Origin: Spirochaetales bacterium
GTDB taxonomy: Bacteria > Spirochaetota > Spirochaetia > Sphaerochaetales > Sphaerochaetaceae
DNA length: 64,000 nt
Direction of reading: 5' to 3'
Assembly: GCA_017614375.1 (NCBI GenBank)
Contig: JAGABZ010000001.1
Coordinates: 1-64,000 of the forward strand
Made by a program: the position numbers and the translations under genes. How positions within the stretch are numbered: the first letter of the stretch is position 1; every line of letters begins with the position of its first letter. Shown one piece after another: positions 1-64,000 of this stretch. The notes beneath the pieces are model-generated. The model was given only the letters and a program-made list of their open reading frames with translations, did not search any database and was not told the origin of the DNA.

Positions 1-2
1 AT

Positions 3-92
3 TGGCTTACATCTTCCAGAGCATTCAAGATGGATTGCTACTTTGACAACAGGGAGGAGATTCTGAAAAAGGCAAGGAGGTCAGTCGCATAG
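3..92 (+). CDS. C-terminal fragment of an unidentified protein (cut by window edge)
   Basis: Frame 3 is open from the window edge to a TAG at 90-92 and encodes about 29 residues ending FDNREEILKKARRSVA. The composition (charged, helical) looks like a real protein tail, but the piece is too short to assign. If real, it converges on the toxin-antitoxin operon, with repeat array A between them. The other two forward frames also stay open for 40-60 bases, so the call is weak. Confidence 0.35.
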   Translation, partial: WLTSSRAFKMDCYFDNREEILKKARRSVA

Positions 93-149
93 ATGATTAT
101 TTCGACCGAAGGTGAATTTACACACTAATTTGGACTTGACCTGAGCCGT

Positions 150-359
150 CCTCGCTGTGAGCATTTTTGATGGAGCGAGGTCGATTTCTGTCCTCGCTCT
201 TTCATTTTTTTCAATTGCGAGGTCAGAATCTGGCCTGGGTTTGCTGGTTTTTGATAAAAGTAGGCCAATTGGTTGGCCACTTTTTTGCGTTTCTTCAGAA
301 AGTAGGCCAAAATTTGGCCTGTTTTGAAAGAAACCTCTCAAAGTAGGCAAAGTCGGTTT
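150..359. repeat. Repeat array A: five imperfect 42-bp units
   Basis: Units start at 150, 192, 234, 276 and 318. CCT opens units 1, 2, 3 and 5, and AGG sits 28 bases later in units 1-4 (27 in unit 5), giving short inverted arms such as CCTCGCT/AGCGAGG (150-156, 174-180) around a T-rich centre. The last unit ends exactly at the stop codon of the XRE remnant. The sequence GGACTTGACC at 132-141 resembles the core of the dispersed 22-bp motif. This fills the gap before the toxin gene; no gene is seen in it. Confidence 0.75.
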
Positions 360-545
360 TCAGTTACTGGTGGAAATCTCGTCGAGGAGGCGGACAATCA
401 GCTGCTTCTTGGCCTCGACGGTATCTGCCACGGCCGACGCTGTGGAGATACTGTTGTCGTAAATCAGCAGATATGAAGGGACGGCAAAGGCACGGGCAAG
501 TTTGTCCAGTGTCTGAAGGGAAGCTATCTTTTGTTTAATCGTGGG
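360..545 (-). pseudogene. Remnant of an XRE-type regulator (C-terminal part only)
   Basis: The minus strand encodes SLQTLDKLARAFAVPSYLL and continues for about 40 residues to a stop at 360. SLQTLDKLARAF is the typical last helix of an XRE/Cro helix-turn-helix domain, with the usual C-terminal tail after it. The first helices are missing, because the upstream part of the frame overlaps the PIN gene out of frame. I read this as the truncated end of an antitoxin-like regulator partly overwritten by the toxin 3' end. A short expressed protein starting further upstream is possible but less likely. Confidence 0.5.
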
Positions 546-937
546 TTCCTGTTGAGCATCCTGCAAAACTCTGCAGGTGAGATAACCAGTGGGTCGGCGG
601 GGTAGTGTTTCAGGTTTCCGGTAATCAGCGGGGCCTTGCAAAAAACTGAGACTTCGTAAAAGGCTCGGTCATCCTCGTCGCCGACGGGGGCGTCCGGGAG
701 CGGGGCGGGTGTGACCGAGATGCCGTCGCGGATAATTGTGTCCAGGAGCATGTTGACCAGCAGGGGAGAAAAGCCGAACTTCGGGCGGTTGAGCACATCG
801 CGGTATTCGGCGATTATCCGGTAGTCGTGGCAGGGGATGATGGTTCCGTTCAGGATCTGCGAAAGGATGAACGAGGCGTTGCCCGCCGGCTTCCAAAGGG
901 CGGAAACAAGAACGTTGGTGTCAATGACCGCAATCAT
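524..937 (-). CDS. PIN-domain ribonuclease toxin (COG1569-like)
   Basis: A 137-residue protein opening MIAVIDTNVLVSALW, the first acidic motif of PIN nucleases (Asp6). A second acidic cluster follows at GDEDDRAFYE near residue 86, then LITGNLKHYP, which is characteristic of the COG1569 branch. PIN toxins cleave RNA using metal held by these acidic residues. Its ATG overlaps the antitoxin stop by 4 bp, so the two are translationally coupled. The last ten residues (NRNPRLNKR) lie over the XRE remnant and look acquired. Toxin identity is well supported; the RNA target is unknown. Confidence 0.85.
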   Translation of the reverse strand: MIAVIDTNVLVSALWKPAGNASFILSQILNGTIIPCHDYRIIAEYRDVLNRPKFGFSPLLVNMLLDTIIRDGISVTPAPLPDAPVGDEDDRAFYEVSVFCKAPLITGNLKHYPADPLVISPAEFCRMLNRNPRLNKR

Positions 938-1227
938 TTCTGCTCACCTGCGCGTCGTTCCCTGCGGGATGCATTGATTTCAGCTTCTATTTCCTCGTCA
1001 GTCATGTAGCCGCCCTCGGCAGCGATGTTGCGCATGGCGTTGAAGGCAATCATGGCCTTTGCCTGGCGCACGGAGCGGAGGACGAGCTCGAAGTCGCTGC
1101 TTGAGATGTCCAGCATGAGCATGGCGGGCTTGCCGTTGTTGGTGATTATTGCCTCACCGCCGGAGCGCACGTAGTCGCAGATGTCCTTTGTCTCGGTGCG
1201 GAGATCTCTGATGGAATAGAAGTTCAT
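934..1227 (-). CDS. Phd/YefM-type antitoxin
   Basis: A 97-residue protein beginning MNFYSIRDLRTETKDICDYVRSGGEAIITNNGKPAML. This is the Phd/YefM pattern: short N-terminal DNA-binding part, then a strand with the NGKP turn. The charged C-terminal half (DEEIEAEINASRRERR) would be the disordered toxin-binding tail. It is the first gene of the pair, which suits an antitoxin that also represses the operon. AGGAGG stands 6 bases before the ATG. An inverted repeat in its promoter is a plausible autoregulatory operator. Confidence 0.8.
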   Translation of the reverse strand: MNFYSIRDLRTETKDICDYVRSGGEAIITNNGKPAMLMLDISSSDFELVLRSVRQAKAMIAFNAMRNIAAEGGYMTDEEIEAEINASRRERRAGEQK

Positions 1228-1247
1228 GGTGGCCTCCTGTTGCCAAT

Positions 1248-1277
1248 AGTGTACACGATTGAGTATACATCCGTCAA
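1248..1277 (-). promoter_or_regulatory. Promoter and operator of the toxin-antitoxin operon
   Basis: Read on the minus strand: TTGACG (1272-1277), 18 bases, TACACT (1248-1253). The spacer carries the imperfect inverted repeat TGTATAC...GTGTACA, including the 8-base palindrome GTGTACAC at 1249-1256. An operator placed between -35 and -10 fits repression by the Phd-like protein. The predicted start leaves a leader of about 14 bases with a strong ribosome site. Confidence 0.6.
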
Positions 1278-1308
1278 TCAGAAGGGGAGGGCTTCATCGG
1301 GGGTGTGT

Positions 1309-1475
1309 CCTTGCTGTGAGCATTTTTGATTGAGCGAGGCCCTTTTGAGGACTACTTCTTTCATTTTTTGCAGGAGCGAGGACGAAAATGGACTGGTTCA
1401 CGCGGTTTTTGACAGAGCGAGGACGAGGATCGGCCTGGTTTTGCGATTTTTGATAAAACCAGGCCAAAGCCCGCG
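1309..1475. repeat. Repeat array B: about four 41-42 bp units
   Basis: Units begin near 1309, 1351, 1393 and 1434, with AGG recurring 27-28 bases into each. Positions 1314-1339 match 155-180 of array A at 25 of 26 bases, in the same orientation. The last unit has a perfect 12-bp inverted repeat, TGGCCTGGTTTT/AAAACCAGGCCA. The array fills most of the divergent gap between the antitoxin and the secreted-protein gene. No gene is seen in it. Confidence 0.7.
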
Positions 1476-1502
1476 GCGTTGGACCGGCGTTTCATGCGAC
1501 CA

Positions 1503-1531
1503 TTTACATTGCGGGGCAAAAAGGGGATAAT
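1503..1531 (+). promoter_or_regulatory. Promoter, probably giving a leaderless mRNA
   Basis: TTTACA (1503-1508), 17 bases, GATAAT (1526-1531), then exactly 6 bases to the ATG at 1538. The predicted first transcribed base is the A of the start codon. Confidence 0.6.
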
Positions 1532-1537
1532 CGGGTT

Positions 1538-4501
1538 ATGTTCAAGCGCGCATTGACGATATTTGTGCTGGTTGTGCTGCTTGCCTGCGCTGCCTTTGGG
1601 CGGTCGGCCACTTATGAGCAGTTTGAGTCCCAGCTTCTTTCATACAAGGCCTATACCGACATCCGCAACAGGGCGCTGGGATTCGATTCGTATATCAGCT
1701 CGTCAATCGCCGAGCTTGAGAAGAAGGTAAGGTTTTACACCAGCCGCGGAGATAACGAGAACCTGGAACTGACCAACCGTGAGCTTGAGGCGGTTGCCCT
1801 GGACAGCATCACTCCGTCGGTTGTGGATTACTGCCTGTCCGTGCTGTATTCCTCGGGGTATACAACCGCAAAGGAAGAAGAGCTCAGGGTTGAGCTGTTC
1901 GAAGCCCTCGGAATAAAGACGGTGGTGAACCTGATTACATCGGTCGGCGACCCGGCTGCCGGGGATCAGAGGTTCGAGTATTACCCGTACGACACTTTCA
2001 CTATTCCGGATACAGTCGGGAGCCGGACGGTTTCGTTCTGGACGGACGATTCCGGCCACAGGTACAGATCCGGGGAAGTCCTGACCCTTGGCTATGAGGA
2101 GATCAATCTCGCCCCTGTTCACCGCAGTCTGGCGGTTTTTCACCCGGGAAGCGGATATGAGGACTCGGTCGTCGAGTACGAGGACGGGAGCATGATTGCC
2201 CTGCCTCAGCTGGAGGGCAGGGGCCTGGATCAGGCGGTTTTCAAAGGCTGGGAGTATCAGGGACAGTTCCTGCTTCCGGGTAATCTGGTGCCCGGAAACG
2301 GTGAATCCATGGAATTCTACGGCGTCTGGGCAAACTATCATGTATCGCTGGTGTCCTTCATAGAGAAGGAGGGCGGCGGCGACGGGCTCGTGCAGATGGG
2401 CGAAACCGGCATCGTCAGAATCAAGGTCGACGGGACAGGCAACTTCAATGACCCGTTGAAGGTGGATGTCTCAGTCCCGGCCGCTCTGGCCGGCTGTCTG
2501 GCCCTCGGGGCGACGGAGAATGAGTATGAGTATCTTGTCAGAATACTCTCCGAAGCCCCTGACGGTGGCGGGCTTTACCTGAATGTAAGGCTGACGGACA
2601 AGGACGGGAACTCCTATCACCGCGAGGTGCAGATTTCGGTCAACCAGGCATCGCTGGACATCGGAATCGGCGCGGTAAGTTACAGCCCCTCAAGAGGAAA
2701 GGTTTACATCGAGGTCGTGAACAACTCCGATTCCAGCGCATTGGTGCTGCCGGAGTTCACGCTGACGAGCGCCGACGGGGGCTTTGAAGTCACTACAAAG
2801 ACCACCAGATATGAAACGATAAACGCCGGCGAGTCGATTTTCGTCGGTTTCAACGTCACCGACCTCGGCGGGACCGGCAGCGGGCTTTTCAAGCTGGATT
2901 ACAGGGACAGGTTCTTCAACAGCGGAACACTTGATGTCACCGTGGAGAGACGCACCGCCACCAGCGGGGCCACCGTCAACGCCGAGGGGCAGATCGAGGA
3001 CGTGGCGTTCAACTCGTACAGGGTCAACCAGACCTCCAGCGACGGGAAAAAGGTCATCCAGGTCGACATGTCCCTGTTCAACAACGGAGAGGCGACCCTC
3101 AGCGGCCTGACCGTCGAGGCTTCCATCGACGGAAAGAACTGGGAGGGCTTTGTCATCTCCGACTTCGAGCCCGGGCTGTACGCAACCTCCAGTGACTGGT
3201 ATGACGATTCTTCCTCGGCAAAGGAAAGCCTGTTCTCATCGGTGTCGTCGCCGATTGACCTGACGCTGACGCCGGAGTTGATTTCTAAATACGCGGAAAT
3301 GGCGGATGACGGTACCGGCACGATGAAGATCCTGCTCCGGGCCACTTCGGCATCTGGCGGAGTCTGGCAGGGGAGCTTCGACATCCCCATCGAGGACTCG
3401 ACGATGGATGTTTCCCTGACGAGCCTGACCGTCACTCCGCTCGGAAACGGGGACGATGTGCTTGAAAGCGGTGAGATGTTCGGTGTTTCCGCAGTGTTCA
3501 GAAACAACGGAAAGAACGACCTGAGTAACATCCAGGTCTCGCTCTCCACCGACGGCACCGCCGTCGTAATTGACTATTCAAAGGCAATCATCTCCTTGCT
3601 GAAGGCAGGGGAAGAGGCCTCGGTTGAATTCGTTGCCAACGGCTCGTACCGCAGCCAGCTGGTCGGCCATGTCGACGAGTATCTGCGCGAGGACACCGAT
3701 GTCACTCTGGTTCTGGAACTTTCCAAGAGCGGAAAGGATGCTGTGACTCTGCAGCAGACGATGAGGGTGTATGCCTGGGAACCGGATGTGACGATCCGTA
3801 CGGTGTACCTCAGCGGAAAGGAGTCCGGAGAGGCCGTCTACGGCGGTGACCGTCTGATGATAAAGCCGGTTCTGGACAATGCTTCCGGAGAAATCCTGCG
3901 CAACCTGACCTGTACTGTGACTTCGGAAAGCCCGTATATAGAGGGTGTGGGAAGCATGACAATAGGAACACTGGCGGTGGCGACCCTGGTGCCCACCGGC
4001 TATTCGGTTCCGGCGCTGACAGTGGCCAGGAACACTCCCGCCGGGACAACGATTCCGCTGACGATGCTCTTTACGGACGAGTTCGGTCGGACCTTCTCCA
4101 AAAACTACGACTTACAGACCGGATACGAATCGTTCAACATCGTTCTGCGCGAGATCTACCTGCTGTCCAAGGGGCGCAAACTCAGCCTGACGGCTTCGCC
4201 GGGCAGCACGGTGTACCTGGGTTTCGACTACGTGAACACGGCAAAGAACGACTCGATAATGATGTATGCCAAACTCGAGGTGGTAGGCGGCACGGCGACA
4301 GTACCCGGCGGAATGTTGGCCCTGGGGTCGATGGAGCACGGCAAGGTTGTGAGTACCTCCGCAAGCGCGACTGCTGCCTCGGCCATGTCGATAAAGATTC
4401 CGTCCTCGGCAAAGGCGGGGGACAGGGTCACGATCCGCCTGACATTGTACTCGCTGGGGACTCCGGTAAAGACCCAGGATATCACCCTGGACATCGTCTG
4501 A
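1538..4501 (+). CDS. Large secreted beta-rich protein with CARDB-like repeats, function unknown
   Basis: A 987-residue protein with an N-terminal signal sequence (MFKRALTIFVLVVLLACAAFG). LLAC could serve as a relaxed spirochaetal lipobox, so it may be a lipoprotein. Behind it are repeated beta-sandwich-like segments carrying the CARDB/COG1361 type pattern, for example LFNNGEATLSGLTVEAS, FRNNGKNDLSNIQVSLS and YVNTAKNDSIMMYAKLE. No catalytic motif is seen. Such proteins are usually surface or periplasmic scaffolds or adhesins; that is inference. It is a single gene with its own promoter, followed by another promoter, so it is probably monocistronic. Confidence 0.8.
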   Translation: MFKRALTIFVLVVLLACAAFGRSATYEQFESQLLSYKAYTDIRNRALGFDSYISSSIAELEKKVRFYTSRGDNENLELTNRELEAVALDSITPSVVDYCLSVLYSSGYTTAKEEELRVELFEALGIKTVVNLITSVGDPAAGDQRFEYYPYDTFTIPDTVGSRTVSFWTDDSGHRYRSGEVLTLGYEEINLAPVHRSLAVFHPGSGYEDSVVEYEDGSMIALPQLEGRGLDQAVFKGWEYQGQFLLPGNLVPGNGESMEFYGVWANYHVSLVSFIEKEGGGDGLVQMGETGIVRIKVDGTGNFNDPLKVDVSVPAALAGCLALGATENEYEYLVRILSEAPDGGGLYLNVRLTDKDGNSYHREVQISVNQASLDIGIGAVSYSPSRGKVYIEVVNNSDSSALVLPEFTLTSADGGFEVTTKTTRYETINAGESIFVGFNVTDLGGTGSGLFKLDYRDRFFNSGTLDVTVERRTATSGATVNAEGQIEDVAFNSYRVNQTSSDGKKVIQVDMSLFNNGEATLSGLTVEASIDGKNWEGFVISDFEPGLYATSSDWYDDSSSAKESLFSSVSSPIDLTLTPELISKYAEMADDGTGTMKILLRATSASGGVWQGSFDIPIEDSTMDVSLTSLTVTPLGNGDDVLESGEMFGVSAVFRNNGKNDLSNIQVSLSTDGTAVVIDYSKAIISLLKAGEEASVEFVANGSYRSQLVGHVDEYLREDTDVTLVLELSKSGKDAVTLQQTMRVYAWEPDVTIRTVYLSGKESGEAVYGGDRLMIKPVLDNASGEILRNLTCTVTSESPYIEGVGSMTIGTLAVATLVPTGYSVPALTVARNTPAGTTIPLTMLFTDEFGRTFSKNYDLQTGYESFNIVLREIYLLSKGRKLSLTASPGSTVYLGFDYVNTAKNDSIMMYAKLEVVGGTATVPGGMLALGSMEHGKVVSTSASATAASAMSIKIPSSAKAGDRVTIRLTLYSLGTPVKTQDITLDIV

Positions 4502-4503
4502 CC

Positions 4504-4532
4504 TTGTTTCTTGGTTTTGTTGACTGTATAAT
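4504..4532 (+). promoter_or_regulatory. Promoter of the DegT-like/nadK/recN operon
   Basis: TTGTTT (4504-4509), 17 bases, TATAAT (4527-4532), then 8 bases to the ATG at 4541. The predicted leader is about two bases and no ribosome site is visible. Confidence 0.6.
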
Positions 4533-4540
4533 TCTCTGAC

Positions 4541-5572
4541 ATGGGTCAGATTGAGTTCTACAAGCCTACCATCACGCGAAAGGACATGGATTCCGTCCTC
4601 CAGACCCTTGTGGACGAACACATCGGTCCGGGGCAGAAGCGCAGGCTGCTTATCGAGCGCCTGTGCGCCTTTTTGTGCCTGCGTGACGGCGTGGCCCTGA
4701 GGGCTGTGCCCGGGGCAATCCGTGAGGCTTTCAGTCTGGCCGGGCTTGAGAGCGGGGCGAAGATAGCCGTTTCCGCCCTGGCTCCGTCGCTGTACGCGAC
4801 GGTGGCCCGGGAAAGCGGGTTTGAGGTGATTGTCTGCGACATCGACCGTGAAAACGGCTGTCTGGGCATAGAGTCCGCCGCCGCGGCCGTAGGTGAGGGT
4901 GCCCGCGCTCTGGTGGTGCATGACCCCTACGGCAGCATCCCTTACGCTCTGGATTACAGGCAGTTCGGCCTGCCGGTAATTGAGGATGTGACCCAGAGCA
5001 TCGGAAGCGTACGTGAGCAGGTCACCGCAGGCAGCGCGGGTGACATAGTGATCTGCGCCATGGAGGAGGACGACCCGGTTTCGGCCGCAGGCGGCGCCTT
5101 TGTGGGTGTAAAGACAAAGGAACTTGCGGACAGGCTCGGGGAGATGGCCGGACCGGAGCGGCACTGGCAGGACCTGCCTGATCTGAACTGCGCCCTGGCT
5201 CTGGTCCAGCTGGACAACCTGCCCGACAGGACGGCCCGCAGGCGGGAGATCTTCGCCGCGTACTGCCAAAGCCTGCAGCAGACCGACCACCGGCTTTTCG
5301 GCATGGCAAGCATTGATTTCGAGCCCAACGGGGCCTATTTTCCCGTTTTGTTGGACAGCCGGCCCTCGGATGTGATCAAGTTCGCCCTGAAATACTCGGT
5401 GCCGGTGGAAATGGCCTTCAGAGATGTCGTCGGTTTTTCCATGACGGAGGATTTCGACCGTCTGCCCGGGGCCATTCCGTATATCCTGCGCGGTGTTCTT
5501 TTCCCGATTTATCCGTTTCTGACCCGTGGCGAGATTGAGAGCGTCTCCAGGGTCATATCGCATCTTCCCTGA
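4541..5572 (+). CDS. DegT/DnrJ/EryC1-like fold-type I protein lacking the PLP lysine
   Basis: A 343-residue protein with the layout of DegT/DnrJ/EryC1/StrS sugar aminotransferases: N-terminal YKPTITRKDMDSVL, the VIEDVTQSIGS segment near residue 147, and a GGAF turn near 184 that normally follows the cofactor lysine by seven residues. Here that position is Asp177 (ICAMEEDDPVSAAGGAF), so a Schiff base with PLP cannot form as usual. It may be a non-catalytic or dehydratase-like relative, or have a structural role. It heads an operon with nadK (gap of 15 bp to the preferred nadK start). Confidence 0.7.
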   Translation: MGQIEFYKPTITRKDMDSVLQTLVDEHIGPGQKRRLLIERLCAFLCLRDGVALRAVPGAIREAFSLAGLESGAKIAVSALAPSLYATVARESGFEVIVCDIDRENGCLGIESAAAAVGEGARALVVHDPYGSIPYALDYRQFGLPVIEDVTQSIGSVREQVTAGSAGDIVICAMEEDDPVSAAGGAFVGVKTKELADRLGEMAGPERHWQDLPDLNCALALVQLDNLPDRTARRREIFAAYCQSLQQTDHRLFGMASIDFEPNGAYFPVLLDSRPSDVIKFALKYSVPVEMAFRDVVGFSMTEDFDRLPGAIPYILRGVLFPIYPFLTRGEIESVSRVISHLP

Positions 5573-5587
5573 CAAATGAGGTACAGC

Positions 5588-6418
5588 ATGACAATCAGGC
5601 GCGTTCTCATAACCTTCAACAACAGACCCGGTTCATCCGAACTGGCCCGGCAGATTCAGGGAGAGCTTTCCCGGTCCGCCGAGGTCGAGTGCGTCAACGT
5701 CCATGACCTGGAAGGGCTCCACAAAGCCGATCTGGCATTCTCCATCGGAGGCGACGGGACGGTGCTCGGCTGCCTGAGGGCGCTGGAGGATTGCGGCAAT
5801 ACACCTGTGATAGCGGTGAGCATGGGAACCGTGGGCTTTATAACAGAAGTTCAGCCTGAAATGTGGAGAGAGGTCTACGACCGCCTGCTCGACGGGACAG
5901 CCGCCCTCAGCCGGCGCCGCCTGCTTGCCTCCGAGGTGAAGCTGCCCGGAGGGGAGTGGGAGCCGTTTGCCGACGCGCTGAACGATATCGTGATTACCAA
6001 CAAGGAACGGACTAAGATCCTCAACCTGGAGATGACCATAGACGGCAGGTATGCCGGCGCCCTGCGTTCCGACGGCGTCATAGTGGCATCTCCGACCGGC
6101 TCGACGGCCTACAGCATGGCCGCCGGCGGCCCGATTCTCGACCCTGAGATGGAGGCGATGGTAATCAGCCCGATCTGCCCGTTCACACTGTCCAACCGCC
6201 CGGTGGTGGTCGGCGGAAACTCGGTGGTGGAGTTCGGAATTCCCAGAAACCAGGGCGCCGAGGTGGCCGCGGACGGTCAGATGTGCCGCTCCCTCGGTTC
6301 TGAGTCCCAGGTCAGGGTAAGCTGCGCCGGTACGGCCCTGCTTGCGGGTCCCGGCGGCAGGAGCTTTATCGAGGTTGTACGCCGTAAGCTCCACTGGGAC
6401 GGGGGCATAAATGCTTGA
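5588..6418 (+). CDS. nadK: NAD kinase
   Basis: A 276-residue enzyme that phosphorylates NAD to NADP in the cytosol. It shows the GGDGT motif (FSIGGDGTVLGCL), the NDIVITN segment and the glycine-rich SPTGSTAYSMAAGGP loop of the family. I prefer the ATG at 5588 because GAGG lies about 6 bases before it; an in-frame ATG at 5576 has no ribosome site. The end overlaps recN by 8 bp. The nadK-recN pair is common in many bacteria, so identity is secure. Confidence 0.93.
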   Translation: MTIRRVLITFNNRPGSSELARQIQGELSRSAEVECVNVHDLEGLHKADLAFSIGGDGTVLGCLRALEDCGNTPVIAVSMGTVGFITEVQPEMWREVYDRLLDGTAALSRRRLLASEVKLPGGEWEPFADALNDIVITNKERTKILNLEMTIDGRYAGALRSDGVIVASPTGSTAYSMAAGGPILDPEMEAMVISPICPFTLSNRPVVVGGNSVVEFGIPRNQGAEVAADGQMCRSLGSESQVRVSCAGTALLAGPGGRSFIEVVRRKLHWDGGINA

Positions 6419-8069
6419 AAGCCTGAGCATCCGCAACTTCGCCCTGATTGACCGGCTGGAAATCGATTTCACCGAAGGATTCAACGTCATTACCGGAGAG
6501 ACCGGCGCGGGAAAATCGATCATCCTCGGCGCCCTGGGCCTGATTCTGGGCAACAACGCCGATTCCTCAGCCGTGCGAACAGGCGAGAGCGAATGCACCG
6601 TCAGCGCGGTGTTCAGCATACCCGACGGCCATCCGGTCAACGCCTTTCTCTCTGAAAGGGGGCTGGAGCCGGAGGAAGGCCTGGTCCATGTCCGCCGCGT
6701 TGTGCGTTCCGGCGGTACCAGAGGCCTGATAAGCGTGCAGGGGCAGAGCGTGTCCAGAAGCGAACTGGCCGAAATCACCGCCGCCTTGATCGACATGCAT
6801 TCCCAGCACGAGCACCAGAGCCTGGTCCACTCCGACCGTCAGAGAAGGATTGTCGACTCATACGCCGGCAATTCCGGTATCCTGACCGGGTACCGCAACG
6901 CGTTCGACAACTGGCGCGCACTTGTGGACAGGCAAAGCGAACTGGCTCAGTCGGTTGAGAAGGCCCTGAGGGAAAAGGACTATCTGGCCTTCACCCTGGC
7001 CGAAATCCGCCGGGTTGACCCGAAGGAGGGCGAGGAAGAGAGTCTGAAGGAGGAAATCACCCTCCTGTCAAACTACGAGTCCCTCTCCGGGAACCTTTTG
7101 CAGGCCCAGGCGGCCCTCTCGGCGGCCAAGGATCAGTTGTTTGACGCCGAGGCTTGTGTCTCGCGGGCGGAAAAGACCGACGCCCAGCTTTTCGAGCTGA
7201 GCCGGAGGACCTCGGTACTGAGAATCGAGGCGGCGGACCTGTACGAGACTCTCCGTGACCGCTTCAACAGCCTGAGTTTTTCGCAGGAGAAGCTGGACAG
7301 GCTTCAGGAGCGGCTGAGCGCCATCCGCCGGCTGAGCAAATACGGAAAGACCATCCCTGAAATCCTCTCCTATGCCGAACGGACTGAAAAGGCCCTTTCC
7401 CAGTGCGAGAACTCCGAAGAGGAACTCAAAAGCATTGAAAAGGAAATCGAGGCCGCGCAATCAGAGGTCGACAGGACGGCAAAGGCCCTGAGCGCCAGCC
7501 GCATAAAGGCCGCAGAGGCCCTTCAGAAAGAGGTAACTTCGGTACTGCGTGAACTGGGCATGCCTTCCGCGCAGTTCACAATCGGGATTTCTCCGGTGGC
7601 CCCGGCGGTCAACGGTGCTGACGAGGTGCGTTTCGTCATAGCTCCCAACAAGGGTGAGGAGCCCAGGGCCTTGTCCCAGATTGCCTCCGGAGGCGAACTG
7701 TCCCGGATAATGCTCGCCATCAAGACGGTGCTGGCCTCGGAGGACGAGGTTCTGACCCAGGTATTTGACGAGGTTGACGCCGGAATCGGCGGGGCGGTGG
7801 CCCAGGCCGTGGCCGGACAGTTGGCCTCATTGGGCAGAAACGTCCAGGTAATCGCGATTACCCATCTGGCCTCGATAGCCTCGGCGGCGCGGACCCAGTT
7901 CGTCGTCTCCAAGTCGGAGACCGGGGGCCGGACCGTAAGCAGCATCGCCAGAGTCGAAGGGGAGGACCGGGTCCGTGAAATCGCACGGATGCTCAGCGGT
8001 GATTCCAGCCGGGTTTCAATCGAACACGCAGGTTCGATGCTCGGGCTGGGAAGCGGTACTGTTGACTAA
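6411..8069 (+). CDS. recN: DNA repair protein RecN
   Basis: A 552-residue SMC-like ATPase of double-strand break repair. The N terminus (MLESLSIRNFALIDRLEIDF) and Walker A (GETGAGKSIILGALG) are typical. Coiled-coil stretches fill roughly residues 150-370, and the C-terminal head has the ABC signature SQIASGGELSRIMLAIK and Walker B TQVFDEVDAGIGG. Length matches the family. It overlaps nadK by 8 bp, so the genes are probably co-transcribed. Confidence 0.95.
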   Translation: MLESLSIRNFALIDRLEIDFTEGFNVITGETGAGKSIILGALGLILGNNADSSAVRTGESECTVSAVFSIPDGHPVNAFLSERGLEPEEGLVHVRRVVRSGGTRGLISVQGQSVSRSELAEITAALIDMHSQHEHQSLVHSDRQRRIVDSYAGNSGILTGYRNAFDNWRALVDRQSELAQSVEKALREKDYLAFTLAEIRRVDPKEGEEESLKEEITLLSNYESLSGNLLQAQAALSAAKDQLFDAEACVSRAEKTDAQLFELSRRTSVLRIEAADLYETLRDRFNSLSFSQEKLDRLQERLSAIRRLSKYGKTIPEILSYAERTEKALSQCENSEEELKSIEKEIEAAQSEVDRTAKALSASRIKAAEALQKEVTSVLRELGMPSAQFTIGISPVAPAVNGADEVRFVIAPNKGEEPRALSQIASGGELSRIMLAIKTVLASEDEVLTQVFDEVDAGIGGAVAQAVAGQLASLGRNVQVIAITHLASIASAARTQFVVSKSETGGRTVSSIARVEGEDRVREIARMLSGDSSRVSIEHAGSMLGLGSGTVD

Positions 8070-8090
8070 TCATCAGTAAATTCCGATAAT
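8062..8090 (+). promoter_or_regulatory. Promoter of the DUF4912-GH57 operon, leaderless type
   Basis: TTGACT (8062-8067), 17 bases, GATAAT (8085-8090), then 6 bases to the ATG at 8097. The -35 begins inside the last codons of recN. No Shine-Dalgarno precedes the ATG. Confidence 0.7.
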
Positions 8091-8096
8091 CCCCGT

Positions 8097-8813
8097 ATGG
8101 TTCTTCTCAATATCGACGCCCTCTCCACATCCGAGCTTCAGTACATCGCCCGGCAGGAAAAACTGGACGATTGGGAGGAACTGTCCCGCGAGGAACTGAT
8201 CGACGCGATCAAGGACATCTATGATGCCCTCCCGGAGGAAGGAACCGAGTATTCCACCCAGAAGGGGCTCCACAAGTTCTGCAACTGCCTGACCGACGCC
8301 CAGTTCACCAAAATGATGAGCCTGCCCGGCGTCGAGGCGCTCCCCGACCAGTACCTCTACACGACCATCCAGATGATCATCAAGGACCCGTACTGGGCAT
8401 ACGCCTTCTGGAGCATATCGCCGAACACCCGCTCGGAGTGCAGGAACACCGACCCGGACTATTCGGTATTCCTCAAGGTCATCGCGACCGACCGCGCCAC
8501 GGGAAAGGACGAGACCTTCGAGATTACGGTTTCGGATATGGACAAGTCCTGGTCAATCGCCCTTCCGTGGATGGGCCGTGACTACAAGACCCAGCTGGTT
8601 GCCCTCTATCCTTCGACGGGAACCGAGGAAATCCTCGCCGTCAGCGGCACGGTGTCCACTCCGGACAACTTTGACCCGAAGGTAATCGAAAAGGTCCGCG
8701 GCGGCCTGCAGGCCGGACTGGTGCTGACGATGGCCTCCAGCAGAAACGGTGAGATGATGGACAACAAACTGGTCAAGGAGCTGTTCGAGCAGCTCAACGG
8801 GGAGGGCAGGTGA
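8097..8813 (+). CDS. DUF4912 family protein
   Basis: A 238-residue protein. Residues 1-45 form a short Rho-N-like helical piece (LNIDALSTSELQYIARQEKLDDWEELSREELIDAIKD). The DUF4912 domain follows with LYTTIQMIIKDPYWAYAFWSIS and a second beta half (WSIALPWMGRDYKTQLVALY). The fold resembles a carbohydrate-binding or Ig-like module; its exact role is not known. It overlaps the GH57 gene, a pairing that recurs in spirochaetes, so a role in alpha-glucan handling is likely but inferred. Confidence 0.85.
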   Translation: MVLLNIDALSTSELQYIARQEKLDDWEELSREELIDAIKDIYDALPEEGTEYSTQKGLHKFCNCLTDAQFTKMMSLPGVEALPDQYLYTTIQMIIKDPYWAYAFWSISPNTRSECRNTDPDYSVFLKVIATDRATGKDETFEITVSDMDKSWSIALPWMGRDYKTQLVALYPSTGTEEILAVSGTVSTPDNFDPKVIEKVRGGLQAGLVLTMASSRNGEMMDNKLVKELFEQLNGEGR

Positions 8814-10414
8814 TGAACAACCAGATAGCATTCGTTCTCAACGCCCATCTTCCATTCGTGCGCCACATCGAATATCCCCGCTTCCTGGAGGAAGACTGGC
8901 TCTTTGAGGCAATCAACGAGAGTTACCTTCCGCTTTTGAGGATGCTCAACGGCCTGATGAACGAGGGCGTCAAGTTCCAGCTGACGCTTTCCCTGTCCCC
9001 GACGTTGTGCTCGATGCTCACCGACAAGGTCCTGCAGGAGCGTTTCCTGGAGTATCTGAAGCTTCACATCGAGCTCGGAGAAAAGGAATACGACAGGCTC
9101 AAGGACAGCGGAGATCCTAAGAACCTCCAGACACTGGAGCTCTACCGGGCAAACCTCGCCCAGAATCTCGACGATTTCGAGAATCTGTACAAGCGCAACA
9201 TCCTCGAGGGCTTCAAGCAGCTTTCCGAGCTCGGATACCTCGAGCTCATCACCACCAGCGCCACACATGCCTATCTGCCGGCCTACCAGAGCCTGCCTGT
9301 GGGAGTCAACGCCCAGATTGAGACGGGCGTGATGAGCCACGCATACAACTTCGCCGCCCAGCCGGCCGGATTCTGGCTTCCCGAGTGCGGCTACTATCCC
9401 GGACTGGAGAAGTACCTCAAAAAGGCCTCGATCAACTGGATGCACCTGTCCGCCCAGTCACTGCTGCTGGCCAACCCGATGGTCCGCAGAGGCAACTTCG
9501 CCCCGATCCGCTGCCCCAACGGGGTCTACGGTTTCGCCCGTGACTATGCCCTGACGTCGCTGGTCTGGTCCAATATCAACGGTTACCCCTGCGATCCGGA
9601 CTACCGTGAGTTCTACCGCGACATCGGTTACGACCTGCCGATGGACTACATCGGACCGTACATCCACGAGCCTGAGATCCGGGTCTTCACCGGATTCAAG
9701 TACTACGCCATCACCGGACGCACCGACCGCAAGCGCCTGTACGACCCGGCCAAGGCCCAGCGCAAGGCCCTGCTGCACGCCCGCAACTTCGTTTTCAACG
9801 TCCGTCAGAAGGGCCTGAGACTTGAGCACATAATCGACACCGACCCGGTCTATACCGTAAGTTTCGACTGCGAACTGTTCGGCCACTGGTGGTACGAGGG
9901 CGTAACCTGGCTGGAGAACGTCATCCGCGAGTGCAGCATGAGCGATGATGTGACCCTGGTCACTCCGTCCTGGTACATGGAAAACTCCGGTGTGGTTCCC
10001 GAAACGATGGAACCTGCCTTTTCCAGCTGGGGCGAGGGCGGTTTCTCCAATGTCTGGGTGGACAACGGCTCCAACGCCTGGCTGTACAGGCACACCTACC
10101 AGGCTCTGAAGAACATGGAGGAGCTCTCCGTCCGCTTCCCCAACCAGACCTCCCTCAAGCAGCGCTTCCTTAACCAGGCCGCCCGCGAGACTCTGCTTAT
10201 GATGGCCAGTGACTGGCCCTATATGATCCACAACAAGGCTGCGGCCTCGTTTGCCGAGCAGACATTGACAGACCATATAAAGAACGTCAACCTGGTGTAC
10301 AACTGCATGTGCAAGAACGCCGTCAACACCGAATGGCTGGTCAAGGCGGAGAAGCGCAACAACATCTTCAAGTACATAGACTACAACATCTTCAACCCCG
10401 GACACCTCGAGTAG
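8813..10414 (+). CDS. GH57 alpha-glucan enzyme with DUF1957 (probable 1,4-alpha-glucan branching enzyme)
   Basis: A 533-residue glycoside hydrolase of family 57. The N terminus (IAFVLNAHLPFVRHIEYP) carries the family HxH-like strand. The catalytic nucleophile is probably the Glu in FWLPECGYYPG and the acid the Asp in VSFDCELFGHWWYEG; the C-terminal helical part is DUF1957. GH57 proteins of this type act as 1,4-alpha-glucan branching enzymes in glycogen metabolism. ATG 8813 is preferred over GTG 8810 because GGAGG ends 7 bases before it. Confidence 0.85.
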   Translation: MNNQIAFVLNAHLPFVRHIEYPRFLEEDWLFEAINESYLPLLRMLNGLMNEGVKFQLTLSLSPTLCSMLTDKVLQERFLEYLKLHIELGEKEYDRLKDSGDPKNLQTLELYRANLAQNLDDFENLYKRNILEGFKQLSELGYLELITTSATHAYLPAYQSLPVGVNAQIETGVMSHAYNFAAQPAGFWLPECGYYPGLEKYLKKASINWMHLSAQSLLLANPMVRRGNFAPIRCPNGVYGFARDYALTSLVWSNINGYPCDPDYREFYRDIGYDLPMDYIGPYIHEPEIRVFTGFKYYAITGRTDRKRLYDPAKAQRKALLHARNFVFNVRQKGLRLEHIIDTDPVYTVSFDCELFGHWWYEGVTWLENVIRECSMSDDVTLVTPSWYMENSGVVPETMEPAFSSWGEGGFSNVWVDNGSNAWLYRHTYQALKNMEELSVRFPNQTSLKQRFLNQAARETLLMMASDWPYMIHNKAAASFAEQTLTDHIKNVNLVYNCMCKNAVNTEWLVKAEKRNNIFKYIDYNIFNPGHLE

Positions 10415-10436
10415 GATTCTTCCCTCAGGAGCAGCA

Positions 10437-10570
10437 TTCTTTGTTTTCCGAATAAACCCTCAAAAAACGGGCTCCGGTTCTGAAATTTCAGAATAAAACC
10501 CCATTTTTCGGTCTCTTTTTCGGAAATTTCAGAATAATTGAAAGAAATACTGTTAATTATTCTGAAAACC
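10437..10570. repeat. Repeat array C: units with a 41-bp step
   Basis: TTCT-type arms recur at 10437, 10478, 10519 (degenerate) and 10560, and AATAA recurs at 10451, 10492 and 10533. It includes the 16-base palindrome TTCTGAAATTTCAGAA (10478-10493) and a 12-bp inverted repeat TTTCAGAATAAT/ATTATTCTGAAA. GGGCTTGCCC at 10580-10589 resembles the dispersed motif core. The array occupies the first half of the gap between the GH57 gene and mraZ. Confidence 0.65.
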
Positions 10571-10609
10571 ATGTTTTCCGGGCTTGCCCCCGGGCGGCGC
10601 CGGTCCCTC

Positions 10610-10645
10610 TAAGGCATGCAGAGCCCGGGAAGTGCCTTAATTTGA
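10610..10645 (+). terminator. Possible weak terminator after the GH57 gene
   Basis: TAAGGCA (10610-10616) pairs with TGCCTTA (10633-10639) and is followed by ATTT only. A second small hairpin, GGACAT-ctg-ATGTCC, lies at 10649-10663. The U-tract is poor, so this is tentative. Confidence 0.3.
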
Positions 10646-10729
10646 GTGGGACATCTGATGTCCTTGCAGAGCGTTAAGCGATAATTTCATTTTTATACAG
10701 GTTCAAAGTATTTTTTGTATTTTTTTTTG

Positions 10730-10759
10730 TTGCGGGATTTTGGTTGGTGAGTGTAGTCT
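10730..10759 (+). promoter_or_regulatory. mraZ: Possible mraZ promoter
   Basis: TTGCGG (10730-10735), 18 bases, TAGTCT (10754-10759). The match is moderate. MraZ-type boxes overlap and follow the -10, a good place for repression. Confidence 0.4.
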
Positions 10760-10775
10760 AGTGGGTGAAAGTGGG
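10751..10775 (+). promoter_or_regulatory. mraZ: MraZ boxes upstream of mraZ
   Basis: Direct repeats with a 10-bp step: GTGTA (10751), GTGGG (10761), GTGGG (10771), each separated by 5 bases. MraZ is known to bind TGGGN repeats with 5-bp spacers just upstream of its own gene, so this is a likely autoregulatory operator. Confidence 0.65.
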
Positions 10776-10810
10776 AGCCAATCCCATTTTTAGTCGTCAG
10801 GAAGGACAAA

Positions 10811-11263
10811 ATGCGCGGTGAGTACGTAAACATTCTCGACGAAAAGGGCAGACTGATGATTCCCCCGAAGTTCAGGGCGGAACTCGGTCAGGCTCACCTC
10901 GTGCTCATCCGGTCCTTTTCCAACTGCCTCTGGCTTTTCGCAGAGGAGGAATACGAGAAGTTCGCCGATACCATCACCCACGACGCGGCATCGATGCTTG
11001 ACATCAAGACAATCAACGTCAACCGCCGTCTGGTGGCAGCCTGCCAGGATGTAGATCTGGACAAGGCCGGACGGATCTGCATCCCGCAGAACTTCCGCAA
11101 ATACGCGATGATGGAACCCAAGGCCCAGTGCACCATAGTCGGCAACCGGACCTACATCGAGCTGTGGAGCAGCGAACACTACAACGCCGTCATGGACGAT
11201 GTGGACAAGACCCTCGAGGAAGACGCCTCGGTTCTGGGAGCGTATCTGAGGAACAAGTCATGA
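10811..11263 (+). CDS. mraZ: Transcriptional regulator MraZ
   Basis: A 150-residue protein with two SpoVT/AbrB-like halves, each with the signature turn: LDEKGRLMIPPKFR near residue 8 and DLDKAGRICIPQNFR near residue 82. MraZ forms a ring and represses the division-wall operon. It is the first gene of the cluster here. AGGAAGG lies 5 bases before the ATG, and the gene overlaps rsmH through ATGA. Confidence 0.95.
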   Translation: MRGEYVNILDEKGRLMIPPKFRAELGQAHLVLIRSFSNCLWLFAEEEYEKFADTITHDAASMLDIKTINVNRRLVAACQDVDLDKAGRICIPQNFRKYAMMEPKAQCTIVGNRTYIELWSSEHYNAVMDDVDKTLEEDASVLGAYLRNKS

Positions 11264-12171
11264 GCGTGAACATCGTCCATTATCCGGTAATGAAGGACGA
11301 AGTCCTGGAAAGCTTCCCCGTATTCGACACCGGTGCCGAGTGCTCGATGATTGACTGCACCCTCGGAGAGGGCGGACACACCGAGATGCTGCTGGACCGG
11401 TACGACAACCTCACCGTGACCGGTCTGGACCGGGACAGCGAGATTCTCTCCAAGGCCTGCCGGCGTCTGGAGCGCTTTGATTCGCGCTTCATGCCGGTGA
11501 ACACCTGGTTTGACGATTATCTCAAGAACCACGAACTGGGGACGGTGGATTTCATCCTCTTTGACCTGGGAATCAGTACATTTCATTACCAGGAGTCGGG
11601 CAGGGGATTCAGTTTTCTGCGCGATGAGGTCCTGGACATGAGGCTCTGCGCCGAAGGGGCTGTTTCAGCCTATGACGTGGTCAACTCCTACAGCGAAAGG
11701 GATCTGGCCGATACGATTTTCAACTTCGGAGAGGAACGCTACTCCCGCCGTATCGCCCACGCCATAGTCGAGGCCCGCAAAGCCCGCCCGGTCAGGACGA
11801 CAAAGGAACTTGAGAACATCATCTTCAACGCCGTTCCCGTTTCATACCGCCACGGACGGATCAGCCCGGCCACCAGGACATTTCAGGCCATCAGAATCGA
11901 GGTCAACAAGGAACTTGACCGGATCGGACCGGCCCTGGACGCGGCAATCGGCTGCCTCAGACCCGGCGGACGCATAGCGGTAATCACCTTCCACTCGCTG
12001 GAAGACAGAATAGCCAAATGGACATTCAGGAAACACGTTTCCCAGGCACACCCGGACATCAGGCTGATCAACAAAAAGCCGATTGAGCCGACTGCCGACG
12101 AAACCAGGATCAACCCGCCTTCGAGGAGCGCAAAACTCCGCGTAGTGGAAAAGATGGAGTTGGACGGATGA
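11260..12171 (+). CDS. rsmH: 16S rRNA m4C1402 methyltransferase RsmH (MraW)
   Basis: A 303-residue SAM-dependent enzyme that methylates N4 of C1402 in 16S rRNA. It shows DCTLGEGGHTEMLL (SAM loop), FILFDLGISTFHYQESGRGFSF and the C-terminal ITFHSLEDRIAKW. I use ATG 11260, overlapping the mraZ stop, rather than an upstream in-frame start, because MSVNIVHYPVM is the family N terminus. It overlaps the next gene by 4 bp. Confidence 0.95.
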   Translation: MSVNIVHYPVMKDEVLESFPVFDTGAECSMIDCTLGEGGHTEMLLDRYDNLTVTGLDRDSEILSKACRRLERFDSRFMPVNTWFDDYLKNHELGTVDFILFDLGISTFHYQESGRGFSFLRDEVLDMRLCAEGAVSAYDVVNSYSERDLADTIFNFGEERYSRRIAHAIVEARKARPVRTTKELENIIFNAVPVSYRHGRISPATRTFQAIRIEVNKELDRIGPALDAAIGCLRPGGRIAVITFHSLEDRIAKWTFRKHVSQAHPDIRLINKKPIEPTADETRINPPSRSAKLRVVEKMELDG

Positions 12172-12452
12172 AGACATCGACACTTGTAGCAATTCTCAGC
12201 GCCATGCTTCTGCTGTGCCTCTGCGCAGTATTCACCGTCTATCAGGCCGACTGCAGTCAGGCCCTGGAGGGCAGGCTGGACGCGGGCGACGAGGAAATCA
12301 TCAACCTCGGTCTGCAGTACAGCCTGACCTCTTCACGCATCGAAAGGGCAAAGACCGTCGAATTCCTGACCTGGCTCGGAGGAAGCCTGGGCTCCGGCCT
12401 GGTGAAGATTGAGCCTAAGTCCAACTTTTTCGTGACGGAGGAGAAGATATGA
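12168..12452 (+). CDS. FtsL-like small membrane protein
   Basis: A 94-residue protein with one N-terminal membrane segment (LVAILSAMLLLCLCAVFTVY) and a short extracytoplasmic helical part. Sequence alone does not identify it. Its place between rsmH and murF, its size and its topology match FtsL or the equivalent small protein of treponemes. It overlaps both neighbours by 4 bp, so it is part of the operon. A role in the divisome with the FtsQ-like protein is inferred. Confidence 0.6.
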   Translation: MKTSTLVAILSAMLLLCLCAVFTVYQADCSQALEGRLDAGDEEIINLGLQYSLTSSRIERAKTVEFLTWLGGSLGSGLVKIEPKSNFFVTEEKI

Positions 12453-13828
12453 ACACCGAAATCCTCTTTAACTCCGCCAGCGAAATCGCCGCCATGGCCA
12501 AGGGCGTAACTTATCTGAACAATAGCACCAAACCCGTCACTTCGGTCGTAATCTCGTCCAAAGACGCGGTTCCGGGCTCTCTTTTCGTGGCTCTTTCCGG
12601 CACGAGGGCCGATGGCCACGACTATATTTCCGATGCTGTTTCCCGCGGGGCGGTGGCGGTTCTGGCCGAGGAAAGCCAGACGTACAAGTGTATGCTCCAG
12701 CTGATGGGCAAGCCCTGTTCGCTCATCCTGGTAAAGGACACCCTCAAAGGTCTTCAGGAACTGGCACGCAGCCACGTCAGCCGCTTCAACGCGCAGATTG
12801 TCGGAATCACCGGCAGCTGCGGAAAGACCACTACGAAGGAAATCATCGCTTCGATTCTCTCGGTCAAGGCCCCTACGGCCAAAACTCCGGGGAACTTCAA
12901 CAGCCTCTGCGGCCTGCCTCTGTCGGTGTTCGGCCTCAACAGGCGCAGCAGGTACGGTGTGTTCGAACTCGGCGTGGACCACGTCGGGGAGATGGACACC
13001 CTCAATTCAATAGTAAATCCCGCGGTGGCGATACTTACCAACGTATGCTCATCGCATCTTGAGAAATTCGGAAGCATCCGCGCCCTGGTCGACGAAAAGA
13101 AGAAGATCTTCACTCCGGATCTTGAGCACGCCTACATCTCCGAAGACTGCCACTACAAGAACTACATCATCAAGGACGCCCCGGTTGCCGTAACACAGTT
13201 CGGAGTCCGCTGCACAGGCGGTCTGGACAGCGTGATCAACCTCGGGCTCAACGGCTGGTTCCTCAAGTACCGCGGGGTCAAAATGCATCTGAACTGCATG
13301 GGTTGGCATTCGCTGCTCGACTGCATCTGCGCCATCACGGTCGCGACCGACATGGGTTGCACTCCGATGCAGATTGCCGAGGGAGTGGCGAAGACCGAAC
13401 AGATATCCGGACGCTCGAAAGTGTACAACGGAGAAATCACCGTCATCGACGATTCCTACAACGCGAACTACGAATCAAGCTACGCAATCATCGATGCGGT
13501 CCAGAAGATCCACTGGAAGGGCAGAAAGAATCTGGCGCTGGGCTCCATGAAGGAGCTCGGCACCCAGAGCGTCACGGCCCACCGCAAGATCGGGGAAAAG
13601 ATCGGAACAAGCGGTGTGGACAATGTCTTCCTCTACGGTAAAGAGATGGAGGAGGCATACAGGGTCCTCAGGCGCGGCGCCTTCAGAGGGAACCTCGTGT
13701 ATTCGGACAATTTCGAGGAAATCCGCCGGGATGTCTCTCAGGCGATGCGAAGCGGGGATCTTTTCCTGCTGAAGGGCTCGAGGGCGATGCAGATGGAGCG
13801 TCTGCTGCCGACACTGTTAAGGAGGTGA
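12449..13828 (+). CDS. murF: UDP-MurNAc-tripeptide--D-alanyl-D-alanine ligase
   Basis: A 459-residue Mur ligase that adds D-Ala-D-Ala to the UDP-MurNAc tripeptide in the cytosol. Evidence: Walker A GITGSCGKTTTKE near residue 115, the LGVDHVGEMDTL segment, and DDSYNANYESSYAIIDA, a diverged form of the usual DxYNANPxSM. The other Mur ligases are not in this cluster. GGAGGAGA precedes the ATG, which overlaps the previous gene. Confidence 0.93.
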   Translation: MNTEILFNSASEIAAMAKGVTYLNNSTKPVTSVVISSKDAVPGSLFVALSGTRADGHDYISDAVSRGAVAVLAEESQTYKCMLQLMGKPCSLILVKDTLKGLQELARSHVSRFNAQIVGITGSCGKTTTKEIIASILSVKAPTAKTPGNFNSLCGLPLSVFGLNRRSRYGVFELGVDHVGEMDTLNSIVNPAVAILTNVCSSHLEKFGSIRALVDEKKKIFTPDLEHAYISEDCHYKNYIIKDAPVAVTQFGVRCTGGLDSVINLGLNGWFLKYRGVKMHLNCMGWHSLLDCICAITVATDMGCTPMQIAEGVAKTEQISGRSKVYNGEITVIDDSYNANYESSYAIIDAVQKIHWKGRKNLALGSMKELGTQSVTAHRKIGEKIGTSGVDNVFLYGKEMEEAYRVLRRGAFRGNLVYSDNFEEIRRDVSQAMRSGDLFLLKGSRAMQMERLLPTLLRR

Positions 13829-13829
13829 T
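13819..13829 (+). promoter_or_regulatory. mraY: Strong ribosome binding site that fixes the mraY TTG start
   Basis: AAGGAGGTGAT, an essentially perfect anti-16S match, lies inside the end of murF, 5 bases before TTG 13835. No ATG or GTG is placed as well, so mraY should start at TTG. Confidence 0.75.
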
Positions 13830-13834
13830 ACGCC

Positions 13835-14737
13835 TTGACGGCCATCCTCCTGCCGCTGATTCTCTGCTGTCTGTTAAGCGCCCTGGCAACCTGGGCGCTT
13901 GTTGCTATTCTCAACCGCACACGCTCGTTCGTCGCGGTAAAGCCCGAACTGCTCGTAAAGGACGAGCGGAAGGGCCGTACTCCGTTTTTCGGAGGTCTGG
14001 CATTCCTTTTCGCGATTACCCTGACCTGCGCGTTTTTCTGCGACTGGTCTGAGCCGGAAACCTGGATTGCGATTTGCTCGATGTGGATCTTCGGATTAAG
14101 CGGTCTGGCGGATGATCTGCTGAAGCTCAGGACTGACAACGGCGACGGATTCACAGTGCGCCAGAAGTTCGCCAGCCAGGTCATCAGCGCGCTGATAGTA
14201 ATCTGCCTGATTCAGGCCTTTGCTCATCGCTATGACAGTTATCTTTATATGATTCCGGGATTTGTATGGCTGGTTTACTACGTCAACGCCTACAATATCA
14301 CCGACGGGGTCGACGCTCTGGCCGCTTGCTCGGTTATCCCGGTTCTGGTTCTTCTGGCCCTGACCGGTCAGCAGACGATGGCCGTCATCGCCGCAGGTTG
14401 CATGGCAGGTTTCCTTATCTTCAACAGTTCTCCTGCCAGGATTTTCATGGGGGATGTAGGCAGTCACGCCGTGGCCGGACTTATCGCAGCCATGGCCGTT
14501 CTCGGAAAAACCGAGATTCCGGTGTTCTGCTCATCCCTGCTGTTTTTCATCGAGTTCATGTCATCCCTGATTCAGATTCTCTCAATCAGGCTTTTGGGGA
14601 AGAAGGTCTTTGCCATCGCCCCGCTGCACCACCTGATGGAGTACAAGGGCTTCGGCCCGTGGAAGATTGTCATAATCTTTTCCGCCGTAAACATTCTGGC
14701 AACAGTCGCTGTTTGTCTGCTGTGGGGAATTGTATGA
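13835..14737 (+). CDS. mraY: Phospho-MurNAc-pentapeptide transferase MraY
   Basis: A 300-residue membrane enzyme that makes lipid I. Membrane segments run along the whole length. Family motifs are present but diverged: KGRTPFFGGLAF, GLADDLLKLR (Asp-Asp pair), NAYNITDGVDALA, FMGDVGSHAVAG and APLHHLMEYKGF. It is about 60 residues shorter than E. coli MraY, mainly at the N terminus and in loops. A WecA-like enzyme is the alternative, but the position between murF and ftsW favours MraY. It overlaps ftsW by 4 bp. Confidence 0.88.
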   Translation: MTAILLPLILCCLLSALATWALVAILNRTRSFVAVKPELLVKDERKGRTPFFGGLAFLFAITLTCAFFCDWSEPETWIAICSMWIFGLSGLADDLLKLRTDNGDGFTVRQKFASQVISALIVICLIQAFAHRYDSYLYMIPGFVWLVYYVNAYNITDGVDALAACSVIPVLVLLALTGQQTMAVIAAGCMAGFLIFNSSPARIFMGDVGSHAVAGLIAAMAVLGKTEIPVFCSSLLFFIEFMSSLIQILSIRLLGKKVFAIAPLHHLMEYKGFGPWKIVIIFSAVNILATVAVCLLWGIV

Positions 14738-15891
14738 AGAAGCAGGGGGCGGTGTTTCTCATCTGTGCCCTGATTCTGGTGGGGATGGGGCTGGTATGCA
14801 TGTACAGCGCCAGTTATCCCCAGGCCAGGGACTTCGGACGCAGCCCGGACTGGTTTCTCAAAAGGCAGGCAATCTTCGCCCTGGCCGGTCTGGTGTTCGG
14901 GCTTATCATCTGCTTTGTCCCGCAGCGGTTTCTGACTGCCATGTCGGTCCCGATGCTGATTGTCTGTGCCGGTCTCATGGGGCTGACGATCTTCACTTCC
15001 CTGGGGCAGACGACCCTCGGCGCCCGGAGGTGGCTGACCATAGGTCCGCTGTCACTGCAGCCCTCTGAACTGGTGAAATTTGCTTCGGTAATCTTTCTGG
15101 CATCGATACTTAATGCTGACCGTAAATGGTCGCTGGCCAAAAGGCAGCTGATTGCCGCCGCGGTCTGTCTGGCCATGGGCGGGCTGATTCTCCTGCAAAA
15201 GGACTACTCCACGACGGTGGTTTATCTGGCCGTCTGTGTCTGTATCCTGATGCTCTCGGGAATCAGCGTTCCCTGGCTGGTGCTGGGTTTTCTGTTCACC
15301 GGAACCGGAGCCCTGGCGGTGATGCTGTCCGAACCCTACCGGATAAAGCGTCTGGCGGCCTTCGTTTTTCCCGACCTCGACCCGAGCGGTATCAACTACC
15401 AGGTAAACATCGCGAAAAAGGCAATCGCCTCAGGCGGTTTCTGGGGCAAGGGTCTGGGCCTGGGCGCCTACAAGCACGGAATCCTTCCCGAGGTTCAGAA
15501 TGACTTCATTCTGGCAAATGTGGCCGAGGAGCTGGGGCTGGTCGGAATCATCGCAGTATTTGCCCTGTTTACGGTATTTGCCGTCCTCGGCCTGCGGTCC
15601 AGCCGGAAGCTGAGGGAAACCGAGCCGTTCTGGTCATATCTGGGCTTCGGGTTCACCACGATGATAATGCTCCAGGCCCTGGTCAACGCCGCGGTGGTCT
15701 CGGGGCTGTTTCCCCCGACGGGGATTCCGCTTCCGTTCTTCTCGCAGGGAGGCACGAACCTGTTCGTCGTCATCTGCGAGGCGGCCTTCGTATGGAGGAT
15801 CATCCGCATCGACGGGGGACGGTCAGGACTTGCCCGGGAAAAAAGTGAATGGCACGATGATACGGTTGTGCTTCCGGGGGCGCTGAGATGA
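14734..15891 (+). CDS. ftsW: SEDS glycosyltransferase FtsW
   Basis: A 385-residue polytopic protein that polymerises septal peptidoglycan from lipid II. Signatures: LQPSELVKFASV, GILPEVQNDFILANVAEELGLVG and PTGIPLPFFSQGGTNLFV. I use ATG 14734 (ATGA overlap with mraY); the open frame continues upstream without meaning. An exact copy of a 22-bp dispersed motif lies in the C-terminal coding region, where the protein is poorly conserved. A cognate class B PBP is not in the cluster but may be the one at 25045. Confidence 0.93.
   Translation: MKKQGAVFLICALILVGMGLVCMYSASYPQARDFGRSPDWFLKRQAIFALAGLVFGLIICFVPQRFLTAMSVPMLIVCAGLMGLTIFTSLGQTTLGARRWLTIGPLSLQPSELVKFASVIFLASILNADRKWSLAKRQLIAAAVCLAMGGLILLQKDYSTTVVYLAVCVCILMLSGISVPWLVLGFLFTGTGALAVMLSEPYRIKRLAAFVFPDLDPSGINYQVNIAKKAIASGGFWGKGLGLGAYKHGILPEVQNDFILANVAEELGLVGIIAVFALFTVFAVLGLRSSRKLRETEPFWSYLGFGFTTMIMLQALVNAAVVSGLFPPTGIPLPFFSQGGTNLFVVICEAAFVWRIIRIDGGRSGLAREKSEWHDDTVVLPGALR
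15815..15836 (+). repeat. Exact copy of the dispersed 22-bp motif, inside ftsW
   Basis: GGGGAC followed by GGTCAGGACTTGCCCG. It starts at the second base of a codon and is read as GRSGLAR, a different frame from the copy at 32959. Confidence 0.8.
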
Positions 15892-16610
15892 AGCACAAGG
15901 CTTTACTGCTCTGCGCCGTTCTGGCTGTGATTCTGATTGCCGCGGCTCTGGTTCTGTACCGGGTTTATATGGAAAACCTGGACCGGTACGAGGTGGTGCA
16001 GGTGGGATATTGTGTTTGCACGGAAGAAATTAATGATGTGATGGACTCCTATCTGGAGCTCGGTCCGTTTGCCCGGTCGAAAGGGGCGCTGAGGCGCCGG
16101 CTTCTGTCTCTGGAGGGCGTCGGGGACGTGAAGGTCCGGACTTCACCGAACGGGCTTGTAAGCGTGACGGTCATCAACCGCGACCCGGACTGCGTGCTTG
16201 TCGAGGACGCGCCGGTGCCGGTGTGCTGGGAACTGGAGAAGGGGACACTGGTAAAGGCGAAAAAGGCTGAATCGGAGTACCGCTGGAGGGTGGAAATCAC
16301 GACGGCGTACTGCGACAATCTGAGGGTCTTCGGAGCGGATTCCGGGCTGTATGAAATTCTCTACTCGCTGAGGGGTCTGCTGGACAACAAGTCCTTGAAT
16401 ACAATAGTGGAATTGGATAATAATATGAGCGGGAATCTGGGCTGGATGGTCATAACTCTTCCTGATTGCGGGGCTTTGCTCCATGTCAAGGAACCGGTCT
16501 CCGTAAGCAGACTGGAGACTGCACTCAAGCTCATTTCCGAACGGGCGCTTTCGGGCACGGGCCGGGGAACCTGGGACCTGTACCGGGACGTGCTGGTGAT
16601 GCGGCATTAG
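15888..16610 (+). CDS. FtsQ/DivIB-like division protein
   Basis: A 240-residue protein with one N-terminal membrane anchor (ALLLCAVLAVILIAAALVLYRVYM) and a periplasmic part. LLSLEGVGDVKVRTSPNGLVSVTVINRDP matches the POTRA-to-beta transition of FtsQ (a short helix, then V-x-V strands ending in RxP-like text). Position between ftsW and ftsA supports FtsQ. Sequence similarity to model FtsQ is low, as usual for this family. It overlaps ftsW by 4 bp. Confidence 0.72.
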   Translation: MKHKALLLCAVLAVILIAAALVLYRVYMENLDRYEVVQVGYCVCTEEINDVMDSYLELGPFARSKGALRRRLLSLEGVGDVKVRTSPNGLVSVTVINRDPDCVLVEDAPVPVCWELEKGTLVKAKKAESEYRWRVEITTAYCDNLRVFGADSGLYEILYSLRGLLDNKSLNTIVELDNNMSGNLGWMVITLPDCGALLHVKEPVSVSRLETALKLISERALSGTGRGTWDLYRDVLVMRH

Positions 16611-16619
16611 GAGGACTCT

Positions 16620-17879
16620 ATGGCGGAAAAGAAGATCATGGCACTTGACATCGGTTCCTCATGGGTCCGCGCCGTAATCGGCTCGGTCGGCAGGGACGGA
16701 ACGCTGATGGTCGACACCGTCGAGGAGCGCCCCAGCGAGGGCGTCAGCCGCGGCGCGATTACCAACATAGAGCAGTGCCTGCGCACGGTTGCCTCGGTCG
16801 TCCAGGAGTCCGAACTCCAGGCGGGAACAGAGGTTGACAGTGTGGTTTTCGGTGTCGGCGGCAGCCGGATCAGCACCATAGCATCCCAGGGAGTGGTCGG
16901 AATCACCGGCCGTGATCAGGCGATAACCCGCGAGGACATCTACCGCAGTCTGGACGTGGCCAAGGCCAGGAACCTGTCAAAGGACAGGGAAATCATCCAT
17001 ACCCTGGTCCAGGACTTCTGCGTCGACGGTAAGGAGGGGATCAAATCCCCGGAAAACTCCATCGGACACAGGCTGGAGACCAACGTCCTGCTGGTGACCG
17101 GTGATGTCGATTCCGACGAGACCGCCAAAAAGGTCCTCGGCAGGGCCGGTTTCAGCAGCCAGAGAATCGTCCTCGAGTCGCTGGCCGACGCCGGAATCGT
17201 CCTGACCGACGAGGAAAAGGAAGTCGGCATAGTCCTGGTCAACATCGGCGGCCAGGTGACGAACATGATTGCCTATTCGAACGGCTATCCGGTCTACGCG
17301 GGCGGAGTCGATTTGGGTTCAGACGATGTCACCAGCGATATTTCAAAGATCCTGGGAAAGACCCACGCCGTCTCCGAGGACATAAAGTGTTCCAGCGGAT
17401 GCTGCTACATCCCCTCGGTAAATCCGACCGACATGGTTATAATCCCGCAGGTCCCGGGACTGCCTGCCATCAGCATGCCCAAGAGGGAACTGAGCAAGAT
17501 CATCGAGCCGAGGATGGCCGAGATTTTCTCCTTCTTAAAGAGCGACCTGGACAGGAGTTGTCCGACGGCACAGTTCGCCGGCGGAATCGTCCTGGTCGGC
17601 GGCGGCTCGCTGCTGTCGGGAGTATCGGAGCTTGCCAGTGAGATTTTCAGGCTCCAGCCGAGAATCGGATTCCCGAAGGCACTGCACGGGCTGGACAGGA
17701 GTTTCATCGACCCGAAGTACACCACTGTACTCGGGTTGCTCCAATCCGAGTCGGAGAGGTATCTGGCCTCCATCAACGGCAAGCGCCGCGGCTCGGGCGG
17801 AAACTGGAAGAACTCTTCCCGTCCGGAGGGGCTGTTCACGAAGATTTCCCGCTTTTTCAAGACGGTTACGAAGAAATAA
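16620..17879 (+). CDS. ftsA: Cell division protein FtsA
   Basis: A 419-residue actin-like ATPase that tethers FtsZ to the membrane. Phosphate 1 is IMALDIGSSWVRAVIG; later VNIGGQVTNMIAYSNG and IVLVGGGSLLSGV give phosphate 2 and the adenosine motif. The C terminus LFTKISRFFKTVTKK is the amphipathic membrane-targeting helix. AGGAGG precedes the ATG. It lies 9 bp upstream of ftsZ. Confidence 0.95.
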   Translation: MAEKKIMALDIGSSWVRAVIGSVGRDGTLMVDTVEERPSEGVSRGAITNIEQCLRTVASVVQESELQAGTEVDSVVFGVGGSRISTIASQGVVGITGRDQAITREDIYRSLDVAKARNLSKDREIIHTLVQDFCVDGKEGIKSPENSIGHRLETNVLLVTGDVDSDETAKKVLGRAGFSSQRIVLESLADAGIVLTDEEKEVGIVLVNIGGQVTNMIAYSNGYPVYAGGVDLGSDDVTSDISKILGKTHAVSEDIKCSSGCCYIPSVNPTDMVIIPQVPGLPAISMPKRELSKIIEPRMAEIFSFLKSDLDRSCPTAQFAGGIVLVGGGSLLSGVSELASEIFRLQPRIGFPKALHGLDRSFIDPKYTTVLGLLQSESERYLASINGKRRGSGGNWKNSSRPEGLFTKISRFFKTVTKK

Positions 17880-17888
17880 GAGGTCTAT

Positions 17889-19139
17889 ATGGATTTTGGA
17901 ATGATAGAGGACTTGCTGAAGGACGACCAGACCGTTCCGACCGACATAAAGGTCGTCGGAATCGGCGGCGCCGGCGGAAACGCCGTGAACAGGATGATTG
18001 CCAGCGGGCTTAAAAAGGTCACTTTCGTGTCGCTCAACACGGATGTCCAGGCCCTTCAGAAATCCAACGCCCAGATCAGGATGCCGATCGGAAAGGAACT
18101 GACCGGCGGACTGGGCGCGGGCGGGGTTCCCGAAGTGGGGGAAAAGGCCGCGGTTGAGTCAAAGGACGAGATCAAGGACCTTCTCAAGGGGACCGACATG
18201 GTCTTTATCACCGCCGGCATGGGCGGAGGAACCGGCACCGGAGCCGCCCCTGTGGTCGCGGAAATCGCCAAATCCGAGAACGTTCTCACCGTGGCTGTCG
18301 TCACGACCCCGTTTGCCTTTGAGGGACGCAAGAAGTTCGAGCTGGCCCAGCAGGGAATCGCAAAGCTCCGCGAGAATGTCGATACCCTTATTCTGATTCC
18401 CAACCAGTACCTGCTCAAAATCGTCGAGAACAACACCCCGATCAAGCAGGCATTCCTGATGGCGGACGATGTCCTGCGCCAGGGAGTGCAGGGAATCAGC
18501 GAACTTATCACCGAGCCCGGTGTCATCAACATCGACTTCGCCGATGTCCGCACCGTCATGAAGGGCAAGGGTGACGCACTGATGGGAATCGGAATCGGCC
18601 AGGGCGAAACCAGGGCAATCGACGCCGCCAGACAGGCCGTGTGCAACCCGTTGCTGGAAAACACCAGCATCCGCGGGGCAAAGAGCGTCCTTGTGAATCT
18701 GGCCGGCGGCGAGGGCATGACACTGCAGGAGTATGAGGATGTCGTCGAACTGATCACGACCAACTGCGACCCGGATGCCCTGATCATCACCGGTCAGTCC
18801 TACAACCCCGACCTCGGAGACGGAATCAAGGTAACTGTTGTGGCCACGGGATTTGTCAACGACCAGACCCCGTCGGTAAAGCCCGCTCCCGCCGAGCAGA
18901 AACGCACCTTCGGACCGGGTTATGCCGAGCGTGTCCAGCCCCAGGCCCCCGAGACCCAGCCCCAGAATACCCAGAGTGTTGCCGCCCAGCAGAAGCCCGC
19001 GGAGAGTTTCATAAAGATCAACCGCTGGCAGGACCTGCAGAATCAGATGGCCAAGCACGGGAATTCCAACCAGGACACCACCATTCCGGCTGTGCTGCGT
19101 TACAAGCAGAGCGGCGAATTCGATGACGAACGAAGGTAG
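17889..19139 (+). CDS. ftsZ: Cell division GTPase FtsZ
   Basis: A 416-residue tubulin homologue that forms the Z ring. Evidence: VVGIGGAGGNAVNRM, the tubulin signature GMGGGTGTGAAPVVA, and the synergy loop NIDFADVRTVM. After a Gln/Pro-rich linker the C-terminal peptide TIPAVLRYK contacts FtsA, followed by about ten extra residues that overlap the next gene by 17 bp. Confidence 0.97.
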   Translation: MDFGMIEDLLKDDQTVPTDIKVVGIGGAGGNAVNRMIASGLKKVTFVSLNTDVQALQKSNAQIRMPIGKELTGGLGAGGVPEVGEKAAVESKDEIKDLLKGTDMVFITAGMGGGTGTGAAPVVAEIAKSENVLTVAVVTTPFAFEGRKKFELAQQGIAKLRENVDTLILIPNQYLLKIVENNTPIKQAFLMADDVLRQGVQGISELITEPGVINIDFADVRTVMKGKGDALMGIGIGQGETRAIDAARQAVCNPLLENTSIRGAKSVLVNLAGGEGMTLQEYEDVVELITTNCDPDALIITGQSYNPDLGDGIKVTVVATGFVNDQTPSVKPAPAEQKRTFGPGYAERVQPQAPETQPQNTQSVAAQQKPAESFIKINRWQDLQNQMAKHGNSNQDTTIPAVLRYKQSGEFDDERR

Positions 19140-20031
19140 TTCCGAACTCCTATTTTCTTTCAGGGAATACCTCTTTGTGGAACGGCGCCTCAGCACGGCG
19201 ACCGTTTCATGCTATGTGTCCGAAGCGCAACGCTTTCTTGAATTCCTGATTTCGGAGGGAATCGAGCCGGATGATGCCGATCCGGATGCTGTGACGCTCT
19301 ATCTGGGTAAGCGCTGCGACAGTTCAAATGTCGGTACCCGGACCACCTCGAGGATAATCACCATCCTCCGCAGGTTCTTCGACTTTCTGATCGGCTCGGG
19401 GATCAGAAAGGACAACCCGCTGGAACTTATCGGACAGGTGCGCGTCCACAGAAACCTGCCCAAGGTCCTCAAGACGGACGAGGTTGACCGGCTTCTGGAC
19501 AGCATCGACACTTCCGATGTCCTGGGCCTGCGCGACCGGACCATGTTCGAGGCCATCTACGCCTGCGGGCTGAGGATTTCCGAAGCCGTGAATCTCCGGC
19601 TGCAGGACTATGACAGGCAGAACAAGGTTTTCAGGGTCATAGGAAAGGGGGACAAGCAGCGGATTGTCATAATAGGCGAGGTCCTTGAATCGTATCTTGA
19701 GGACTATCTGGTCCGTTCGCGCCCTGTTCTGGTCCGTTCCAATCCCAGATGCAGGTATCTGTTCGCCGGCCGTCGCGGTGACCAGCTGACCCGGGCCCTG
19801 GTCTGGAAGCGGTTCAAGCAGTACTGCGCCGCCGCCGGAATGGAGGCCAAGGTTCACACCCTGCGCCACAGCTTCGCCACACATCTGCTTCAGGGCGGCG
19901 CCGATCTGCGCGTGGTCCAGGAGCTGCTCGGGCACACCGATATCCGCACGACCCAGATCTACACCCACGTGGATACCGAGATGCTTCAGGCCGAATTCGA
20001 AAAGCACCATCCCGACGGAAAGAAATCCTGA
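19123..20031 (+). CDS. Tyrosine recombinase of the XerC/XerD type (first copy)
   Basis: A 302-residue site-specific recombinase with an N-terminal SAM-like domain (FREYLFVERRLSTATVSCYVSEAQRF). Catalytic residues are visible: Arg in YACGLRISEAV, His and Arg in HTLRHSFATHLLQ, His in GHTDIRTTQ and Tyr in IYTHV. It probably acts on dif to resolve chromosome dimers. It overlaps ftsZ, an unusual place, and is one of two Xer genes around dprA. Which one is XerC and which XerD cannot be settled here; this one looks more XerD-like. Confidence 0.85.
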   Translation: MTNEGSSELLFSFREYLFVERRLSTATVSCYVSEAQRFLEFLISEGIEPDDADPDAVTLYLGKRCDSSNVGTRTTSRIITILRRFFDFLIGSGIRKDNPLELIGQVRVHRNLPKVLKTDEVDRLLDSIDTSDVLGLRDRTMFEAIYACGLRISEAVNLRLQDYDRQNKVFRVIGKGDKQRIVIIGEVLESYLEDYLVRSRPVLVRSNPRCRYLFAGRRGDQLTRALVWKRFKQYCAAAGMEAKVHTLRHSFATHLLQGGADLRVVQELLGHTDIRTTQIYTHVDTEMLQAEFEKHHPDGKKS

Positions 20032-20084
20032 CGATTTTTCTCAGCGATTCGGCCCCGGACGCGGATAGTATGTCCGGAGGCAAT

Positions 20085-21074
20085 ATGGACAGGGCTTTGC
20101 TTATCAACTGTATTCCCCGGGCAGGGGACTATCTGAAAAGGGCGCTGTACGCGGGACCGGTTTCGGAGCGTGAGATTCTCAGCGGCAGAATCAGCCTGGC
20201 CGGCTTGATTCCTGAGCGTGGGGCTTTGTGCTTCGACCCTGACGAGCTGACCGGTGAATACGACAGGATCCGGCTATGGCTGGAGCGTTCCGGTGCCAGG
20301 TTCGTTCCGGTGGACAGTGAGTTTTATCCGCCGCTGCTGCGCTACAGCCGTTACGCGCCGTTTGCGCTGTTTGCAAAGGGACGGGATGACGTCAACTGGA
20401 AAAGGTGCCTGTGCGCGGTCGGGACACGGAGGCCAGCAAACGCTTCCCGTACCGAGGCTTACCGTTTCGGTCTGGAGTGTGCCCTGAACGGGGTCACTCT
20501 GGTAAGCGGCTACGCATCCGGTCTGGACCAGGACCTGATGCAGGGGGCTTTGGACGGGGGCGGGCAGTGCGTCGGCATCCCCGGATGCGGCCTGGACGGG
20601 ATTACTTCACCCCGGGCGCTGGGTATGATCGGGGCCTTGTGCAGGCAGGGTTCGGTGATGTCACCGTTTTTACCGGACACACCGGGGTACAAGTCGAACT
20701 ACCCCAAGAGAAACCTGATTCTGGCAGCCTGCACACCCGTTGTGGTGGCTTTTCAGGCACCGGCGAGTTCGGGCGTGAGGATTACCTGCAACGCGGCGCT
20801 GCAGGAGGGGCGGGACGTGGTTGTCCACGGTTCGGCCCTGATTTGGGGTGACTGCCGCGGAACCCGGGAAATCGCCGAGCAAGGGGCACCGGTCGTGGAT
20901 GGGGTCAGGGATCTTTTCACTGGGGCGGAAAACCGGGTCCGCAGACTGGATTATGTGCCGGGAAGCAGCCCGTATCCCGTCGTGCCGGACGGGGCCAAAC
21001 TGTACAGATTCAGGGATGCATGGTATATTTCCGGTGATGAAAACGAACGGGGAATACAGGGAAGCGTATCTTGA
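20085..21074 (+). CDS. dprA: DprA/Smf-like DNA processing protein
   Basis: A 329-residue Rossmann-fold protein. DprA loads RecA on incoming single-stranded DNA. Visible motifs: CAVGTRRPANASRTEAY, LVSGYASGLDQDLMQGALDGGGQCVGIPGCGLD and NYPKRNLILAACTPVVV. The usual GxDxxAH is GLDQDLMQ here, so the histidine is missing. ATG 20085 is preferred over 20070 because CCGGAGG ends 4 bases before it. The 3' end overlaps the next xer gene by 38 bp. Confidence 0.82.
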   Translation: MDRALLINCIPRAGDYLKRALYAGPVSEREILSGRISLAGLIPERGALCFDPDELTGEYDRIRLWLERSGARFVPVDSEFYPPLLRYSRYAPFALFAKGRDDVNWKRCLCAVGTRRPANASRTEAYRFGLECALNGVTLVSGYASGLDQDLMQGALDGGGQCVGIPGCGLDGITSPRALGMIGALCRQGSVMSPFLPDTPGYKSNYPKRNLILAACTPVVVAFQAPASSGVRITCNAALQEGRDVVVHGSALIWGDCRGTREIAEQGAPVVDGVRDLFTGAENRVRRLDYVPGSSPYPVVPDGAKLYRFRDAWYISGDENERGIQGSVS

Positions 21075-21933
21075 ATATCTGCGTCGGATGCTGGGTTATT
21101 CCCCGAATACTGTCGCCTCTTACGGCAGGGACCTTAAGAAGCTTACAGATTTCCTGGACAGCCGGCATCTGAGTCTGGAGGACTTCGCCCCCGATGACGC
21201 GCGCTCATACACGGCCTCACTTATGGCCCGGAAGCTTTCGCCGGCTTCGGTCAACCGGATCCTGTCCTCGACGCGGGGCTTTTTCCACTATCTCTGCATT
21301 CAAAAGGTTGTTCAGGACAACCCGTTTGCCCGGATCAAGGGGGCCGGCAGGTACCGCAGGCTCCCGTCGGTGCTCAGCAGGGACGAGGTACAGCGGATAC
21401 TGGACACACCCTATGACGACTACAACAGCCTGCTGGCCGTGACGATCTTCAACCTCCTGTACAGCACCGGCTGCCGTCTGTCGGAAATGACCGGAATGAA
21501 CATGTCCGACCTGGATCTGGACGGCGGGCGGATCCTGGTCACCGGAAAGGGCTCCAAGCAGCGCTATGTCTTTCTGACACCGCGGGCAAAGGAAATCCTG
21601 ATTGAGTATCTGAAGTGGAAGGAAAACCTCCCGGTGGCGGACGGACAGGCCCTTTTGACAAATAAATCGGGAAAACGGTTGTCGAGTTCATTTGTGCATA
21701 GTATTTTTAACAGGTACAAAACCGTACTCGGAATCACCCGGAAATTCAGCCCCCATGTGTTCAGGCACTCGTTCGCAACGCATATGCTGGACAACGATTC
21801 CGGTATCAGGGTCGTTCAGGAGATGCTCGGACACAGCAGCATCTCGACGACCCAGGTTTACACCCATCTGACAGGGGAGAGATTGCGGAGGGTTTACCGG
21901 CAGGCTTTTCCCCATGAGAGGAAAAAGGAATGA
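21037..21933 (+). CDS. xerC: Tyrosine recombinase, XerC position
   Basis: A 298-residue recombinase with the N-terminal [22 protein letters not shown] and the active-site set: Arg in [12 protein letters not shown], Lys in [10 protein letters not shown], His/Arg in [13 protein letters not shown], His in GHSSISTTQ and Tyr in VYTHL. It sits directly before hslV, the classical xerC place. ATG 21037 lies within dprA. A longer in-frame extension into dprA is not credible. Confidence 0.87.
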
Positions 21934-22463
21934 GTTTCAGAAGCACTACAATTCTGGCTGTCAGGAAAGACGGACATGTGGCCGTGGCCGGTGACGGACA
22001 AGTCACCAACGGCGACACGATAATGAAGGGCAATGTCCACAAGGTCAGAAGAATCTATGAAAACAAGGTCATCGTCGGGTTTGCCGGCGGGACGGCCGAC
22101 GCCTTTACCCTGAGCGAGCTGTTCGAGAAGAAACTGAAGCAGTTCTCCGGGGATCTGACCCGCGCCGCTGTGGATCTGGCCAAGGAATGGAGAACCGACC
22201 GGAACCTCAGGAGGCTGGAGGCGATGCTGATCGCCACCGACGGAAAGAAGATCTTTCTGATTACCGGTCAGGGGGATGTGCTTGAGCCGGAGTTCGATGC
22301 GGTTGCCATCGGCAGCGGAGGCAACTTCGCCCTGTCAGCCGCCAGGGCGTATCTGGAGGCAGGTGTGCAGTGTGATGCCCGCACGATTGCCCTCAAGTCC
22401 CTGGCAATTGCCGGTGACATATGCATCTACACGAACCATAATGTCATTTCGGACATGATCTGA
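21930..22463 (+). CDS. hslV: ATP-dependent protease subunit HslV
   Basis: A 177-residue threonine protease of the HslUV (ClpQY) complex. The start [26 protein letters not shown] shows a five-residue leader before Thr6, which should become the N-terminal nucleophile after processing, as in Thermotoga-type HslV; E. coli has only the Met to remove. It overlaps xerC by 4 bp and precedes hslU. Confidence 0.95.
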
Positions 22464-22481
22464 GAACGAATAAGGATAAAA

Positions 22482-23852
22482 ATGGAACTGATTTCAAACA
22501 AAAAGAACCTTGATGACATGGTGCCGTCCGAAATCGTCAGGGAACTGGACAAATTCGTCATAGGCCAGACCAAGGCCAAGAGAACCATATCGGTGGCTCT
22601 GCGCAACCGCACCCGCCGCAAGCGCCTGCCTGAGGACATCCAGGACGAGGTGTTTCCCAAGAACATCATCATGATCGGGCCCACCGGAGTGGGAAAGACC
22701 GAGATTGCCCGCAGAATCGCCCGTCTGTCCAACGCCCCGTTTGTTAAAGTCGAGGCGACGAAGTACACCGAAGTCGGATACGTCGGACGGGACGTCGAGT
22801 CGATGGTCCGGGATCTGATGGGCGCCGCGATTGCCCAGGTCCGCAAGGAAATGGCCGAGAGCAGCAGCGAACTGGTGGAAAAGAGGGTGGAGGAGAGAAT
22901 CCTCGATTTGCTGATTCCCAACCTCAAGCCTCAGGACGGGGCTTTTGAGACAAAGGTGGAGAACACCCGTGAGAGTTACCGGATTCTGCTTCGCAGCGGC
23001 GCACTGGATGACAAGGAAATCGAGCTTCCCCCGGCCCAGCGCAAACCGGGCGGAATCGGCATCGAGTTGATGACCAACGGCAATCCGGGAGACATCCAGG
23101 AGGCGATGAACAGCCTGGGAAGCATATTCGGAAACCTCAACCGTCCGCCGCGCAAGCGCAAGGTCACCGTCAAACATGCCCGTGAGATCCTCGAGGAGGA
23201 GGAGAACGAGAAGGTCGTCGACCAGGACAAGCTGATCGACATTGCCAAGGACCGCACCGAGCAGATGGGCATCATCTTCATCGACGAAATCGACAAGATC
23301 GCCGGGGCAAACACCTCCTCGAGCTCGCCCGATGTCTCCCGGGAGGGAGTGCAGCGGGACATCCTGCCGATTGTCGAAGGCACGAAGGTCAACACCAAAT
23401 GGGGGGTCATCGACACTTCCCACATCCTCTTCATCGCCGCCGGGGCCTTTCACGTGTCCAAGCCGAGCGACCTGATTCCCGAACTGCAGGGACGCTTCCC
23501 GCTGAGGGTCGAACTGTCGGCCCTGACAGCCGATGACTTTGAACGGATTCTCACCGAGCCGGCGAACGCAATCACCAAGCAGTACCGGGAACTGATGAAG
23601 ACGGAGGGGGTGGACCTGCAGTTCTCTCCCGCCGGAATCCGCCGTCTGGCCGAGATTGCCTATGAAGTCAACACGATGAATGAAAACATCGGTGCCAGAA
23701 GGCTTTACACGATAATGGAGACCCTGCTGGAGGAACTGGCCTTCAGCGCCGACGAACTTAACGGGCAGACAGTCGTCATCACCCCCGAGTACGTCGACTC
23801 CCGTCTGGCCGACATAGTCCGTGACCAGGACCTGAACCAGTACATACTCTGA
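22482..23852 (+). CDS. hslU: ATP-dependent protease ATPase subunit HslU
   Basis: A 456-residue AAA+ unfoldase that feeds HslV. Walker A is MIGPTGVGKTEIARR, Walker B GIIFIDEIDKI; GYVGRDVESMVRDL is the pore region and GRFPLRVEL the sensor area. The C terminus DLNQYIL, which docks into HslV, is intact. AAGGA lies 7 bases upstream of the ATG. Confidence 0.97.
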   Translation: MELISNKKNLDDMVPSEIVRELDKFVIGQTKAKRTISVALRNRTRRKRLPEDIQDEVFPKNIIMIGPTGVGKTEIARRIARLSNAPFVKVEATKYTEVGYVGRDVESMVRDLMGAAIAQVRKEMAESSSELVEKRVEERILDLLIPNLKPQDGAFETKVENTRESYRILLRSGALDDKEIELPPAQRKPGGIGIELMTNGNPGDIQEAMNSLGSIFGNLNRPPRKRKVTVKHAREILEEEENEKVVDQDKLIDIAKDRTEQMGIIFIDEIDKIAGANTSSSSPDVSREGVQRDILPIVEGTKVNTKWGVIDTSHILFIAAGAFHVSKPSDLIPELQGRFPLRVELSALTADDFERILTEPANAITKQYRELMKTEGVDLQFSPAGIRRLAEIAYEVNTMNENIGARRLYTIMETLLEELAFSADELNGQTVVITPEYVDSRLADIVRDQDLNQYIL

Positions 23853-23864
23853 CCGGAGCCTGCG

Positions 23865-25043
23865 GTGACGACATACCCCATAGTCTGTCCTTCATTTGAA
23901 GAAGCGGTGAACAAGGCCCGGGCCGAATACGGTGACCGCGTCCGGATAATCCGCCGCCGCGACTACCATACTCCCGGCCTGCTGCCGGCGCTCCGCCGTC
24001 CCCGCTGCGAGATTCTCGTCTTTGTCCCGGAACCTGAAAAGCAGACGGACCCGGTTCCCTCAACCGCCAGCGTCGACCCCGAGCTGAGCAGTCGCGGCAC
24101 CACGGTGCAGGAAGAGGACATCTCCGGTTACTCCCAGTACTTCTACGAAAACGACCGGCAAAAGGACCAGCTGGAGGCCGAAAAGCTCGCCGCCGAGAAG
24201 AACTCCCGCCGGAACGAGAGTCTGAAGGTCCTCGAGCCTTTCCTCCAGAAAGCCAAGAAAATCATGGTCCTCAACGATTTCTCCGACGCCTATACCGAGC
24301 GACTGATGGGGGAGGTCCGCCGACAGCTGACCGGAGGGCTTCCCGACCTGCCCAAGGAGCAGGACTTCGAGATCCTGCTGCTGGACAACATAGTTTCCTC
24401 GTTCGAGTCCGACCACAGCACCCAGCTCTATCCGCCGGGGTATTTCGTCCTGACAGGACTCTCAGGTTCGGGCAAGACCGCGGCGGCTGCCAAAATCGGG
24501 AATCTGTTCTCCTCCAATCTGGGCAAGAACGTCGAGGTGGTGTCGGTTGTGGATGAGCCGGAGGTTCCGGTTCAGGCCCACGCGGCCCAGATAGACGCCA
24601 ACGGAGTCTACCATTCGGTGCGCGGCTACGCAGAGTTCCCGATTACCGACAGCAGGAGGGACATCTTCATCCTCGACTGTTTTTCTCCGGAGCAGAAGGA
24701 CGAAAACGGTCTGGCCCACCTGACCCAGTGCTTCCAGAAGCTTCCGCGGGATGATACGAAGTTCTTTCTCGTACTCGATGCCTCGATGCAGGACCGCGAC
24801 CTGGTCCGCAACTACTCGGTTTTCCGGAGGATTGCCTTCCAGAGCCTGGTTCTGACCAAGTGCGACGAGTCGGAGACGATCGGAAACGTAATCAGCGTCT
24901 GCTCCCAGTACGGGCTGCCGCTTTTGTTCATCACCGACGGAAACAATCTGCTTTCGAACATTCACTTCGCCTCGAGCTTCGCGGTTCTTTCGCGGCTCAA
25001 AGGGTTCTCCCTGGACATGAACATGCTTGTCCAGGGCAACTGA
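23865..25043 (+). CDS. FlhF-like SRP-family GTPase with degenerate G motifs
   Basis: A 392-residue protein. The first 40 residues (SFEEAVNKARAEYGDRVRIIRRRDYHTPG) are the FlhF N-terminal pattern, then a charged linker, an N-like helical part, and a G domain with P-loop GLSGSGKTAAAAK (residue 198). The G3 motif, normally DTAGR, is DCFSPEQ, and G4 is TKCDE. FlhF places polar flagella, yet no flagellar gene is seen around it. The start is GTG 23865, 12 bp after hslU. It may be a repurposed placement GTPase. Confidence 0.72.
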   Translation: MTTYPIVCPSFEEAVNKARAEYGDRVRIIRRRDYHTPGLLPALRRPRCEILVFVPEPEKQTDPVPSTASVDPELSSRGTTVQEEDISGYSQYFYENDRQKDQLEAEKLAAEKNSRRNESLKVLEPFLQKAKKIMVLNDFSDAYTERLMGEVRRQLTGGLPDLPKEQDFEILLLDNIVSSFESDHSTQLYPPGYFVLTGLSGSGKTAAAAKIGNLFSSNLGKNVEVVSVVDEPEVPVQAHAAQIDANGVYHSVRGYAEFPITDSRRDIFILDCFSPEQKDENGLAHLTQCFQKLPRDDTKFFLVLDASMQDRDLVRNYSVFRRIAFQSLVLTKCDESETIGNVISVCSQYGLPLLFITDGNNLLSNIHFASSFAVLSRLKGFSLDMNMLVQGN

Positions 25044-25044
25044 T

Positions 25045-26694
25045 TCACTGCGTAACCGTATACAGCGTATTGGGAACCCTGCCGGCGCTGACCATGGCGT
25101 CGATCAGGCTTCCGATGGCCGGGGCGGCGATGTTGGCTCCCCAGATTGTCGAGCCCTTAGGGTTGCTGGCGGCGATGTAGATGATGTACATAGGGTCGTC
25201 GGCCGGGAAGATTGCCAGGGTGGATGCCGTGACGGCACCGGTGGCCGAGTTCAGAATCTCGGCGGTTCCGGTCTTGGCCGCCACCTCAAGGCCCTCGACT
25301 GAGGTCTTGATGGCCGTTCCTCCGCTTTGAGTGGCGGTCTTCATCGCTTCAAGGACCTTGGCGGCGGTTTCGGCTGAAACCACCTGTCCCAGGTCGGTGT
25401 TCGGGTTGACCGTCTCGGTCCCGTCCGGGGAGACGGTTTTCTCAACAAGCCTCGGTGAGAGCAGAACTCCGCCGTTGGTGAACACGGTGGCCGCGGCGGT
25501 GAGCTGGAGCGGGGTTGCCATCATCTCCTGGCCGAAGCTGATTGTCGGCTTGGAGCGGAACGACCAGTCCTCCGGAGAGGCCAGTGTCCCCGAGGCGTTG
25601 TACAGGCCCACATCGTACCTGCCGGCGAAGTGAAAGGCGCGAAGCCCACGGTAGAACAGATCATCATCGGTCTGCAGGGCCCAGTTGGCTATGGCTCCGT
25701 TGCAGGATTTGCCGATCATTCCCTGATAGTCCAAAGTTCCGTGGGCCTCGTGGCAGCTGATGGTCAGAATCCGGCCGCTTGCCGTGACGAAGTTGTGCGT
25801 CCCGGTGCAGGTGTACGGTGTGTCGAAATCGGCCTGTCCGGCTTCAAGGCAGGTTGCCAGAGAATAGACCTTGAAGACCGAACCGGGTTCGTACATGAAG
25901 GCAAAGGCCTTGTTCTGCCTCTGGTCGTCGGTGCTGAGGTTGTAGCTGTTGGGGTTGTACCACGGGTAGGAGACCGAGGCCAGGATGTCGCCGCTTTTGG
26001 CATCCATCAGGATCAGCACGGCGTAGTCGGGGTCGTGCTCGGCGCACATGTCCTGGATGACCGAATCGCACAGGTACTGGAGGTTTATGTCCAATGTCAG
26101 GTACACATCGGAGCCGTAGGAAACCTGTTTTCCGAGCTCGGGCACCGCGCTCAGGACGCTGTCCATGGCAAGCTCGATACCTTCGATTCCGTTTCCGTCG
26201 GTGTCGGTGAAACCGAGAATCTGCGAGGCGTGGAAGTTGGAAGGGTAGTATCTGCCCTCGTACTCCTCGATGTAGACCGCTCCCCAGAGTCCGGCTTCCT
26301 TCAGCGTCCGGACAATCCGATCCTTCTGTGAGTAGTCGATTTTGCGTTTGAGGACCTGATAGGCGTTTCCGGCAGAGAGTTTCTCATAGGCGTCCGAGGT
26401 CGTGATGCCAAGCAGCCCGGCGCAGACGGCGGCAGCGCCCTCAGGGTCGGTGATCTGTCTGGGGTTGGCCGAGACCTGCAGATAGGGTATGTCCAGAGCC
26501 AGGATCTGCCCGTTGCGGTCGTAGATTGTGCCCCTTCGCAGGACGGATGAAACCACCGGGTCGCTGTAGGTCTTTCTTGAGGCCACGGAGCCGGTCATCA
26601 GCACGGCGAAGTACACCAGCACGACCAGCGAAAAGGCCAGGACCAGGGCCGTGAAGACCCGGTAAAAGGTTTTTCCCCCACTAGATTTGGACAT
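25045..26694 (-). CDS. Class B penicillin-binding protein (FtsI/PBP2-type transpeptidase)
   Basis: A 549-residue protein with one N-terminal membrane segment (residues 10-35), a PBP dimerisation domain from RRGTIYDRNGQILA, and a transpeptidase domain. All three active-site motifs are intact: SVFK (Ser272-Lys275), SCN (330-332) and KTGTAEI near 470. It cross-links peptidoglycan in the periplasm. No ftsI is found in the division cluster, so this may be the partner of FtsW. It ends 1 bp from the convergent FlhF-like gene and is divergent from the LysM gene. Confidence 0.9.
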   Translation of the reverse strand: MSKSSGGKTFYRVFTALVLAFSLVVLVYFAVLMTGSVASRKTYSDPVVSSVLRRGTIYDRNGQILALDIPYLQVSANPRQITDPEGAAAVCAGLLGITTSDAYEKLSAGNAYQVLKRKIDYSQKDRIVRTLKEAGLWGAVYIEEYEGRYYPSNFHASQILGFTDTDGNGIEGIELAMDSVLSAVPELGKQVSYGSDVYLTLDINLQYLCDSVIQDMCAEHDPDYAVLILMDAKSGDILASVSYPWYNPNSYNLSTDDQRQNKAFAFMYEPGSVFKVYSLATCLEAGQADFDTPYTCTGTHNFVTASGRILTISCHEAHGTLDYQGMIGKSCNGAIANWALQTDDDLFYRGLRAFHFAGRYDVGLYNASGTLASPEDWSFRSKPTISFGQEMMATPLQLTAAATVFTNGGVLLSPRLVEKTVSPDGTETVNPNTDLGQVVSAETAAKVLEAMKTATQSGGTAIKTSVEGLEVAAKTGTAEILNSATGAVTASTLAIFPADDPMYIIYIAASNPKGSTIWGANIAAPAIGSLIDAMVSAGRVPNTLYTVTQ

Positions 26695-26699
26695 GGAAA

Positions 26700-26730
26700 T
26701 ATAATAAGATGTCGGAAAGAGGAATGTCGA
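26700..26730. promoter_or_regulatory. Overlapping divergent promoters, PBP (minus) and LysM protein (plus)
   Basis: Minus strand: TCGACA (26725-26730), 18 bases, TATTAT (26701-26706), 6 bases to ATG 26694, a leaderless arrangement. Plus strand: TATAAT at 26700-26705 overlaps the same AT block and could serve the gene at 26740, although its -35 is poor. The two -10 elements would exclude each other. Confidence 0.5.
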
Positions 26731-26739
26731 GAGTCAACC

Positions 26740-27840
26740 ATGGCAAAAAAGAACCCCAACGCAGCATATGACGATTATTCATCGATGAACGACACGGACG
26801 GACGCTCGGGATGCAAGCGGAACAAGGTCCTCGTGGCCGTCGTTGTATTCCTCGTCCTGATCATCATCGCCGTGGCGGTGCTCATCATCGTCAACCTCAT
26901 GTCCTCGGACAAACCCTCGACCGGTACCGCGCCCTCGGCCGATTCGGCTCAGACTGCCGAAAGCGGTCCCCAGATGGAGGCGCCTGTGGTTCCCCAGACC
27001 GTCCAGAGCACCGACACGGTGCCTGATTTCTCCCAGAGCACCACAGCCGCCAGCCTTTCGCAGACGAACAGACCGTCATATGACAACCAGGTGGTCTACA
27101 CGGCCTATGTGATTCAGGAGGGCGACACGCTGGAAAGCATCGCCCAGAAGTTCGGCATCACCCTCCAGACGATAATCAGCGTCAACCAGATCAAAAACCT
27201 CGCAGCCGTAATCCCCGGCACCGAGCTGTCGATTCCCGACCGCAGCGGCAGGTTGTACACGGTGGAGGAGGGCGACATGCTCAGTTCGATTACCAAGAAG
27301 TTCAACCTGAGCATGGGATGGAAGACCCTTCAGGAAATCAACGGGCTAAAGGCGGAGACGATTTTCGTAGGCCAGACCCTGTTCATCCCCGATGAGACTG
27401 CCGTCCAGTCGATTTCCTACAGCGCCGGCGGTATTGACTTCGTCTCTCCGCTTAAAGGCGGTAAGACAGTCGGATACTACAACCAGAGCGTGCAGGACCC
27501 GGTCAGCAAGAACAACATTCTGCTCGACGGCCTGCTCATCTCGGCCCCGGATGGCAGCGCTGTTACCGCAGCGGCCGCCGGAACCGTCATGGACGTGGCC
27601 TACAGCACCGGTCAGATGGCCGGATTCTTCGTTAGAATCTCCCACGACGGCGGCTACAGTTCCTACTACTGCTTCCTCGACCAGGATTCCATTTCCGTCA
27701 ACGTCAGCGACAAGGTTGACGCCGGCGCGGTCCTGGGTAAAATCAGTGCCTCGGCATCTCCGTTCGGCACAGCCTGTCTGCTGTTCAAGATAGAGCAGAG
27801 CGGCATTATGCTCGACCCCAACCAGTGGTTCGACAACTGA
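26740..27840 (+). CDS. Membrane-anchored LysM protein with a degenerate LytM/M23 domain
   Basis: A 366-residue protein: cytoplasmic N terminus, membrane segment near 30-52, low-complexity linker, two LysM repeats (YVIQEGDTLESIAQKFGI and YTVEEGDMLSSITKKFNL), and an M23-like beta domain from about 225. The zinc ligands are gone: no HxxxD before the GTV turn, YYCFLDQ where H is expected, and CLLFKIE instead of HLHFE. It therefore cannot be an endopeptidase. By analogy with EnvC/NlpD it may activate an amidase at division. Confidence 0.8.
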   Translation: MAKKNPNAAYDDYSSMNDTDGRSGCKRNKVLVAVVVFLVLIIIAVAVLIIVNLMSSDKPSTGTAPSADSAQTAESGPQMEAPVVPQTVQSTDTVPDFSQSTTAASLSQTNRPSYDNQVVYTAYVIQEGDTLESIAQKFGITLQTIISVNQIKNLAAVIPGTELSIPDRSGRLYTVEEGDMLSSITKKFNLSMGWKTLQEINGLKAETIFVGQTLFIPDETAVQSISYSAGGIDFVSPLKGGKTVGYYNQSVQDPVSKNNILLDGLLISAPDGSAVTAAAAGTVMDVAYSTGQMAGFFVRISHDGGYSSYYCFLDQDSISVNVSDKVDAGAVLGKISASASPFGTACLLFKIEQSGIMLDPNQWFDN

Positions 27841-27852
27841 ATCTGAACTGAA

Positions 27853-30639
27853 ATGAGTTTATTGACCAAATTATTCGGAACAAAGAATGACCGTGACCTG
27901 AAGGCGTTGCGGCCCCTGCTTGAGAGCGTCAATGCCCTGGATTCACAGGCCCGGGCCCTGGCCGACGCCGATTTCCCCGCTGAGACTGCAAAGCTCAGGG
28001 AAAGGGTTGCCCGGGGCGAGAGCCTGGACAGCCTGATGCCGTGGTCCTTTGCCCTGGCCCGCGAAGCGGCTTTCAGAGCCATTGGCGAGCGTCCGTACGA
28101 TGTCCAGGTGATGGGCGCCATCGTCCTGCACCAGGGAAAAATCCTCGAGATGAAAACCGGTGAGGGAAAGACCCTTACCGAGACGATGAGCGCCTATCTG
28201 AACGCTCTGGAGGGCCGGGGAGTCCATATCGTCACCGTCAACGACTATCTGGCCCAGAGAGACTGTGAGTGGATGGGCAGGATATTCCGTTTCCTCGGGC
28301 TGACTGTGGGTGTGATTCTTTCATCTATGGACAACGAGGCCCGAAGAGTAGCCTATCAATGCGACATAACCTACGGGACGAACAACGAGCTGGGTTTCGA
28401 CTATCTGCGCGACAACATGAAGTACAGGCCCGAGGAAAAACTTCAGGTCGGTCATCACTACTGCATAATCGACGAAATCGACTCGATCCTGATCGATGAG
28501 GCCCGGACCCCTCTGATTATCAGCGGAATGGGGGAGGATGATTCGCAGAAGGCCAAGAACGCCGAGCGGATCAGCGGTTTTTTCACCGAGTGTCCCAAAG
28601 ACCCCGAGACGGGCGAATACCCGGAGCAGTCGATCATCCAGCGCTTTGACCGGACGGCTCCCGTCGTCGAGGAGGGCGATTACCGGCTGGACGAGAAGTC
28701 AAAGAGGGTTACGTTCACCAGGCGTGGTATGGAGAGGATGGAGGAGCTTCTTCTGAAGCACAACATCATCCGCGGCTCAATCTATGATGACGAGAACTTC
28801 GACTATGTCCACTATGTCACCCAGGCCCTGACGGCCCGGCTCTGCTTCAAGCGTGATGTCGATTATATCGTGCAGGACAACAAGATAAAGATTGTTGACG
28901 AGTTCACCGGCCGTGTGCTCGAGGGCAGGCGATTCAACAACGGGCTGCACCAGGCCATCGAGGCCAAGGAACACATCCGGGTCTTCGGCGTCAACAAGAC
29001 CATAGCCACCATAACCCTTCAGAACTTCTTCAGGATGTACGACAAGATTTCCGGAATGACGGGAACCGCCGACACGGAGGCCGCCGAATTCCAGAGCATC
29101 TACGGCCTGGATGTGGTTGTGATTCCGACAAACGTACCGGTAATCAGGCAGGACCTGGATGATCTGGTCTTTTTGAACGAGCCGTACAAGTTCGCCGCAA
29201 TCTGCCGTGACATCGAACAGACCCATCAGACAGGTCAGCCGATTCTGGTCGGCACCGTCTCGATTGAGAAATCCGAACTGTTGTCCAGATACCTGACCAA
29301 GATGGGCATCAAGCACAACGTGCTCAACGCCAAGAACCACGCCCGCGAGGCGCTGATCATCGAGGACGCCGGAACAAAGGGGGCTGTGACCATAGCCACG
29401 AACATGGCCGGCCGCGGAACCGACATCAAACTCGGCGGTTCGCTTGAGGCCATGGCCCGCCGCGCGGTGGGTTCCGAGGCGGATGAGGCGGTGCTGCGTG
29501 AGGCGATGGAGCGTCTCAGACCGGAGTGGGAGGCCAGATGCGCCGAAGTCCGCAGCCTGGGCGGTCTGTATGTCCTGGGCACGGAAAGACATGAGTCGCG
29601 GCGTATCGACAACCAGCTCCGCGGCCGGAGCGGGCGTCAGGGCGATCCGGGAAAGTCCCGCTTCTATGTCAGTTTCGACGACAATCTGATGCGTCTGTTC
29701 GCCAAGGACAACGTCAAGAGCATCCTAGGCAGGATCGGCATGGGCTCAGGTGAGCCCATTGAGCACTCGATGGTCTCCAGGGTCATCGAAAACGCCCAGA
29801 AAAAGGTCGAGGAGCGCAACTTCGAAATCAGAAAGCACCTGCTGGAATACGATAATGTCCTGAACGAGCAGAGGGAGTTCATCTACTCCCAGAGGGACGC
29901 GATCCTCAGCGACACCGACATCCTGGGCAGGCTCTGCAACGCGGTGGACGACATCCTGTCCTCGGTCTTCGACTCCTGTGAGAAACTTCAGGGCCAGCCC
30001 TTGATCGAGGCCGTCTATGAGCAGATCAAGGACAGTCTGCAACTGATGCTGCAGTTCAAGGAAGAGGACGGTAAGCTGTCTGCCCAGGAGCTCAAGGAAA
30101 AGATCGCGTCACAGTTCAAGAAGAACCTCAGGGAGAAGTCCGAGGCCATAGACGCCCTGGGCGAGGTGCCTTTCAATACGATAGCCCGTCAGGTATACCT
30201 GATGGAGATCGACAGGCGCTGGCAGGACCATCTGGACGCGCTGACCGAGCTTATGGATTCGGTGCGTCTCAGGTCCTATGCCCAAAAGAACCCGCTTCTG
30301 GAGTACAAACTCGAGGGTTTCAACATCTTTGATGAGATGCTTTACAACATCCGCTGCTCGGTGCTGAAAAGGATGCTGGTGGCCAGAATCGCCATGCGTG
30401 CCCCCCGGACACCGCAGGCCGGCTCTCTGACTCAGTCCCACGCTCAGTTGGGCCAGTTCGGTTCGGTTCAGAGAGAGGAGGGCGGAGTCGGTCAGGGCTT
30501 GCCCAGACAGCAGAGGCCGGTGGTCGAGAGCAGGGCTCCGGTGACCGTGGTGCGTACGGCTCCGAAGATCGGCAGAAATGACCCGTGTCCGTGCGGGAGC
30601 GGCAAGAAGTACAAGAACTGCTGCGGGAGAAACGTCTGA
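27853..30639 (+). CDS. secA: Preprotein translocase ATPase SecA
   Basis: A 928-residue motor of the Sec pathway. Walker A is [12 protein letters not shown], the DEAD-like box is [17 protein letters not shown], and helicase motifs in the second lobe include [14 protein letters not shown] and [12 protein letters not shown]. The C terminus [17 protein letters not shown] binds zinc and SecB-like partners. The linker before it contains a variant of the 22-bp motif. No clear ribosome site precedes the ATG. murG starts at the base after the stop. Confidence 0.97.
30484..30505 (+). repeat. Variant copy of the 22-bp motif, in the SecA C-terminal linker
   Basis: Matches 18 of 22 bases of the consensus, with core GGTCAGGGCTTGCCC. 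It is codon phase 0 and read as GVGQGLPR. Confidence 0.55.
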
Positions 30640-31689
30640 GTGAAGACGGTCGCAATCACAGGCGGGGGGACTTTGGGCCATATCGTCCCGGCCCTTGCTG
30701 TGGCGGCGGTCCTTCAGAAGCAGGGGCACAAGGTCTTTTGGATCGGAAGCAAAAAGGCGGATGAGAGGGCTTTTGTTGAGGCCCGCGGTATTGAGTTCTT
30801 TTCGATAAGTACTGGTAAATTCAGAAGATATTTTTCCATTCGGAATCTGGCGACTCCGTTTGCGGTCCTTGCCGGGTATTTCCAGGCCAGGGGGATTCTC
30901 AGGCGCATGAGGCCGGACGCGCTCTTTTCAAAGGGAGGCTTTGTCAGCGTTCCGCCTGCTCTGGCCGCCGCCGGTCTGGGGATTCCGGTCGTGACCCATG
31001 AGTCGGACGCCTCGTGCGGGCTGGCCACCAGAATCATTGCCCGGCGGGCCGATGTGGTCTGTCTGGGGCAGGAGCAGGCGCGGATAAAAACCGGCGCCAG
31101 AGTCGTCTTTACGGGAAACCCGATCCGCGCGGACCTGAATGAGGGTGACGGGGAGTCTTTCCGCCGGAAACTGGGCATCGGCGCGGATATGCCGGTGGTG
31201 CTGGTACTCGGAGGCAGCCAGGGGGCCAGGAGACTGAGCGATACTGTTGTTCAGGGGGCTTCACAGCTGACGGGGCGCTGCAGAATCGTGCTTCAGACCG
31301 GAAAGGGCAAACTCTATGATACTGTGCCGGAAGGGGTTATTCAGTTCGAGAGTTTTGATGCCGACTATGCCGATGCCCTGGCGGCGGCCGATGTGGTTGT
31401 CAGCAGGGCAGGGGCCGGGGCGGTGGCTGAACTCCAGGCGGCGGGAAAACCGGCGGTGCTGGTGCCTCTGGGGACCGATGCCTCCAGGGGGGACCAGATC
31501 CGCAACGCTGAACTGGCCGGGCAAAGGGGCACGGCGGTGGTCGCCGGATACGACGATGTGATTGAAAAAACGGCCGCTTTGGTCTATAATGATGTGTTGA
31601 GAAAGAAGTTCTCCGACTCCTGCGCCCGGGCCTGTATCAAAGACGGCGCGCAGGCAATAGCGGAGGTGGTCCTGGAGGTCTGCAAATGA
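30640..31689 (+). CDS. murG: UDP-GlcNAc:lipid I GlcNAc transferase MurG
   Basis: A 349-residue GT28 enzyme that converts lipid I to lipid II at the inner face of the membrane. Motifs: TGGGTLGHIVPAL, SKGGFVSVPPALAAAGLGIPVVTHESD and LVLGGSQGARRLSD, with SRAGAGAVAELQAAGKPAVLVPL in the donor site. The start codon is GTG directly after the secA stop. It overlaps the CvpA gene by 4 bp. It is separated from the main wall cluster. Confidence 0.94.
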   Translation: MKTVAITGGGTLGHIVPALAVAAVLQKQGHKVFWIGSKKADERAFVEARGIEFFSISTGKFRRYFSIRNLATPFAVLAGYFQARGILRRMRPDALFSKGGFVSVPPALAAAGLGIPVVTHESDASCGLATRIIARRADVVCLGQEQARIKTGARVVFTGNPIRADLNEGDGESFRRKLGIGADMPVVLVLGGSQGARRLSDTVVQGASQLTGRCRIVLQTGKGKLYDTVPEGVIQFESFDADYADALAAADVVVSRAGAGAVAELQAAGKPAVLVPLGTDASRGDQIRNAELAGQRGTAVVAGYDDVIEKTAALVYNDVLRKKFSDSCARACIKDGAQAIAEVVLEVCK

Positions 31690-32165
31690 CTTTTACTGTT
31701 GTCGACTGGGTTCTTGTGGGCATCGCTGCCATAGGCGGTATCGCGGCGGCGTTCAACGGCTTTTTCAACGAGATTGCCCGCAAACTCGGTGTCATCGTCG
31801 GAATCTATCTGGGACTTCTGTTCTGCTCACCCGTTACGGGGCTGCTGGTTGACGGGACGGGAATCAAATCCCGGCTTCTGGCCGTATTCATCTCGTATTT
31901 CGGGGTTTTCCTCATTGCCTACCTGCTGATAAGCTTCCTCGGGAATGTGCTCTCCAAACTCTTTGATGTATTGAAGATAGGTTTTATCGACAATCTGCTG
32001 GGCTTTTTCCTGGGCATCGTCGAGACCGTTCTGGTCCTCTCGTTTTTCTGGATGCTCATCTCTGCCCAGCCGGCCCTGAGCGCGGAGTTTTTCAATGACA
32101 GTTGGATCATCGAAAACATACTGGTTCCTGTGGGCGCGGTAGGAAAGGGAGTGTTCGGTGCTTGA
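31686..32165 (+). CDS. CvpA family membrane protein
   Basis: A 159-residue protein with four hydrophobic segments and the CvpA pattern VVDWVLVGIAAIGGIAAAFNGFFNEIARKLG near the N terminus and IDNLLGFFLGIVETVLVLS later. CvpA proteins affect colicin export and cell envelope stability in enterobacteria; the general role is uncertain. It overlaps murG by 4 bp and the next gene by 8 bp. Confidence 0.82.
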   Translation: MTFTVVDWVLVGIAAIGGIAAAFNGFFNEIARKLGVIVGIYLGLLFCSPVTGLLVDGTGIKSRLLAVFISYFGVFLIAYLLISFLGNVLSKLFDVLKIGFIDNLLGFFLGIVETVLVLSFFWMLISAQPALSAEFFNDSWIIENILVPVGAVGKGVFGA

Positions 32166-33243
32166 TAGGTTCAAGCTTTTACAGCCTGCCGTATCAGACC
32201 TCATTTCAAACCAGATTGCTTCGGACACCCTGCCTGAGGCGATGCTTTTCTGCGGCCCGGCTTATTCCGGGAAGCTTCTCTGCGCGTTTGAGATTGCCAA
32301 ACAGCTGGGCAGCGTGAAGGGCGGAAACTTCGTCCTTTGCACTCCGAGGGACTTCACTCCGTACCTTTCATTTGTACTCGAGCGTTTTTCCAAAAGCCCG
32401 TCCGTCACCAGCCGGGAGCTGCTTGTCGATGCCTTTGACTGCTATCTGGGGCGTTTCCACAGCACTCTGACGGCGGATGACAAGGCGGACGAGAAGTTCG
32501 AGCGCATCGGGGATCTTATCCAGCATCTTTCGACAGTGGGAACGGTTGAGGACGCCGCGGCCCTTTGCCGGACGCTGAGCGCCGACTACGCTGCGATTCT
32601 CAAGGCGGGCAGCCGGCGTCCGGACTCGCTGTCCATCGCCCAGGTGCGCTCGCTTCGAAACTGGCTCTATCTGACCAACACCGACCGCCAGCGGAAGGTG
32701 GTCGTCATCGACGCCATCGACGAGGCCAACGACGCTGTCAAGAACAGCCTGCTCAAGATGCTCGAGGAGCCTCCGCAGAGAGCTCTGTTCATCCTGATTT
32801 CAAAACATCCGCAGCGGGTGATGGCCACCATCCTCTCGCGCACCCGCCGTTGTTACTTCCCCCCGGTGCCTGCAAAGCATGTAAGGGCGTTTGCCTCCTA
32901 TATCGGAATCAACCTGCCTGAGGACGGCGAATATGGGCCGGATGAGCTCATCGAGGGCGGGGACGGTCAGGACTTGCCCGTAAAGGGTTTCTTTGACGAG
33001 GGATACGACCTGATGCCGCTGATCAAGGCTTCGGACGACCCGGTGCAGCTCAGGGTGCTGTTCAGGGCTCTGACCGCGGAGGTCCGGCGCCTGGGCAACG
33101 AGGGCAGAATCGGTGAGAACCGGTGCGCGCAGTGGATCGGCAGAATCAACGAAGCGGCCAACCGGTGCGAGGTTTACAACCAGAACCCGAGACTGGCAAT
33201 CCAGGGGCTGTTCTTCAGCATAGGCGGGGGCAGGCAGGGATGA
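32158..33243 (+). CDS. DNA polymerase III clamp-loader subunit (delta'/DnaX-like)
   Basis: A 361-residue AAA+-like protein. It has ALFCGPAYSGKLL-type P-loop text (LFCGPAYSGKLLCA, Thr replaced), RKVVVIDAIDEANDAVKNSLLKMLEEPP and FILISKHPQRVMATILSRTRR, the sensor-1/SRC region of clamp loaders. The altered P-loop and absence of a zinc module suggest delta' rather than gamma/tau. The start is GTG 32158. An exact 22-bp motif lies at about residue 268, outside conserved text. It overlaps the histidine kinase gene by 4 bp. Confidence 0.8.
   Translation: MLDRFKLLQPAVSDLISNQIASDTLPEAMLFCGPAYSGKLLCAFEIAKQLGSVKGGNFVLCTPRDFTPYLSFVLERFSKSPSVTSRELLVDAFDCYLGRFHSTLTADDKADEKFERIGDLIQHLSTVGTVEDAAALCRTLSADYAAILKAGSRRPDSLSIAQVRSLRNWLYLTNTDRQRKVVVIDAIDEANDAVKNSLLKMLEEPPQRALFILISKHPQRVMATILSRTRRCYFPPVPAKHVRAFASYIGINLPEDGEYGPDELIEGGDGQDLPVKGFFDEGYDLMPLIKASDDPVQLRVLFRALTAEVRRLGNEGRIGENRCAQWIGRINEAANRCEVYNQNPRLAIQGLFFSIGGGRQG
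32959..32980 (+). repeat. Exact copy of the dispersed 22-bp motif, inside the clamp-loader gene
   Basis: GGGGAC followed by GGTCAGGACTTGCCCG. Codon phase 0, read as GDGQDLPV. Confidence 0.8.
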
Positions 33244-34472
33244 ACAGTTTTCTTCAGAAGGTAAGTGACAAGCTGGAGCGGATGAGTCCGGCTCAGATCA
33301 AGAAGCTTTTCGGCGACATGACCGAGTCGGTCGAGCTCCGTGACACTGTTCTTGATACGCTTGATGAGGGGCTGATTCTTCTGGATCGGCAGTGGCGGAT
33401 TGTCTACATGAACCGCGCTGTGGGTTCGCTCGTCGGACTGAATTACCGTAACAACTGGCTGGGACGAAAGATAGATTCACAGCTGGTGGACAGCGACATA
33501 ACGGATTTCCTTTATTCGGTGCTGCGCACTCCTGCCGGACGCGACGAGGGCACAAAGGAGTTCAACTACAGCAAGGGTGACGGTGTCAAAATCATCCGGG
33601 TGACGGTGGCCAAAGGCTTTACCATGTTCAAAGGAAAGGCCTGCGACCTGGTCCGCATCAGCGACATAACAAAGGAGCGGCTGGAGGAGAACAGGTTGCG
33701 CCGGAGCGAGAGCCTGGCCCAGATGACAACGATGGCCGCCGGGGTTGCCCATGAAATCAAGAACCCTCTCGGCTCGATAAGCATCTATCTGCAGCTTCTG
33801 CGCCGCGAATTCCAGAAGAAAAAGGCACTGACCGGGGAACAGGCGGAGAAGTACCTCGGGGTCATAGGGGAGGAGATCGAGCGGCTGAATTCGATTGTCG
33901 TCGATTTTCTGTTCGCCGTGCGGCCGCTGAACGCCGACATGCGCAAGGAGGACGTCAACGCCCTGGTCAAAGAGACTGCCTGCTTTGCGGAGCCAGAGAC
34001 CAAACAGGCAGGCATCAGGCTTGAACTGAAGTTGGACAAGGGCCTGCCGCCGCTGAATCTGGACCGTTCTCTGTTCAGACAGGCGGCTCTGAACCTGATC
34101 AAAAACTCCGTCCAGGCCATCTCAAGCGCCGCTGAAAACGACGGACGTCAGGGAGTGATCGGCATCGAGACGAGGTTGAGAAACGACTGGGTCGACGTGG
34201 TATTCACCGACAACGGATGCGGAATCCCGGAGGAAAGCCTTTCTAAGGTGTTCGAGCCTTACTATACTACAAAGGAAACAGGTACCGGTCTGGGGCTGAC
34301 GATTCTGTTCAAGATCATCAAGGAGCACCGGGGGGACCTGAATGTGATGTCCAAGGTGGGCGAGGGGACGAGTTTCGTCCTGTCATTCCCTGTTCCCGCG
34401 GACGAGAGAATGAAAATCGGTTACAAGGGGCCTTCGGAGGGTGCCTATGAAGCGGACGATACTGATAGCTGA
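33240..34472 (+). CDS. NtrB/AtoS-like sensor histidine kinase
   Basis: A 410-residue soluble kinase with no membrane segment. Residues 35-140 form a PAS domain (LDTLDEGLILLDRQWRIVYMNRAVG). The HisKA box is AAGVAHEIKNPLGS with His171. The ATPase part has N box NLIKNSVQAIS, DNGCGIPEE and GTGLGLTI. It should phosphorylate the NtrC-type regulator next to it, whose gene it overlaps by 26 bp. The start ATG 33240 overlaps the stop of the previous gene. The signal is unknown; a cytosolic ligand is likely. Confidence 0.9.
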   Translation: MNSFLQKVSDKLERMSPAQIKKLFGDMTESVELRDTVLDTLDEGLILLDRQWRIVYMNRAVGSLVGLNYRNNWLGRKIDSQLVDSDITDFLYSVLRTPAGRDEGTKEFNYSKGDGVKIIRVTVAKGFTMFKGKACDLVRISDITKERLEENRLRRSESLAQMTTMAAGVAHEIKNPLGSISIYLQLLRREFQKKKALTGEQAEKYLGVIGEEIERLNSIVVDFLFAVRPLNADMRKEDVNALVKETACFAEPETKQAGIRLELKLDKGLPPLNLDRSLFRQAALNLIKNSVQAISSAAENDGRQGVIGIETRLRNDWVDVVFTDNGCGIPEESLSKVFEPYYTTKETGTGLGLTILFKIIKEHRGDLNVMSKVGEGTSFVLSFPVPADERMKIGYKGPSEGAYEADDTDS

Positions 34473-35793
34473 CGACGAGCGTAACATCCGGGAGGGACTT
34501 GCCCTGGCGCTGGAGGACTACAACTGCATTCTCGCCGCCGACGGGAAAGAGGCCTGGACCAAGGTGAACGAGAACCACGTGGATCTCGTCATAACCGACC
34601 TCAGGATGCCCGGTCTGTCCGGTGACGAGCTTTTAAAGAAGATCAACAGCACCTATCCGACCATCCCCGTCGTGGTGCTGACCGGTCACGGGACGGTGGA
34701 GTCTGCTGTTGAGTCCATGCGCAACGGCGCCGTGGATTTCCTTACCAAGCCTGTAAATATAGACCATCTGAACCTGCTGGTGAAGCGGACTTTCGACAAT
34801 CTGGAACTGATTGAGCGCAACAGTGCCCTTACAAGGGAACTTGAGCAGATCAAGGGCCGGCAGACGGATACTGGAATCATCGGAAACAGCGCCCCTGTGC
34901 GACGGATGATGGATATCATCAGGCAGGTCGCCCCGAGCGACACATCGGTCCTGATTACCGGCGAAAGCGGCACGGGCAAGGAACTGGTCGCCGATGCCCT
35001 GCACAACCTCTCATCCCGCAGCAACGGACCGCTTGTCAAGGTCAACTGCAGCGCCCTGGCGGAGACTCTGCTTGAAAGCGAGCTTTTCGGACATGAAAAA
35101 GGGGCCTTCACCGGCGCCATCTCACAGAAAAAAGGCCGCTTCGAACTGGCCGACGGGGGGACTATCTTTCTCGATGAAATCGGGGAGGTCAGCCCGGCGG
35201 TGCAGGTGAAGATTCTCCGGGTGCTTCAGGAAAAGCAGTTCGAGCGGGTCGGGGGTGAAAAGACCCTCAACGTCGATGTCCGCATCATAGCCGCGACGAA
35301 CCGCAATCTGGAGGAGGAAATCAGGCTGGGCCGTTTCCGCGAGGATCTGTACTACCGCCTGAACGTAGTTTCAATCAAGGTTCCGCCGCTTCGCGAGCGC
35401 AAGGACGATATCCTGCTGCTCTCGACTGAATTCCTCAAGCGCTTCAGTGAGCGCAACGGCAGGGAGATTGAGGGCTTTTCCGCCCGGGCGAAATCACTTC
35501 TGTACAAATACGACTGGCCGGGCAATATCCGGGAACTTCAGAACTGCGTGGAAAGCGCCGTGGTCATGTCCCGCGGCAGTGTTATTGATGTCGCAGACCT
35601 GCCTCCCAGAATCCGCGGAACGGCTGAAGGGGAGAGCTTCATAATGGTTCCCGTCGGTTCCACCCTGTCCCAGGCCGAGAGGATTGTCATCGAGTCCACC
35701 CTGGCCGGAAACAGGGGAAACAAAACCAAGGCTGCCGAAATCCTGGGAATCGGACGAAAGACCCTGCTTAGGAAACTCAGCGAGAATGAGTGA
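34447..35793 (+). CDS. NtrC-family sigma-54 activator
   Basis: A 448-residue response regulator: receiver domain with phosphoacceptor Asp51 (LVITDLRMPG), central AAA+ domain with GESGTGKE, the sigma-54 contact loop GAFTGA and FLDEIGE, and a C-terminal Fis-type helix-turn-helix (NKTKAAEILGIGRKTLLRKL). It must work with RpoN. ATG 34447 is chosen because GGAGG ends 6 bases before it. A consensus -24/-12 promoter at 39188 in this window is a candidate target. Confidence 0.93.
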   Translation: MKRTILIADDERNIREGLALALEDYNCILAADGKEAWTKVNENHVDLVITDLRMPGLSGDELLKKINSTYPTIPVVVLTGHGTVESAVESMRNGAVDFLTKPVNIDHLNLLVKRTFDNLELIERNSALTRELEQIKGRQTDTGIIGNSAPVRRMMDIIRQVAPSDTSVLITGESGTGKELVADALHNLSSRSNGPLVKVNCSALAETLLESELFGHEKGAFTGAISQKKGRFELADGGTIFLDEIGEVSPAVQVKILRVLQEKQFERVGGEKTLNVDVRIIAATNRNLEEEIRLGRFREDLYYRLNVVSIKVPPLRERKDDILLLSTEFLKRFSERNGREIEGFSARAKSLLYKYDWPGNIRELQNCVESAVVMSRGSVIDVADLPPRIRGTAEGESFIMVPVGSTLSQAERIVIESTLAGNRGNKTKAAEILGIGRKTLLRKLSENE

Positions 35794-37891
35794 ATTCCCG
35801 GACGTCTACCGGTATCTGGATCAGGACGGACTGCTCTCGGAGGCCTTTGAAGGCTATGAGTTCCGACAGGGCCAGCTTGATATGGCCCTGCTGGTCCAAA
35901 AGGCCTATGAAGAGGACTCCATCGCCGTCATCGAGGCGGGCACCGGCATCGGCAAAAGCTTTGCATATCTTGTTCCGGCTCTTATAAATGCCCAGAAAGG
36001 CGAGGAACTGGAAAAGACCGTCATAGCCACGGCGACCAAAAACTTGCAGATGCAGTTGTCCAAGAAGGACATCCCTCAGCTTTTCAAAGCCGGAGGGCAC
36101 AGCTGCGCCGTCAGCCTGCTTTTCGGACGCTCCAACTACGTCTGCCTGAGGCGTCTGGAAGAGGCGATGAAGGACATCCCGCTTTTTGCCGACGATGAAG
36201 ACATTACCCTCTCGAAATTCCGGAAATTCGTCTCGGAAACCGAGTCCGGCCTTTTTCAGGACTATCCCTATCCGCTGAATCAGGATGTGTACAACGCCAC
36301 CTTCAGCGACGCAGATCTGTGTCAGGGACACCGCTGCCCCTTCATCCGTGAGTGCTTCTACCAAAAGGCAAAACATGAGGCGCTGAAGGCCGACATCCTG
36401 ATTACCAACCACCATCTGCTGTTCACCGACGCGGCCCGCCGGGACGCAGACGGCGCCGATTTCTCCGAGGACGGTGTCCTGCCGCCATATTCGAGGCTTG
36501 TCATCGACGAGGCGCACAACATCGAGCAGAACGCCACTGAGTTGTTCTCTGGCGTGTACAGTTCATTCAACGTCTCACGGCAGCTGGGCTTCATGCTCCG
36601 TGCCCGGTTCAACTCCAAGCAGAGCCTGCTTGAGACCCTCACGCCGTTTTGCAGCAAGGACGGTCTGGCCGACTCAATCCGGGAAAAGGCCAACGCGCTC
36701 AATCTCGAGATGGGGACGCTTGATATGTATCTCTCGGCCCTGATTGCGGATAAAGCCCCGGGCAGCCGTAGTATCCTGGTCCAGAAGCCCGACACTCCTG
36801 TTCTGACTGAATTCCGCAAACTGGCAGGCAATATCTGCTCGGTCGCCTCACAACTGGTGTTGCTGCTTCAGTCCTTCTCAAAATCACTGAAGATGCCAGA
36901 CGGGGAGGAAATGCCTGTCCAGGAGTTCGATACCCTGACTAACCGGGTCCACAGTTGTTTCGATACACTGTCCGAGTTCATCGACCTGGACCACTGGACT
37001 GACGATGTCCATTTCATCCGCGAGACCCAAATCAAGCGTGAGAGGGTCTTTGAGGTCTGCATCTCACCGATTTCGATTGCCGACAGGCTCAGGGACGGAC
37101 TGTTTGCCAAGCTGAAGACTGTGATCTGCACCAGCGCGACGCTGAATCTCAACGACAATTTCGCCTACTGGGGCAGCAGGGTGGGGCTTCCGGTTCCCGA
37201 CCGGGGCTATCTGACGATGACGGCCCCTTCACCGTTTGATTTCAGACACAATCTGCTTCTGCTGACTCCGTCCGATGCCCCGGAGTTTACCGAAAAGGTA
37301 AGCCAGAAGTATCTGGACTACAATGTGGATGCAATCCGCTCGGCTGTTCTCAGTTCAAACGGCGGCGCGCTGATTCTGTTCACTAACCGCAGCATGATGG
37401 AGTATGTCCATTCAATGCTTAAAGATGAGCTTCAGAAGCAGGGTATCAGGGCGATGGTGCAGGGAGAGCTGGACCGCTTTCATCTGCTCTCAGCTTTCAA
37501 GCAGGACCCGGACAGCGTGCTCTTTGCCACTAGCAGTTTCTGGGAAGGCATTGACGCTCCCGGCAATACTCTGAGGCTGGTGATCATAGTCAAAATCCCG
37601 TTCCCGTCGCCTGCGGAGCCGATCAACAAGGCCCGCTCACGCAAAATCGAGAATGAGGGAGGCAGCGGTTTCTTCAACCTCCTGCTCCCCGAGGCGACGA
37701 TGAAACTCAAACAGGGCTTCGGGCGCCTTATCCGCAGCGCCACAGACAAGGGCATAGTCCTCATCCTGGATTCCCGCATAGTGACAAAGGGCTACGGCGC
37801 CTCGATGATCCGCGCCCTGCCTGAAAGCTACCATCCCGATACCGACACCTCCGGCATCTGCGACAAAATCGAGTCCTTCCTCTACAGCTGA
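35786..37891 (+). CDS. DinG/XPD-type DNA helicase
   Basis: A 701-residue superfamily 2 helicase. Walker A: VIEAGTGIGKSFAYLVP. Fe-S cluster cysteines: YVCLRRLEE, then LCQGHRCPFIRECFYQ. DEAH box: LVIDEAHNIE. Motifs of the second lobe include ATSSFWEGIDAPG and QGFGRLIRSATDKG. DinG-type helicases unwind 5'-3' and remove R-loops. The start ATG 35786 overlaps the activator gene by 8 bp. The end faces groES across repeat array D. Confidence 0.88.
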   Translation: MSEFPDVYRYLDQDGLLSEAFEGYEFRQGQLDMALLVQKAYEEDSIAVIEAGTGIGKSFAYLVPALINAQKGEELEKTVIATATKNLQMQLSKKDIPQLFKAGGHSCAVSLLFGRSNYVCLRRLEEAMKDIPLFADDEDITLSKFRKFVSETESGLFQDYPYPLNQDVYNATFSDADLCQGHRCPFIRECFYQKAKHEALKADILITNHHLLFTDAARRDADGADFSEDGVLPPYSRLVIDEAHNIEQNATELFSGVYSSFNVSRQLGFMLRARFNSKQSLLETLTPFCSKDGLADSIREKANALNLEMGTLDMYLSALIADKAPGSRSILVQKPDTPVLTEFRKLAGNICSVASQLVLLLQSFSKSLKMPDGEEMPVQEFDTLTNRVHSCFDTLSEFIDLDHWTDDVHFIRETQIKRERVFEVCISPISIADRLRDGLFAKLKTVICTSATLNLNDNFAYWGSRVGLPVPDRGYLTMTAPSPFDFRHNLLLLTPSDAPEFTEKVSQKYLDYNVDAIRSAVLSSNGGALILFTNRSMMEYVHSMLKDELQKQGIRAMVQGELDRFHLLSAFKQDPDSVLFATSSFWEGIDAPGNTLRLVIIVKIPFPSPAEPINKARSRKIENEGGSGFFNLLLPEATMKLKQGFGRLIRSATDKGIVLILDSRIVTKGYGASMIRALPESYHPDTDTSGICDKIESFLYS

Positions 37892-37922
37892 TCGGAGATA
37901 AATCTTCCTGCTGCGAATAGTG

Positions 37923-38006
37923 TTTTCATCAAAATGAGAAGAACAAGTGTTGTTTTGATGAAAGTTTTCATCAATTTGAGGTCATCAAGTGTTGTTTTGA
38001 TGAAAA
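37923..38006. repeat. Repeat array D1: two 42-bp units
   Basis: Units at 37923 and 37965, each running from TTTTCATCAA through AAGTGTTG to TTTTGATGAAA, so each is bounded by inverted arms. The reverse complement of array E (44416-44499) matches closely. It lies in the convergent dinG/groES gap. Confidence 0.8.
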
Positions 38007-38037
38007 CAGGGAATTGACCCTGATTTTCTGAGGAGTG

Positions 38038-38052
38038 GGTCAGGCCTTGCCC
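38038..38052 (+). repeat. Core of the dispersed motif between arrays D1 and D2
   Basis: GGTCAGGCCTTGCCC, identical to the core beside array E read on the other strand (44381-44395). Confidence 0.7.
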
Positions 38053-38063
38053 AAAAATGAGAA

Positions 38064-38189
38064 TTGGACTTTTTTCGCGAAAAAGTCAGATTTTTACCCA
38101 ACGCGTTGGACTTTTTTGAGGGAAAACGATTTTTCTACCCAATAAAGTGGGTGCGATTTGCGAAAAAGTGGGAATTTGTACCCACCGAG
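38064..38189. repeat. Repeat array D2: three 42-bp units
   Basis: Units start at 38064, 38106 and 38148. Units 1 and 2 begin TTGGACTTTTTT and have TACCCAA at positions 32-38; unit 3 begins TGGGTG and has TACCCA at the same place. Arms TTGG/CCAA are inverted. The unit sequence is unrelated to D1, but the 42-bp step is identical. Confidence 0.75.
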
Positions 38190-38205
38190 CCTGGAATCCG
38201 GGCAC

Positions 38206-38230
38206 AAAAAAGCCCCGGGAATGCCGGGGC
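38206..38230 (-). terminator. Rho-independent terminator of groES
   Basis: On the minus strand a 7-bp stem GCCCCGG/CCGGGGC with a 5-base loop is followed by six U. Confidence 0.85.
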
Positions 38231-38248
38231 CTGGGTTATGGAAGGTTC

Positions 38249-38509
38249 TCAGCCGATGACAGCCAGGACGTCCTTGATGTTGAGGATCAGGTAATCCTGT
38301 CCGTCAATCTTGATCGAGGTGCCGGCGTACTTGTCGTGCATGATCTTTTCCCCGACTTTGACGGTCTTTACCTCATCGCCGATGGCCTCGACGACTCCGG
38401 TCTGGGTCTTTTCCTGAGCTGTCTGGGGAATGATGATTCCGCTGGCGGTCTTTTCCTGCAACTGCTCGATTTTGACGAGAACTCTTTCTCCCAATGGCTT
38501 GATATTCAT
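38249..38509 (-). CDS. groES: Co-chaperonin GroES
   Basis: An 86-residue co-chaperonin: MNIKPLGERVLVKIEQ, a mobile loop with EKTASGIIIPQTAQEKTQTG, and the C-terminal YLILNIKDVLAVIG. It caps GroEL. No groEL lies next to it. The ATG at 38509 is preferred over 38515, because AAGGAG directly touches the upstream ATG but stands 6 bases before this one. It has its own promoter and terminator, so it is monocistronic. No complete CIRCE element is present. Confidence 0.95.
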   Translation of the reverse strand: MNIKPLGERVLVKIEQLQEKTASGIIIPQTAQEKTQTGVVEAIGDEVKTVKVGEKIMHDKYAGTSIKIDGQDYLILNIKDVLAVIG

Positions 38510-38545
38510 TTCCATCTCCTTGATCGGACTTTTTCAGTCAGCACT

Positions 38546-38574
38546 AATATAGTTTAAAGACCGCCGGGGGGCAA
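38546..38574 (-). promoter_or_regulatory. groES promoter
   Basis: Minus strand TTGCCC (38569-38574), 17 bases, TATATT (38546-38551). The predicted leader is about 30 bases and carries AAGGAG. Confidence 0.5.
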
Positions 38575-38589
38575 GTGATATGGAATCAT

Positions 38590-38618
38590 TTGGCGATTGC
38601 TAAATTCGTGGTTATATT
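38590..38618 (+). promoter_or_regulatory. Promoter of the gene at 38637
   Basis: TTGGCG (38590-38595), 17 bases, TATATT (38613-38618); a short leader with GAGG follows. It is divergent from the groES promoter. Confidence 0.5.
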
Positions 38619-38636
38619 ACAGGCGTTGAGGTGAGA

Positions 38637-39071
38637 ATGAGCTGCCTGCCCTGTATTTGCGAAAAGAAAGCCTATGACCGGTTCTTTTATGAACTGGCGG
38701 GTTCGTTTTTCAGGGACGGGGATTTGCCCAACGCGCTTCAATGCTACTGCGACGCTTTTCTGGTCCGGGCTTCGGAGCCGGATGTAAGTCAGGACTGGAT
38801 TACGTTTTACAGCGTGCAGTTCACTTCCTATCTGCTGGGCAAACGCAGGCCGGAGGTGCTTTTCCCGGAGGGGGATATGGTCTATGACCTGATCCGGGAC
38901 AGGTGGCTGGAGATTAGAAAGGACCTGGAGTCTTCGCCATTCGCCGTGCGGGACATGATGGAGTGGGCCAAGACGGTACGGATTGACTTTCCGTTTACTC
39001 CCTCGGATCTGGATTTTCCGGGTCAGGATGACACGGTTGGGGATTTGTCCGTCTCCACTGGGTCAAAATGA
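38637..39071 (+). CDS. Hypothetical protein, 144 residues
   Basis: I do not recognise this protein. It is soluble, starts MSCLPCICEKKAYDRFFYELAGSFF with three early cysteines, and has a TPR-like helical stretch (GDLPNALQCYCDAFLVRAS). ATG 38637 has GAGG 5 bases upstream; GTG 38631 is the alternative. Its last 17 codons lie inside repeat array G, so the C terminus (GQDDTVGDLSVSTGSK) is probably derived from the repeat. It stands directly before the sigma-factor gene, but a sigma-54-type promoter separates them. Confidence 0.65.
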   Translation: MSCLPCICEKKAYDRFFYELAGSFFRDGDLPNALQCYCDAFLVRASEPDVSQDWITFYSVQFTSYLLGKRRPEVLFPEGDMVYDLIRDRWLEIRKDLESSPFAVRDMMEWAKTVRIDFPFTPSDLDFPGQDDTVGDLSVSTGSK

Positions 39072-39139
39072 CACAGTTTTTAGTTGTGCTTACCATTTAG
39101 GGTCAAACTGACCCGTTTTCTTTGTCTTTTCAGTGACGC
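39020..39139. repeat. Repeat array G: three units with a 40-bp step
   Basis: GGGTCA occurs at 39020, 39060 and 39100, followed in each unit by ATGACAC, ATGACAC or CTGACCC. The third forms the inverted repeat GGGTCAaacTGACCC. The array covers the 3' end of the hypothetical gene and part of the leader region of the sigma gene. Confidence 0.65.
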
Positions 39140-39187
39140 AAAGCCCGGGAATTGTCAGGATAACGCCGTTTTGATGTTGTCCAGGGG

Positions 39188-39204
39188 TTGGCATGCATGT
39201 TGCA
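39188..39204 (+). promoter_or_regulatory. Sigma-54 (-24/-12) promoter
   Basis: TTGGCATG, four bases, TTGCA: a full match to the YTGGCAYG-N4-TTGCW consensus, with GG (39190-39191) and GC (39202-39203) separated by exactly 10 bases. The predicted start point is near 39215, just before the sigma-factor gene. Confidence 0.75.
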
Positions 39205-39227
39205 ACAAAAAGGCCATGGAGCTTTCA

Positions 39228-40070
39228 ATGATCAATACCAATCAGGCAGAATTCAACCATCTTTCGATGTACCTTCGCGAGATTGACCGCATTCCTTTGC
39301 TTCAGAGGGAGGAGGAGTATGATCTGGCGCGCAGGGCGGCAAAAGGTGACATGGTTGCCAGAAACAGGTTGGTTGAGGCCAATCTGAGGTTCGTTGTCTC
39401 TATCGCAAAGCAGTACCAGAACAGGGGAATCCCCCTTTCGGACCTGATTGACGAGGGAAACATCGGACTGATGACCGCTGTGGAGAAGTTCGACCCGGAC
39501 AAGGGTTATCATTTCATAAGCTATGCCGTATGGTGGATCCGCCAGTCTATCATGAAGGCCATTGCCGAAAAGACCAGGATGATCCGCCTGCCGATGAACA
39601 AGAACGCCGACCTGACACTGGTTCAGAAGGCCGCTTCCGCGATTGAGCAGGAAACGGGAGAGAGCGCCGGTGTTTCGGATATTGCAAAGCGTTCCGGCTT
39701 GGATGAAAAGAGCGTGAAGGCCCTCTTGTCCTACGCTTCGGATGTTTCATCGCTGAATGCCCCGGTTGCCGGTTCGACCGATACCGAGTTCGGTGAGTTC
39801 ATCGAGAGCGAGCTGCCCCAACCGCAGGAGGTCCTGGAGAAGGACGACATGCGCAGCCAGGTCGCCAAGGCTCTGACCAGGCTCTGCCCGAAGGAGAGGG
39901 AAGTGCTGGAGTTGCGCTTCGGGTTCAACAACCACGAACCAATGTCCCTGAAAGACATCGGGGATATCTACAGCCTGACCAAGGAAAGAATCCGCCAGAT
40001 TGAGAAAAAGGCCATGTCAAACCTGGCCGCGGACCCGGAATTCGCCGCGCTGAGCGGTTTTGTGGCCTGA
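39228..40070 (+). CDS. Sigma-70 family sigma factor (group 2, RpoS/RpoD-like)
   Basis: A 280-residue sigma factor. Region 1.2 is LSMYLREIDRIPLLQREEEYDLA; 2.1-2.4 run RNRLVEANLRFVVSIAKQY, GNIGLMTAVEKFDPDKGYHFISYAVWWIRQSI; region 4 has KEREVLELRFGF and SLTKERIRQIEKKAM. There is no long region 1.1, so it is not the primary factor. ATG 39228 has GGAG 6 bases upstream; ATG 39216 is in frame and would be almost leaderless from the -24/-12 promoter. A role in a stationary, stress or host programme is inferred. Confidence 0.9.
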   Translation: MINTNQAEFNHLSMYLREIDRIPLLQREEEYDLARRAAKGDMVARNRLVEANLRFVVSIAKQYQNRGIPLSDLIDEGNIGLMTAVEKFDPDKGYHFISYAVWWIRQSIMKAIAEKTRMIRLPMNKNADLTLVQKAASAIEQETGESAGVSDIAKRSGLDEKSVKALLSYASDVSSLNAPVAGSTDTEFGEFIESELPQPQEVLEKDDMRSQVAKALTRLCPKEREVLELRFGFNNHEPMSLKDIGDIYSLTKERIRQIEKKAMSNLAADPEFAALSGFVA

Positions 40071-40110
40071 CAGAACCCTGACACAACCCTGACAAAACAG
40101 ATTAACAACT

Positions 40111-40136
40111 GCTCCCGCTTTCCGGGAGCTTTTTTT
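40111..40136 (+). terminator. Rho-independent terminator of the sigma-factor gene
   Basis: GCTCCCG/CGGGAGC stem with a 5-base loop, then seven T. Confidence 0.88.
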
Positions 40137-40138
40137 CA

Positions 40139-40167
40139 TTGACCTCTTAAGGTTTTACTGTCATAAT
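40139..40167 (+). promoter_or_regulatory. ppdK: ppdK promoter
   Basis: TTGACC (40139-40144), 17 bases, CATAAT (40162-40167). Leader about 50 bases with AAAGGAG before the ATG. Confidence 0.65.
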
Positions 40168-40224
40168 ATTTCCCGGTATTTTTACTAGGCAATTCAAAGT
40201 CCAAAAACGATTAAAGGAGAACTT

Positions 40225-42924
<2,700 letters not shown>

Positions 42925-42950
42925 GTCCAGAGCAATCCTGAAAGGCTTAC

Positions 42951-42985
42951 GGACCGGACCTCGATTTGGGGGCCGGTCCTTTTTC
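42951..42985 (+). terminator. Rho-independent terminator of ppdK
   Basis: GGACCGG (42951-42957) pairs with CCGGTCC (42973-42979), followed by TTTTT. Confidence 0.8.
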
Positions 42986-43044
42986 GTTCCCCTGGTACGT
43001 ACAATTTCTGTTATCGCGGAATATCTTTAAAGACAAGAAATTAC

Positions 43045-43082
43045 ATATAAACCGAAAATACGAGTTGTATTTTGGTTTATAT
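43045..43082. repeat. Long AT-rich hairpin between ppdK and the GGDEF gene
   Basis: ATATAAACCGAAAATAC pairs with GTATTTTGGTTTATAT with one bulged base and loop GAGTT. At 38 bases it is about the size of one unit of the 40-42 bp arrays. CGGAATAT flanks it at 43017 and 43131. The rest of this 300-bp gap shows only the terminator and the next promoter. Confidence 0.6.
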
Positions 43083-43142
43083 AATGCCTGATCCGTAAGT
43101 ACAGGATTTTGTCCCCGAATCCGCAGTAGCGGAATATTCATA

Positions 43143-43171
43143 TTGACATATATCTGTATATGGGGGATAGT
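43143..43171 (+). promoter_or_regulatory. Promoter of the GGDEF gene
   Basis: TTGACA (43143-43148), 17 bases, GATAGT (43166-43171), start near 43178. The in-frame TTG at 43143 is therefore part of the -35 and not a start codon. Confidence 0.55.
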
Positions 43172-43223
43172 TGTCGATGTCGCCTCTCCGGCGGCGATTA
43201 CAGAAAGGATACGTGGGGGAGTC

Positions 43224-44360
43224 TTGTCCAGTTATTTCACCGGAGTTCTAATCGTAACTTTGCTTACCATGGCCGGCATCGAACTGGTCGTGCTGAGCAA
43301 CCCGACTCTGCCCGCGGGAAAGAAGAAACGCTTCAGTCTGGGATACGCCCTGGTTGCCGTTGCTGCCTGTTGTGAGTGGCTCGCGGTATATCTGCAGAAC
43401 ACTTCGGTTCCGCTGTTTGTCCGGATGTTCGTAAAGTGTATGGAGCTTGTCCTCGCCCCGACGATTCCGCTGGCAGTCATCCCCACCGTGTCTGAGAGCC
43501 GGCTACTGAAGCGGATCATGCTCGTCGTTGTGTTTGTCAATTTTCTGCTTATCGGTCTTTCCGCCTGGCTCGGATTCGTTTTCTACTTCGATTCGACGCT
43601 ACATTACCAACACGGAAAACTGTACTTCCTCTACATCCTTGTATACATGACCGAGAGCCTCTGCCTGATCTGCGGGCTCATACGTTTCTTTCAGACCTAC
43701 CAGTACAAAAACATCTTCCCCCAGGCGGTGTTTATCATCGTCTTTCTATTCTGCGGACTGCTGCTTCAGTTTATCGACAGTTCGGTCAAGGTGGACTTTC
43801 TCTCGGTCTCGATTCTGCTGCTTTTCCTGTACATCCTGCACGAAAGGACTGTCAGCTGTTCGGACAGCCTTACAAAGGTCCTGAACCGGCAGACTTACGA
43901 CAACCGCATCAGCCACCTGGACAAGGTCACTACGATTATCAACGTCGACATCGACGGCTTCAAACAGTGCAATGACTTTTTCGGACACCTCTTCGGTGAC
44001 GAGGTTCTGAAGATTGTGGCAGGCACGCTGCAGTCCTGCTTCATCTCGGACGGTCTTTGCTACCGCACGGGAGGGGATGAGTTCTGCGTCATCTGCAACG
44101 GGGAGCTCAGGGATCCGGACGCGGCGCTCAGCCGTCTGCATGCGATGATTGATTCCAGAAGGTCGGTTACTCCGCATCTGCCGTTCATCTCCACCGGCTA
44201 TGCCATCCACGACCCCAAGAAGGAAATCACCCAGACCGCCATTAAGCGGGCCGATGAGATGATGTACCGCTTCAAGAACATGCGAAAGAGCCTGCTTCGC
44301 GACGGTCTGCCCTCCGGGTACCACGAAATCCAGAAGCACCTCAAAGAACTCCAGGCCTGA
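43224..44360 (+). CDS. Membrane diguanylate cyclase (GGDEF)
   Basis: About 378 residues: several membrane segments in residues 5-210 (a 7TM-like sensor), then a GGDEF domain with the intact signature YRTGGDEFCVIC and VDIDGFKQCNDFFGHLFGDEVL. It should make cyclic di-GMP from GTP. No RxxD inhibitory site precedes the signature. The start is uncertain: TTG 43224 follows GGGGGAG and gives MSSYFTGVLIVTLL, a good first membrane helix; the next ATG is inside that helix. Single gene with its own promoter. Confidence 0.85.
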   Translation: MSSYFTGVLIVTLLTMAGIELVVLSNPTLPAGKKKRFSLGYALVAVAACCEWLAVYLQNTSVPLFVRMFVKCMELVLAPTIPLAVIPTVSESRLLKRIMLVVVFVNFLLIGLSAWLGFVFYFDSTLHYQHGKLYFLYILVYMTESLCLICGLIRFFQTYQYKNIFPQAVFIIVFLFCGLLLQFIDSSVKVDFLSVSILLLFLYILHERTVSCSDSLTKVLNRQTYDNRISHLDKVTTIINVDIDGFKQCNDFFGHLFGDEVLKIVAGTLQSCFISDGLCYRTGGDEFCVICNGELRDPDAALSRLHAMIDSRRSVTPHLPFISTGYAIHDPKKEITQTAIKRADEMMYRFKNMRKSLLRDGLPSGYHEIQKHLKELQA

Positions 44361-44380
44361 ATTCACCCCGAATCTTTTTC

Positions 44381-44395
44381 GGGCAAGGCCTGACC
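44381..44395 (-). repeat. Core of the dispersed motif beside array E
   Basis: GGGCAAGGCCTGACC, the exact reverse complement of the core at 38038-38052. Confidence 0.7.
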
Positions 44396-44415
44396 GAATG
44401 AACCAGATGCCTCTG

Positions 44416-44499
44416 TCTTCATCAAATTAACACTTGTTCTACCAATTCTGATGAAAATTTTCATCAAAACAACACTATTTCTTCATTTTTGATGAAGCC
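44416..44499. repeat. Repeat array E: two 42-bp units, inverted relative to D1
   Basis: Units start at 44416 and 44458, bounded by TTCATCAAA and TTGATGAA-type arms, with ACACTTGTTCT (44430-44440) matching the complement of AGAACAAGTGT in D1. Together with the core motif this is an inverted copy of D1 plus its core. It lies in the convergent GGDEF/tRNA-Thr gap. Confidence 0.8.
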
Positions 44500-44534
44500 G
44501 CTTTTCAAAAGGCCGGAGAGGGGGCGCAGAGCAA

Positions 44535-44561
44535 GAAAAAAGGCCTCCCTGAGGAAGCCTT
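44535..44561 (-). terminator. Terminator of tRNA-Thr
   Basis: On the minus strand AAGGCTTCC pairs with GGGAGGCCTT (loop about 3 bases, one mismatch), followed by TTTTTTC. Confidence 0.75.
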
Positions 44562-44562
44562 A

Positions 44563-44634
44563 AGCCAAAGCTCGGATTCGAACCGAGGACCTGCTCATTA
44601 CGAGTGAGCTGCTCTGCCCCTGAGCCACTTTGGC
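44563..44634 (-). tRNA. tRNA-Thr (anticodon CGT)
   Basis: Cloverleaf on the minus strand: acceptor GCCAAAG/CTTTGGC, anticodon arm GCTCA-CTCGTAA-TGAGC giving anticodon CGT, T arm CTCGG-TTCGAAT-CCGAG. CCA is not encoded. Confidence 0.92.
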
Positions 44635-44643
44635 GCACAAGCC

Positions 44644-44704
44644 ACTATAGATGAATCATGGTTTTTGCGCAAGAGATTGACGAAAAGCGCCGGGCCGATA
44701 TAAT
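44644..44704. promoter_or_regulatory. Divergent promoters for tRNA-Thr (minus) and the tsaD operon (plus)
   Basis: Minus: TTGCGC (44667-44672), 17 bases, TATAGT (44644-44649). Plus: TTGACG (44677-44682), 16 bases, TATAAT (44699-44704). The two -35 elements stand 4 bases apart. Confidence 0.6.
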
Positions 44705-44725
44705 GGGGAAACACAGGGGAGATTA

Positions 44726-45007
44726 ATGGGCAGGGAGCCTTTGGAAATCAGTGTGCGCAGGCCGCGCGGAAACGGTGTCTCGGAAGGGATGTCGGGTTTC
44801 GGGGCCCCCAGCGTCTCGCGCGGAGTCCAGCCGAGCTGTCCGCTGTTTTCGGGAAAAGTTGCCGAGTATTTCGACAACTGCCTGCCGGACGGATTTGAGA
44901 TGTTCATGCTCTTTTACGATGTCCAGTTCCCTTTCTGCAAAGTCAACAGAGGATTTGCCGAAGACTTCGGGCTGGTTGAGGAAATAGTGGCCGTAGGAGA
45001 GTACTGA
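44726..45007 (+). CDS. Hypothetical protein upstream of tsaD, 93 residues
   Basis: Not recognised. It is a small soluble protein with a basic N-terminal half (SVRRPRGNGVSEGMSGFGAPSVSRG) and an acidic, aromatic C-terminal half (FEMFMLFYDVQFPFCKVNRGFAEDFG). GGGGA lies 6 bases before the ATG, and a clear promoter stands upstream. Its stop overlaps the tsaD ATG, so the genes are translationally coupled, which supports it being real. Confidence 0.6.
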   Translation: MGREPLEISVRRPRGNGVSEGMSGFGAPSVSRGVQPSCPLFSGKVAEYFDNCLPDGFEMFMLFYDVQFPFCKVNRGFAEDFGLVEEIVAVGEY

Positions 45008-46008
45008 TGAACGTACTTGGTATCGAGACCTCCTGTGACGAGTGTTCCGCAGCCGTCGTCCGTGACGGTTCACAAATCCTCTCAAATGTAATCGCAACAC
45101 AGATTGAACTTCACAGGCCGTATGACGGTGTGGTTCCCGAAATCGCCTCCCGCCTGCATACCGAATGGATATCCCAGGTTACACTCAGCGCCCTCAGACA
45201 GGCCGGACTGTCACTCGGGCAGATTGACGCCATAGCAGTGACTTCCAGGCCGGGACTGCTCGGATCATTGCTTGTGGGTGTCAACTTCGCAAAGGGTCTG
45301 GCTGCGGGACTGGGGATTCCCTTTATCGGAGTCGACCACATCAGGGCCCACCTCTATGCTCCGCAGATTGAGCATCCTCAGGAGTATCCCTACCTGGGTG
45401 TCCTGGTTTCCGGCGGCCATACGGTGATCTGCACCGTAAAGGGATTTGATGATATCGATGTTCTGGGAACCACCACCGACGATGCCATAGGCGAAGCCTT
45501 TGACAAGGTTGCCAAACACTACGGCTTCGGGTATCCGGGCGGCGTAATGATCGACAGGCTGGCCAGAAACGGCAATCCCAACTCTTTTCTCTTTCCCGGT
45601 CCCTCTCTGGACAACCCGCTGGACATCTCCTATTCGGGGCTGAAGACCGCGGTTATAAACCAGCTGGACAAGTTCTCCACCGGCGAGCCGGCCACGCCGG
45701 AGAACATTGCAGCGTCTTTCCAGCGCTGCGCCGTCGGGATACTGATGAAGCGTGTAATCAGGGCTCTGGAGATAACCGGGCTGACCAGACTCAGCGCGGG
45801 CGGCGGTGTGGCGGCGAATTCGCTTTTAAGAAGTGAACTGAAGGCGCTGGAGAGCAGGGGAATAGAGGTTAACTTCCCGTCACTGAAGCTTTGCACGGAC
45901 AACGCTGCGATGGTGGCCGGCCTGGGGTACAGGTATCTGGTGATGGGGGAGCGTTCAGAGTTGGACCTGAACGCCTCGGCGAGGGTTGCGGCGTTCAAGA
46001 AGGCCTGA
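45007..46008 (+). CDS. tsaD: tRNA N6-threonylcarbamoyladenosine transferase TsaD
   Basis: A 333-residue ASKHA-fold enzyme that transfers threonylcarbamoyl to A37 of ANN-decoding tRNAs. Evidence: VLGIETSCDECSAAVV, metal-binding histidines in GVDHIRAHLYAP, VSGGHTVI, and DNAAMVAGLGYRY at the C terminus. Fittingly, a tRNA-Thr gene is divergent from it. Length is normal. Confidence 0.96.
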   Translation: MNVLGIETSCDECSAAVVRDGSQILSNVIATQIELHRPYDGVVPEIASRLHTEWISQVTLSALRQAGLSLGQIDAIAVTSRPGLLGSLLVGVNFAKGLAAGLGIPFIGVDHIRAHLYAPQIEHPQEYPYLGVLVSGGHTVICTVKGFDDIDVLGTTTDDAIGEAFDKVAKHYGFGYPGGVMIDRLARNGNPNSFLFPGPSLDNPLDISYSGLKTAVINQLDKFSTGEPATPENIAASFQRCAVGILMKRVIRALEITGLTRLSAGGGVAANSLLRSELKALESRGIEVNFPSLKLCTDNAAMVAGLGYRYLVMGERSELDLNASARVAAFKKA

Positions 46009-46017
46009 GAGTGCGCC

Positions 46018-46047
46018 TTGACAAAACTGAGCCCTTTTGGTTATTCT
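46018..46047 (+). promoter_or_regulatory. Promoter of the tRNA-Gln/tRNA-Glu unit
   Basis: TTGACA (46018-46023), 18 bases, TATTCT (46042-46047); predicted start about 4 bases before the tRNA. Confidence 0.65.
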
Positions 46048-46057
46048 CCCTATGCAT

Positions 46058-46128
46058 TGGGATGTAGTGTAATGGTAACACTGCAGATTCTGGTTCTGCC
46101 TTTGGGGGTTCGAATCCCTCCATCCCAG
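46058..46128 (+). tRNA. tRNA-Gln (anticodon CTG)
   Basis: Acceptor TGGGATG/CATCCCA, anticodon arm GCAGA-TTCTGGT-TCTGC giving CTG, T arm GGGGG-TTCGAAT-CCCTC, discriminator G. Confidence 0.92.
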
Positions 46129-46142
46129 TTGTTTTTTGACAT

Positions 46143-46214
46143 GGTCCCATCGTCTAGGGGTTAGGACAGGAGATTCTCAGTCTCTAAACAGCGGTTCGAT
46201 TCCGCTTGGGACTA
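46143..46214 (+). tRNA. tRNA-Glu (anticodon CTC)
   Basis: Acceptor GGTCCCA/TGGGACT (one G-U), anticodon loop TTCTCAG giving CTC, T arm GCGG-TTCGATT-CCGC. It follows tRNA-Gln by 14 bases and is probably in the same transcript. Confidence 0.92.
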
Positions 46215-46219
46215 TAAAA

Positions 46220-46241
46220 CAGCCGTTTGGCTGTTTTTTTT
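46220..46241 (+). terminator. Terminator of the tRNA-Gln/tRNA-Glu unit
   Basis: CAGCC-gttt-GGCTG followed by eight T. Confidence 0.85.
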
Positions 46242-46264
46242 GCCCTTCAGCCCAGGAGACGCCA

Positions 46265-47899
46265 ATGATTACAGCTTCGAACATCTCCCTTTCATACGGA
46301 ACACAGGTTCTGTTCAAGGACGTAAACATCAAGTTCACCAGCGGGAACTGCTACGGAATCATAGGCGCGAACGGGGCGGGCAAGTCGACCTTTCTGAAGA
46401 TTCTCTCGGGAGAGATCGAGCCCGATTCGGGCGAGGTCATCGTCACCCCGGGCGAGCGTATCGCCGTCCTTCAGCAGAACCACTTCGCCTACAACGACCA
46501 TACTGTCCTTGAGACGGTGATTATGGGTTATGAGCATCTGTATCAGGTGATGAAGGAAAAGGACGCCATCTATGAGAAGGAGGACTTCTCCGACGAGGAC
46601 GGAATCCGCGCGGCCGATTTGGAAACCGAGTTCTCCGAGCTTGGCGGCTGGGAGGCCGAATCGGACGCAGGAGTGCTTCTGGACGGGCTAGGGATTCCCG
46701 TTTCACTTCATGACAAGCTGATGGCCGACATCGAGGACAACCTCAAGGTCCGCGTCCTGCTGGCCCAGAGCCTTTTCGGTAATCCTGACATTCTGCTGCT
46801 CGACGAGCCTACGAACCACCTCGATCTGGAATCTGTCCACTGGCTGGAGGACTTCCTGTCCCACTTCGACAATACCGTCATCGTCGTTTCCCACGACAGA
46901 CATTTTCTGAATACGGTCTGCACCCACATCTGCGACACCGACTTCGGCCGGATTCAGCTGTACGTCGGTAACTACGACTTCTGGTTCATGTCCAGCCAGC
47001 TGGCCCTGAAGCAGATGAAGGACGAGAAGAAGCGCAAGGACGAGAAGATTGCCGAACTGAAGGAGTTCATCCAGCGGTTCGGAAGCAATGTGGCCAAGGC
47101 CAGACAGGCCACCAGCCGCAAGAAGCTCATCGAGAAACTTACAATCGACGATATCAAACCCTCTTCCAGGCGGTTCCCGTACGTGGCGTTCAAGCCGGCC
47201 CGTGAGGTAGGGCGCATCGTTCTGGGCATCAGCGGGCTTTCAAAGACGATTGACGGGGAAAAGATTTTGGACAACCTGTCGCTGACTATCAACCCCGGTG
47301 ACAAGGTCGCCTTCGTCGGCCCGAACCACTATGCCAAGACGGTACTGTTTGAGATCATCAGCGGGAACATGGAGCCCGACGAAGGGACATATACCTGGGG
47401 TCAGACCATCACCGAGAGCTATTTCCCGAAGGACAACAGCCGGCTGTTCGACACCGACCTGCCGATCTGCGACTGGCTGGCCAGGTACACCGACGCTGAC
47501 GACATGACTTATATACGCTCGTTTCTCGGACGTATGCTTTTCTCCGGCGATGAGGCGCTAAAGAGCTGCCAGGTGCTTTCCGGAGGGGAAAAGGTCCGCT
47601 GCGTCCTGGCCAAGATGATGCTTGAGGCACACAACTGCCTGATCTTCGACGAGCCGACCAGCCACCTTGACCTGGAGGCCATCCAGAGTCTGAACAACGG
47701 GCTTATAGACTTCAACGGTGTTGTGCTTTTCAACAGTCACGACCACCAGTTCGTCGATTCGATTGCCAACAGGATAATCGAGTTCACACCCGGCGGCCTG
47801 ATCGACCGGATGATGAACTTCGATGATTACTTCAACGACGAGGGCATCAAGGCTCTCAGGACGCAGATGTACGGCCACAGTATGGCCGTCGCCCTGTAG
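46265..47899 (+). CDS. ABC-F family ATPase (YbiT-like)
   Basis: A 544-residue soluble protein with two ABC domains joined by a charged linker (residues 235-285), the layout of ribosome-acting ABC-F proteins. The first P-loop is GANGAGKS but its signature is degenerate (ADIEDNLKVRVLLAQ instead of LSGG), as in YbiT. The second has a normal signature (LSGGEKVRCVLAK) but an altered P-loop, GPNHYAKT. Both Walker B motifs are present. AGGAG lies 6 bases before ATG 46265. Confidence 0.88.
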   Translation: MITASNISLSYGTQVLFKDVNIKFTSGNCYGIIGANGAGKSTFLKILSGEIEPDSGEVIVTPGERIAVLQQNHFAYNDHTVLETVIMGYEHLYQVMKEKDAIYEKEDFSDEDGIRAADLETEFSELGGWEAESDAGVLLDGLGIPVSLHDKLMADIEDNLKVRVLLAQSLFGNPDILLLDEPTNHLDLESVHWLEDFLSHFDNTVIVVSHDRHFLNTVCTHICDTDFGRIQLYVGNYDFWFMSSQLALKQMKDEKKRKDEKIAELKEFIQRFGSNVAKARQATSRKKLIEKLTIDDIKPSSRRFPYVAFKPAREVGRIVLGISGLSKTIDGEKILDNLSLTINPGDKVAFVGPNHYAKTVLFEIISGNMEPDEGTYTWGQTITESYFPKDNSRLFDTDLPICDWLARYTDADDMTYIRSFLGRMLFSGDEALKSCQVLSGGEKVRCVLAKMMLEAHNCLIFDEPTSHLDLEAIQSLNNGLIDFNGVVLFNSHDHQFVDSIANRIIEFTPGGLIDRMMNFDDYFNDEGIKALRTQMYGHSMAVAL

Positions 47900-47908
47900 G
47901 AGGGGAAT

Positions 47909-48667
47909 ATGCTGTTTGCCGTCGACATCGGAAACTCCAACATCGTACTGGCCCTTCACGACGGGTCCGGGTGGACACAGTCATGGCGGATCCATACCGA
48001 CCCGTCACGCACCACCGACGAGTACTACGCCGAAATCAAGTCCCTGATTGCCTGTGCGGGCAATATTCCGCCGCACAGGGCGGTTGTGAGTTCGGTTGTT
48101 CCGAGCCTGACGATGGTTTTCCGAAAGCTCTGCTTCAGGCTTTTCGGCGTCGAGCCGCTGCTTGTTGACCGGCATCTAAAAACGGGTCTCATTTCCGAGT
48201 CTATCCCCGTTGAGATGGGAAGCGACCTGATTGCAAATCTGGCGGCCGCCCACGCCCTGCTTCCGTCGGATGATGTTGTCGTGCTTGATTTCGGCACGGC
48301 GATGACCGTCACCACGGTATCCGACAGGGGATTCGTATACGGCGCGGCAATCGCTCCGGGACTGGTTACTTCGGTAAAGGCCCTGGCAGGAGGAACCGCC
48401 GCGCTTCCCTCAATTGAACTTACAACACCCCAGGCCGTGATGGGCAGGACTTCAATCGACTCAATCCGCTCCGGAATCCTCTACGGATTCGCCGGTCTGG
48501 CGGATTCGATGGTCCGGAGGGTGGAAAAGGAAATCGGTGCCAAGGTAAAGGTAATCGTCACCGGCGGACTTTGCCAGACAATAGGCCCGCTGATCAGCAG
48601 GGTCGATGTGATTGAGCGCAACCACACCCTAAACGGTTTGAAACTGATTGCCTCACTCAACAGCTGA
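47909..48667 (+). CDS. coaX: Type III pantothenate kinase
   Basis: A 252-residue ASKHA kinase that starts CoA synthesis. FAVDIGNSNIVLALH is the phosphate loop, VVLDFGTAMTVTTV the second phosphate motif, and APGLVTSVKALAGGTAALP the pantothenate region. AGGAGGGG precedes the ATG. It ends 2 bp from the convergent peptidase-like gene. CoaD of the same pathway is at 58913. Confidence 0.94.
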   Translation: MLFAVDIGNSNIVLALHDGSGWTQSWRIHTDPSRTTDEYYAEIKSLIACAGNIPPHRAVVSSVVPSLTMVFRKLCFRLFGVEPLLVDRHLKTGLISESIPVEMGSDLIANLAAAHALLPSDDVVVLDFGTAMTVTTVSDRGFVYGAAIAPGLVTSVKALAGGTAALPSIELTTPQAVMGRTSIDSIRSGILYGFAGLADSMVRRVEKEIGAKVKVIVTGGLCQTIGPLISRVDVIERNHTLNGLKLIASLNS

Positions 48668-48669
48668 GT

Positions 48670-49707
48670 TCAGAACAGTCTGGATTTCCCGTCGGAGAGC
48701 ATGACGGACCTTCCGTCGGAAAGTGTTCCTTCTATTCTCTCAAAAAGAACCTTGACCTCAAGTTTGAACACCGCGTTGAAGAGCGGGTCCAGTTCGTCCT
48801 CGGTCTGAGGCCGGATTCTGAGGCTGTCCAGGATTCCCGGGCCGAACGTCAGGTACAGTTCATTGCCTGAAAAACGTACGCTGGAGAGGCGGTTGAGGCT
48901 GTCTTCTATCAGAAAGAAACGGGAAAAGAGCCTCTGCCGGGCCTGCATGGGGTCAGGCAGGAGCCTGCCTTTGTCAATCCGGATGAGGGCATCGACACGG
49001 TTGCCGAGAATACTTGTTTCGGTGAGTGCCTCTCCGTGGCAACTGTGGCTGTCCAGATTGACCATGAAAAAGTCCGTATTCTCCGACTGGAAGAAGTGTC
49101 TCTGGGGTGAAAGCCAGGTGTGGGCCTGGCAGAAGAAGCTGCCGGGATGGACGGAGAGCGTCAGCCGGCAGTCGCCGTTGATTATGTCCATGGACCGGAC
49201 ATTGAGGTTGTTCAGCACGGAACATGACTGAAGATCTGCATGGGCATCCAGCCGCAGGACGCGGGAGAGCAGGGCCTCCCAGTTTCCGGTATCGTCCTCG
49301 CCGTAACAGGTCAGGGTGCACCAGGGTACCGCTATGCGGCGGTCAAGAAACACCGGTTCGGCCACATGTCCGTAATCCATCATCAGCCTCATATCCTGTG
49401 CGGCCTGCCCGAAATCGGCGGCGGGGGACAGGGACTTGCCCGGCTGAAGCAGGTGTAGCATCACCTTGCCCGCGGAATCGGGGAGCGTGAAGTCCTCCGG
49501 GTCATAGACGGCTGTGTCGTACGGCCTGCCGCCTTTGAGGATGACGATCGTCACGCTGCGGTGGGTGAGTCTGAGGGCGGCGTCCTTGACCATACGGGCA
49601 AAGAACAGATGTTCCGGTTCGGTGTTTATGAACAGGTCTTCGCCGCTTTTGAGCTGAAGCAGTTCCGAGGAGGCCTTTGACGCGTAACGGAGGAGTTTTT
49701 CGTGCAT
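48670..49707 (-). CDS. M29-like aminopeptidase family protein
   Basis: A 345-residue protein. EKLLRYASKASSELLQLKSGEDLFINTEPEHLFFARMVKDAALRL resembles the start of M29 (thermophilic) aminopeptidases, and ETSILGNRVDALIRIDKG resembles their C-terminal part. Not every metal ligand can be placed by eye, so activity is uncertain. ATG 49707 coincides with the predicted transcription start of a good promoter; GTG 49749 upstream lies before that promoter's -35. A diverged piece of the 22-bp motif is at 49424-49442. Confidence 0.6.
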   Translation of the reverse strand: MHEKLLRYASKASSELLQLKSGEDLFINTEPEHLFFARMVKDAALRLTHRSVTIVILKGGRPYDTAVYDPEDFTLPDSAGKVMLHLLQPGKSLSPAADFGQAAQDMRLMMDYGHVAEPVFLDRRIAVPWCTLTCYGEDDTGNWEALLSRVLRLDAHADLQSCSVLNNLNVRSMDIINGDCRLTLSVHPGSFFCQAHTWLSPQRHFFQSENTDFFMVNLDSHSCHGEALTETSILGNRVDALIRIDKGRLLPDPMQARQRLFSRFFLIEDSLNRLSSVRFSGNELYLTFGPGILDSLRIRPQTEDELDPLFNAVFKLEVKVLFERIEGTLSDGRSVMLSDGKSRLF

Positions 49708-49713
49708 GGGCAA

Positions 49714-49742
49714 AGCATATTGACTTGTCCCGCGCACTTCAA
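49714..49742 (-). promoter_or_regulatory. Leaderless promoter of the M29-like gene
   Basis: Minus strand TTGAAG (49737-49742), 17 bases, TATGCT (49714-49719), 6 bases to ATG 49707, so the A of ATG is predicted +1. Confidence 0.55.
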
Positions 49743-49758
49743 GTGGCACTGAGGAGGC

Positions 49759-49787
49759 TTGACGGAGAAAGGCTTTTGGGATATAAG
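49759..49787 (+). promoter_or_regulatory. tRNA-Gly promoter
   Basis: TTGACG (49759-49764), 17 bases, TATAAG (49782-49787), start near 49794. Confidence 0.65.
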
Positions 49788-49799
49788 TATTACCCGTGC

Positions 49800-49870
49800 G
49801 CGACTGTGGTATAGCGGCATTACCTCAGCCTTCCAAGCTGAAGATGCGGGTTCGACTCCCGTCGGTCGCT
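49800..49870 (+). tRNA. tRNA-Gly (anticodon TCC)
   Basis: Acceptor GCGACTG/CGGTCGC, anticodon arm TCAGC-CTTCCAA-GCTGA giving TCC, T arm GCGGG-TTCGACT-CCCGT, discriminator T. Confidence 0.93.
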
Positions 49871-49874
49871 TAGG

Positions 49875-49904
49875 GCACGTAGTCTGGGACTGCGTGCTGT
49901 TTTT
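49875..49904 (+). terminator. Terminator after tRNA-Gly
   Basis: GCACG-t-AGTC-tgg-GACT-g-CGTGC (one internal mismatch) followed by TGTTTTT. Confidence 0.75.
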
Positions 49905-49927
49905 GTAAATAGGGACGGAGGTGGACC

Positions 49928-50194
49928 ATGGGCCTGAGAGGTGAGCTTTACTCGACTAAATTCGTTGCCAACGACAGAACGTATTTCTTCAACGTCAAGG
50001 AAAACATAAAGGGAGACGTCTACCTCAACGTCGTGGAGAGCAAGATTGCCAGCGACACCGGCCGGTACATCCGCCAGAGCATCATCGTCTATCCCGAGGA
50101 CCTCGGGCAGTTCGTCCGCGAGTTCCAGAAGGCCCTTGACTTCATCAAGCTCAACGCCCCGAAGCAGGACAAGCAGGAAAAACAGGAAAACTGA
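49928..50194 (+). CDS. PUR-domain nucleic-acid-binding protein (BpuR/DUF3276-like)
   Basis: An 88-residue protein: GLRGELYSTKFVANDRTYFFNVKENIKGDVYLNVVESK followed by IIVYPEDLGQFVREFQKALDFI. This is the beta-beta-beta-beta-alpha PUR repeat; bacterial forms dimerise and bind single-stranded DNA and RNA. In Borrelia the homologue BpuR controls several genes. GGAGGTGG lies 5 bases before the ATG. It follows tRNA-Gly and its terminator, and its own promoter is not clear. As I recall it, the PUR/rnhB/smc order is shared with Borrelia. Confidence 0.85.
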   Translation: MGLRGELYSTKFVANDRTYFFNVKENIKGDVYLNVVESKIASDTGRYIRQSIIVYPEDLGQFVREFQKALDFIKLNAPKQDKQEKQEN

Positions 50195-50209
50195 GCGCCA
50201 ATTAAAGTC

Positions 50210-50806
50210 TCAGCAACGGAAGGTCCTTCTCTGAATCGGAGAGGGGCCTATTTCTTTGATAATCTGCCGGTGGGCCGCTGTGGGGTAGCCTTTGTGAACC
50301 GCATAGCCGTATTCGGGCCAGCGCCGGTCGCAGAAATCCATGAACCTGTCCCTGGCCGTCTTTGCCAGGATCGAGGCGGCCATGATCGCATGGATCTTCG
50401 CGTCGCCCTTTACGACGGGCATGACAATCCTGTCCTCGAATCCCAGGTCCGGAACGCGGTTTCCGTCAACCAGCACGGATGAAAACAGTTCAGGCGGAAT
50501 CTTCAACGCGGCGCGGCGCATCGCGAGCATGGTGGCGTTGAGGATGTTCATCCTGTCGATTTCCACATGGGTGGCAAAGGCTATGGCCCAGGCACGGGCG
50601 TGTTTCTTTATCAGAATCTCAGCCTCCAGTCTTTCGGCTGCGGTCAGGCGCTTTGAGTCATCGAGGCAGGAGACGGGGAAGTCCTGACCGATCACCACAG
50701 CGGCGGCGTATACCGGACCGGCCAGCGGACCGCGGCCCGCCTCGTCGATTCCGAGGATGCCGGCGCTATCCAGGGTTGATATGATCAGGTCTTCTTCAGG
50801 GTACAT
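50210..50806 (-). CDS. rnhB: Ribonuclease HII
   Basis: A 198-residue RNase HII that nicks DNA at embedded ribonucleotides. LGIDEAGRGPLAGPVYAAAV holds the first catalytic Asp-Glu and the GRG motif; DDSKRLTAAER, VDGNRVPDL and VKGDAKIHAIMAASILAKTARDR complete the active site. It is convergent with the PUR gene (15 bp apart) and divergent from smc. A near copy of the 22-bp motif core is at 50674-50690. Confidence 0.95.
   Translation of the reverse strand: MYPEEDLIISTLDSAGILGIDEAGRGPLAGPVYAAAVVIGQDFPVSCLDDSKRLTAAERLEAEILIKKHARAWAIAFATHVEIDRMNILNATMLAMRRAALKIPPELFSSVLVDGNRVPDLGFEDRIVMPVVKGDAKIHAIMAASILAKTARDRFMDFCDRRWPEYGYAVHKGYPTAAHRQIIKEIGPSPIQRRTFRC
50674..50690 (-). repeat. Near copy of the dispersed motif core, inside rnhB
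   Basis: Minus strand CGGTCAGGACTTCCCCG, 16 of 17 bases identical to the consensus. It may be chance or coding constraint (GQDFPV). Confidence 0.4.
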
Positions 50807-50809
50807 AAG

Positions 50810-50838
50810 TTGAAAAAAAGGCTAATATCTGCTATTAA
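50810..50838 (+). promoter_or_regulatory. smc: smc promoter
   Basis: TTGAAA (50810-50815), 17 bases, TATTAA (50833-50838). Short leader with AAGGTGAG before the ATG. Confidence 0.55.
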
Positions 50839-50858
50839 AAGAGTCAATAAGGTGAGAG

Positions 50859-53648
50859 ATGTTCCTGAAATCACTTGAGCTTTTCGGCTTCAAATCCTTT
50901 GCCGACCGCACCCGCATCGACTTCCCCGACGGAATCACTTCGCTTCTGGGGCCGAACGGCTGCGGCAAGAGCAACATAGTCGACGCCATCAAGTGGGTTC
51001 TGGGAGAGCAGGGAGTCAAATCCCTCCGCGCAGAGAAGCGTGAGGACGTCATCTTCAAGGGAACAGATACCCGCAAACCGATGCAGATGGCCGAGGTCAT
51101 CCTCGTTCTGGACAACGAGGAGCATCTTCTGAACCTCGACTATCCAGAGGTTGAAATAAAGCGCAGGCTTTTCCGCGACGGGACTTCGGAGTTCTGGATC
51201 AACCGGCAGCAGGTGCTGCTTAAGAATGTAAAGGACCTGTTCATGGATACCGGAGTGGGCAAGACGGCCTATTCGATCCTGGAACAGGGAAAGATCGACC
51301 AGATTCTCTCAAACAAGCCGGAAGAGCGCCGCTACGTATTTGAGGAAGCTGCGGGTATTTCCCGTTTCAAGGCCCAGTGCACCGAGGCCCGCCGAAAGAT
51401 TGAAAAGACGGACGAGAACATCGAACAGGTGTCGGCCCTCTTCAAGGAGGTCAAGCGGACCTACGATTCTCGAAAGAGCCAGGTTGAGAAGCTGCTGGAA
51501 TGCAAACGCCTGCGCAGGCAAAAGGAAGAGGCCGAGATCGAGCTTCAGCTGTCAACGCTTCAGGCCTACCGCAAAGTGCGCGAAATGAGGGACGGACAAA
51601 GGCAGCAAGCAGCTTCCCAGGCGCAGGCCCTGGCCGCTGAACTTGAGCAGGCGCGTTCCCTGTTTTCCGGCAAACAGCAGATAATCGACTCGATCCGTGA
51701 GGAAAGGACTGCCGCCTCCCTGAAACTTGAACGGCTGAGGGAGCAGAAGAAGGGGCTGGAAAACAGCCTGCAGATTTACGAGCGGCAGTACCGTGATGCC
51801 CGGTTGCGTCTGGAAACGGCCAGGGACAAGCTCGGGCGTTACGAGACTGAGCTTCAGGGACATCAGGGCCGCTACGACGAAACAGAGGCGAAACTCCAGG
51901 AAGCCCAAGACGCGATCTCAAACCTCGAAAAAGACCTGATTGCCATTGGTGACGAGATAATCGCCAACAGGCAGGCCGCCGCCGATGCCAGGGGCGGAAT
52001 TACCGAGGCTCAGGACGCGATAACTGAAATCCGCCGGACCCAGGCGGAACTGACAGCCAAACTGAGCGAGACTGCCAATGAAATCACCCGCCGCCTGCAG
52101 GAGATGATTGAGGACAGCGGCTACAGCACCGTCCTGAGGCAGAAAACCGAAAAGGATGTGGTCGCAAACCTGGTGCTTATGTCAAAGACCCTCCGTGAGA
52201 ACGGACGGACGATTCTCAGACTGTTCATCGCCAATCCATCTCAGAACAGGGAAAAACTCGAGGAACTGTACCAGCAGATCATCGACTACACGGAGGAGAC
52301 CAAGAGTCTTTTCCAGACCTTCTGCGGTTCGATTCCGACCTTTATAGACGAACTTGTCAAACCGGACGGGATCATCGCTCAGAAAAAAGCGCTGGACAGG
52401 CAGATGGAGCAGTCTGCCGCCTCCGAACAGCAGCAGCAGGACCGGATTGCGCTGCTCGGAAGCGAGCTGGAACGCTGCACATCGCTCAACGATACGCTGA
52501 TGCTCAGGGAAGCGGACAAGAAAGCCGACCTTGCCGGGGCGAAAACGGCCCTCGAGGGCCTTCAGAACCTGTTCGAGCAGCTTCAGCTCCAGCTTGTCAC
52601 CCGCCAGGGCGAGTACAGTGACATGTCCGATCAGGTCCGGAACGAGGAGGACAGCGTCAACGAGAGTCTGAGTTCGATCAACGGGGCCAAAGACGGAATC
52701 ACCGACACAGAGAACCTCATTACCCAGGTCCTGGATGAGCTGACGGAAATCAACGGCAGGCTGGACGAACAGGGCAGGGAACTGTCCGGCCAGAACGAAA
52801 AGGTTGCTTCCCTTGTCAGTGCCGTCAACTCAAAAAACGAAGAGGTCATAAAGCTCGACTCGGCTCTGACAAGCATCGACGAGTTGATTTCAAAGACGTA
52901 CTCGGACTTTTTCGATCAATACGGAAAGAGCCTGAAGGAGTTCGACAACCACGAGGTGACAAACGACGTCGAGGCCCTCAAGCAGGAGGTCGCCCGATGC
53001 AAGCGCGCCCTGGCCGACATCCCGTACGTCAACGAGATGGCCGAACAGGAGTTCGAGGAGGTCAAGGCACGCTACGACCTTTACAACTCCAACCTCGAGG
53101 ATCTGGCCAAAGCCAAGGCGGACATGGAAAAGGTCTATGCCGAAATCCGCAGCCGGAGCGAAAGCCTGTTTCTGGATTGCTTTTCAAAAATCGCCGAGAG
53201 TTTCAGTACTCTTTTCTGCAGGGTGTTTGCCGGCGGCAGGGCCCAGCTTGACCTGGTCGACCCTCAGAACCCGCTTGAGAGCGGTATAGAGATTCTGGCC
53301 CAGCCGCCCGGGGAGAAGCTGACCTATCTGCCTCTGCTCTCCGGCGGCCAGCGCTCGATGACGGCGGTTGCCCTGCTGTTTGCCACGTATGCGGTCAAGC
53401 CTTCGCCGTTCTGCATCCTCGATGAGATCGATGCCGCCCTGGATGCCCACAACATCAACAACTTCCTCTCCGTGCTTGAGGACTTCGCCGGAAACAGCCA
53501 GTTCATCATCATCACCCACAACAAGAACACCGCTATGGGCGCCAAGACCCTTCTGGGGGTGACCCAGCAGGAGAGGGGTGTTTCGAAGATGATAAGCTAC
53601 AAACTGGACAATACCCCGGATTCCTCGGCAAAGAGTCTGCTCAAATAG
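50859..53648 (+). CDS. smc: Chromosome partition protein SMC, short form without a clear hinge
   Basis: A 929-residue condensin-like ATPase. The N-terminal head has LLGPNGCGKSNIVDAIKWVLGEQ and the Q-loop; the C-terminal head has PLLSGGQRSMTAVALLFA and FCILDEIDAALDAHN. Two coiled-coil blocks (about 170-400 and 520-740) flank a middle of about 110 residues (SGYSTVLRQ to VKPDGIIAQ) that does not show the glycine-rich SMC hinge. Typical bacterial SMC is about 1,180 residues. The heads argue against RecN or Rad50; MukB-like is excluded by the head motifs. Confidence 0.87.
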   Translation: MFLKSLELFGFKSFADRTRIDFPDGITSLLGPNGCGKSNIVDAIKWVLGEQGVKSLRAEKREDVIFKGTDTRKPMQMAEVILVLDNEEHLLNLDYPEVEIKRRLFRDGTSEFWINRQQVLLKNVKDLFMDTGVGKTAYSILEQGKIDQILSNKPEERRYVFEEAAGISRFKAQCTEARRKIEKTDENIEQVSALFKEVKRTYDSRKSQVEKLLECKRLRRQKEEAEIELQLSTLQAYRKVREMRDGQRQQAASQAQALAAELEQARSLFSGKQQIIDSIREERTAASLKLERLREQKKGLENSLQIYERQYRDARLRLETARDKLGRYETELQGHQGRYDETEAKLQEAQDAISNLEKDLIAIGDEIIANRQAAADARGGITEAQDAITEIRRTQAELTAKLSETANEITRRLQEMIEDSGYSTVLRQKTEKDVVANLVLMSKTLRENGRTILRLFIANPSQNREKLEELYQQIIDYTEETKSLFQTFCGSIPTFIDELVKPDGIIAQKKALDRQMEQSAASEQQQQDRIALLGSELERCTSLNDTLMLREADKKADLAGAKTALEGLQNLFEQLQLQLVTRQGEYSDMSDQVRNEEDSVNESLSSINGAKDGITDTENLITQVLDELTEINGRLDEQGRELSGQNEKVASLVSAVNSKNEEVIKLDSALTSIDELISKTYSDFFDQYGKSLKEFDNHEVTNDVEALKQEVARCKRALADIPYVNEMAEQEFEEVKARYDLYNSNLEDLAKAKADMEKVYAEIRSRSESLFLDCFSKIAESFSTLFCRVFAGGRAQLDLVDPQNPLESGIEILAQPPGEKLTYLPLLSGGQRSMTAVALLFATYAVKPSPFCILDEIDAALDAHNINNFLSVLEDFAGNSQFIIITHNKNTAMGAKTLLGVTQQERGVSKMISYKLDNTPDSSAKSLLK

Positions 53649-53650
53649 AA

Positions 53651-54502
53651 TCAGACCGGCATGTAGACGCTGTTTCGCCCGCTGCCGCGCCGCAGCAGCA
53701 ATCCGTCTGTGCACAGCGACTTGAGGATTCCGAAACTTTTGGTCTGTCCGCAGGCCAGAAGCTCCTCGACCTCGCGCCGGGTCACCATGCCCTGGTCGCG
53801 GGCAAATGAGAGGATCTGGTCCTTTTCCGAGGCGAAATATACAACCGCCCGCTTTTCCGCGGCGGCCCGGTTGCAGTCGGGAAGTGTGACTTTGAAAACT
53901 CCGCCGGCGGCTTCGAACCTGGGCTGGGACTTTTCGCCTTTGTAAAGCCTGCGGACTTTGCCGATTCCGGTTCCGTAGTTCTGGATTATTCCCATCAGAT
54001 AGAGGATGTTGGCCAAAGCGGGGTTGGGAGAGGCCGCTATTCCCATTTCCACAGAGGCTATATCCAATCCCTGTGCCAGTCCCCCGATGGTCAGGAACTC
54101 GATTCTGTCGGTGTACACGCCGATCTGTGTGGGTACGGGGCTTTCGTAACTGCGGTGGCAGACGCAGTTGCACAGGATTTCCCTGATCGCCTGCGGCGGG
54201 TAGGAGGGGTGGACGGCATCCGACAGGGCTGTGAGCATTGAGATGGCCTGTTCCAGCTGGGAGACGGCCGAGCCTGTCAGGACGGTGCGTCTGCGGCAGT
54301 CTTCCTTTACAGTCGAGGGGTAGAAGGCAACCTGGATTGTAAAAGGATTGTTGTCTGAGAGGATCAGCGCGGGGAGGTTCCACCTGCCGTCCGTCATGAA
54401 GAGCTGGGGACTGTCCTGCAGTACGCCTTCGCAGATGGAATCCCTGCTGATTTGTTCAAATCCGAGGTCCTGAACGGGGCTGGGAATCTGTTCAATGTTC
54501 AT
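53651..54502 (-). CDS. AlbA/RecG-C-like putative transcriptional regulator with ATP-binding fold
   Basis: A 283-residue protein. PQAIREILCNCVCHRSYESPVPTQIGVYTDRIEFLTIGGL is the RecG-like HATPase_c_4 module found behind AlbA_2 domains, with NPALANILYLMGIIQNYGTGIGKV after it. The end (VTRREVEELLACGQTKSFGILKSLCTDGLLLRRG) is a winged helix. The N-terminal AlbA_2 part is shortened compared with full-size relatives. ATG 54502 has an AAGGAAA site about 7 bases upstream; the frame stays open further but runs antisense to ffh. The target is unknown. Confidence 0.75.
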   Translation of the reverse strand: MNIEQIPSPVQDLGFEQISRDSICEGVLQDSPQLFMTDGRWNLPALILSDNNPFTIQVAFYPSTVKEDCRRRTVLTGSAVSQLEQAISMLTALSDAVHPSYPPQAIREILCNCVCHRSYESPVPTQIGVYTDRIEFLTIGGLAQGLDIASVEMGIAASPNPALANILYLMGIIQNYGTGIGKVRRLYKGEKSQPRFEAAGGVFKVTLPDCNRAAAEKRAVVYFASEKDQILSFARDQGMVTRREVEELLACGQTKSFGILKSLCTDGLLLRRGSGRNSVYMPV

Positions 54503-54528
54503 CTTTCTTTCGTTTCCTTTCGTTATCG

Positions 54529-54574
54529 TTCGCAGAATAGCACACTGCGAAAGGATAATCAAGGCCTTGCCCGG
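54529..54574. repeat. Hairpin plus motif core between the regulator and ffh
   Basis: TTCGCAG (54529-54535) pairs with CTGCGAA (54545-54551), followed at 54564-54573 by GGCCTTGCCC, the core of the dispersed motif. It may be a single-unit form of the array-plus-motif arrangement. Confidence 0.45.
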
Positions 54575-54647
54575 AAAAACTGGAAAATGCAATTCGTTGT
54601 GACGGCAGGAGAAGTGATTCGGAGCCGGATATATTGTATATAGGTTG

Positions 54648-54677
54648 TTGACGAAGAGCGCGCAATTGAAGTATAAA
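54648..54677 (+). promoter_or_regulatory. ffh: ffh promoter, nearly leaderless
   Basis: TTGACG (54648-54653), 18 bases, TATAAA (54672-54677), 9 bases to ATG 54687. The predicted leader is about 3 bases and no Shine-Dalgarno is visible. Confidence 0.6.
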
Positions 54678-54686
54678 ACGAAAGCT

Positions 54687-56015
54687 ATGTTCGAGACTTT
54701 GAGCGAGAAATTCACCGGCATCATCCGTTCGCTTTCCGGCAAATCGAAGATTTCCGAAAAGAACATTTCCGATGCCATCGAAGAGATCAAGAACGCCCTT
54801 CTGGACGCCGATGTGAACATCCGCGTCGTCCGCCGCTTTGTGAACCAGACGGCCGAGGAGGCGATGGGGACAAAGGTCCTGTCCAGTGTCGACCCCGGTC
54901 AGCAGTTCGTGAAGATCGTCTATGACCGTATGGTCAAAGCTCTGGGCGGCGATGTCTCCCAGGATCTGGCGCTCAAGGGGCCGGACACCGTTTCGGTCAT
55001 CCTGATGGAAGGCCTGCAGGGCTCCGGAAAGACCACCACCGCCGCCAAACTCGCCCTCAGACTCCAGAAGCAGGGCAGGCGCGTGCTGCTGGCAGCCTGT
55101 GACACTATCCGTCCGGCCGCCGTGGATCAGCTGAAGGTCCTCGGGAGCCAGGTCGGCTGTCCGGTTCACTCCGAGGAAATCAAGGACCCGGTCAGGATTG
55201 CCAAATCCGCCCTTGTCCGCGCAAAGGTAGAGCACTATGACACGCTGATCGTCGATACCAGCGGACGGATGTTCCTCGACGATGAACTGATGGATGAGCT
55301 GGGAAGAATCGCCTCGGCCGTCGAACCGGTGGAGAAGCTGTTCGTCTCCGACGCCATGACCGGCCAGAACGCCGTCAACATCGCCCGTGAGTTCAACGAA
55401 AAGGTCGGGATTACCGGCGTTGTGCTGAGCAAGTTCGACTCGGATACCCGCGGCGGTGCGGCGATGAGCATCATGAGCATCGTCGGCCAGCCGGTGAAGT
55501 TCATCGGTACCGGCGAGAAGATGACCGATATCGAGGTCTTCCATCCGGACCGCATCGCCTCCAGAATCCTCGGGATGGGCGATATCGTCACTCTGGTCGA
55601 AAAGGCCCAGGAGCAGTTCGATGAGAAGCAGGCCCTGCGTCTCCAGGAAAAGATGGAGAAGCGGACATTCGACCTGCAGGACTATCTGGACCAGCTGGAA
55701 AGCATGACCCGGATGGGCGGCGCCGACAAGATTCTGGACATGATGGGCATGAAGGGCCAGGTCTCCGAGGATGACATGCACCTGGATGAGCTTCGGCGCG
55801 AGAAGTACATCATCCAGTCGATGACCAGGGACGAGAGGGTCAACTACATGATCATCGGGCCGTCCAGAAGAAAGCGCATAGCCAAGGGCAGCGGTACGTA
55901 CGTCAGCGACGTCAACCGGCTGCTCAAGAAATTTGAAAAACTCCGCCTTCAGATGTCGAAGGTGTCCAAAAACAAGAAATACCAGGCTGCGTTGATGAAG
56001 CAGATGGGAATGTGA
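54687..56015 (+). CDS. ffh: Signal recognition particle GTPase Ffh
   Basis: A 442-residue SRP54 homologue that targets membrane proteins co-translationally. N domain MFETLSEKFTGIIRSLSGKSKISE; G domain with GLQGSGKTTTAAKLA, DTSGR and SKFDSDTRGGAA; M domain with methionine-rich text (LESMTRMGGADKILDMMGM, MSKVSKNKKYQAALMKQMGM). It is the first gene of a run to rplS. An earlier in-frame TTG at 54645 lies upstream of the -35 and is rejected. Confidence 0.96.
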   Translation: MFETLSEKFTGIIRSLSGKSKISEKNISDAIEEIKNALLDADVNIRVVRRFVNQTAEEAMGTKVLSSVDPGQQFVKIVYDRMVKALGGDVSQDLALKGPDTVSVILMEGLQGSGKTTTAAKLALRLQKQGRRVLLAACDTIRPAAVDQLKVLGSQVGCPVHSEEIKDPVRIAKSALVRAKVEHYDTLIVDTSGRMFLDDELMDELGRIASAVEPVEKLFVSDAMTGQNAVNIAREFNEKVGITGVVLSKFDSDTRGGAAMSIMSIVGQPVKFIGTGEKMTDIEVFHPDRIASRILGMGDIVTLVEKAQEQFDEKQALRLQEKMEKRTFDLQDYLDQLESMTRMGGADKILDMMGMKGQVSEDDMHLDELRREKYIIQSMTRDERVNYMIIGPSRRKRIAKGSGTYVSDVNRLLKKFEKLRLQMSKVSKNKKYQAALMKQMGM

Positions 56016-56027
56016 CAGGAGGAACAG

Positions 56028-56294
56028 ATGAGTGTAAGCATGAGACTCAAGAGGTTCGGAAGCAAGAAGAGACCCTACTACAGGGTTGTTGTCCAGGACA
56101 GCCGGACCGCTCCGAAGGGAAAGACGATTGACGAGGTCGGATTCTACAGACCGATCGACGCCGACAACCAGATCCAGCTGAACACCGAAAAGGTTCAGGA
56201 CTGGCTGGCCAAGGGCGCACAGCCCAGCCCGACGGTCAAGGGTCTGCTCAACAAGCAGGGCATCGCCGTCAACCGCACACCCGTTCAGGAATAA
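56028..56294 (+). CDS. rpsP: Ribosomal protein bS16
   Basis: An 88-residue small-subunit protein: MRLKRFGSKKRPYYRVVVQDSR and GKTIDEVGFYRPI are diagnostic. AGGAGG stands 6 bases before the ATG. It lies 12 bp after ffh; the ffh-rpsP-khpA-rimM-trmD-rplS order is widespread in bacteria. Confidence 0.96.
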   Translation: MSVSMRLKRFGSKKRPYYRVVVQDSRTAPKGKTIDEVGFYRPIDADNQIQLNTEKVQDWLAKGAQPSPTVKGLLNKQGIAVNRTPVQE

Positions 56295-56297
56295 GAT

Positions 56298-56531
56298 ATG
56301 GAAAGACAACTGGTTGAGTACATCGTCAAGTCCCTTGTGGACAATCCCGACGCCGTTCAGATCGATGAAGTCCGTGAAGGGGACACAACCGTTCTCAAAC
56401 TCCGCGTCGGCGAAGGTGACATCGGCAAGGTCATAGGAAAGCAGGGCAGAATCGCCAAGGCCATCCGGACCATCCTCAGCGCCAGCGTCACCGAGGACGG
56501 AACCCACGCCACACTGGAGATCCTGGACTGA
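56298..56531 (+). CDS. khpA: KH-domain RNA-binding protein KhpA
   Basis: A 77-residue single KH domain with the loop VIGKQGRIAKAIRTIL (GxxG as GKQG) and N-terminal LVEYIVKSLVDNPDAV. KhpA binds many small RNAs and mRNAs, usually with KhpB. It is located between rpsP and rimM, as commonly found. Confidence 0.93.
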   Translation: MERQLVEYIVKSLVDNPDAVQIDEVREGDTTVLKLRVGEGDIGKVIGKQGRIAKAIRTILSASVTEDGTHATLEILD

Positions 56532-56532
56532 C

Positions 56533-57033
56533 ATGGACGGAAAACTGGCGACCGGTATCATTGGAACATCCTTCGGACTTGACGGATATGTCAAGGTCCA
56601 CCCGTATTCCGACGACCGCGCGCACTTTTTGTCCCTTACCGACGTTCTGTTGGCAAAGGGGACAGTCAAGAGGAACGCAAGGATTGACGGATGCAGGATG
56701 GCAAAGGACTGCGTATTGATACATTTCGCCGGTTTCGAAAGTCCCGAGGCAGCCAGAGCGCTCAACGGTTTCGTAATCTGGGTCGACAGGTCCCAGGCCG
56801 CTCCGCTCGGGGAAGGTGAGTACTATCTCAGCGACCTCAACGGAATGGATGTGATTTGTCAGGGCAGGAAAGTGGGAAAGGTAGTTTCGAATGTGGACGG
56901 ACCGCAGGGCGTGATGCTCGAGGTCCGCGCGGATGACTCCAACCACTTCATCCCGTTCATCGACCGGTACTTCGGAAACATCGATTTCGCCGGACGGACG
57001 GTTGAACTGCTCAACGGGACGCTGCTGACATGA
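56533..57033 (+). CDS. rimM: 16S rRNA processing protein RimM
   Basis: A 166-residue maturation factor of the 30S head. The N-terminal RimM domain has GTSFGLDGYVKVHPYSDD; the C-terminal PRC barrel has EYYLSDLNGMDVICQGRKVGKV and IPFIDRYFGNIDFAGRTVEL. It begins 1 bp after the khpA stop and overlaps trmD by 4 bp. Confidence 0.94.
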   Translation: MDGKLATGIIGTSFGLDGYVKVHPYSDDRAHFLSLTDVLLAKGTVKRNARIDGCRMAKDCVLIHFAGFESPEAARALNGFVIWVDRSQAAPLGEGEYYLSDLNGMDVICQGRKVGKVVSNVDGPQGVMLEVRADDSNHFIPFIDRYFGNIDFAGRTVELLNGTLLT

Positions 57034-57743
57034 AGATCCGGGTTCTGACACTGTTTCCGCAGATGATGGAGGGCTTTTTCAAAAGCTCGATCATGAAGCG
57101 GGCGGTCGAAGCCGGAATAGTGGAGTACGAACTGATTGATTTCAGGCAGTACGCCACCGACAGACACAGGACCTGTGACGATGTTCCCTACGGCGGGGGT
57201 GCCGGGATGGTGCTCAAGCCTGAACCGCTGGGAAAGGCTCTGGACGCGATCGGAGCCCTGGACCGGAGGGTGGTGTTCGCCACTCCGTCGGGGAAGAAGT
57301 TCACCCAGGACTATGCCAGGGAACTCAGCCGCGAAGACGAACTGGTGTTCATCTGCGGGCACTACGAGGGGCTTGACCAGAGAATCATCGACCGCTACGT
57401 GGACGATGAGATCTGTATCGGGGATTATGTGATTTCATCGGGCGAGGTGGCCACGCTGGTCATCATAGACGCTGTCTTCCGTTTGATTGACGGGGTAATC
57501 AGCCCCGACTCACTCTCGGAGGAGAGTTTCACCGGCCCGTATCTGGAATATCCGCAGTACACGCGGCCCGAGGTGTACGAAGGGATGGGGGTACCTGAGG
57601 TGCTTCTGTCCGGGCATCATGCCAACATAGCCTTATGGAGGCTGAAAAAGAGGCTGGAAAAGACGTTGTCCAACCGGCCGGAGCTTTACGACGAGTCGTT
57701 TCTTGATGACAAGACGAAAGCGAAACTGAAGAAGATCAAATAA
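57030..57743 (+). CDS. trmD: tRNA (guanine-N1)-methyltransferase TrmD
   Basis: A 237-residue SPOUT enzyme that makes m1G37. Knot motifs: DVPYGGGAGMVLKPEPL, FICGHYEGLDQRI and IGDYVISSGEVATLVIIDAV; the acidic PDSLSEESF segment is also typical. It overlaps rimM by 4 bp. Confidence 0.96.
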   Translation: MKIRVLTLFPQMMEGFFKSSIMKRAVEAGIVEYELIDFRQYATDRHRTCDDVPYGGGAGMVLKPEPLGKALDAIGALDRRVVFATPSGKKFTQDYARELSREDELVFICGHYEGLDQRIIDRYVDDEICIGDYVISSGEVATLVIIDAVFRLIDGVISPDSLSEESFTGPYLEYPQYTRPEVYEGMGVPEVLLSGHHANIALWRLKKRLEKTLSNRPELYDESFLDDKTKAKLKKIK

Positions 57744-57755
57744 CAGGGGGCGATT

Positions 57756-58133
57756 ATGAGTATCATAAACGCAATTGAGCAGGAAGTTGTGGCTACCCAG
57801 GAAGGGAAACTCAATTTCAAGGTCGGAGACACCGTCAAGGTCTATTTCAAGATCATCGAGGGAACCACCGAGAGAATCCAGGCCTACGAAGGACTGGTGA
57901 TTGCCATCAACAACAGCGGCATCCGCACCACCTTTGTCGTCCGCAAGATTTCCTACGGAGTCGGCGTCGAGAGAATCTTCCCGCTTTACTCACCGAGAGT
58001 TGAGAAGATCGAAGTCACCCGCCACGGAAAGGTCAGAAGAGCCAAGCTGTACTACATCCGCGACCGCGTAGGCAAGGCAGCCAAGGTCAAGGAACTGATC
58101 AAGAAAAAGGCTGACGCTCCGAAGGCCGAGTAA
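57756..58133 (+). CDS. rplS: Ribosomal protein bL19
   Basis: A 125-residue large-subunit protein: [30 protein letters not shown] and [17 protein letters not shown] are diagnostic. A lysine- and alanine-rich tail follows. AGGGGG precedes the ATG. It is the last ribosomal gene of this operon. Confidence 0.96.
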
Positions 58134-58158
58134 GTCGCAGGTCCTATCCGCGCTGCTT

Positions 58159-58515
58159 ATGGACAGCAGAGAAAAGGGCAGGAGATCCGAAGACCGCGCG
58201 GCCTCTTATCTGAAGGCCGCCGGTTGGGATGTCGTAAGCAGAAACTACCGGACCGGAAGCGGTGAGATCGACATCATCGCCATGGACGGAAGTTCGCTGG
58301 TGGCGGTGGAGGTAAAGAGCCTCCCTGCAAACTGGTCCGTCTCGGACATCACCTCGATGGTGGACAGACGTAAACTGGGACGCATCCGGGGAACCCTTGC
58401 CGTCTTCTGCTCAGCGGAGGGGAGCAGTATTCCCCGTCCGTTTGAGACTGTCCGGTTCGACGTAATATGCGTCAAAGCAGACGGATCGGTCAGGCATTTT
58501 CAGGGAGTTGAGTGA
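58159..58515 (+). CDS. YraN/UPF0102 family endonuclease-like protein
   Basis: A 118-residue PD-(D/E)xK-fold protein with RSEDRAASYLKAAGWDVVSRNYRTGSGEIDIIAMDGSSLVAVEVKS: Glu, Asp and the E-x-K of the nuclease core are in place. The cellular substrate of the family is not established. It often lies near rplS and rnhB. Its stop shares a base with the next start. Confidence 0.88.
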   Translation: MDSREKGRRSEDRAASYLKAAGWDVVSRNYRTGSGEIDIIAMDGSSLVAVEVKSLPANWSVSDITSMVDRRKLGRIRGTLAVFCSAEGSSIPRPFETVRFDVICVKADGSVRHFQGVE

Positions 58516-58916
58516 TGAGCCGGTCAAAACCGAGGGAAAGGGGCCGTGAAAAGCAGCAGCCCAGACCCGAACCGAAGAAACCCGAGATGAAGTTCACCAT
58601 CGATTCGAGGGTGTATGTTCCGAAGGTCCAGGAGCCTATGGTAGTCTGCAGCATATGCGGAGGGACCATAGACACGATCGCCAACGCGATTTCCGAACCT
58701 GACGGTTCCTACAGCCACTTCGACTGCGTGCTTAAAAAAATCGGTGATTCCTACGGTCTCAGGCCAGGGCAGAAGGTCTCATACCTCGGCCGCGGCGTCT
58801 TCGGAATCATCGAAACTGACGAAAAAGGCGGTTTTACGATCGTCGAGCGCGTCAGCTACGAATCTCCCGAAGCCTTTCTGGCAATGAAGGGCTTCGTGGA
58901 AAGGAGCAGGAAATGA
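58515..58916 (+). CDS. Hypothetical protein with a cysteine/histidine zinc-like knuckle
   Basis: A 133-residue protein not recognised further. A basic, disordered N-terminal arm (KPRERGREKQQPRPEPKKPE) is followed by VVCSICGGTIDTIANAI and HFDCVLKKIG, four potential zinc ligands (CxxC...HxxC). A beta-rich part then follows with LGRGVFGIIETDEKGGFTIVERVSYE. The basic arm suggests binding to RNA or the ribosome. ATG 58515 has GGGAG 7 bases upstream. It overlaps coaD by 4 bp, so it is co-expressed with it. Confidence 0.7.
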   Translation: MSRSKPRERGREKQQPRPEPKKPEMKFTIDSRVYVPKVQEPMVVCSICGGTIDTIANAISEPDGSYSHFDCVLKKIGDSYGLRPGQKVSYLGRGVFGIIETDEKGGFTIVERVSYESPEAFLAMKGFVERSRK

Positions 58917-59413
58917 ACGACGTCAGAACCGCGATGCTTCCCGGAACCTTCGACCCTCCGACAAACGGGCACATCAACATCATCCGCCGGGCCGCCGGAC
59001 TGTACGGGAAACTCTACGTAGTCGTTGCCGACAACATCTACAAGAAGTGTCTCTTCTCGGTCGACGAACGGTTGGGGATGCTGCGTGAGATTCTGTCGGA
59101 CATCGGGAACATTGAGGTTGTCAGCTGGCAGGGACTGGTGGTCGATTTCGCCCGTGAGCATTCTGTCAGCGTCATGCTCCGCGGAGTCAGGGCCCTGGCC
59201 GACTTCTCATACGAATTCGAACTGGCCATGACCAACCGCCAGATTTACCCGGAACTGGAGACGCTCTTTATCCCGACCGACCCGAACTACTTCATCCTCA
59301 GGTCATCGGCGATAAAGGAACTGGCAATGTTCGGCGCCGACATAACAAAGATGGTCCCGCCGCTCGTCGCCCAAAGGCTCAGTCAGAAGTACAAAACAGA
59401 AGGCGAATGTTGA
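58913..59413 (+). CDS. coaD: Phosphopantetheine adenylyltransferase
   Basis: A 166-residue nucleotidyltransferase, fourth step of CoA synthesis from pantothenate. GTFDPPTNGHINIIRRA carries the TxGH motif; LRGVRALADFSYEFELAMTNRQI and ILRSSAIKELAMFGADI form the substrate side. With coaX at 47909 two CoA genes are in the window; the product also feeds ACP, encoded just downstream. Confidence 0.95.
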   Translation: MNDVRTAMLPGTFDPPTNGHINIIRRAAGLYGKLYVVVADNIYKKCLFSVDERLGMLREILSDIGNIEVVSWQGLVVDFAREHSVSVMLRGVRALADFSYEFELAMTNRQIYPELETLFIPTDPNYFILRSSAIKELAMFGADITKMVPPLVAQRLSQKYKTEGEC

Positions 59414-59477
59414 CTTATTGGCCGATATTGGCTATTCTCAACTTCGTGAAAAAATAACAGAACAAGAGGTTTTTCAT

Positions 59478-59663
59478 ATGGCAACACCGAAATATAAGAC
59501 ATCCAAAGCAAAGGCCGCTTCCCGCAAGTCGGCCAACATGAAGCTGGATAAACCGACCCTCACCGTATGCAGCAAGTGCGGCAACCTCGTTCTGCCCCAC
59601 AGGGTCTGTCCGAAGTGCGGATACTACAAGGGCGAGCAGATTGTGAAGATCGAGGAGAAATAA
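59478..59663 (+). CDS. rpmF: Ribosomal protein bL32
   Basis: A 61-residue zinc-type L32: MATPKYKTSKAKAASRKSAN and the pairs CSKCGN and CPKCGYY. The start is ATG 59478, with AAGAGG about 8 bases upstream; the open frame runs 20 codons further up without meaning. It is next to acpP, as in many bacteria, though plsX and fab genes are missing here. Confidence 0.94.
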   Translation: MATPKYKTSKAKAASRKSANMKLDKPTLTVCSKCGNLVLPHRVCPKCGYYKGEQIVKIEEK

Positions 59664-59664
59664 A

Positions 59665-59907
59665 ATGACCAGAGAAGAAATCTTTGAGAAAGTTCAGGAC
59701 ATCGTCGCCGACAAGCTCGCGATCGACAAGAGCAAGATTACTCTCCAGAGCGCTTTCATCAACGACCTCAAGGCCGACAGCATGGATTTGCTTGACCTGG
59801 TCGACAGCCTGGACGAGGAATTCGACACCACAATTCCCGAGGATGCCGGCAGGGCCTTCGAGACCGTCGGAGATGTTGTGGAGTTCCTCGCAAACAATCT
59901 GGCCTGA
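59665..59907 (+). CDS. acpP: Acyl carrier protein
   Basis: An 80-residue acidic helical protein. Phosphopantetheine is attached to the Ser in DLKADSMDLLDLVDSLDEEFD (DSMD in place of the usual DSLD). It carries fatty acids during synthesis. It starts 1 bp after rpmF and ends 3 bp before rnc. Confidence 0.95.
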   Translation: MTREEIFEKVQDIVADKLAIDKSKITLQSAFINDLKADSMDLLDLVDSLDEEFDTTIPEDAGRAFETVGDVVEFLANNLA

Positions 59908-59910
59908 TAA

Positions 59911-60645
59911 ATGCCCCGTTTACAGTCTGAAGCTCCCCGGATTTCCGAGAAACGGAAAGGGGAGCTTCTGTTGTTTCAACGTATCTCCGGCCTGCGGTTC
60001 GATAACCTGAACCTGCTGGAGAACGCCCTGACACATTCCTCATACGCCCACGAAAGCCATCCGGTACAGGTCAGCGACAATGAACGCCTTGAGTTTCTCG
60101 GAGACAGCGTGCTGTCTCTGTCCGTCAGCGAGTACCTGTACTGCACCTACAACATGAGCGAAGGGGAGTATACCCGGATCCGCAGCTTCGTCGTCAGCGA
60201 GGACTCCCTGGCCGAAGTGGCCAAACGCCTGACCGTCGACAACTACATCCTGATCGGCAGAGGCGAGGAGCTTTCCGGCGGACGGGAGAAAAAGGCAATC
60301 CTCGCCGACTGTATGGAGGCGGTATTCGGAGCGTATTTCCTTGACAGGGGTTATGACGAGGCCAAACGCTTCATCCTCTCGCTTCTGATTCCGTCGATTG
60401 AACGGATGAAGGACGACCCCATGCGTAAGGACTACAAGACAACGCTTCAGGAATACGTCCAGAAAAGATTCAAAACCATTCCCCATTACACGATGACGGG
60501 CTCCGAGGGGCCGGAGCACGATCAGGAGTTCAGTTTTACCGTCTCATTCCAGAAGCAGGTGTTCGGTCCCTGTACCGGCCACAGCAAGAAGGACGCCGAA
60601 CAGAACGCCGCCAAACTTGCCCTTGAGCGCCTGGGATTGCTTTAA
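59911..60645 (+). CDS. rnc: Ribonuclease III
   Basis: A 244-residue double-strand-specific RNase. The catalytic signature is NERLEFLGDSVLSL, with Glu in DCMEAVFGAYFLDRG; a C-terminal dsRBD runs from DYKTTLQEYVQKRF to KKDAEQNAAKLALERL. It lies after acpP, a common order. It processes rRNA and mRNA. The end faces a minus-strand lipoprotein gene across repeat array F. Confidence 0.95.
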   Translation: MPRLQSEAPRISEKRKGELLLFQRISGLRFDNLNLLENALTHSSYAHESHPVQVSDNERLEFLGDSVLSLSVSEYLYCTYNMSEGEYTRIRSFVVSEDSLAEVAKRLTVDNYILIGRGEELSGGREKKAILADCMEAVFGAYFLDRGYDEAKRFILSLLIPSIERMKDDPMRKDYKTTLQEYVQKRFKTIPHYTMTGSEGPEHDQEFSFTVSFQKQVFGPCTGHSKKDAEQNAAKLALERLGLL

Positions 60646-60690
60646 AATCCCTTGTCCCAGTCTGACGGTAATATCAATTCACCTTAAATA

Positions 60691-60773
60691 GTCGTCTTTT
60701 TTTCGAAATTTCCGGGCCCCAGGGTCGACAAATCGTCTTTTTTTCACGAATTCAGACAAAAACGACGACGGGC
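60691..60773. repeat. Repeat array F: two units with a 41-bp step
   Basis: TCGTCTTTTTTTC recurs at 60692 and 60733; each unit ends with a complementary arm (GTCGAC at 60724, ACGACGAC at 60762). The 22-bp motif follows directly. This is the convergent gap between rnc and the lipoprotein gene; no gene is seen in it. Confidence 0.65.
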
Positions 60774-60790
60774 AAGTCCTGACCGTCCCC
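60769..60790 (-). repeat. Exact copy of the dispersed 22-bp motif, intergenic
   Basis: The reverse complement reads GGGGAC followed by GGTCAGGACTTGCCCG, identical to the copies at 15815 and 32959. It touches array F. Confidence 0.8.
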
Positions 60791-60814
60791 GTACAAAACA
60801 GAGGAACCTGAGAA

Positions 60815-61501
60815 TCAGTCCTGGGGGATGTAGGTTACAGTCAGTTTGAATCCGCCGCGCATTCCGGAGAGGAAGTAGGAGTCGAAGTCATTGTGGTAGT
60901 CATACCAGTTGTATCCGTCCTCCTCGTCGGTACGCAGGACCTCATAGGTTGTGGTGACGAATTCGTAGACCTTAAGTCCTACAAATCCTGAGATTCCGAT
61001 TGCGAACGGGCCGCCGAGGACAAGCTTGAGATCAGCGGCGATTCCGGGTCCGAAGGCCGTGTTCGAGCGGTTGCGGTACTGATAGTTTTCGGAATCCGAG
61101 AAACTGTCGACGGCATCGTACATGTAGAATCCGGGGGCGATATCGAGAATCAGCGACTGCCCGGCCACATACTCCCTGTAGGCACGGCCGGTTATCCAGT
61201 CGGCCACAAGGTGCACCGAGGCCGTCGTTTCGGTGCGCGAAGTTTTCATCGTAAACGAGGTAAAGTCCAGATACAGCGGACCGCTCTCTCCGTCTGAATA
61301 AACCCTGTGTCGGGTGTCGACCGTCAGGAGGCTTTTCCCGGCATCGACGATTCCGCTGCCCGGTTCGTCATCAGTGGCAAAGGCCATGGTGTAATCCGGT
61401 CCGTAGCCCATGCCGTAGCTGTCGGTGGTGTAGCATCCGGTAAGTGTGAGTACAACCGCTGTGATTGCAAGCAGAAAAAGGATTGAGTCGAATCTTTTCA
61501 T
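60815..61501 (-). CDS. Putative outer-envelope lipoprotein, unknown function
   Basis: A 228-residue protein with a signal peptide and lipobox (LLAITAVVLTLTGC, Cys near residue 23). The mature part is rich in Tyr, Gly and alternating hydrophobic residues, with probable beta strands ending in FKLTVTYIPQD, so a small beta barrel or barrel-associated lipoprotein is possible. It starts 15 bp after cca on the same strand, but a good promoter overlaps the cca end and gives a leaderless mRNA. Confidence 0.72.
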   Translation of the reverse strand: MKRFDSILFLLAITAVVLTLTGCYTTDSYGMGYGPDYTMAFATDDEPGSGIVDAGKSLLTVDTRHRVYSDGESGPLYLDFTSFTMKTSRTETTASVHLVADWITGRAYREYVAGQSLILDIAPGFYMYDAVDSFSDSENYQYRNRSNTAFGPGIAADLKLVLGGPFAIGISGFVGLKVYEFVTTTYEVLRTDEEDGYNWYDYHNDFDSYFLSGMRGGFKLTVTYIPQD

Positions 61502-61507
61502 GATTTT

Positions 61508-61536
61508 TATATATGCCTATTCGTTACGGTTTTCAA
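61508..61536 (-). promoter_or_regulatory. Leaderless promoter of the lipoprotein gene
   Basis: Minus strand TTGAAA (61531-61536), 17 bases, TATATA (61508-61513), 6 bases to ATG 61501. The -35 lies within the last codons of cca. Confidence 0.6.
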
Positions 61537-62869
61537 GGTACTTCCGTGTAATTTCCAGAAGTGCCTCCCGATTGTTCAGTTCAGGCCGGTCCAGAACCTG
61601 CTGAAGCAGGAAGTTCTTGATCTCCGAATACAGGGGACCGGGCTTCAGGCCAAGTCCGGTCAGGTCTTCGCCTCTGATGGCGAGGGCGTTGACCGTCAGC
61701 ACCGGCTGTGGCATCCCGTCAATACGCTGCTTGAGCTCGGCAACCGGAGTCGGGTCGGCATCAGGGGTGATTGCCCGCATATCGGCCAGCCTCAGAAGAA
61801 GCACATCCTGGACGTTTTCCTTTCCGCAACGGGAGATGAAGCGTCTGATCGCCCCGTCGGTCCAATCCGGGGAGTAGTTGAACATGTGGTTCGCCACCAG
61901 GGCGCAGACCTTGTCGGTAAAGGCGTTGGAGAACTTCAGCCGCCGCAGGATCGAGCGCGTGATTTGTGCTCCCTTTGCGTCATGGTTGTAGAAGGTGTAG
62001 TGCCCGTCCTGCGCCGAGGCTGACCTGCAGAGAGGTTTGGCGATGTCGTGAAGTAGACAGGCCATCCGAAGCTCAAGCGGCCAGCGGGCATCGGCTGCTA
62101 GTTGAAGCGTGCTTAAGCAGTGTCCGTAGACATCTTCGTGATGGAACCCGAGTTGCTGAACACCGAAACAATCCTGAAGCTCCGGAAGAATCAGCTTGAG
62201 AAGCCCGGTAGTGCGCATGTATTCAAGCCCTTTGCAGGGGTAATCGGCCATGAGGGTTTTTGACAGCTCGTCGGCGATCCGCTCGGTTGAGACCAGGGAT
62301 ATGTTGTGGCTGAGCCGGGAAATAGCCCGGAGAGTCTCCTGTTCGATGGAAAAGTCCAGCACGGCGGAAAAGCGGCATGCGCGGAGCATACGCAGGGCAT
62401 CCTCGGAAAAGCGTTCCTCAGGGACTCCTATGCAGCGGATCAGTCCGGTTTTCAGGTCATCCAGGCCGTGATGGTAATCCAGGACTTCGTTCCCCGGCAG
62501 ACGGACCGCCAGGGCATTGATCGTGAAGTCACGGCGCTTGAGGTCCTCCTCGAGGCTGGAGACGAACTCAACCCTGTCAGGGTGGCGTGAGTCGGAGTAG
62601 CCGGCCTCGCTTCGGAAGGTCGTCACCTCAAACTGCCCGCCTTTGAAAAGAACGGTGACCGTTCCGTGCTTGATGCCTGTCGGGATGACCCTCCTGAAAA
62701 TCCGCTGTACATCGGAGGGCAGGGCGTCGGTCGTGAAGTCGAAGTCACCGTTTCTCCTGCCCAGGCAGCAGTCGCGTACGGCTCCGCCTACCAGATACAG
62801 TGAAAAACCGTTCTGTGCAAAGACTTCGGCGAAAGCCCTGACCGTTTCTCCTGGAGTGGGGATTTTCAT
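61517..62869 (-). CDS. cca: CCA-adding tRNA nucleotidyltransferase
   Basis: A 450-residue class II nucleotidyltransferase with an HD domain. LYLVGGAVRDCCLGRRNGDFDFTTDALP holds the GG and DxD motifs; EEDLKRRDFTINALA and the RMLRACRFSAVL neck follow; LRMACLLHDIAKPL begins the HD part. None of the four tRNA genes here encodes CCA, so the enzyme is needed. Poly(A) polymerase is the alternative. ATG 62869 coincides with the predicted transcription start; an upstream TTG lies in the -35. Confidence 0.9.
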   Translation of the reverse strand: MKIPTPGETVRAFAEVFAQNGFSLYLVGGAVRDCCLGRRNGDFDFTTDALPSDVQRIFRRVIPTGIKHGTVTVLFKGGQFEVTTFRSEAGYSDSRHPDRVEFVSSLEEDLKRRDFTINALAVRLPGNEVLDYHHGLDDLKTGLIRCIGVPEERFSEDALRMLRACRFSAVLDFSIEQETLRAISRLSHNISLVSTERIADELSKTLMADYPCKGLEYMRTTGLLKLILPELQDCFGVQQLGFHHEDVYGHCLSTLQLAADARWPLELRMACLLHDIAKPLCRSASAQDGHYTFYNHDAKGAQITRSILRRLKFSNAFTDKVCALVANHMFNYSPDWTDGAIRRFISRCGKENVQDVLLLRLADMRAITPDADPTPVAELKQRIDGMPQPVLTVNALAIRGEDLTGLGLKPGPLYSEIKNFLLQQVLDRPELNNREALLEITRKYLENRNE

Positions 62870-62875
62870 GTGTGC

Positions 62876-62905
62876 AGTATATCTTTCCTTGCTATGAAGC
62901 GTCAA
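62876..62905 (-). promoter_or_regulatory. cca: Leaderless promoter of cca
   Basis: Minus strand TTGACG (62900-62905), 18 bases, TATACT (62876-62881), 6 bases to ATG 62869. Confidence 0.65.
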
Positions 62906-62918
62906 TTTTAAGTATAAT
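62889..62918 (+). promoter_or_regulatory. ileS: ileS promoter, overlapping the cca promoter
   Basis: TTGCTA (62889-62894), 18 bases, TATAAT (62913-62918); leader about 25 bases with GGAG. It overlaps the divergent cca promoter, so the two may compete. Confidence 0.55.
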
Positions 62919-62949
62919 CGACCACGTCAAATCGCCTATTGGAGTGGAT

Positions 62950-64000
62950 ATGTTCGAACCTGTAGACCTTCACGTGGACTTCTCGAAGCAGGAGCACGAA
63001 ATTCTTGAATTCTGGAAGAAAAACGATGTCTTCCGCCAGTCAATCGAAAGCCGGCCGGCTGACCGTGAATTCGTCTTTTACGACGGACCTCCGTTTGCAA
63101 CCGGTCTGCCGCACTACGGACATATCGTCCCGGGTACGGTCAAGGACATCATCCCCAGATTCAAGACGATGCAGGGCTACAGGGTTTACCGCCGCTGGGG
63201 CTGGGACTGCCACGGACTTCCCGTTGAGAATGAGATGGCAAAGACCATCGGTATCAAGGGGCACAAGGCCATAGTCGACTACGGAGTGGCCCGCTTCAAT
63301 GAGGAGTGCCGCTCGATCGTTCTCAAGTATACCGACGAGTGGAAACGGACCATCGAGCGTACCGGGCGCTGGGTTGATATCGACCATGCCTACAGGACGA
63401 TGGACACTCCGTACATGGAGACCATCTGGTGGGTGTTCAAGACCATGTACGACCGCGGTCTGATTTACGAAGGCTACTATATCCTGCCTTACAGCCCGCT
63501 TCTGGCCACACCGCTTTCAAATCAGGAGGTAAGCCTCGGCGGATACAAGGATGTGGTCGACCCGGCAGTGACGGTCAAGTTCAAGATGGAGGGCTCCGAC
63601 GCCTATTTCCTGGCGTGGACGACCACTCCGTGGACATTGCCGTCCAATCTGGCTCTGGCACTGGGCAGGGACATCGACTACGTAAAGGTCCTGGACAAGG
63701 CCTCCGGTGAGAAATACATCCTGGGAGAGGCGAGGCTGGATCACTACTACAAGGATCCTGAGTCCTACGAGATTCTGCAGAGGTACAAGGGTTCGGAACT
63801 GGCCGGGCTGCGTTACGAGCCGCTTTTCCCGTATTTCAAGGATTTGTATTCAAAGGGCGCCTTCGTAACGGTACTCGGAGATTACGTTACCACTGAGGAC
63901 GGCTGCGGAATCGTTCATACCGCGCCCGGCTTCGGCGTGGACGACTACGAAGTGCTCAAGGGCACCGGCATCCCCGTCGTCTGTCCGATTGACGCCGAAT
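62950..64000 (+). CDS. ileS: Isoleucyl-tRNA synthetase (N-terminal 350 residues, cut by window edge)
   Basis: The first 350 residues of a class I synthetase. FVFYDGPPFATGLPHYGHIVPGTVKDIIPRFKTMQGY contains the HIGH motif as HYGH; WGWDCHGLPVENEM and the editing domain start (AWTTTPWTLPSNLALAL) follow. The short spacing and sequence resemble the eukaryote-like IleS2 group, which often carries mupirocin tolerance; that is inference. GGAG lies 5 bases before the ATG. The KMSKS loop lies beyond the window. Confidence 0.95.
   Translation, partial: MFEPVDLHVDFSKQEHEILEFWKKNDVFRQSIESRPADREFVFYDGPPFATGLPHYGHIVPGTVKDIIPRFKTMQGYRVYRRWGWDCHGLPVENEMAKTIGIKGHKAIVDYGVARFNEECRSIVLKYTDEWKRTIERTGRWVDIDHAYRTMDTPYMETIWWVFKTMYDRGLIYEGYYILPYSPLLATPLSNQEVSLGGYKDVVDPAVTVKFKMEGSDAYFLAWTTTPWTLPSNLALALGRDIDYVKVLDKASGEKYILGEARLDHYYKDPESYEILQRYKGSELAGLRYEPLFPYFKDLYSKGAFVTVLGDYVTTEDGCGIVHTAPGFGVDDYEVLKGTGIPVVCPIDAE

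Follow-up and report, generated by a model that had tools for sequence, protein, structure and literature searches.

A predicted sigma-54 promoter with phased tandem palindromes upstream of an RpoS-like group-2 sigma factor gene in Spirochaetia

Introduction

At NtrC-type enhancer promoters, such as that of Escherichia coli glnA, tandem palindromes lie about 100-200 bp upstream and are bound by activators that carry a Fis-type HTH and an AAA+ domain with the GAFTGA motif. In spirochaetes, a cascade from sigma-54 to a group-2 sigma factor is already known as a kind from Borrelia burgdorferi, where it consists of HK2, Rrp2, RpoN and RpoS. Rrp2 is essential in the Lyme spirochaete and is puzzling because no enhancer is needed: it neither binds nor requires the 238 bp upstream of rpoS (PMC1976401), and it activates in an enhancer-independent manner (PMC1976401; Blevins et al. 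2009 as cited in PMC12472547). The kinase HK2 has been described with a putative PAS domain (PMC7649798), and in culture Rrp2 is phosphorylated even without it (PMC7649798, PMC1976401). In Treponema denticola, the PAS domain of Hpk2 senses oxygen, and Rrp2 is a predicted sigma-54 activator that remains unstudied (PMC12070737).

Here we analyzed a stretch of 64,000 nucleotides (hereafter the window) from contig 1 of a genome that measures 1.54 Mb, is 98% complete and was placed in the family Sphaerochaetaceae. Judged by the sigma factor studied here, its nearest named relatives are metagenome-derived Spirochaetales and Sphaerochaetaceae, Pleomorphochaeta among them. Orthologues of its group-2 sigma factor gene were found in 135 of 139 genomes of the family, and the upstream regions of 110 of them were read. 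The comparison was then extended to the class Spirochaetia.

Gene organization in the window

The initial annotation placed a GAFTGA-bearing NtrC-type activator and its kinase at 33240-35793, and both were found there by Pfam and in the open reading frames. The kinase gene (33240-34472, forward strand) encodes a PAS-HisKA-HATPase histidine kinase with 32% identity over 384 aa to Borrelia HK2. The activator gene (34447-35793, forward strand) encodes a protein with a receiver, an AAA+ domain with GAFTGA and a Fis-type HTH. The two are preceded on the same strand by a murG-cvpA-holB block (30640-33243), which is common to Borrelia (locus L310), giving the syntenic order murG-cvpA-holB-kinase-activator. 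With 54% identity and the same gene order, the resemblance of the activator to Borrelia Rrp2 claimed earlier proved to be one of orthology. The PAS kinase, by contrast, had been taken as a difference from Borrelia. This view could not be kept, since HK2 is a syntenic orthologue with a putative PAS domain (PMC7649798), although that domain fell below the Pfam cut-off in our profile search. T. denticola Hpk2-Rrp2 (TDE1970-TDE1969) corresponds to this two-component pair and likewise has a PAS kinase.

The sigma gene (39228-40070, forward strand) encodes a sigma-70 family factor with Pfam regions 1.2, 2, 3 and 4 and without region 1.1. Since the genome has a separate RpoD gene, besides two further sigma-70 family genes, the assignment to group 2 in the initial annotation was retained. 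The protein and its orthologues, hereafter family A (clade support 100/98), are RpoS-like; against the profile of proteobacterial RpoS (NCBIfam TIGR02394), however, the protein scored 269 bits, below the cut-off of 378.7. The start used in the initial annotation, 39216, was replaced. The ATG at 39228 appears to be the better start because a Shine-Dalgarno GGAG (39218-39221, forward strand) lies six bases upstream of it, transcription is predicted to start near 39215, and relatives share the GGAG-to-ATG layout. This ATG is about 13 nt from the predicted 5' end of the transcript. From the upstream start, the transcript would be leaderless. On the 3' side of the gene (40111-40136, forward strand), the hairpin GCTCCCG-CTTTC-CGGGAGC and a run of T behind it resemble a terminator.

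A -24/-12 element, TTGGCATGCATGTTGCA, precedes the sigma gene at 39188-39204 on the forward strand. It reads TTGGCATG-CATG-TTGCA, with the GG-N10-GC spacing of sigma-54 promoters.

Tandem palindromes upstream of the element

While the element had been recognized earlier, tandem palindromes upstream of it had been missed. Three copies of the consensus TGKGTCA-WWW-TGACMCA were found in the window as predicted activator sites: site 1, GGGTCAGGATGACAC, at 39020-39034 (matrix score 19.6); site 2, GGGTCAAAATGACAC, at 39060-39074 (25.1); and site 3, GGGTCAAACTGACCC, a perfect palindrome, at 39100-39114 (20.8). Each is separated by 40 bp from the next. An exact search of the own genome for GGGTCA-N3-TGACMC returned these three copies and one further exact copy, which has a near copy 41 bp off. 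An uncharacterized open reading frame without a Pfam match lies between groES and the sigma gene (38631-39071), and its 3' end contains parts of sites 1 and 2 or all of them; G004 (L189) has a similar open reading frame upstream of its own sigma gene.

Within the family, exact GTCA-N3-TGAC was present at 66 of 110 loci, and spacers of 4 or 5 were found at none. The matrix detected sites at 105 of the 110 loci and in 3 of 106 control windows; among neighbouring pairs, 132 of 157 were exactly 40 bp apart. Since the palindrome was initially spotted by visual inspection and the matrix was fitted on the family data, only the class-wide test is independent. Outside the family, the family-trained matrix detected sites at 71 of 74 loci and in none of 73 controls, with the 40-bp spacing in 46 of 49 neighbouring pairs; over all neighbouring pairs, the exact spacing occurred in 178 of 206. 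The sites mostly lie 60-210 bp upstream of the sigma-54 element and do not overlap it.

The locus resembles the E. coli glnA type in its repeated upstream palindromes at looping distance, Fis-type HTH and GAFTGA-bearing AAA+ domain. It differs in the palindrome itself, in the strict 40-bp spacing throughout the class and in having a sigma factor gene as the target.

Proposed mechanism

On the strength of these sequence patterns and their conservation, and of the synteny, the rpoN gene, the second target and the covariation of sites and activator set out elsewhere in this text, we consider an enhancer-driven cascade from sigma-54 to a group-2 sigma factor to be the best explanation, with a probability of roughly 85%. 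The binding, phosphorylation, looping, sensed signal, regulon and stress role that it comprises are inferred. The HK2-type PAS kinase would phosphorylate the Rrp2-type activator, dimers of which would occupy the palindromes at 39020, 39060 and 39100 at the fixed 40-bp spacing. Once bound, the activator would assemble into a ring through its AAA+ domains and, by looping, reach the RpoN-RNA polymerase poised at the -24/-12 element. Opening of the promoter through ATP hydrolysis would lead to production of the sigma factor, which would in turn steer RNA polymerase to a stress regulon. At least one gene, hsp20, would be driven directly by the same activator. Since Rrp2 phosphorylation in Borrelia culture does not depend on HK2, phosphatase activity may be part of the role of the kinase.

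If this mechanism is correct, nearly all Spirochaetia would share the regulatory circuit, among them treponemes whose Rrp2 is unstudied, and it could be tested in harmless Sphaerochaeta-type species. For Rrp2, it would provide a likely binding site, a second target and an evolutionary setting. Our literature search, which had most subscription papers outside its reach, found no report of such an enhancer and none, outside Borrelia, of RpoN acting on this sigma factor. Nor did it find a target gene, promoter or binding site for the T. denticola pair, for which candidates are proposed here. In G161, a probable T. denticola-type genome, weak sites separated by 40 bp accompany a family-A sigma gene. 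Within the searchable literature, three things appear to be new: a phased enhancer found across the class, hsp20 as a co-target, and the probable paralogy of sigma factors described below.

hsp20 as a candidate second target

The further exact palindrome copy in the own genome is located upstream of an hsp20 gene (L123, 1458-2157), where the paired sites are 41 bp apart and accompanied by a sigma-54 element, TGGCACGGATTAAGCA. Scanning whole genomes of the family for the tandem pattern returned the sigma locus together with hsp20 in six genomes (G032, G034, G037, G041, G043 and G044), and each of the six hsp20 matches (L211, L213, L216 and L421-L423) had its own sigma-54 element. These matches support the sites independently, since hsp20 was not searched for. 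Other matches, namely L188, L205 and L206 and some coding-sequence-like ones in G017 and G023, were discarded for lack of a scored site or a sigma-54 element. In Borrelia, unlike here, rpoS is the sole sigma-54 promoter identified (PMC7649798).

Comparison with the Borrelia cascade

The locus could be a simple orthologue of the Borrelia Rrp2-RpoN-RpoS cascade and nothing more. The kinase and activator are indeed orthologous and in the same order, and a similar RpoN-type promoter precedes a group-2 sigma gene in both. In these respects, and in the presence of rpoN, the earlier proposal that the locus mirrors the Borrelia cascade is sound; its target, however, does not appear to be the counterpart of Borrelia RpoS. 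We had first assumed the two sigma factors to be orthologues, an assumption overturned by the tree and a survey of paralogues. Borrelia RpoS was not placed in the same group-2 clade as the window sigma factor, and joining Borrelia to family A gave an AU p of 0.066 with all rows and of 6e-5 without long branches. Moreover, a second group-2 family (family B) grouped with Borrelia RpoS, and eight genomes (G336, G356, G420, G171, G192, G346, G161 and G402) carry both families. It is likely that the window sigma factor and Borrelia RpoS belong to different clades, although this is unproven because Borrelia RpoS sits on a long branch. The relation of Borrelia RpoS to the RpoS-like factor found in other spirochaetes is probably one of paralogy.

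Three genomes (G156, G270 and G275) were taken to be Borreliaceae from gene order, and G211 to be Treponema pallidum from gene position. When the region upstream of Borrelia rpoS was scored, the -24/-12 element was present and Rrp2-type sites were not found, in contrast to the tandem 40-bp sites of the window. This is in line with the experiments of PMC1976401. In addition, the R that enhancer-bearing species have in the recognition helix is N in Borrelia Rrp2. With the two sigma genes in different clades and the sites missing from Borrelia, we regard simple orthology of the whole cascade as rather unlikely.

The family-B genes have sigma-54 elements scoring 12.6-18.7 and none of the Rrp2-type sites. 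Nine loci were assigned to this family (L431, L432, L434, L437, L439, L441, L442, L447 and L306), including Borrelia RpoS. G151 has family B only, and its activator has the helix LHNKI, as in Borrelia. Seven further loci (L436, L438, L440, L444-L446 and L448) form a third group-2-like family of 323-365 aa without sigma-54 elements.

Taken together, these observations slightly favour a history in which ancestral Spirochaetia ran two RpoN-driven group-2 sigma factors side by side: A, which had an Rrp2 enhancer phased at 40 bp and hsp20 genes as co-targets, and B, which lacked that enhancer. Borrelia would have lost A and kept B as its RpoS, while its Rrp2 lost the recognition arginine; T. pallidum would have kept A and lost the enhancer. 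If this history is true, the lost arginine would explain the enhancer independence of Borrelia Rrp2, and the well-studied Borrelia pathway would be a derived remnant rather than the prototype.

Assignment of the palindromes to the Rrp2 orthologue

The own genome encodes three NtrC-type AAA+ activators, all with DNA-binding helices. Because two of these are not the Rrp2 orthologue, assignment of the sites to the latter rests on co-occurrence, and either the response regulator L003 or the PspF-like L004 might bind them instead. The Rrp2 orthologue is nevertheless near-universal in the family, and its gene usually shares the strand of the sigma gene at a distance of about 3-10 kb (e.g. in G124, G011 and G110). 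The family orthologues share about 57% identity or more, against 48% or less for other activators, which leaves a clear gap. Five family genomes (G018, G032, G048, G096 and G130) keep the sites although the orthologue is their sole NtrC-type match at the cut-off.

The recognition helix, GRKTLxRKL, also varies together with the sites. Its arginine is kept in all site-bearing genomes compared except G402, which has T and yet weak sites (15.8 and 10.2). It is replaced by K in G017, Q in G419 and L in G211, all of which have a family-A sigma gene and no sites. The association of arginine with sites gave a Fisher p of 2.6e-4, a statistic that ignores the relatedness of the genomes. Three genomes of genus g22 have neither an Rrp2 orthologue nor the sites. 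This covariation suggests that the predicted sites belong to Rrp2.

The PspF-like gene lies between two pspA-like genes in a phage-shock-like region (contig 13, 312.6-315.6 kb; L004, L130 and L131). Both pspA-like genes are preceded by an exact sigma-54 element, and upstream of it there is no site of the Rrp2 type, which is a further argument against the PspF-like protein. Binding of the sites by another NtrC-type activator therefore seems improbable.

It is also conceivable that the palindromes are the target of an unrelated protein, either a repressor or a heat-shock regulator, by which the promoter is modulated, while the activator acts from solution as in Borrelia. A heat-shock gene, hsp20, is among the targets, and Borrelia Rrp2 needs no upstream DNA (PMC1976401). 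The sites, however, mostly lie at the usual enhancer distance and clear of the element, their exact 40-bp tandem spacing fits assembly of an oligomer, and they are missing from genomes that have lost the activator or carry an altered helix. We consider this reading even less probable than binding by another activator, and retain Rrp2 as the predicted ligand of the sites.

In genus g22, two loci (L116 and L117, from G136 and G138) have TGTGCA-N5-TGCACA in place of the usual palindrome, without an Rrp2 orthologue. A receiver-less AAA+ activator adjoins the sigma gene in G136, and the circuit may have been rewired in this genus.

Conservation of the sigma-54 element

The motif by itself is weak evidence for a promoter: with up to two mismatches, it occurs 19 times in the window against 26 expected, no excess over chance. 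Exact TGGCAYN5TTGCW, on the other hand, occurs at only 5 sites in the 1.54-Mb genome, the element at 39188-39204 among them. The significance of this element comes from its position and conservation. A recognizable -24/-12 element was found at all 110 orthologous loci of the family, with a score of at least 14 within 100 nt upstream of the gene at 100 of them. At the same threshold, the controls gave no match on the reverse strand, 4 in 2200 dinucleotide shuffles and 1 in 1571 windows farther upstream. In about 40 other families of Spirochaetia, the element was found at 72 of 74 loci and in none of 73 control windows. Upstream of RpoD genes it was not found, with one borderline match (L304, 13.2).

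The consensus match with 10-base spacing reported in the initial annotation was thus borne out by direct reading and by conservation upstream of orthologues, which indicates that the element is real and functional. That it is a chance look-alike, with the gene transcribed from a sigma-70 promoter, can practically be dismissed, for despite the chance-level motif frequency in the window essentially all orthologues across the class have the element in this position and the controls are nearly empty. The own genome also contains rpoN, as one intact copy with the AID, CBD and DBD domains, and rpoN was found in 381 of 395 genomes of the class.
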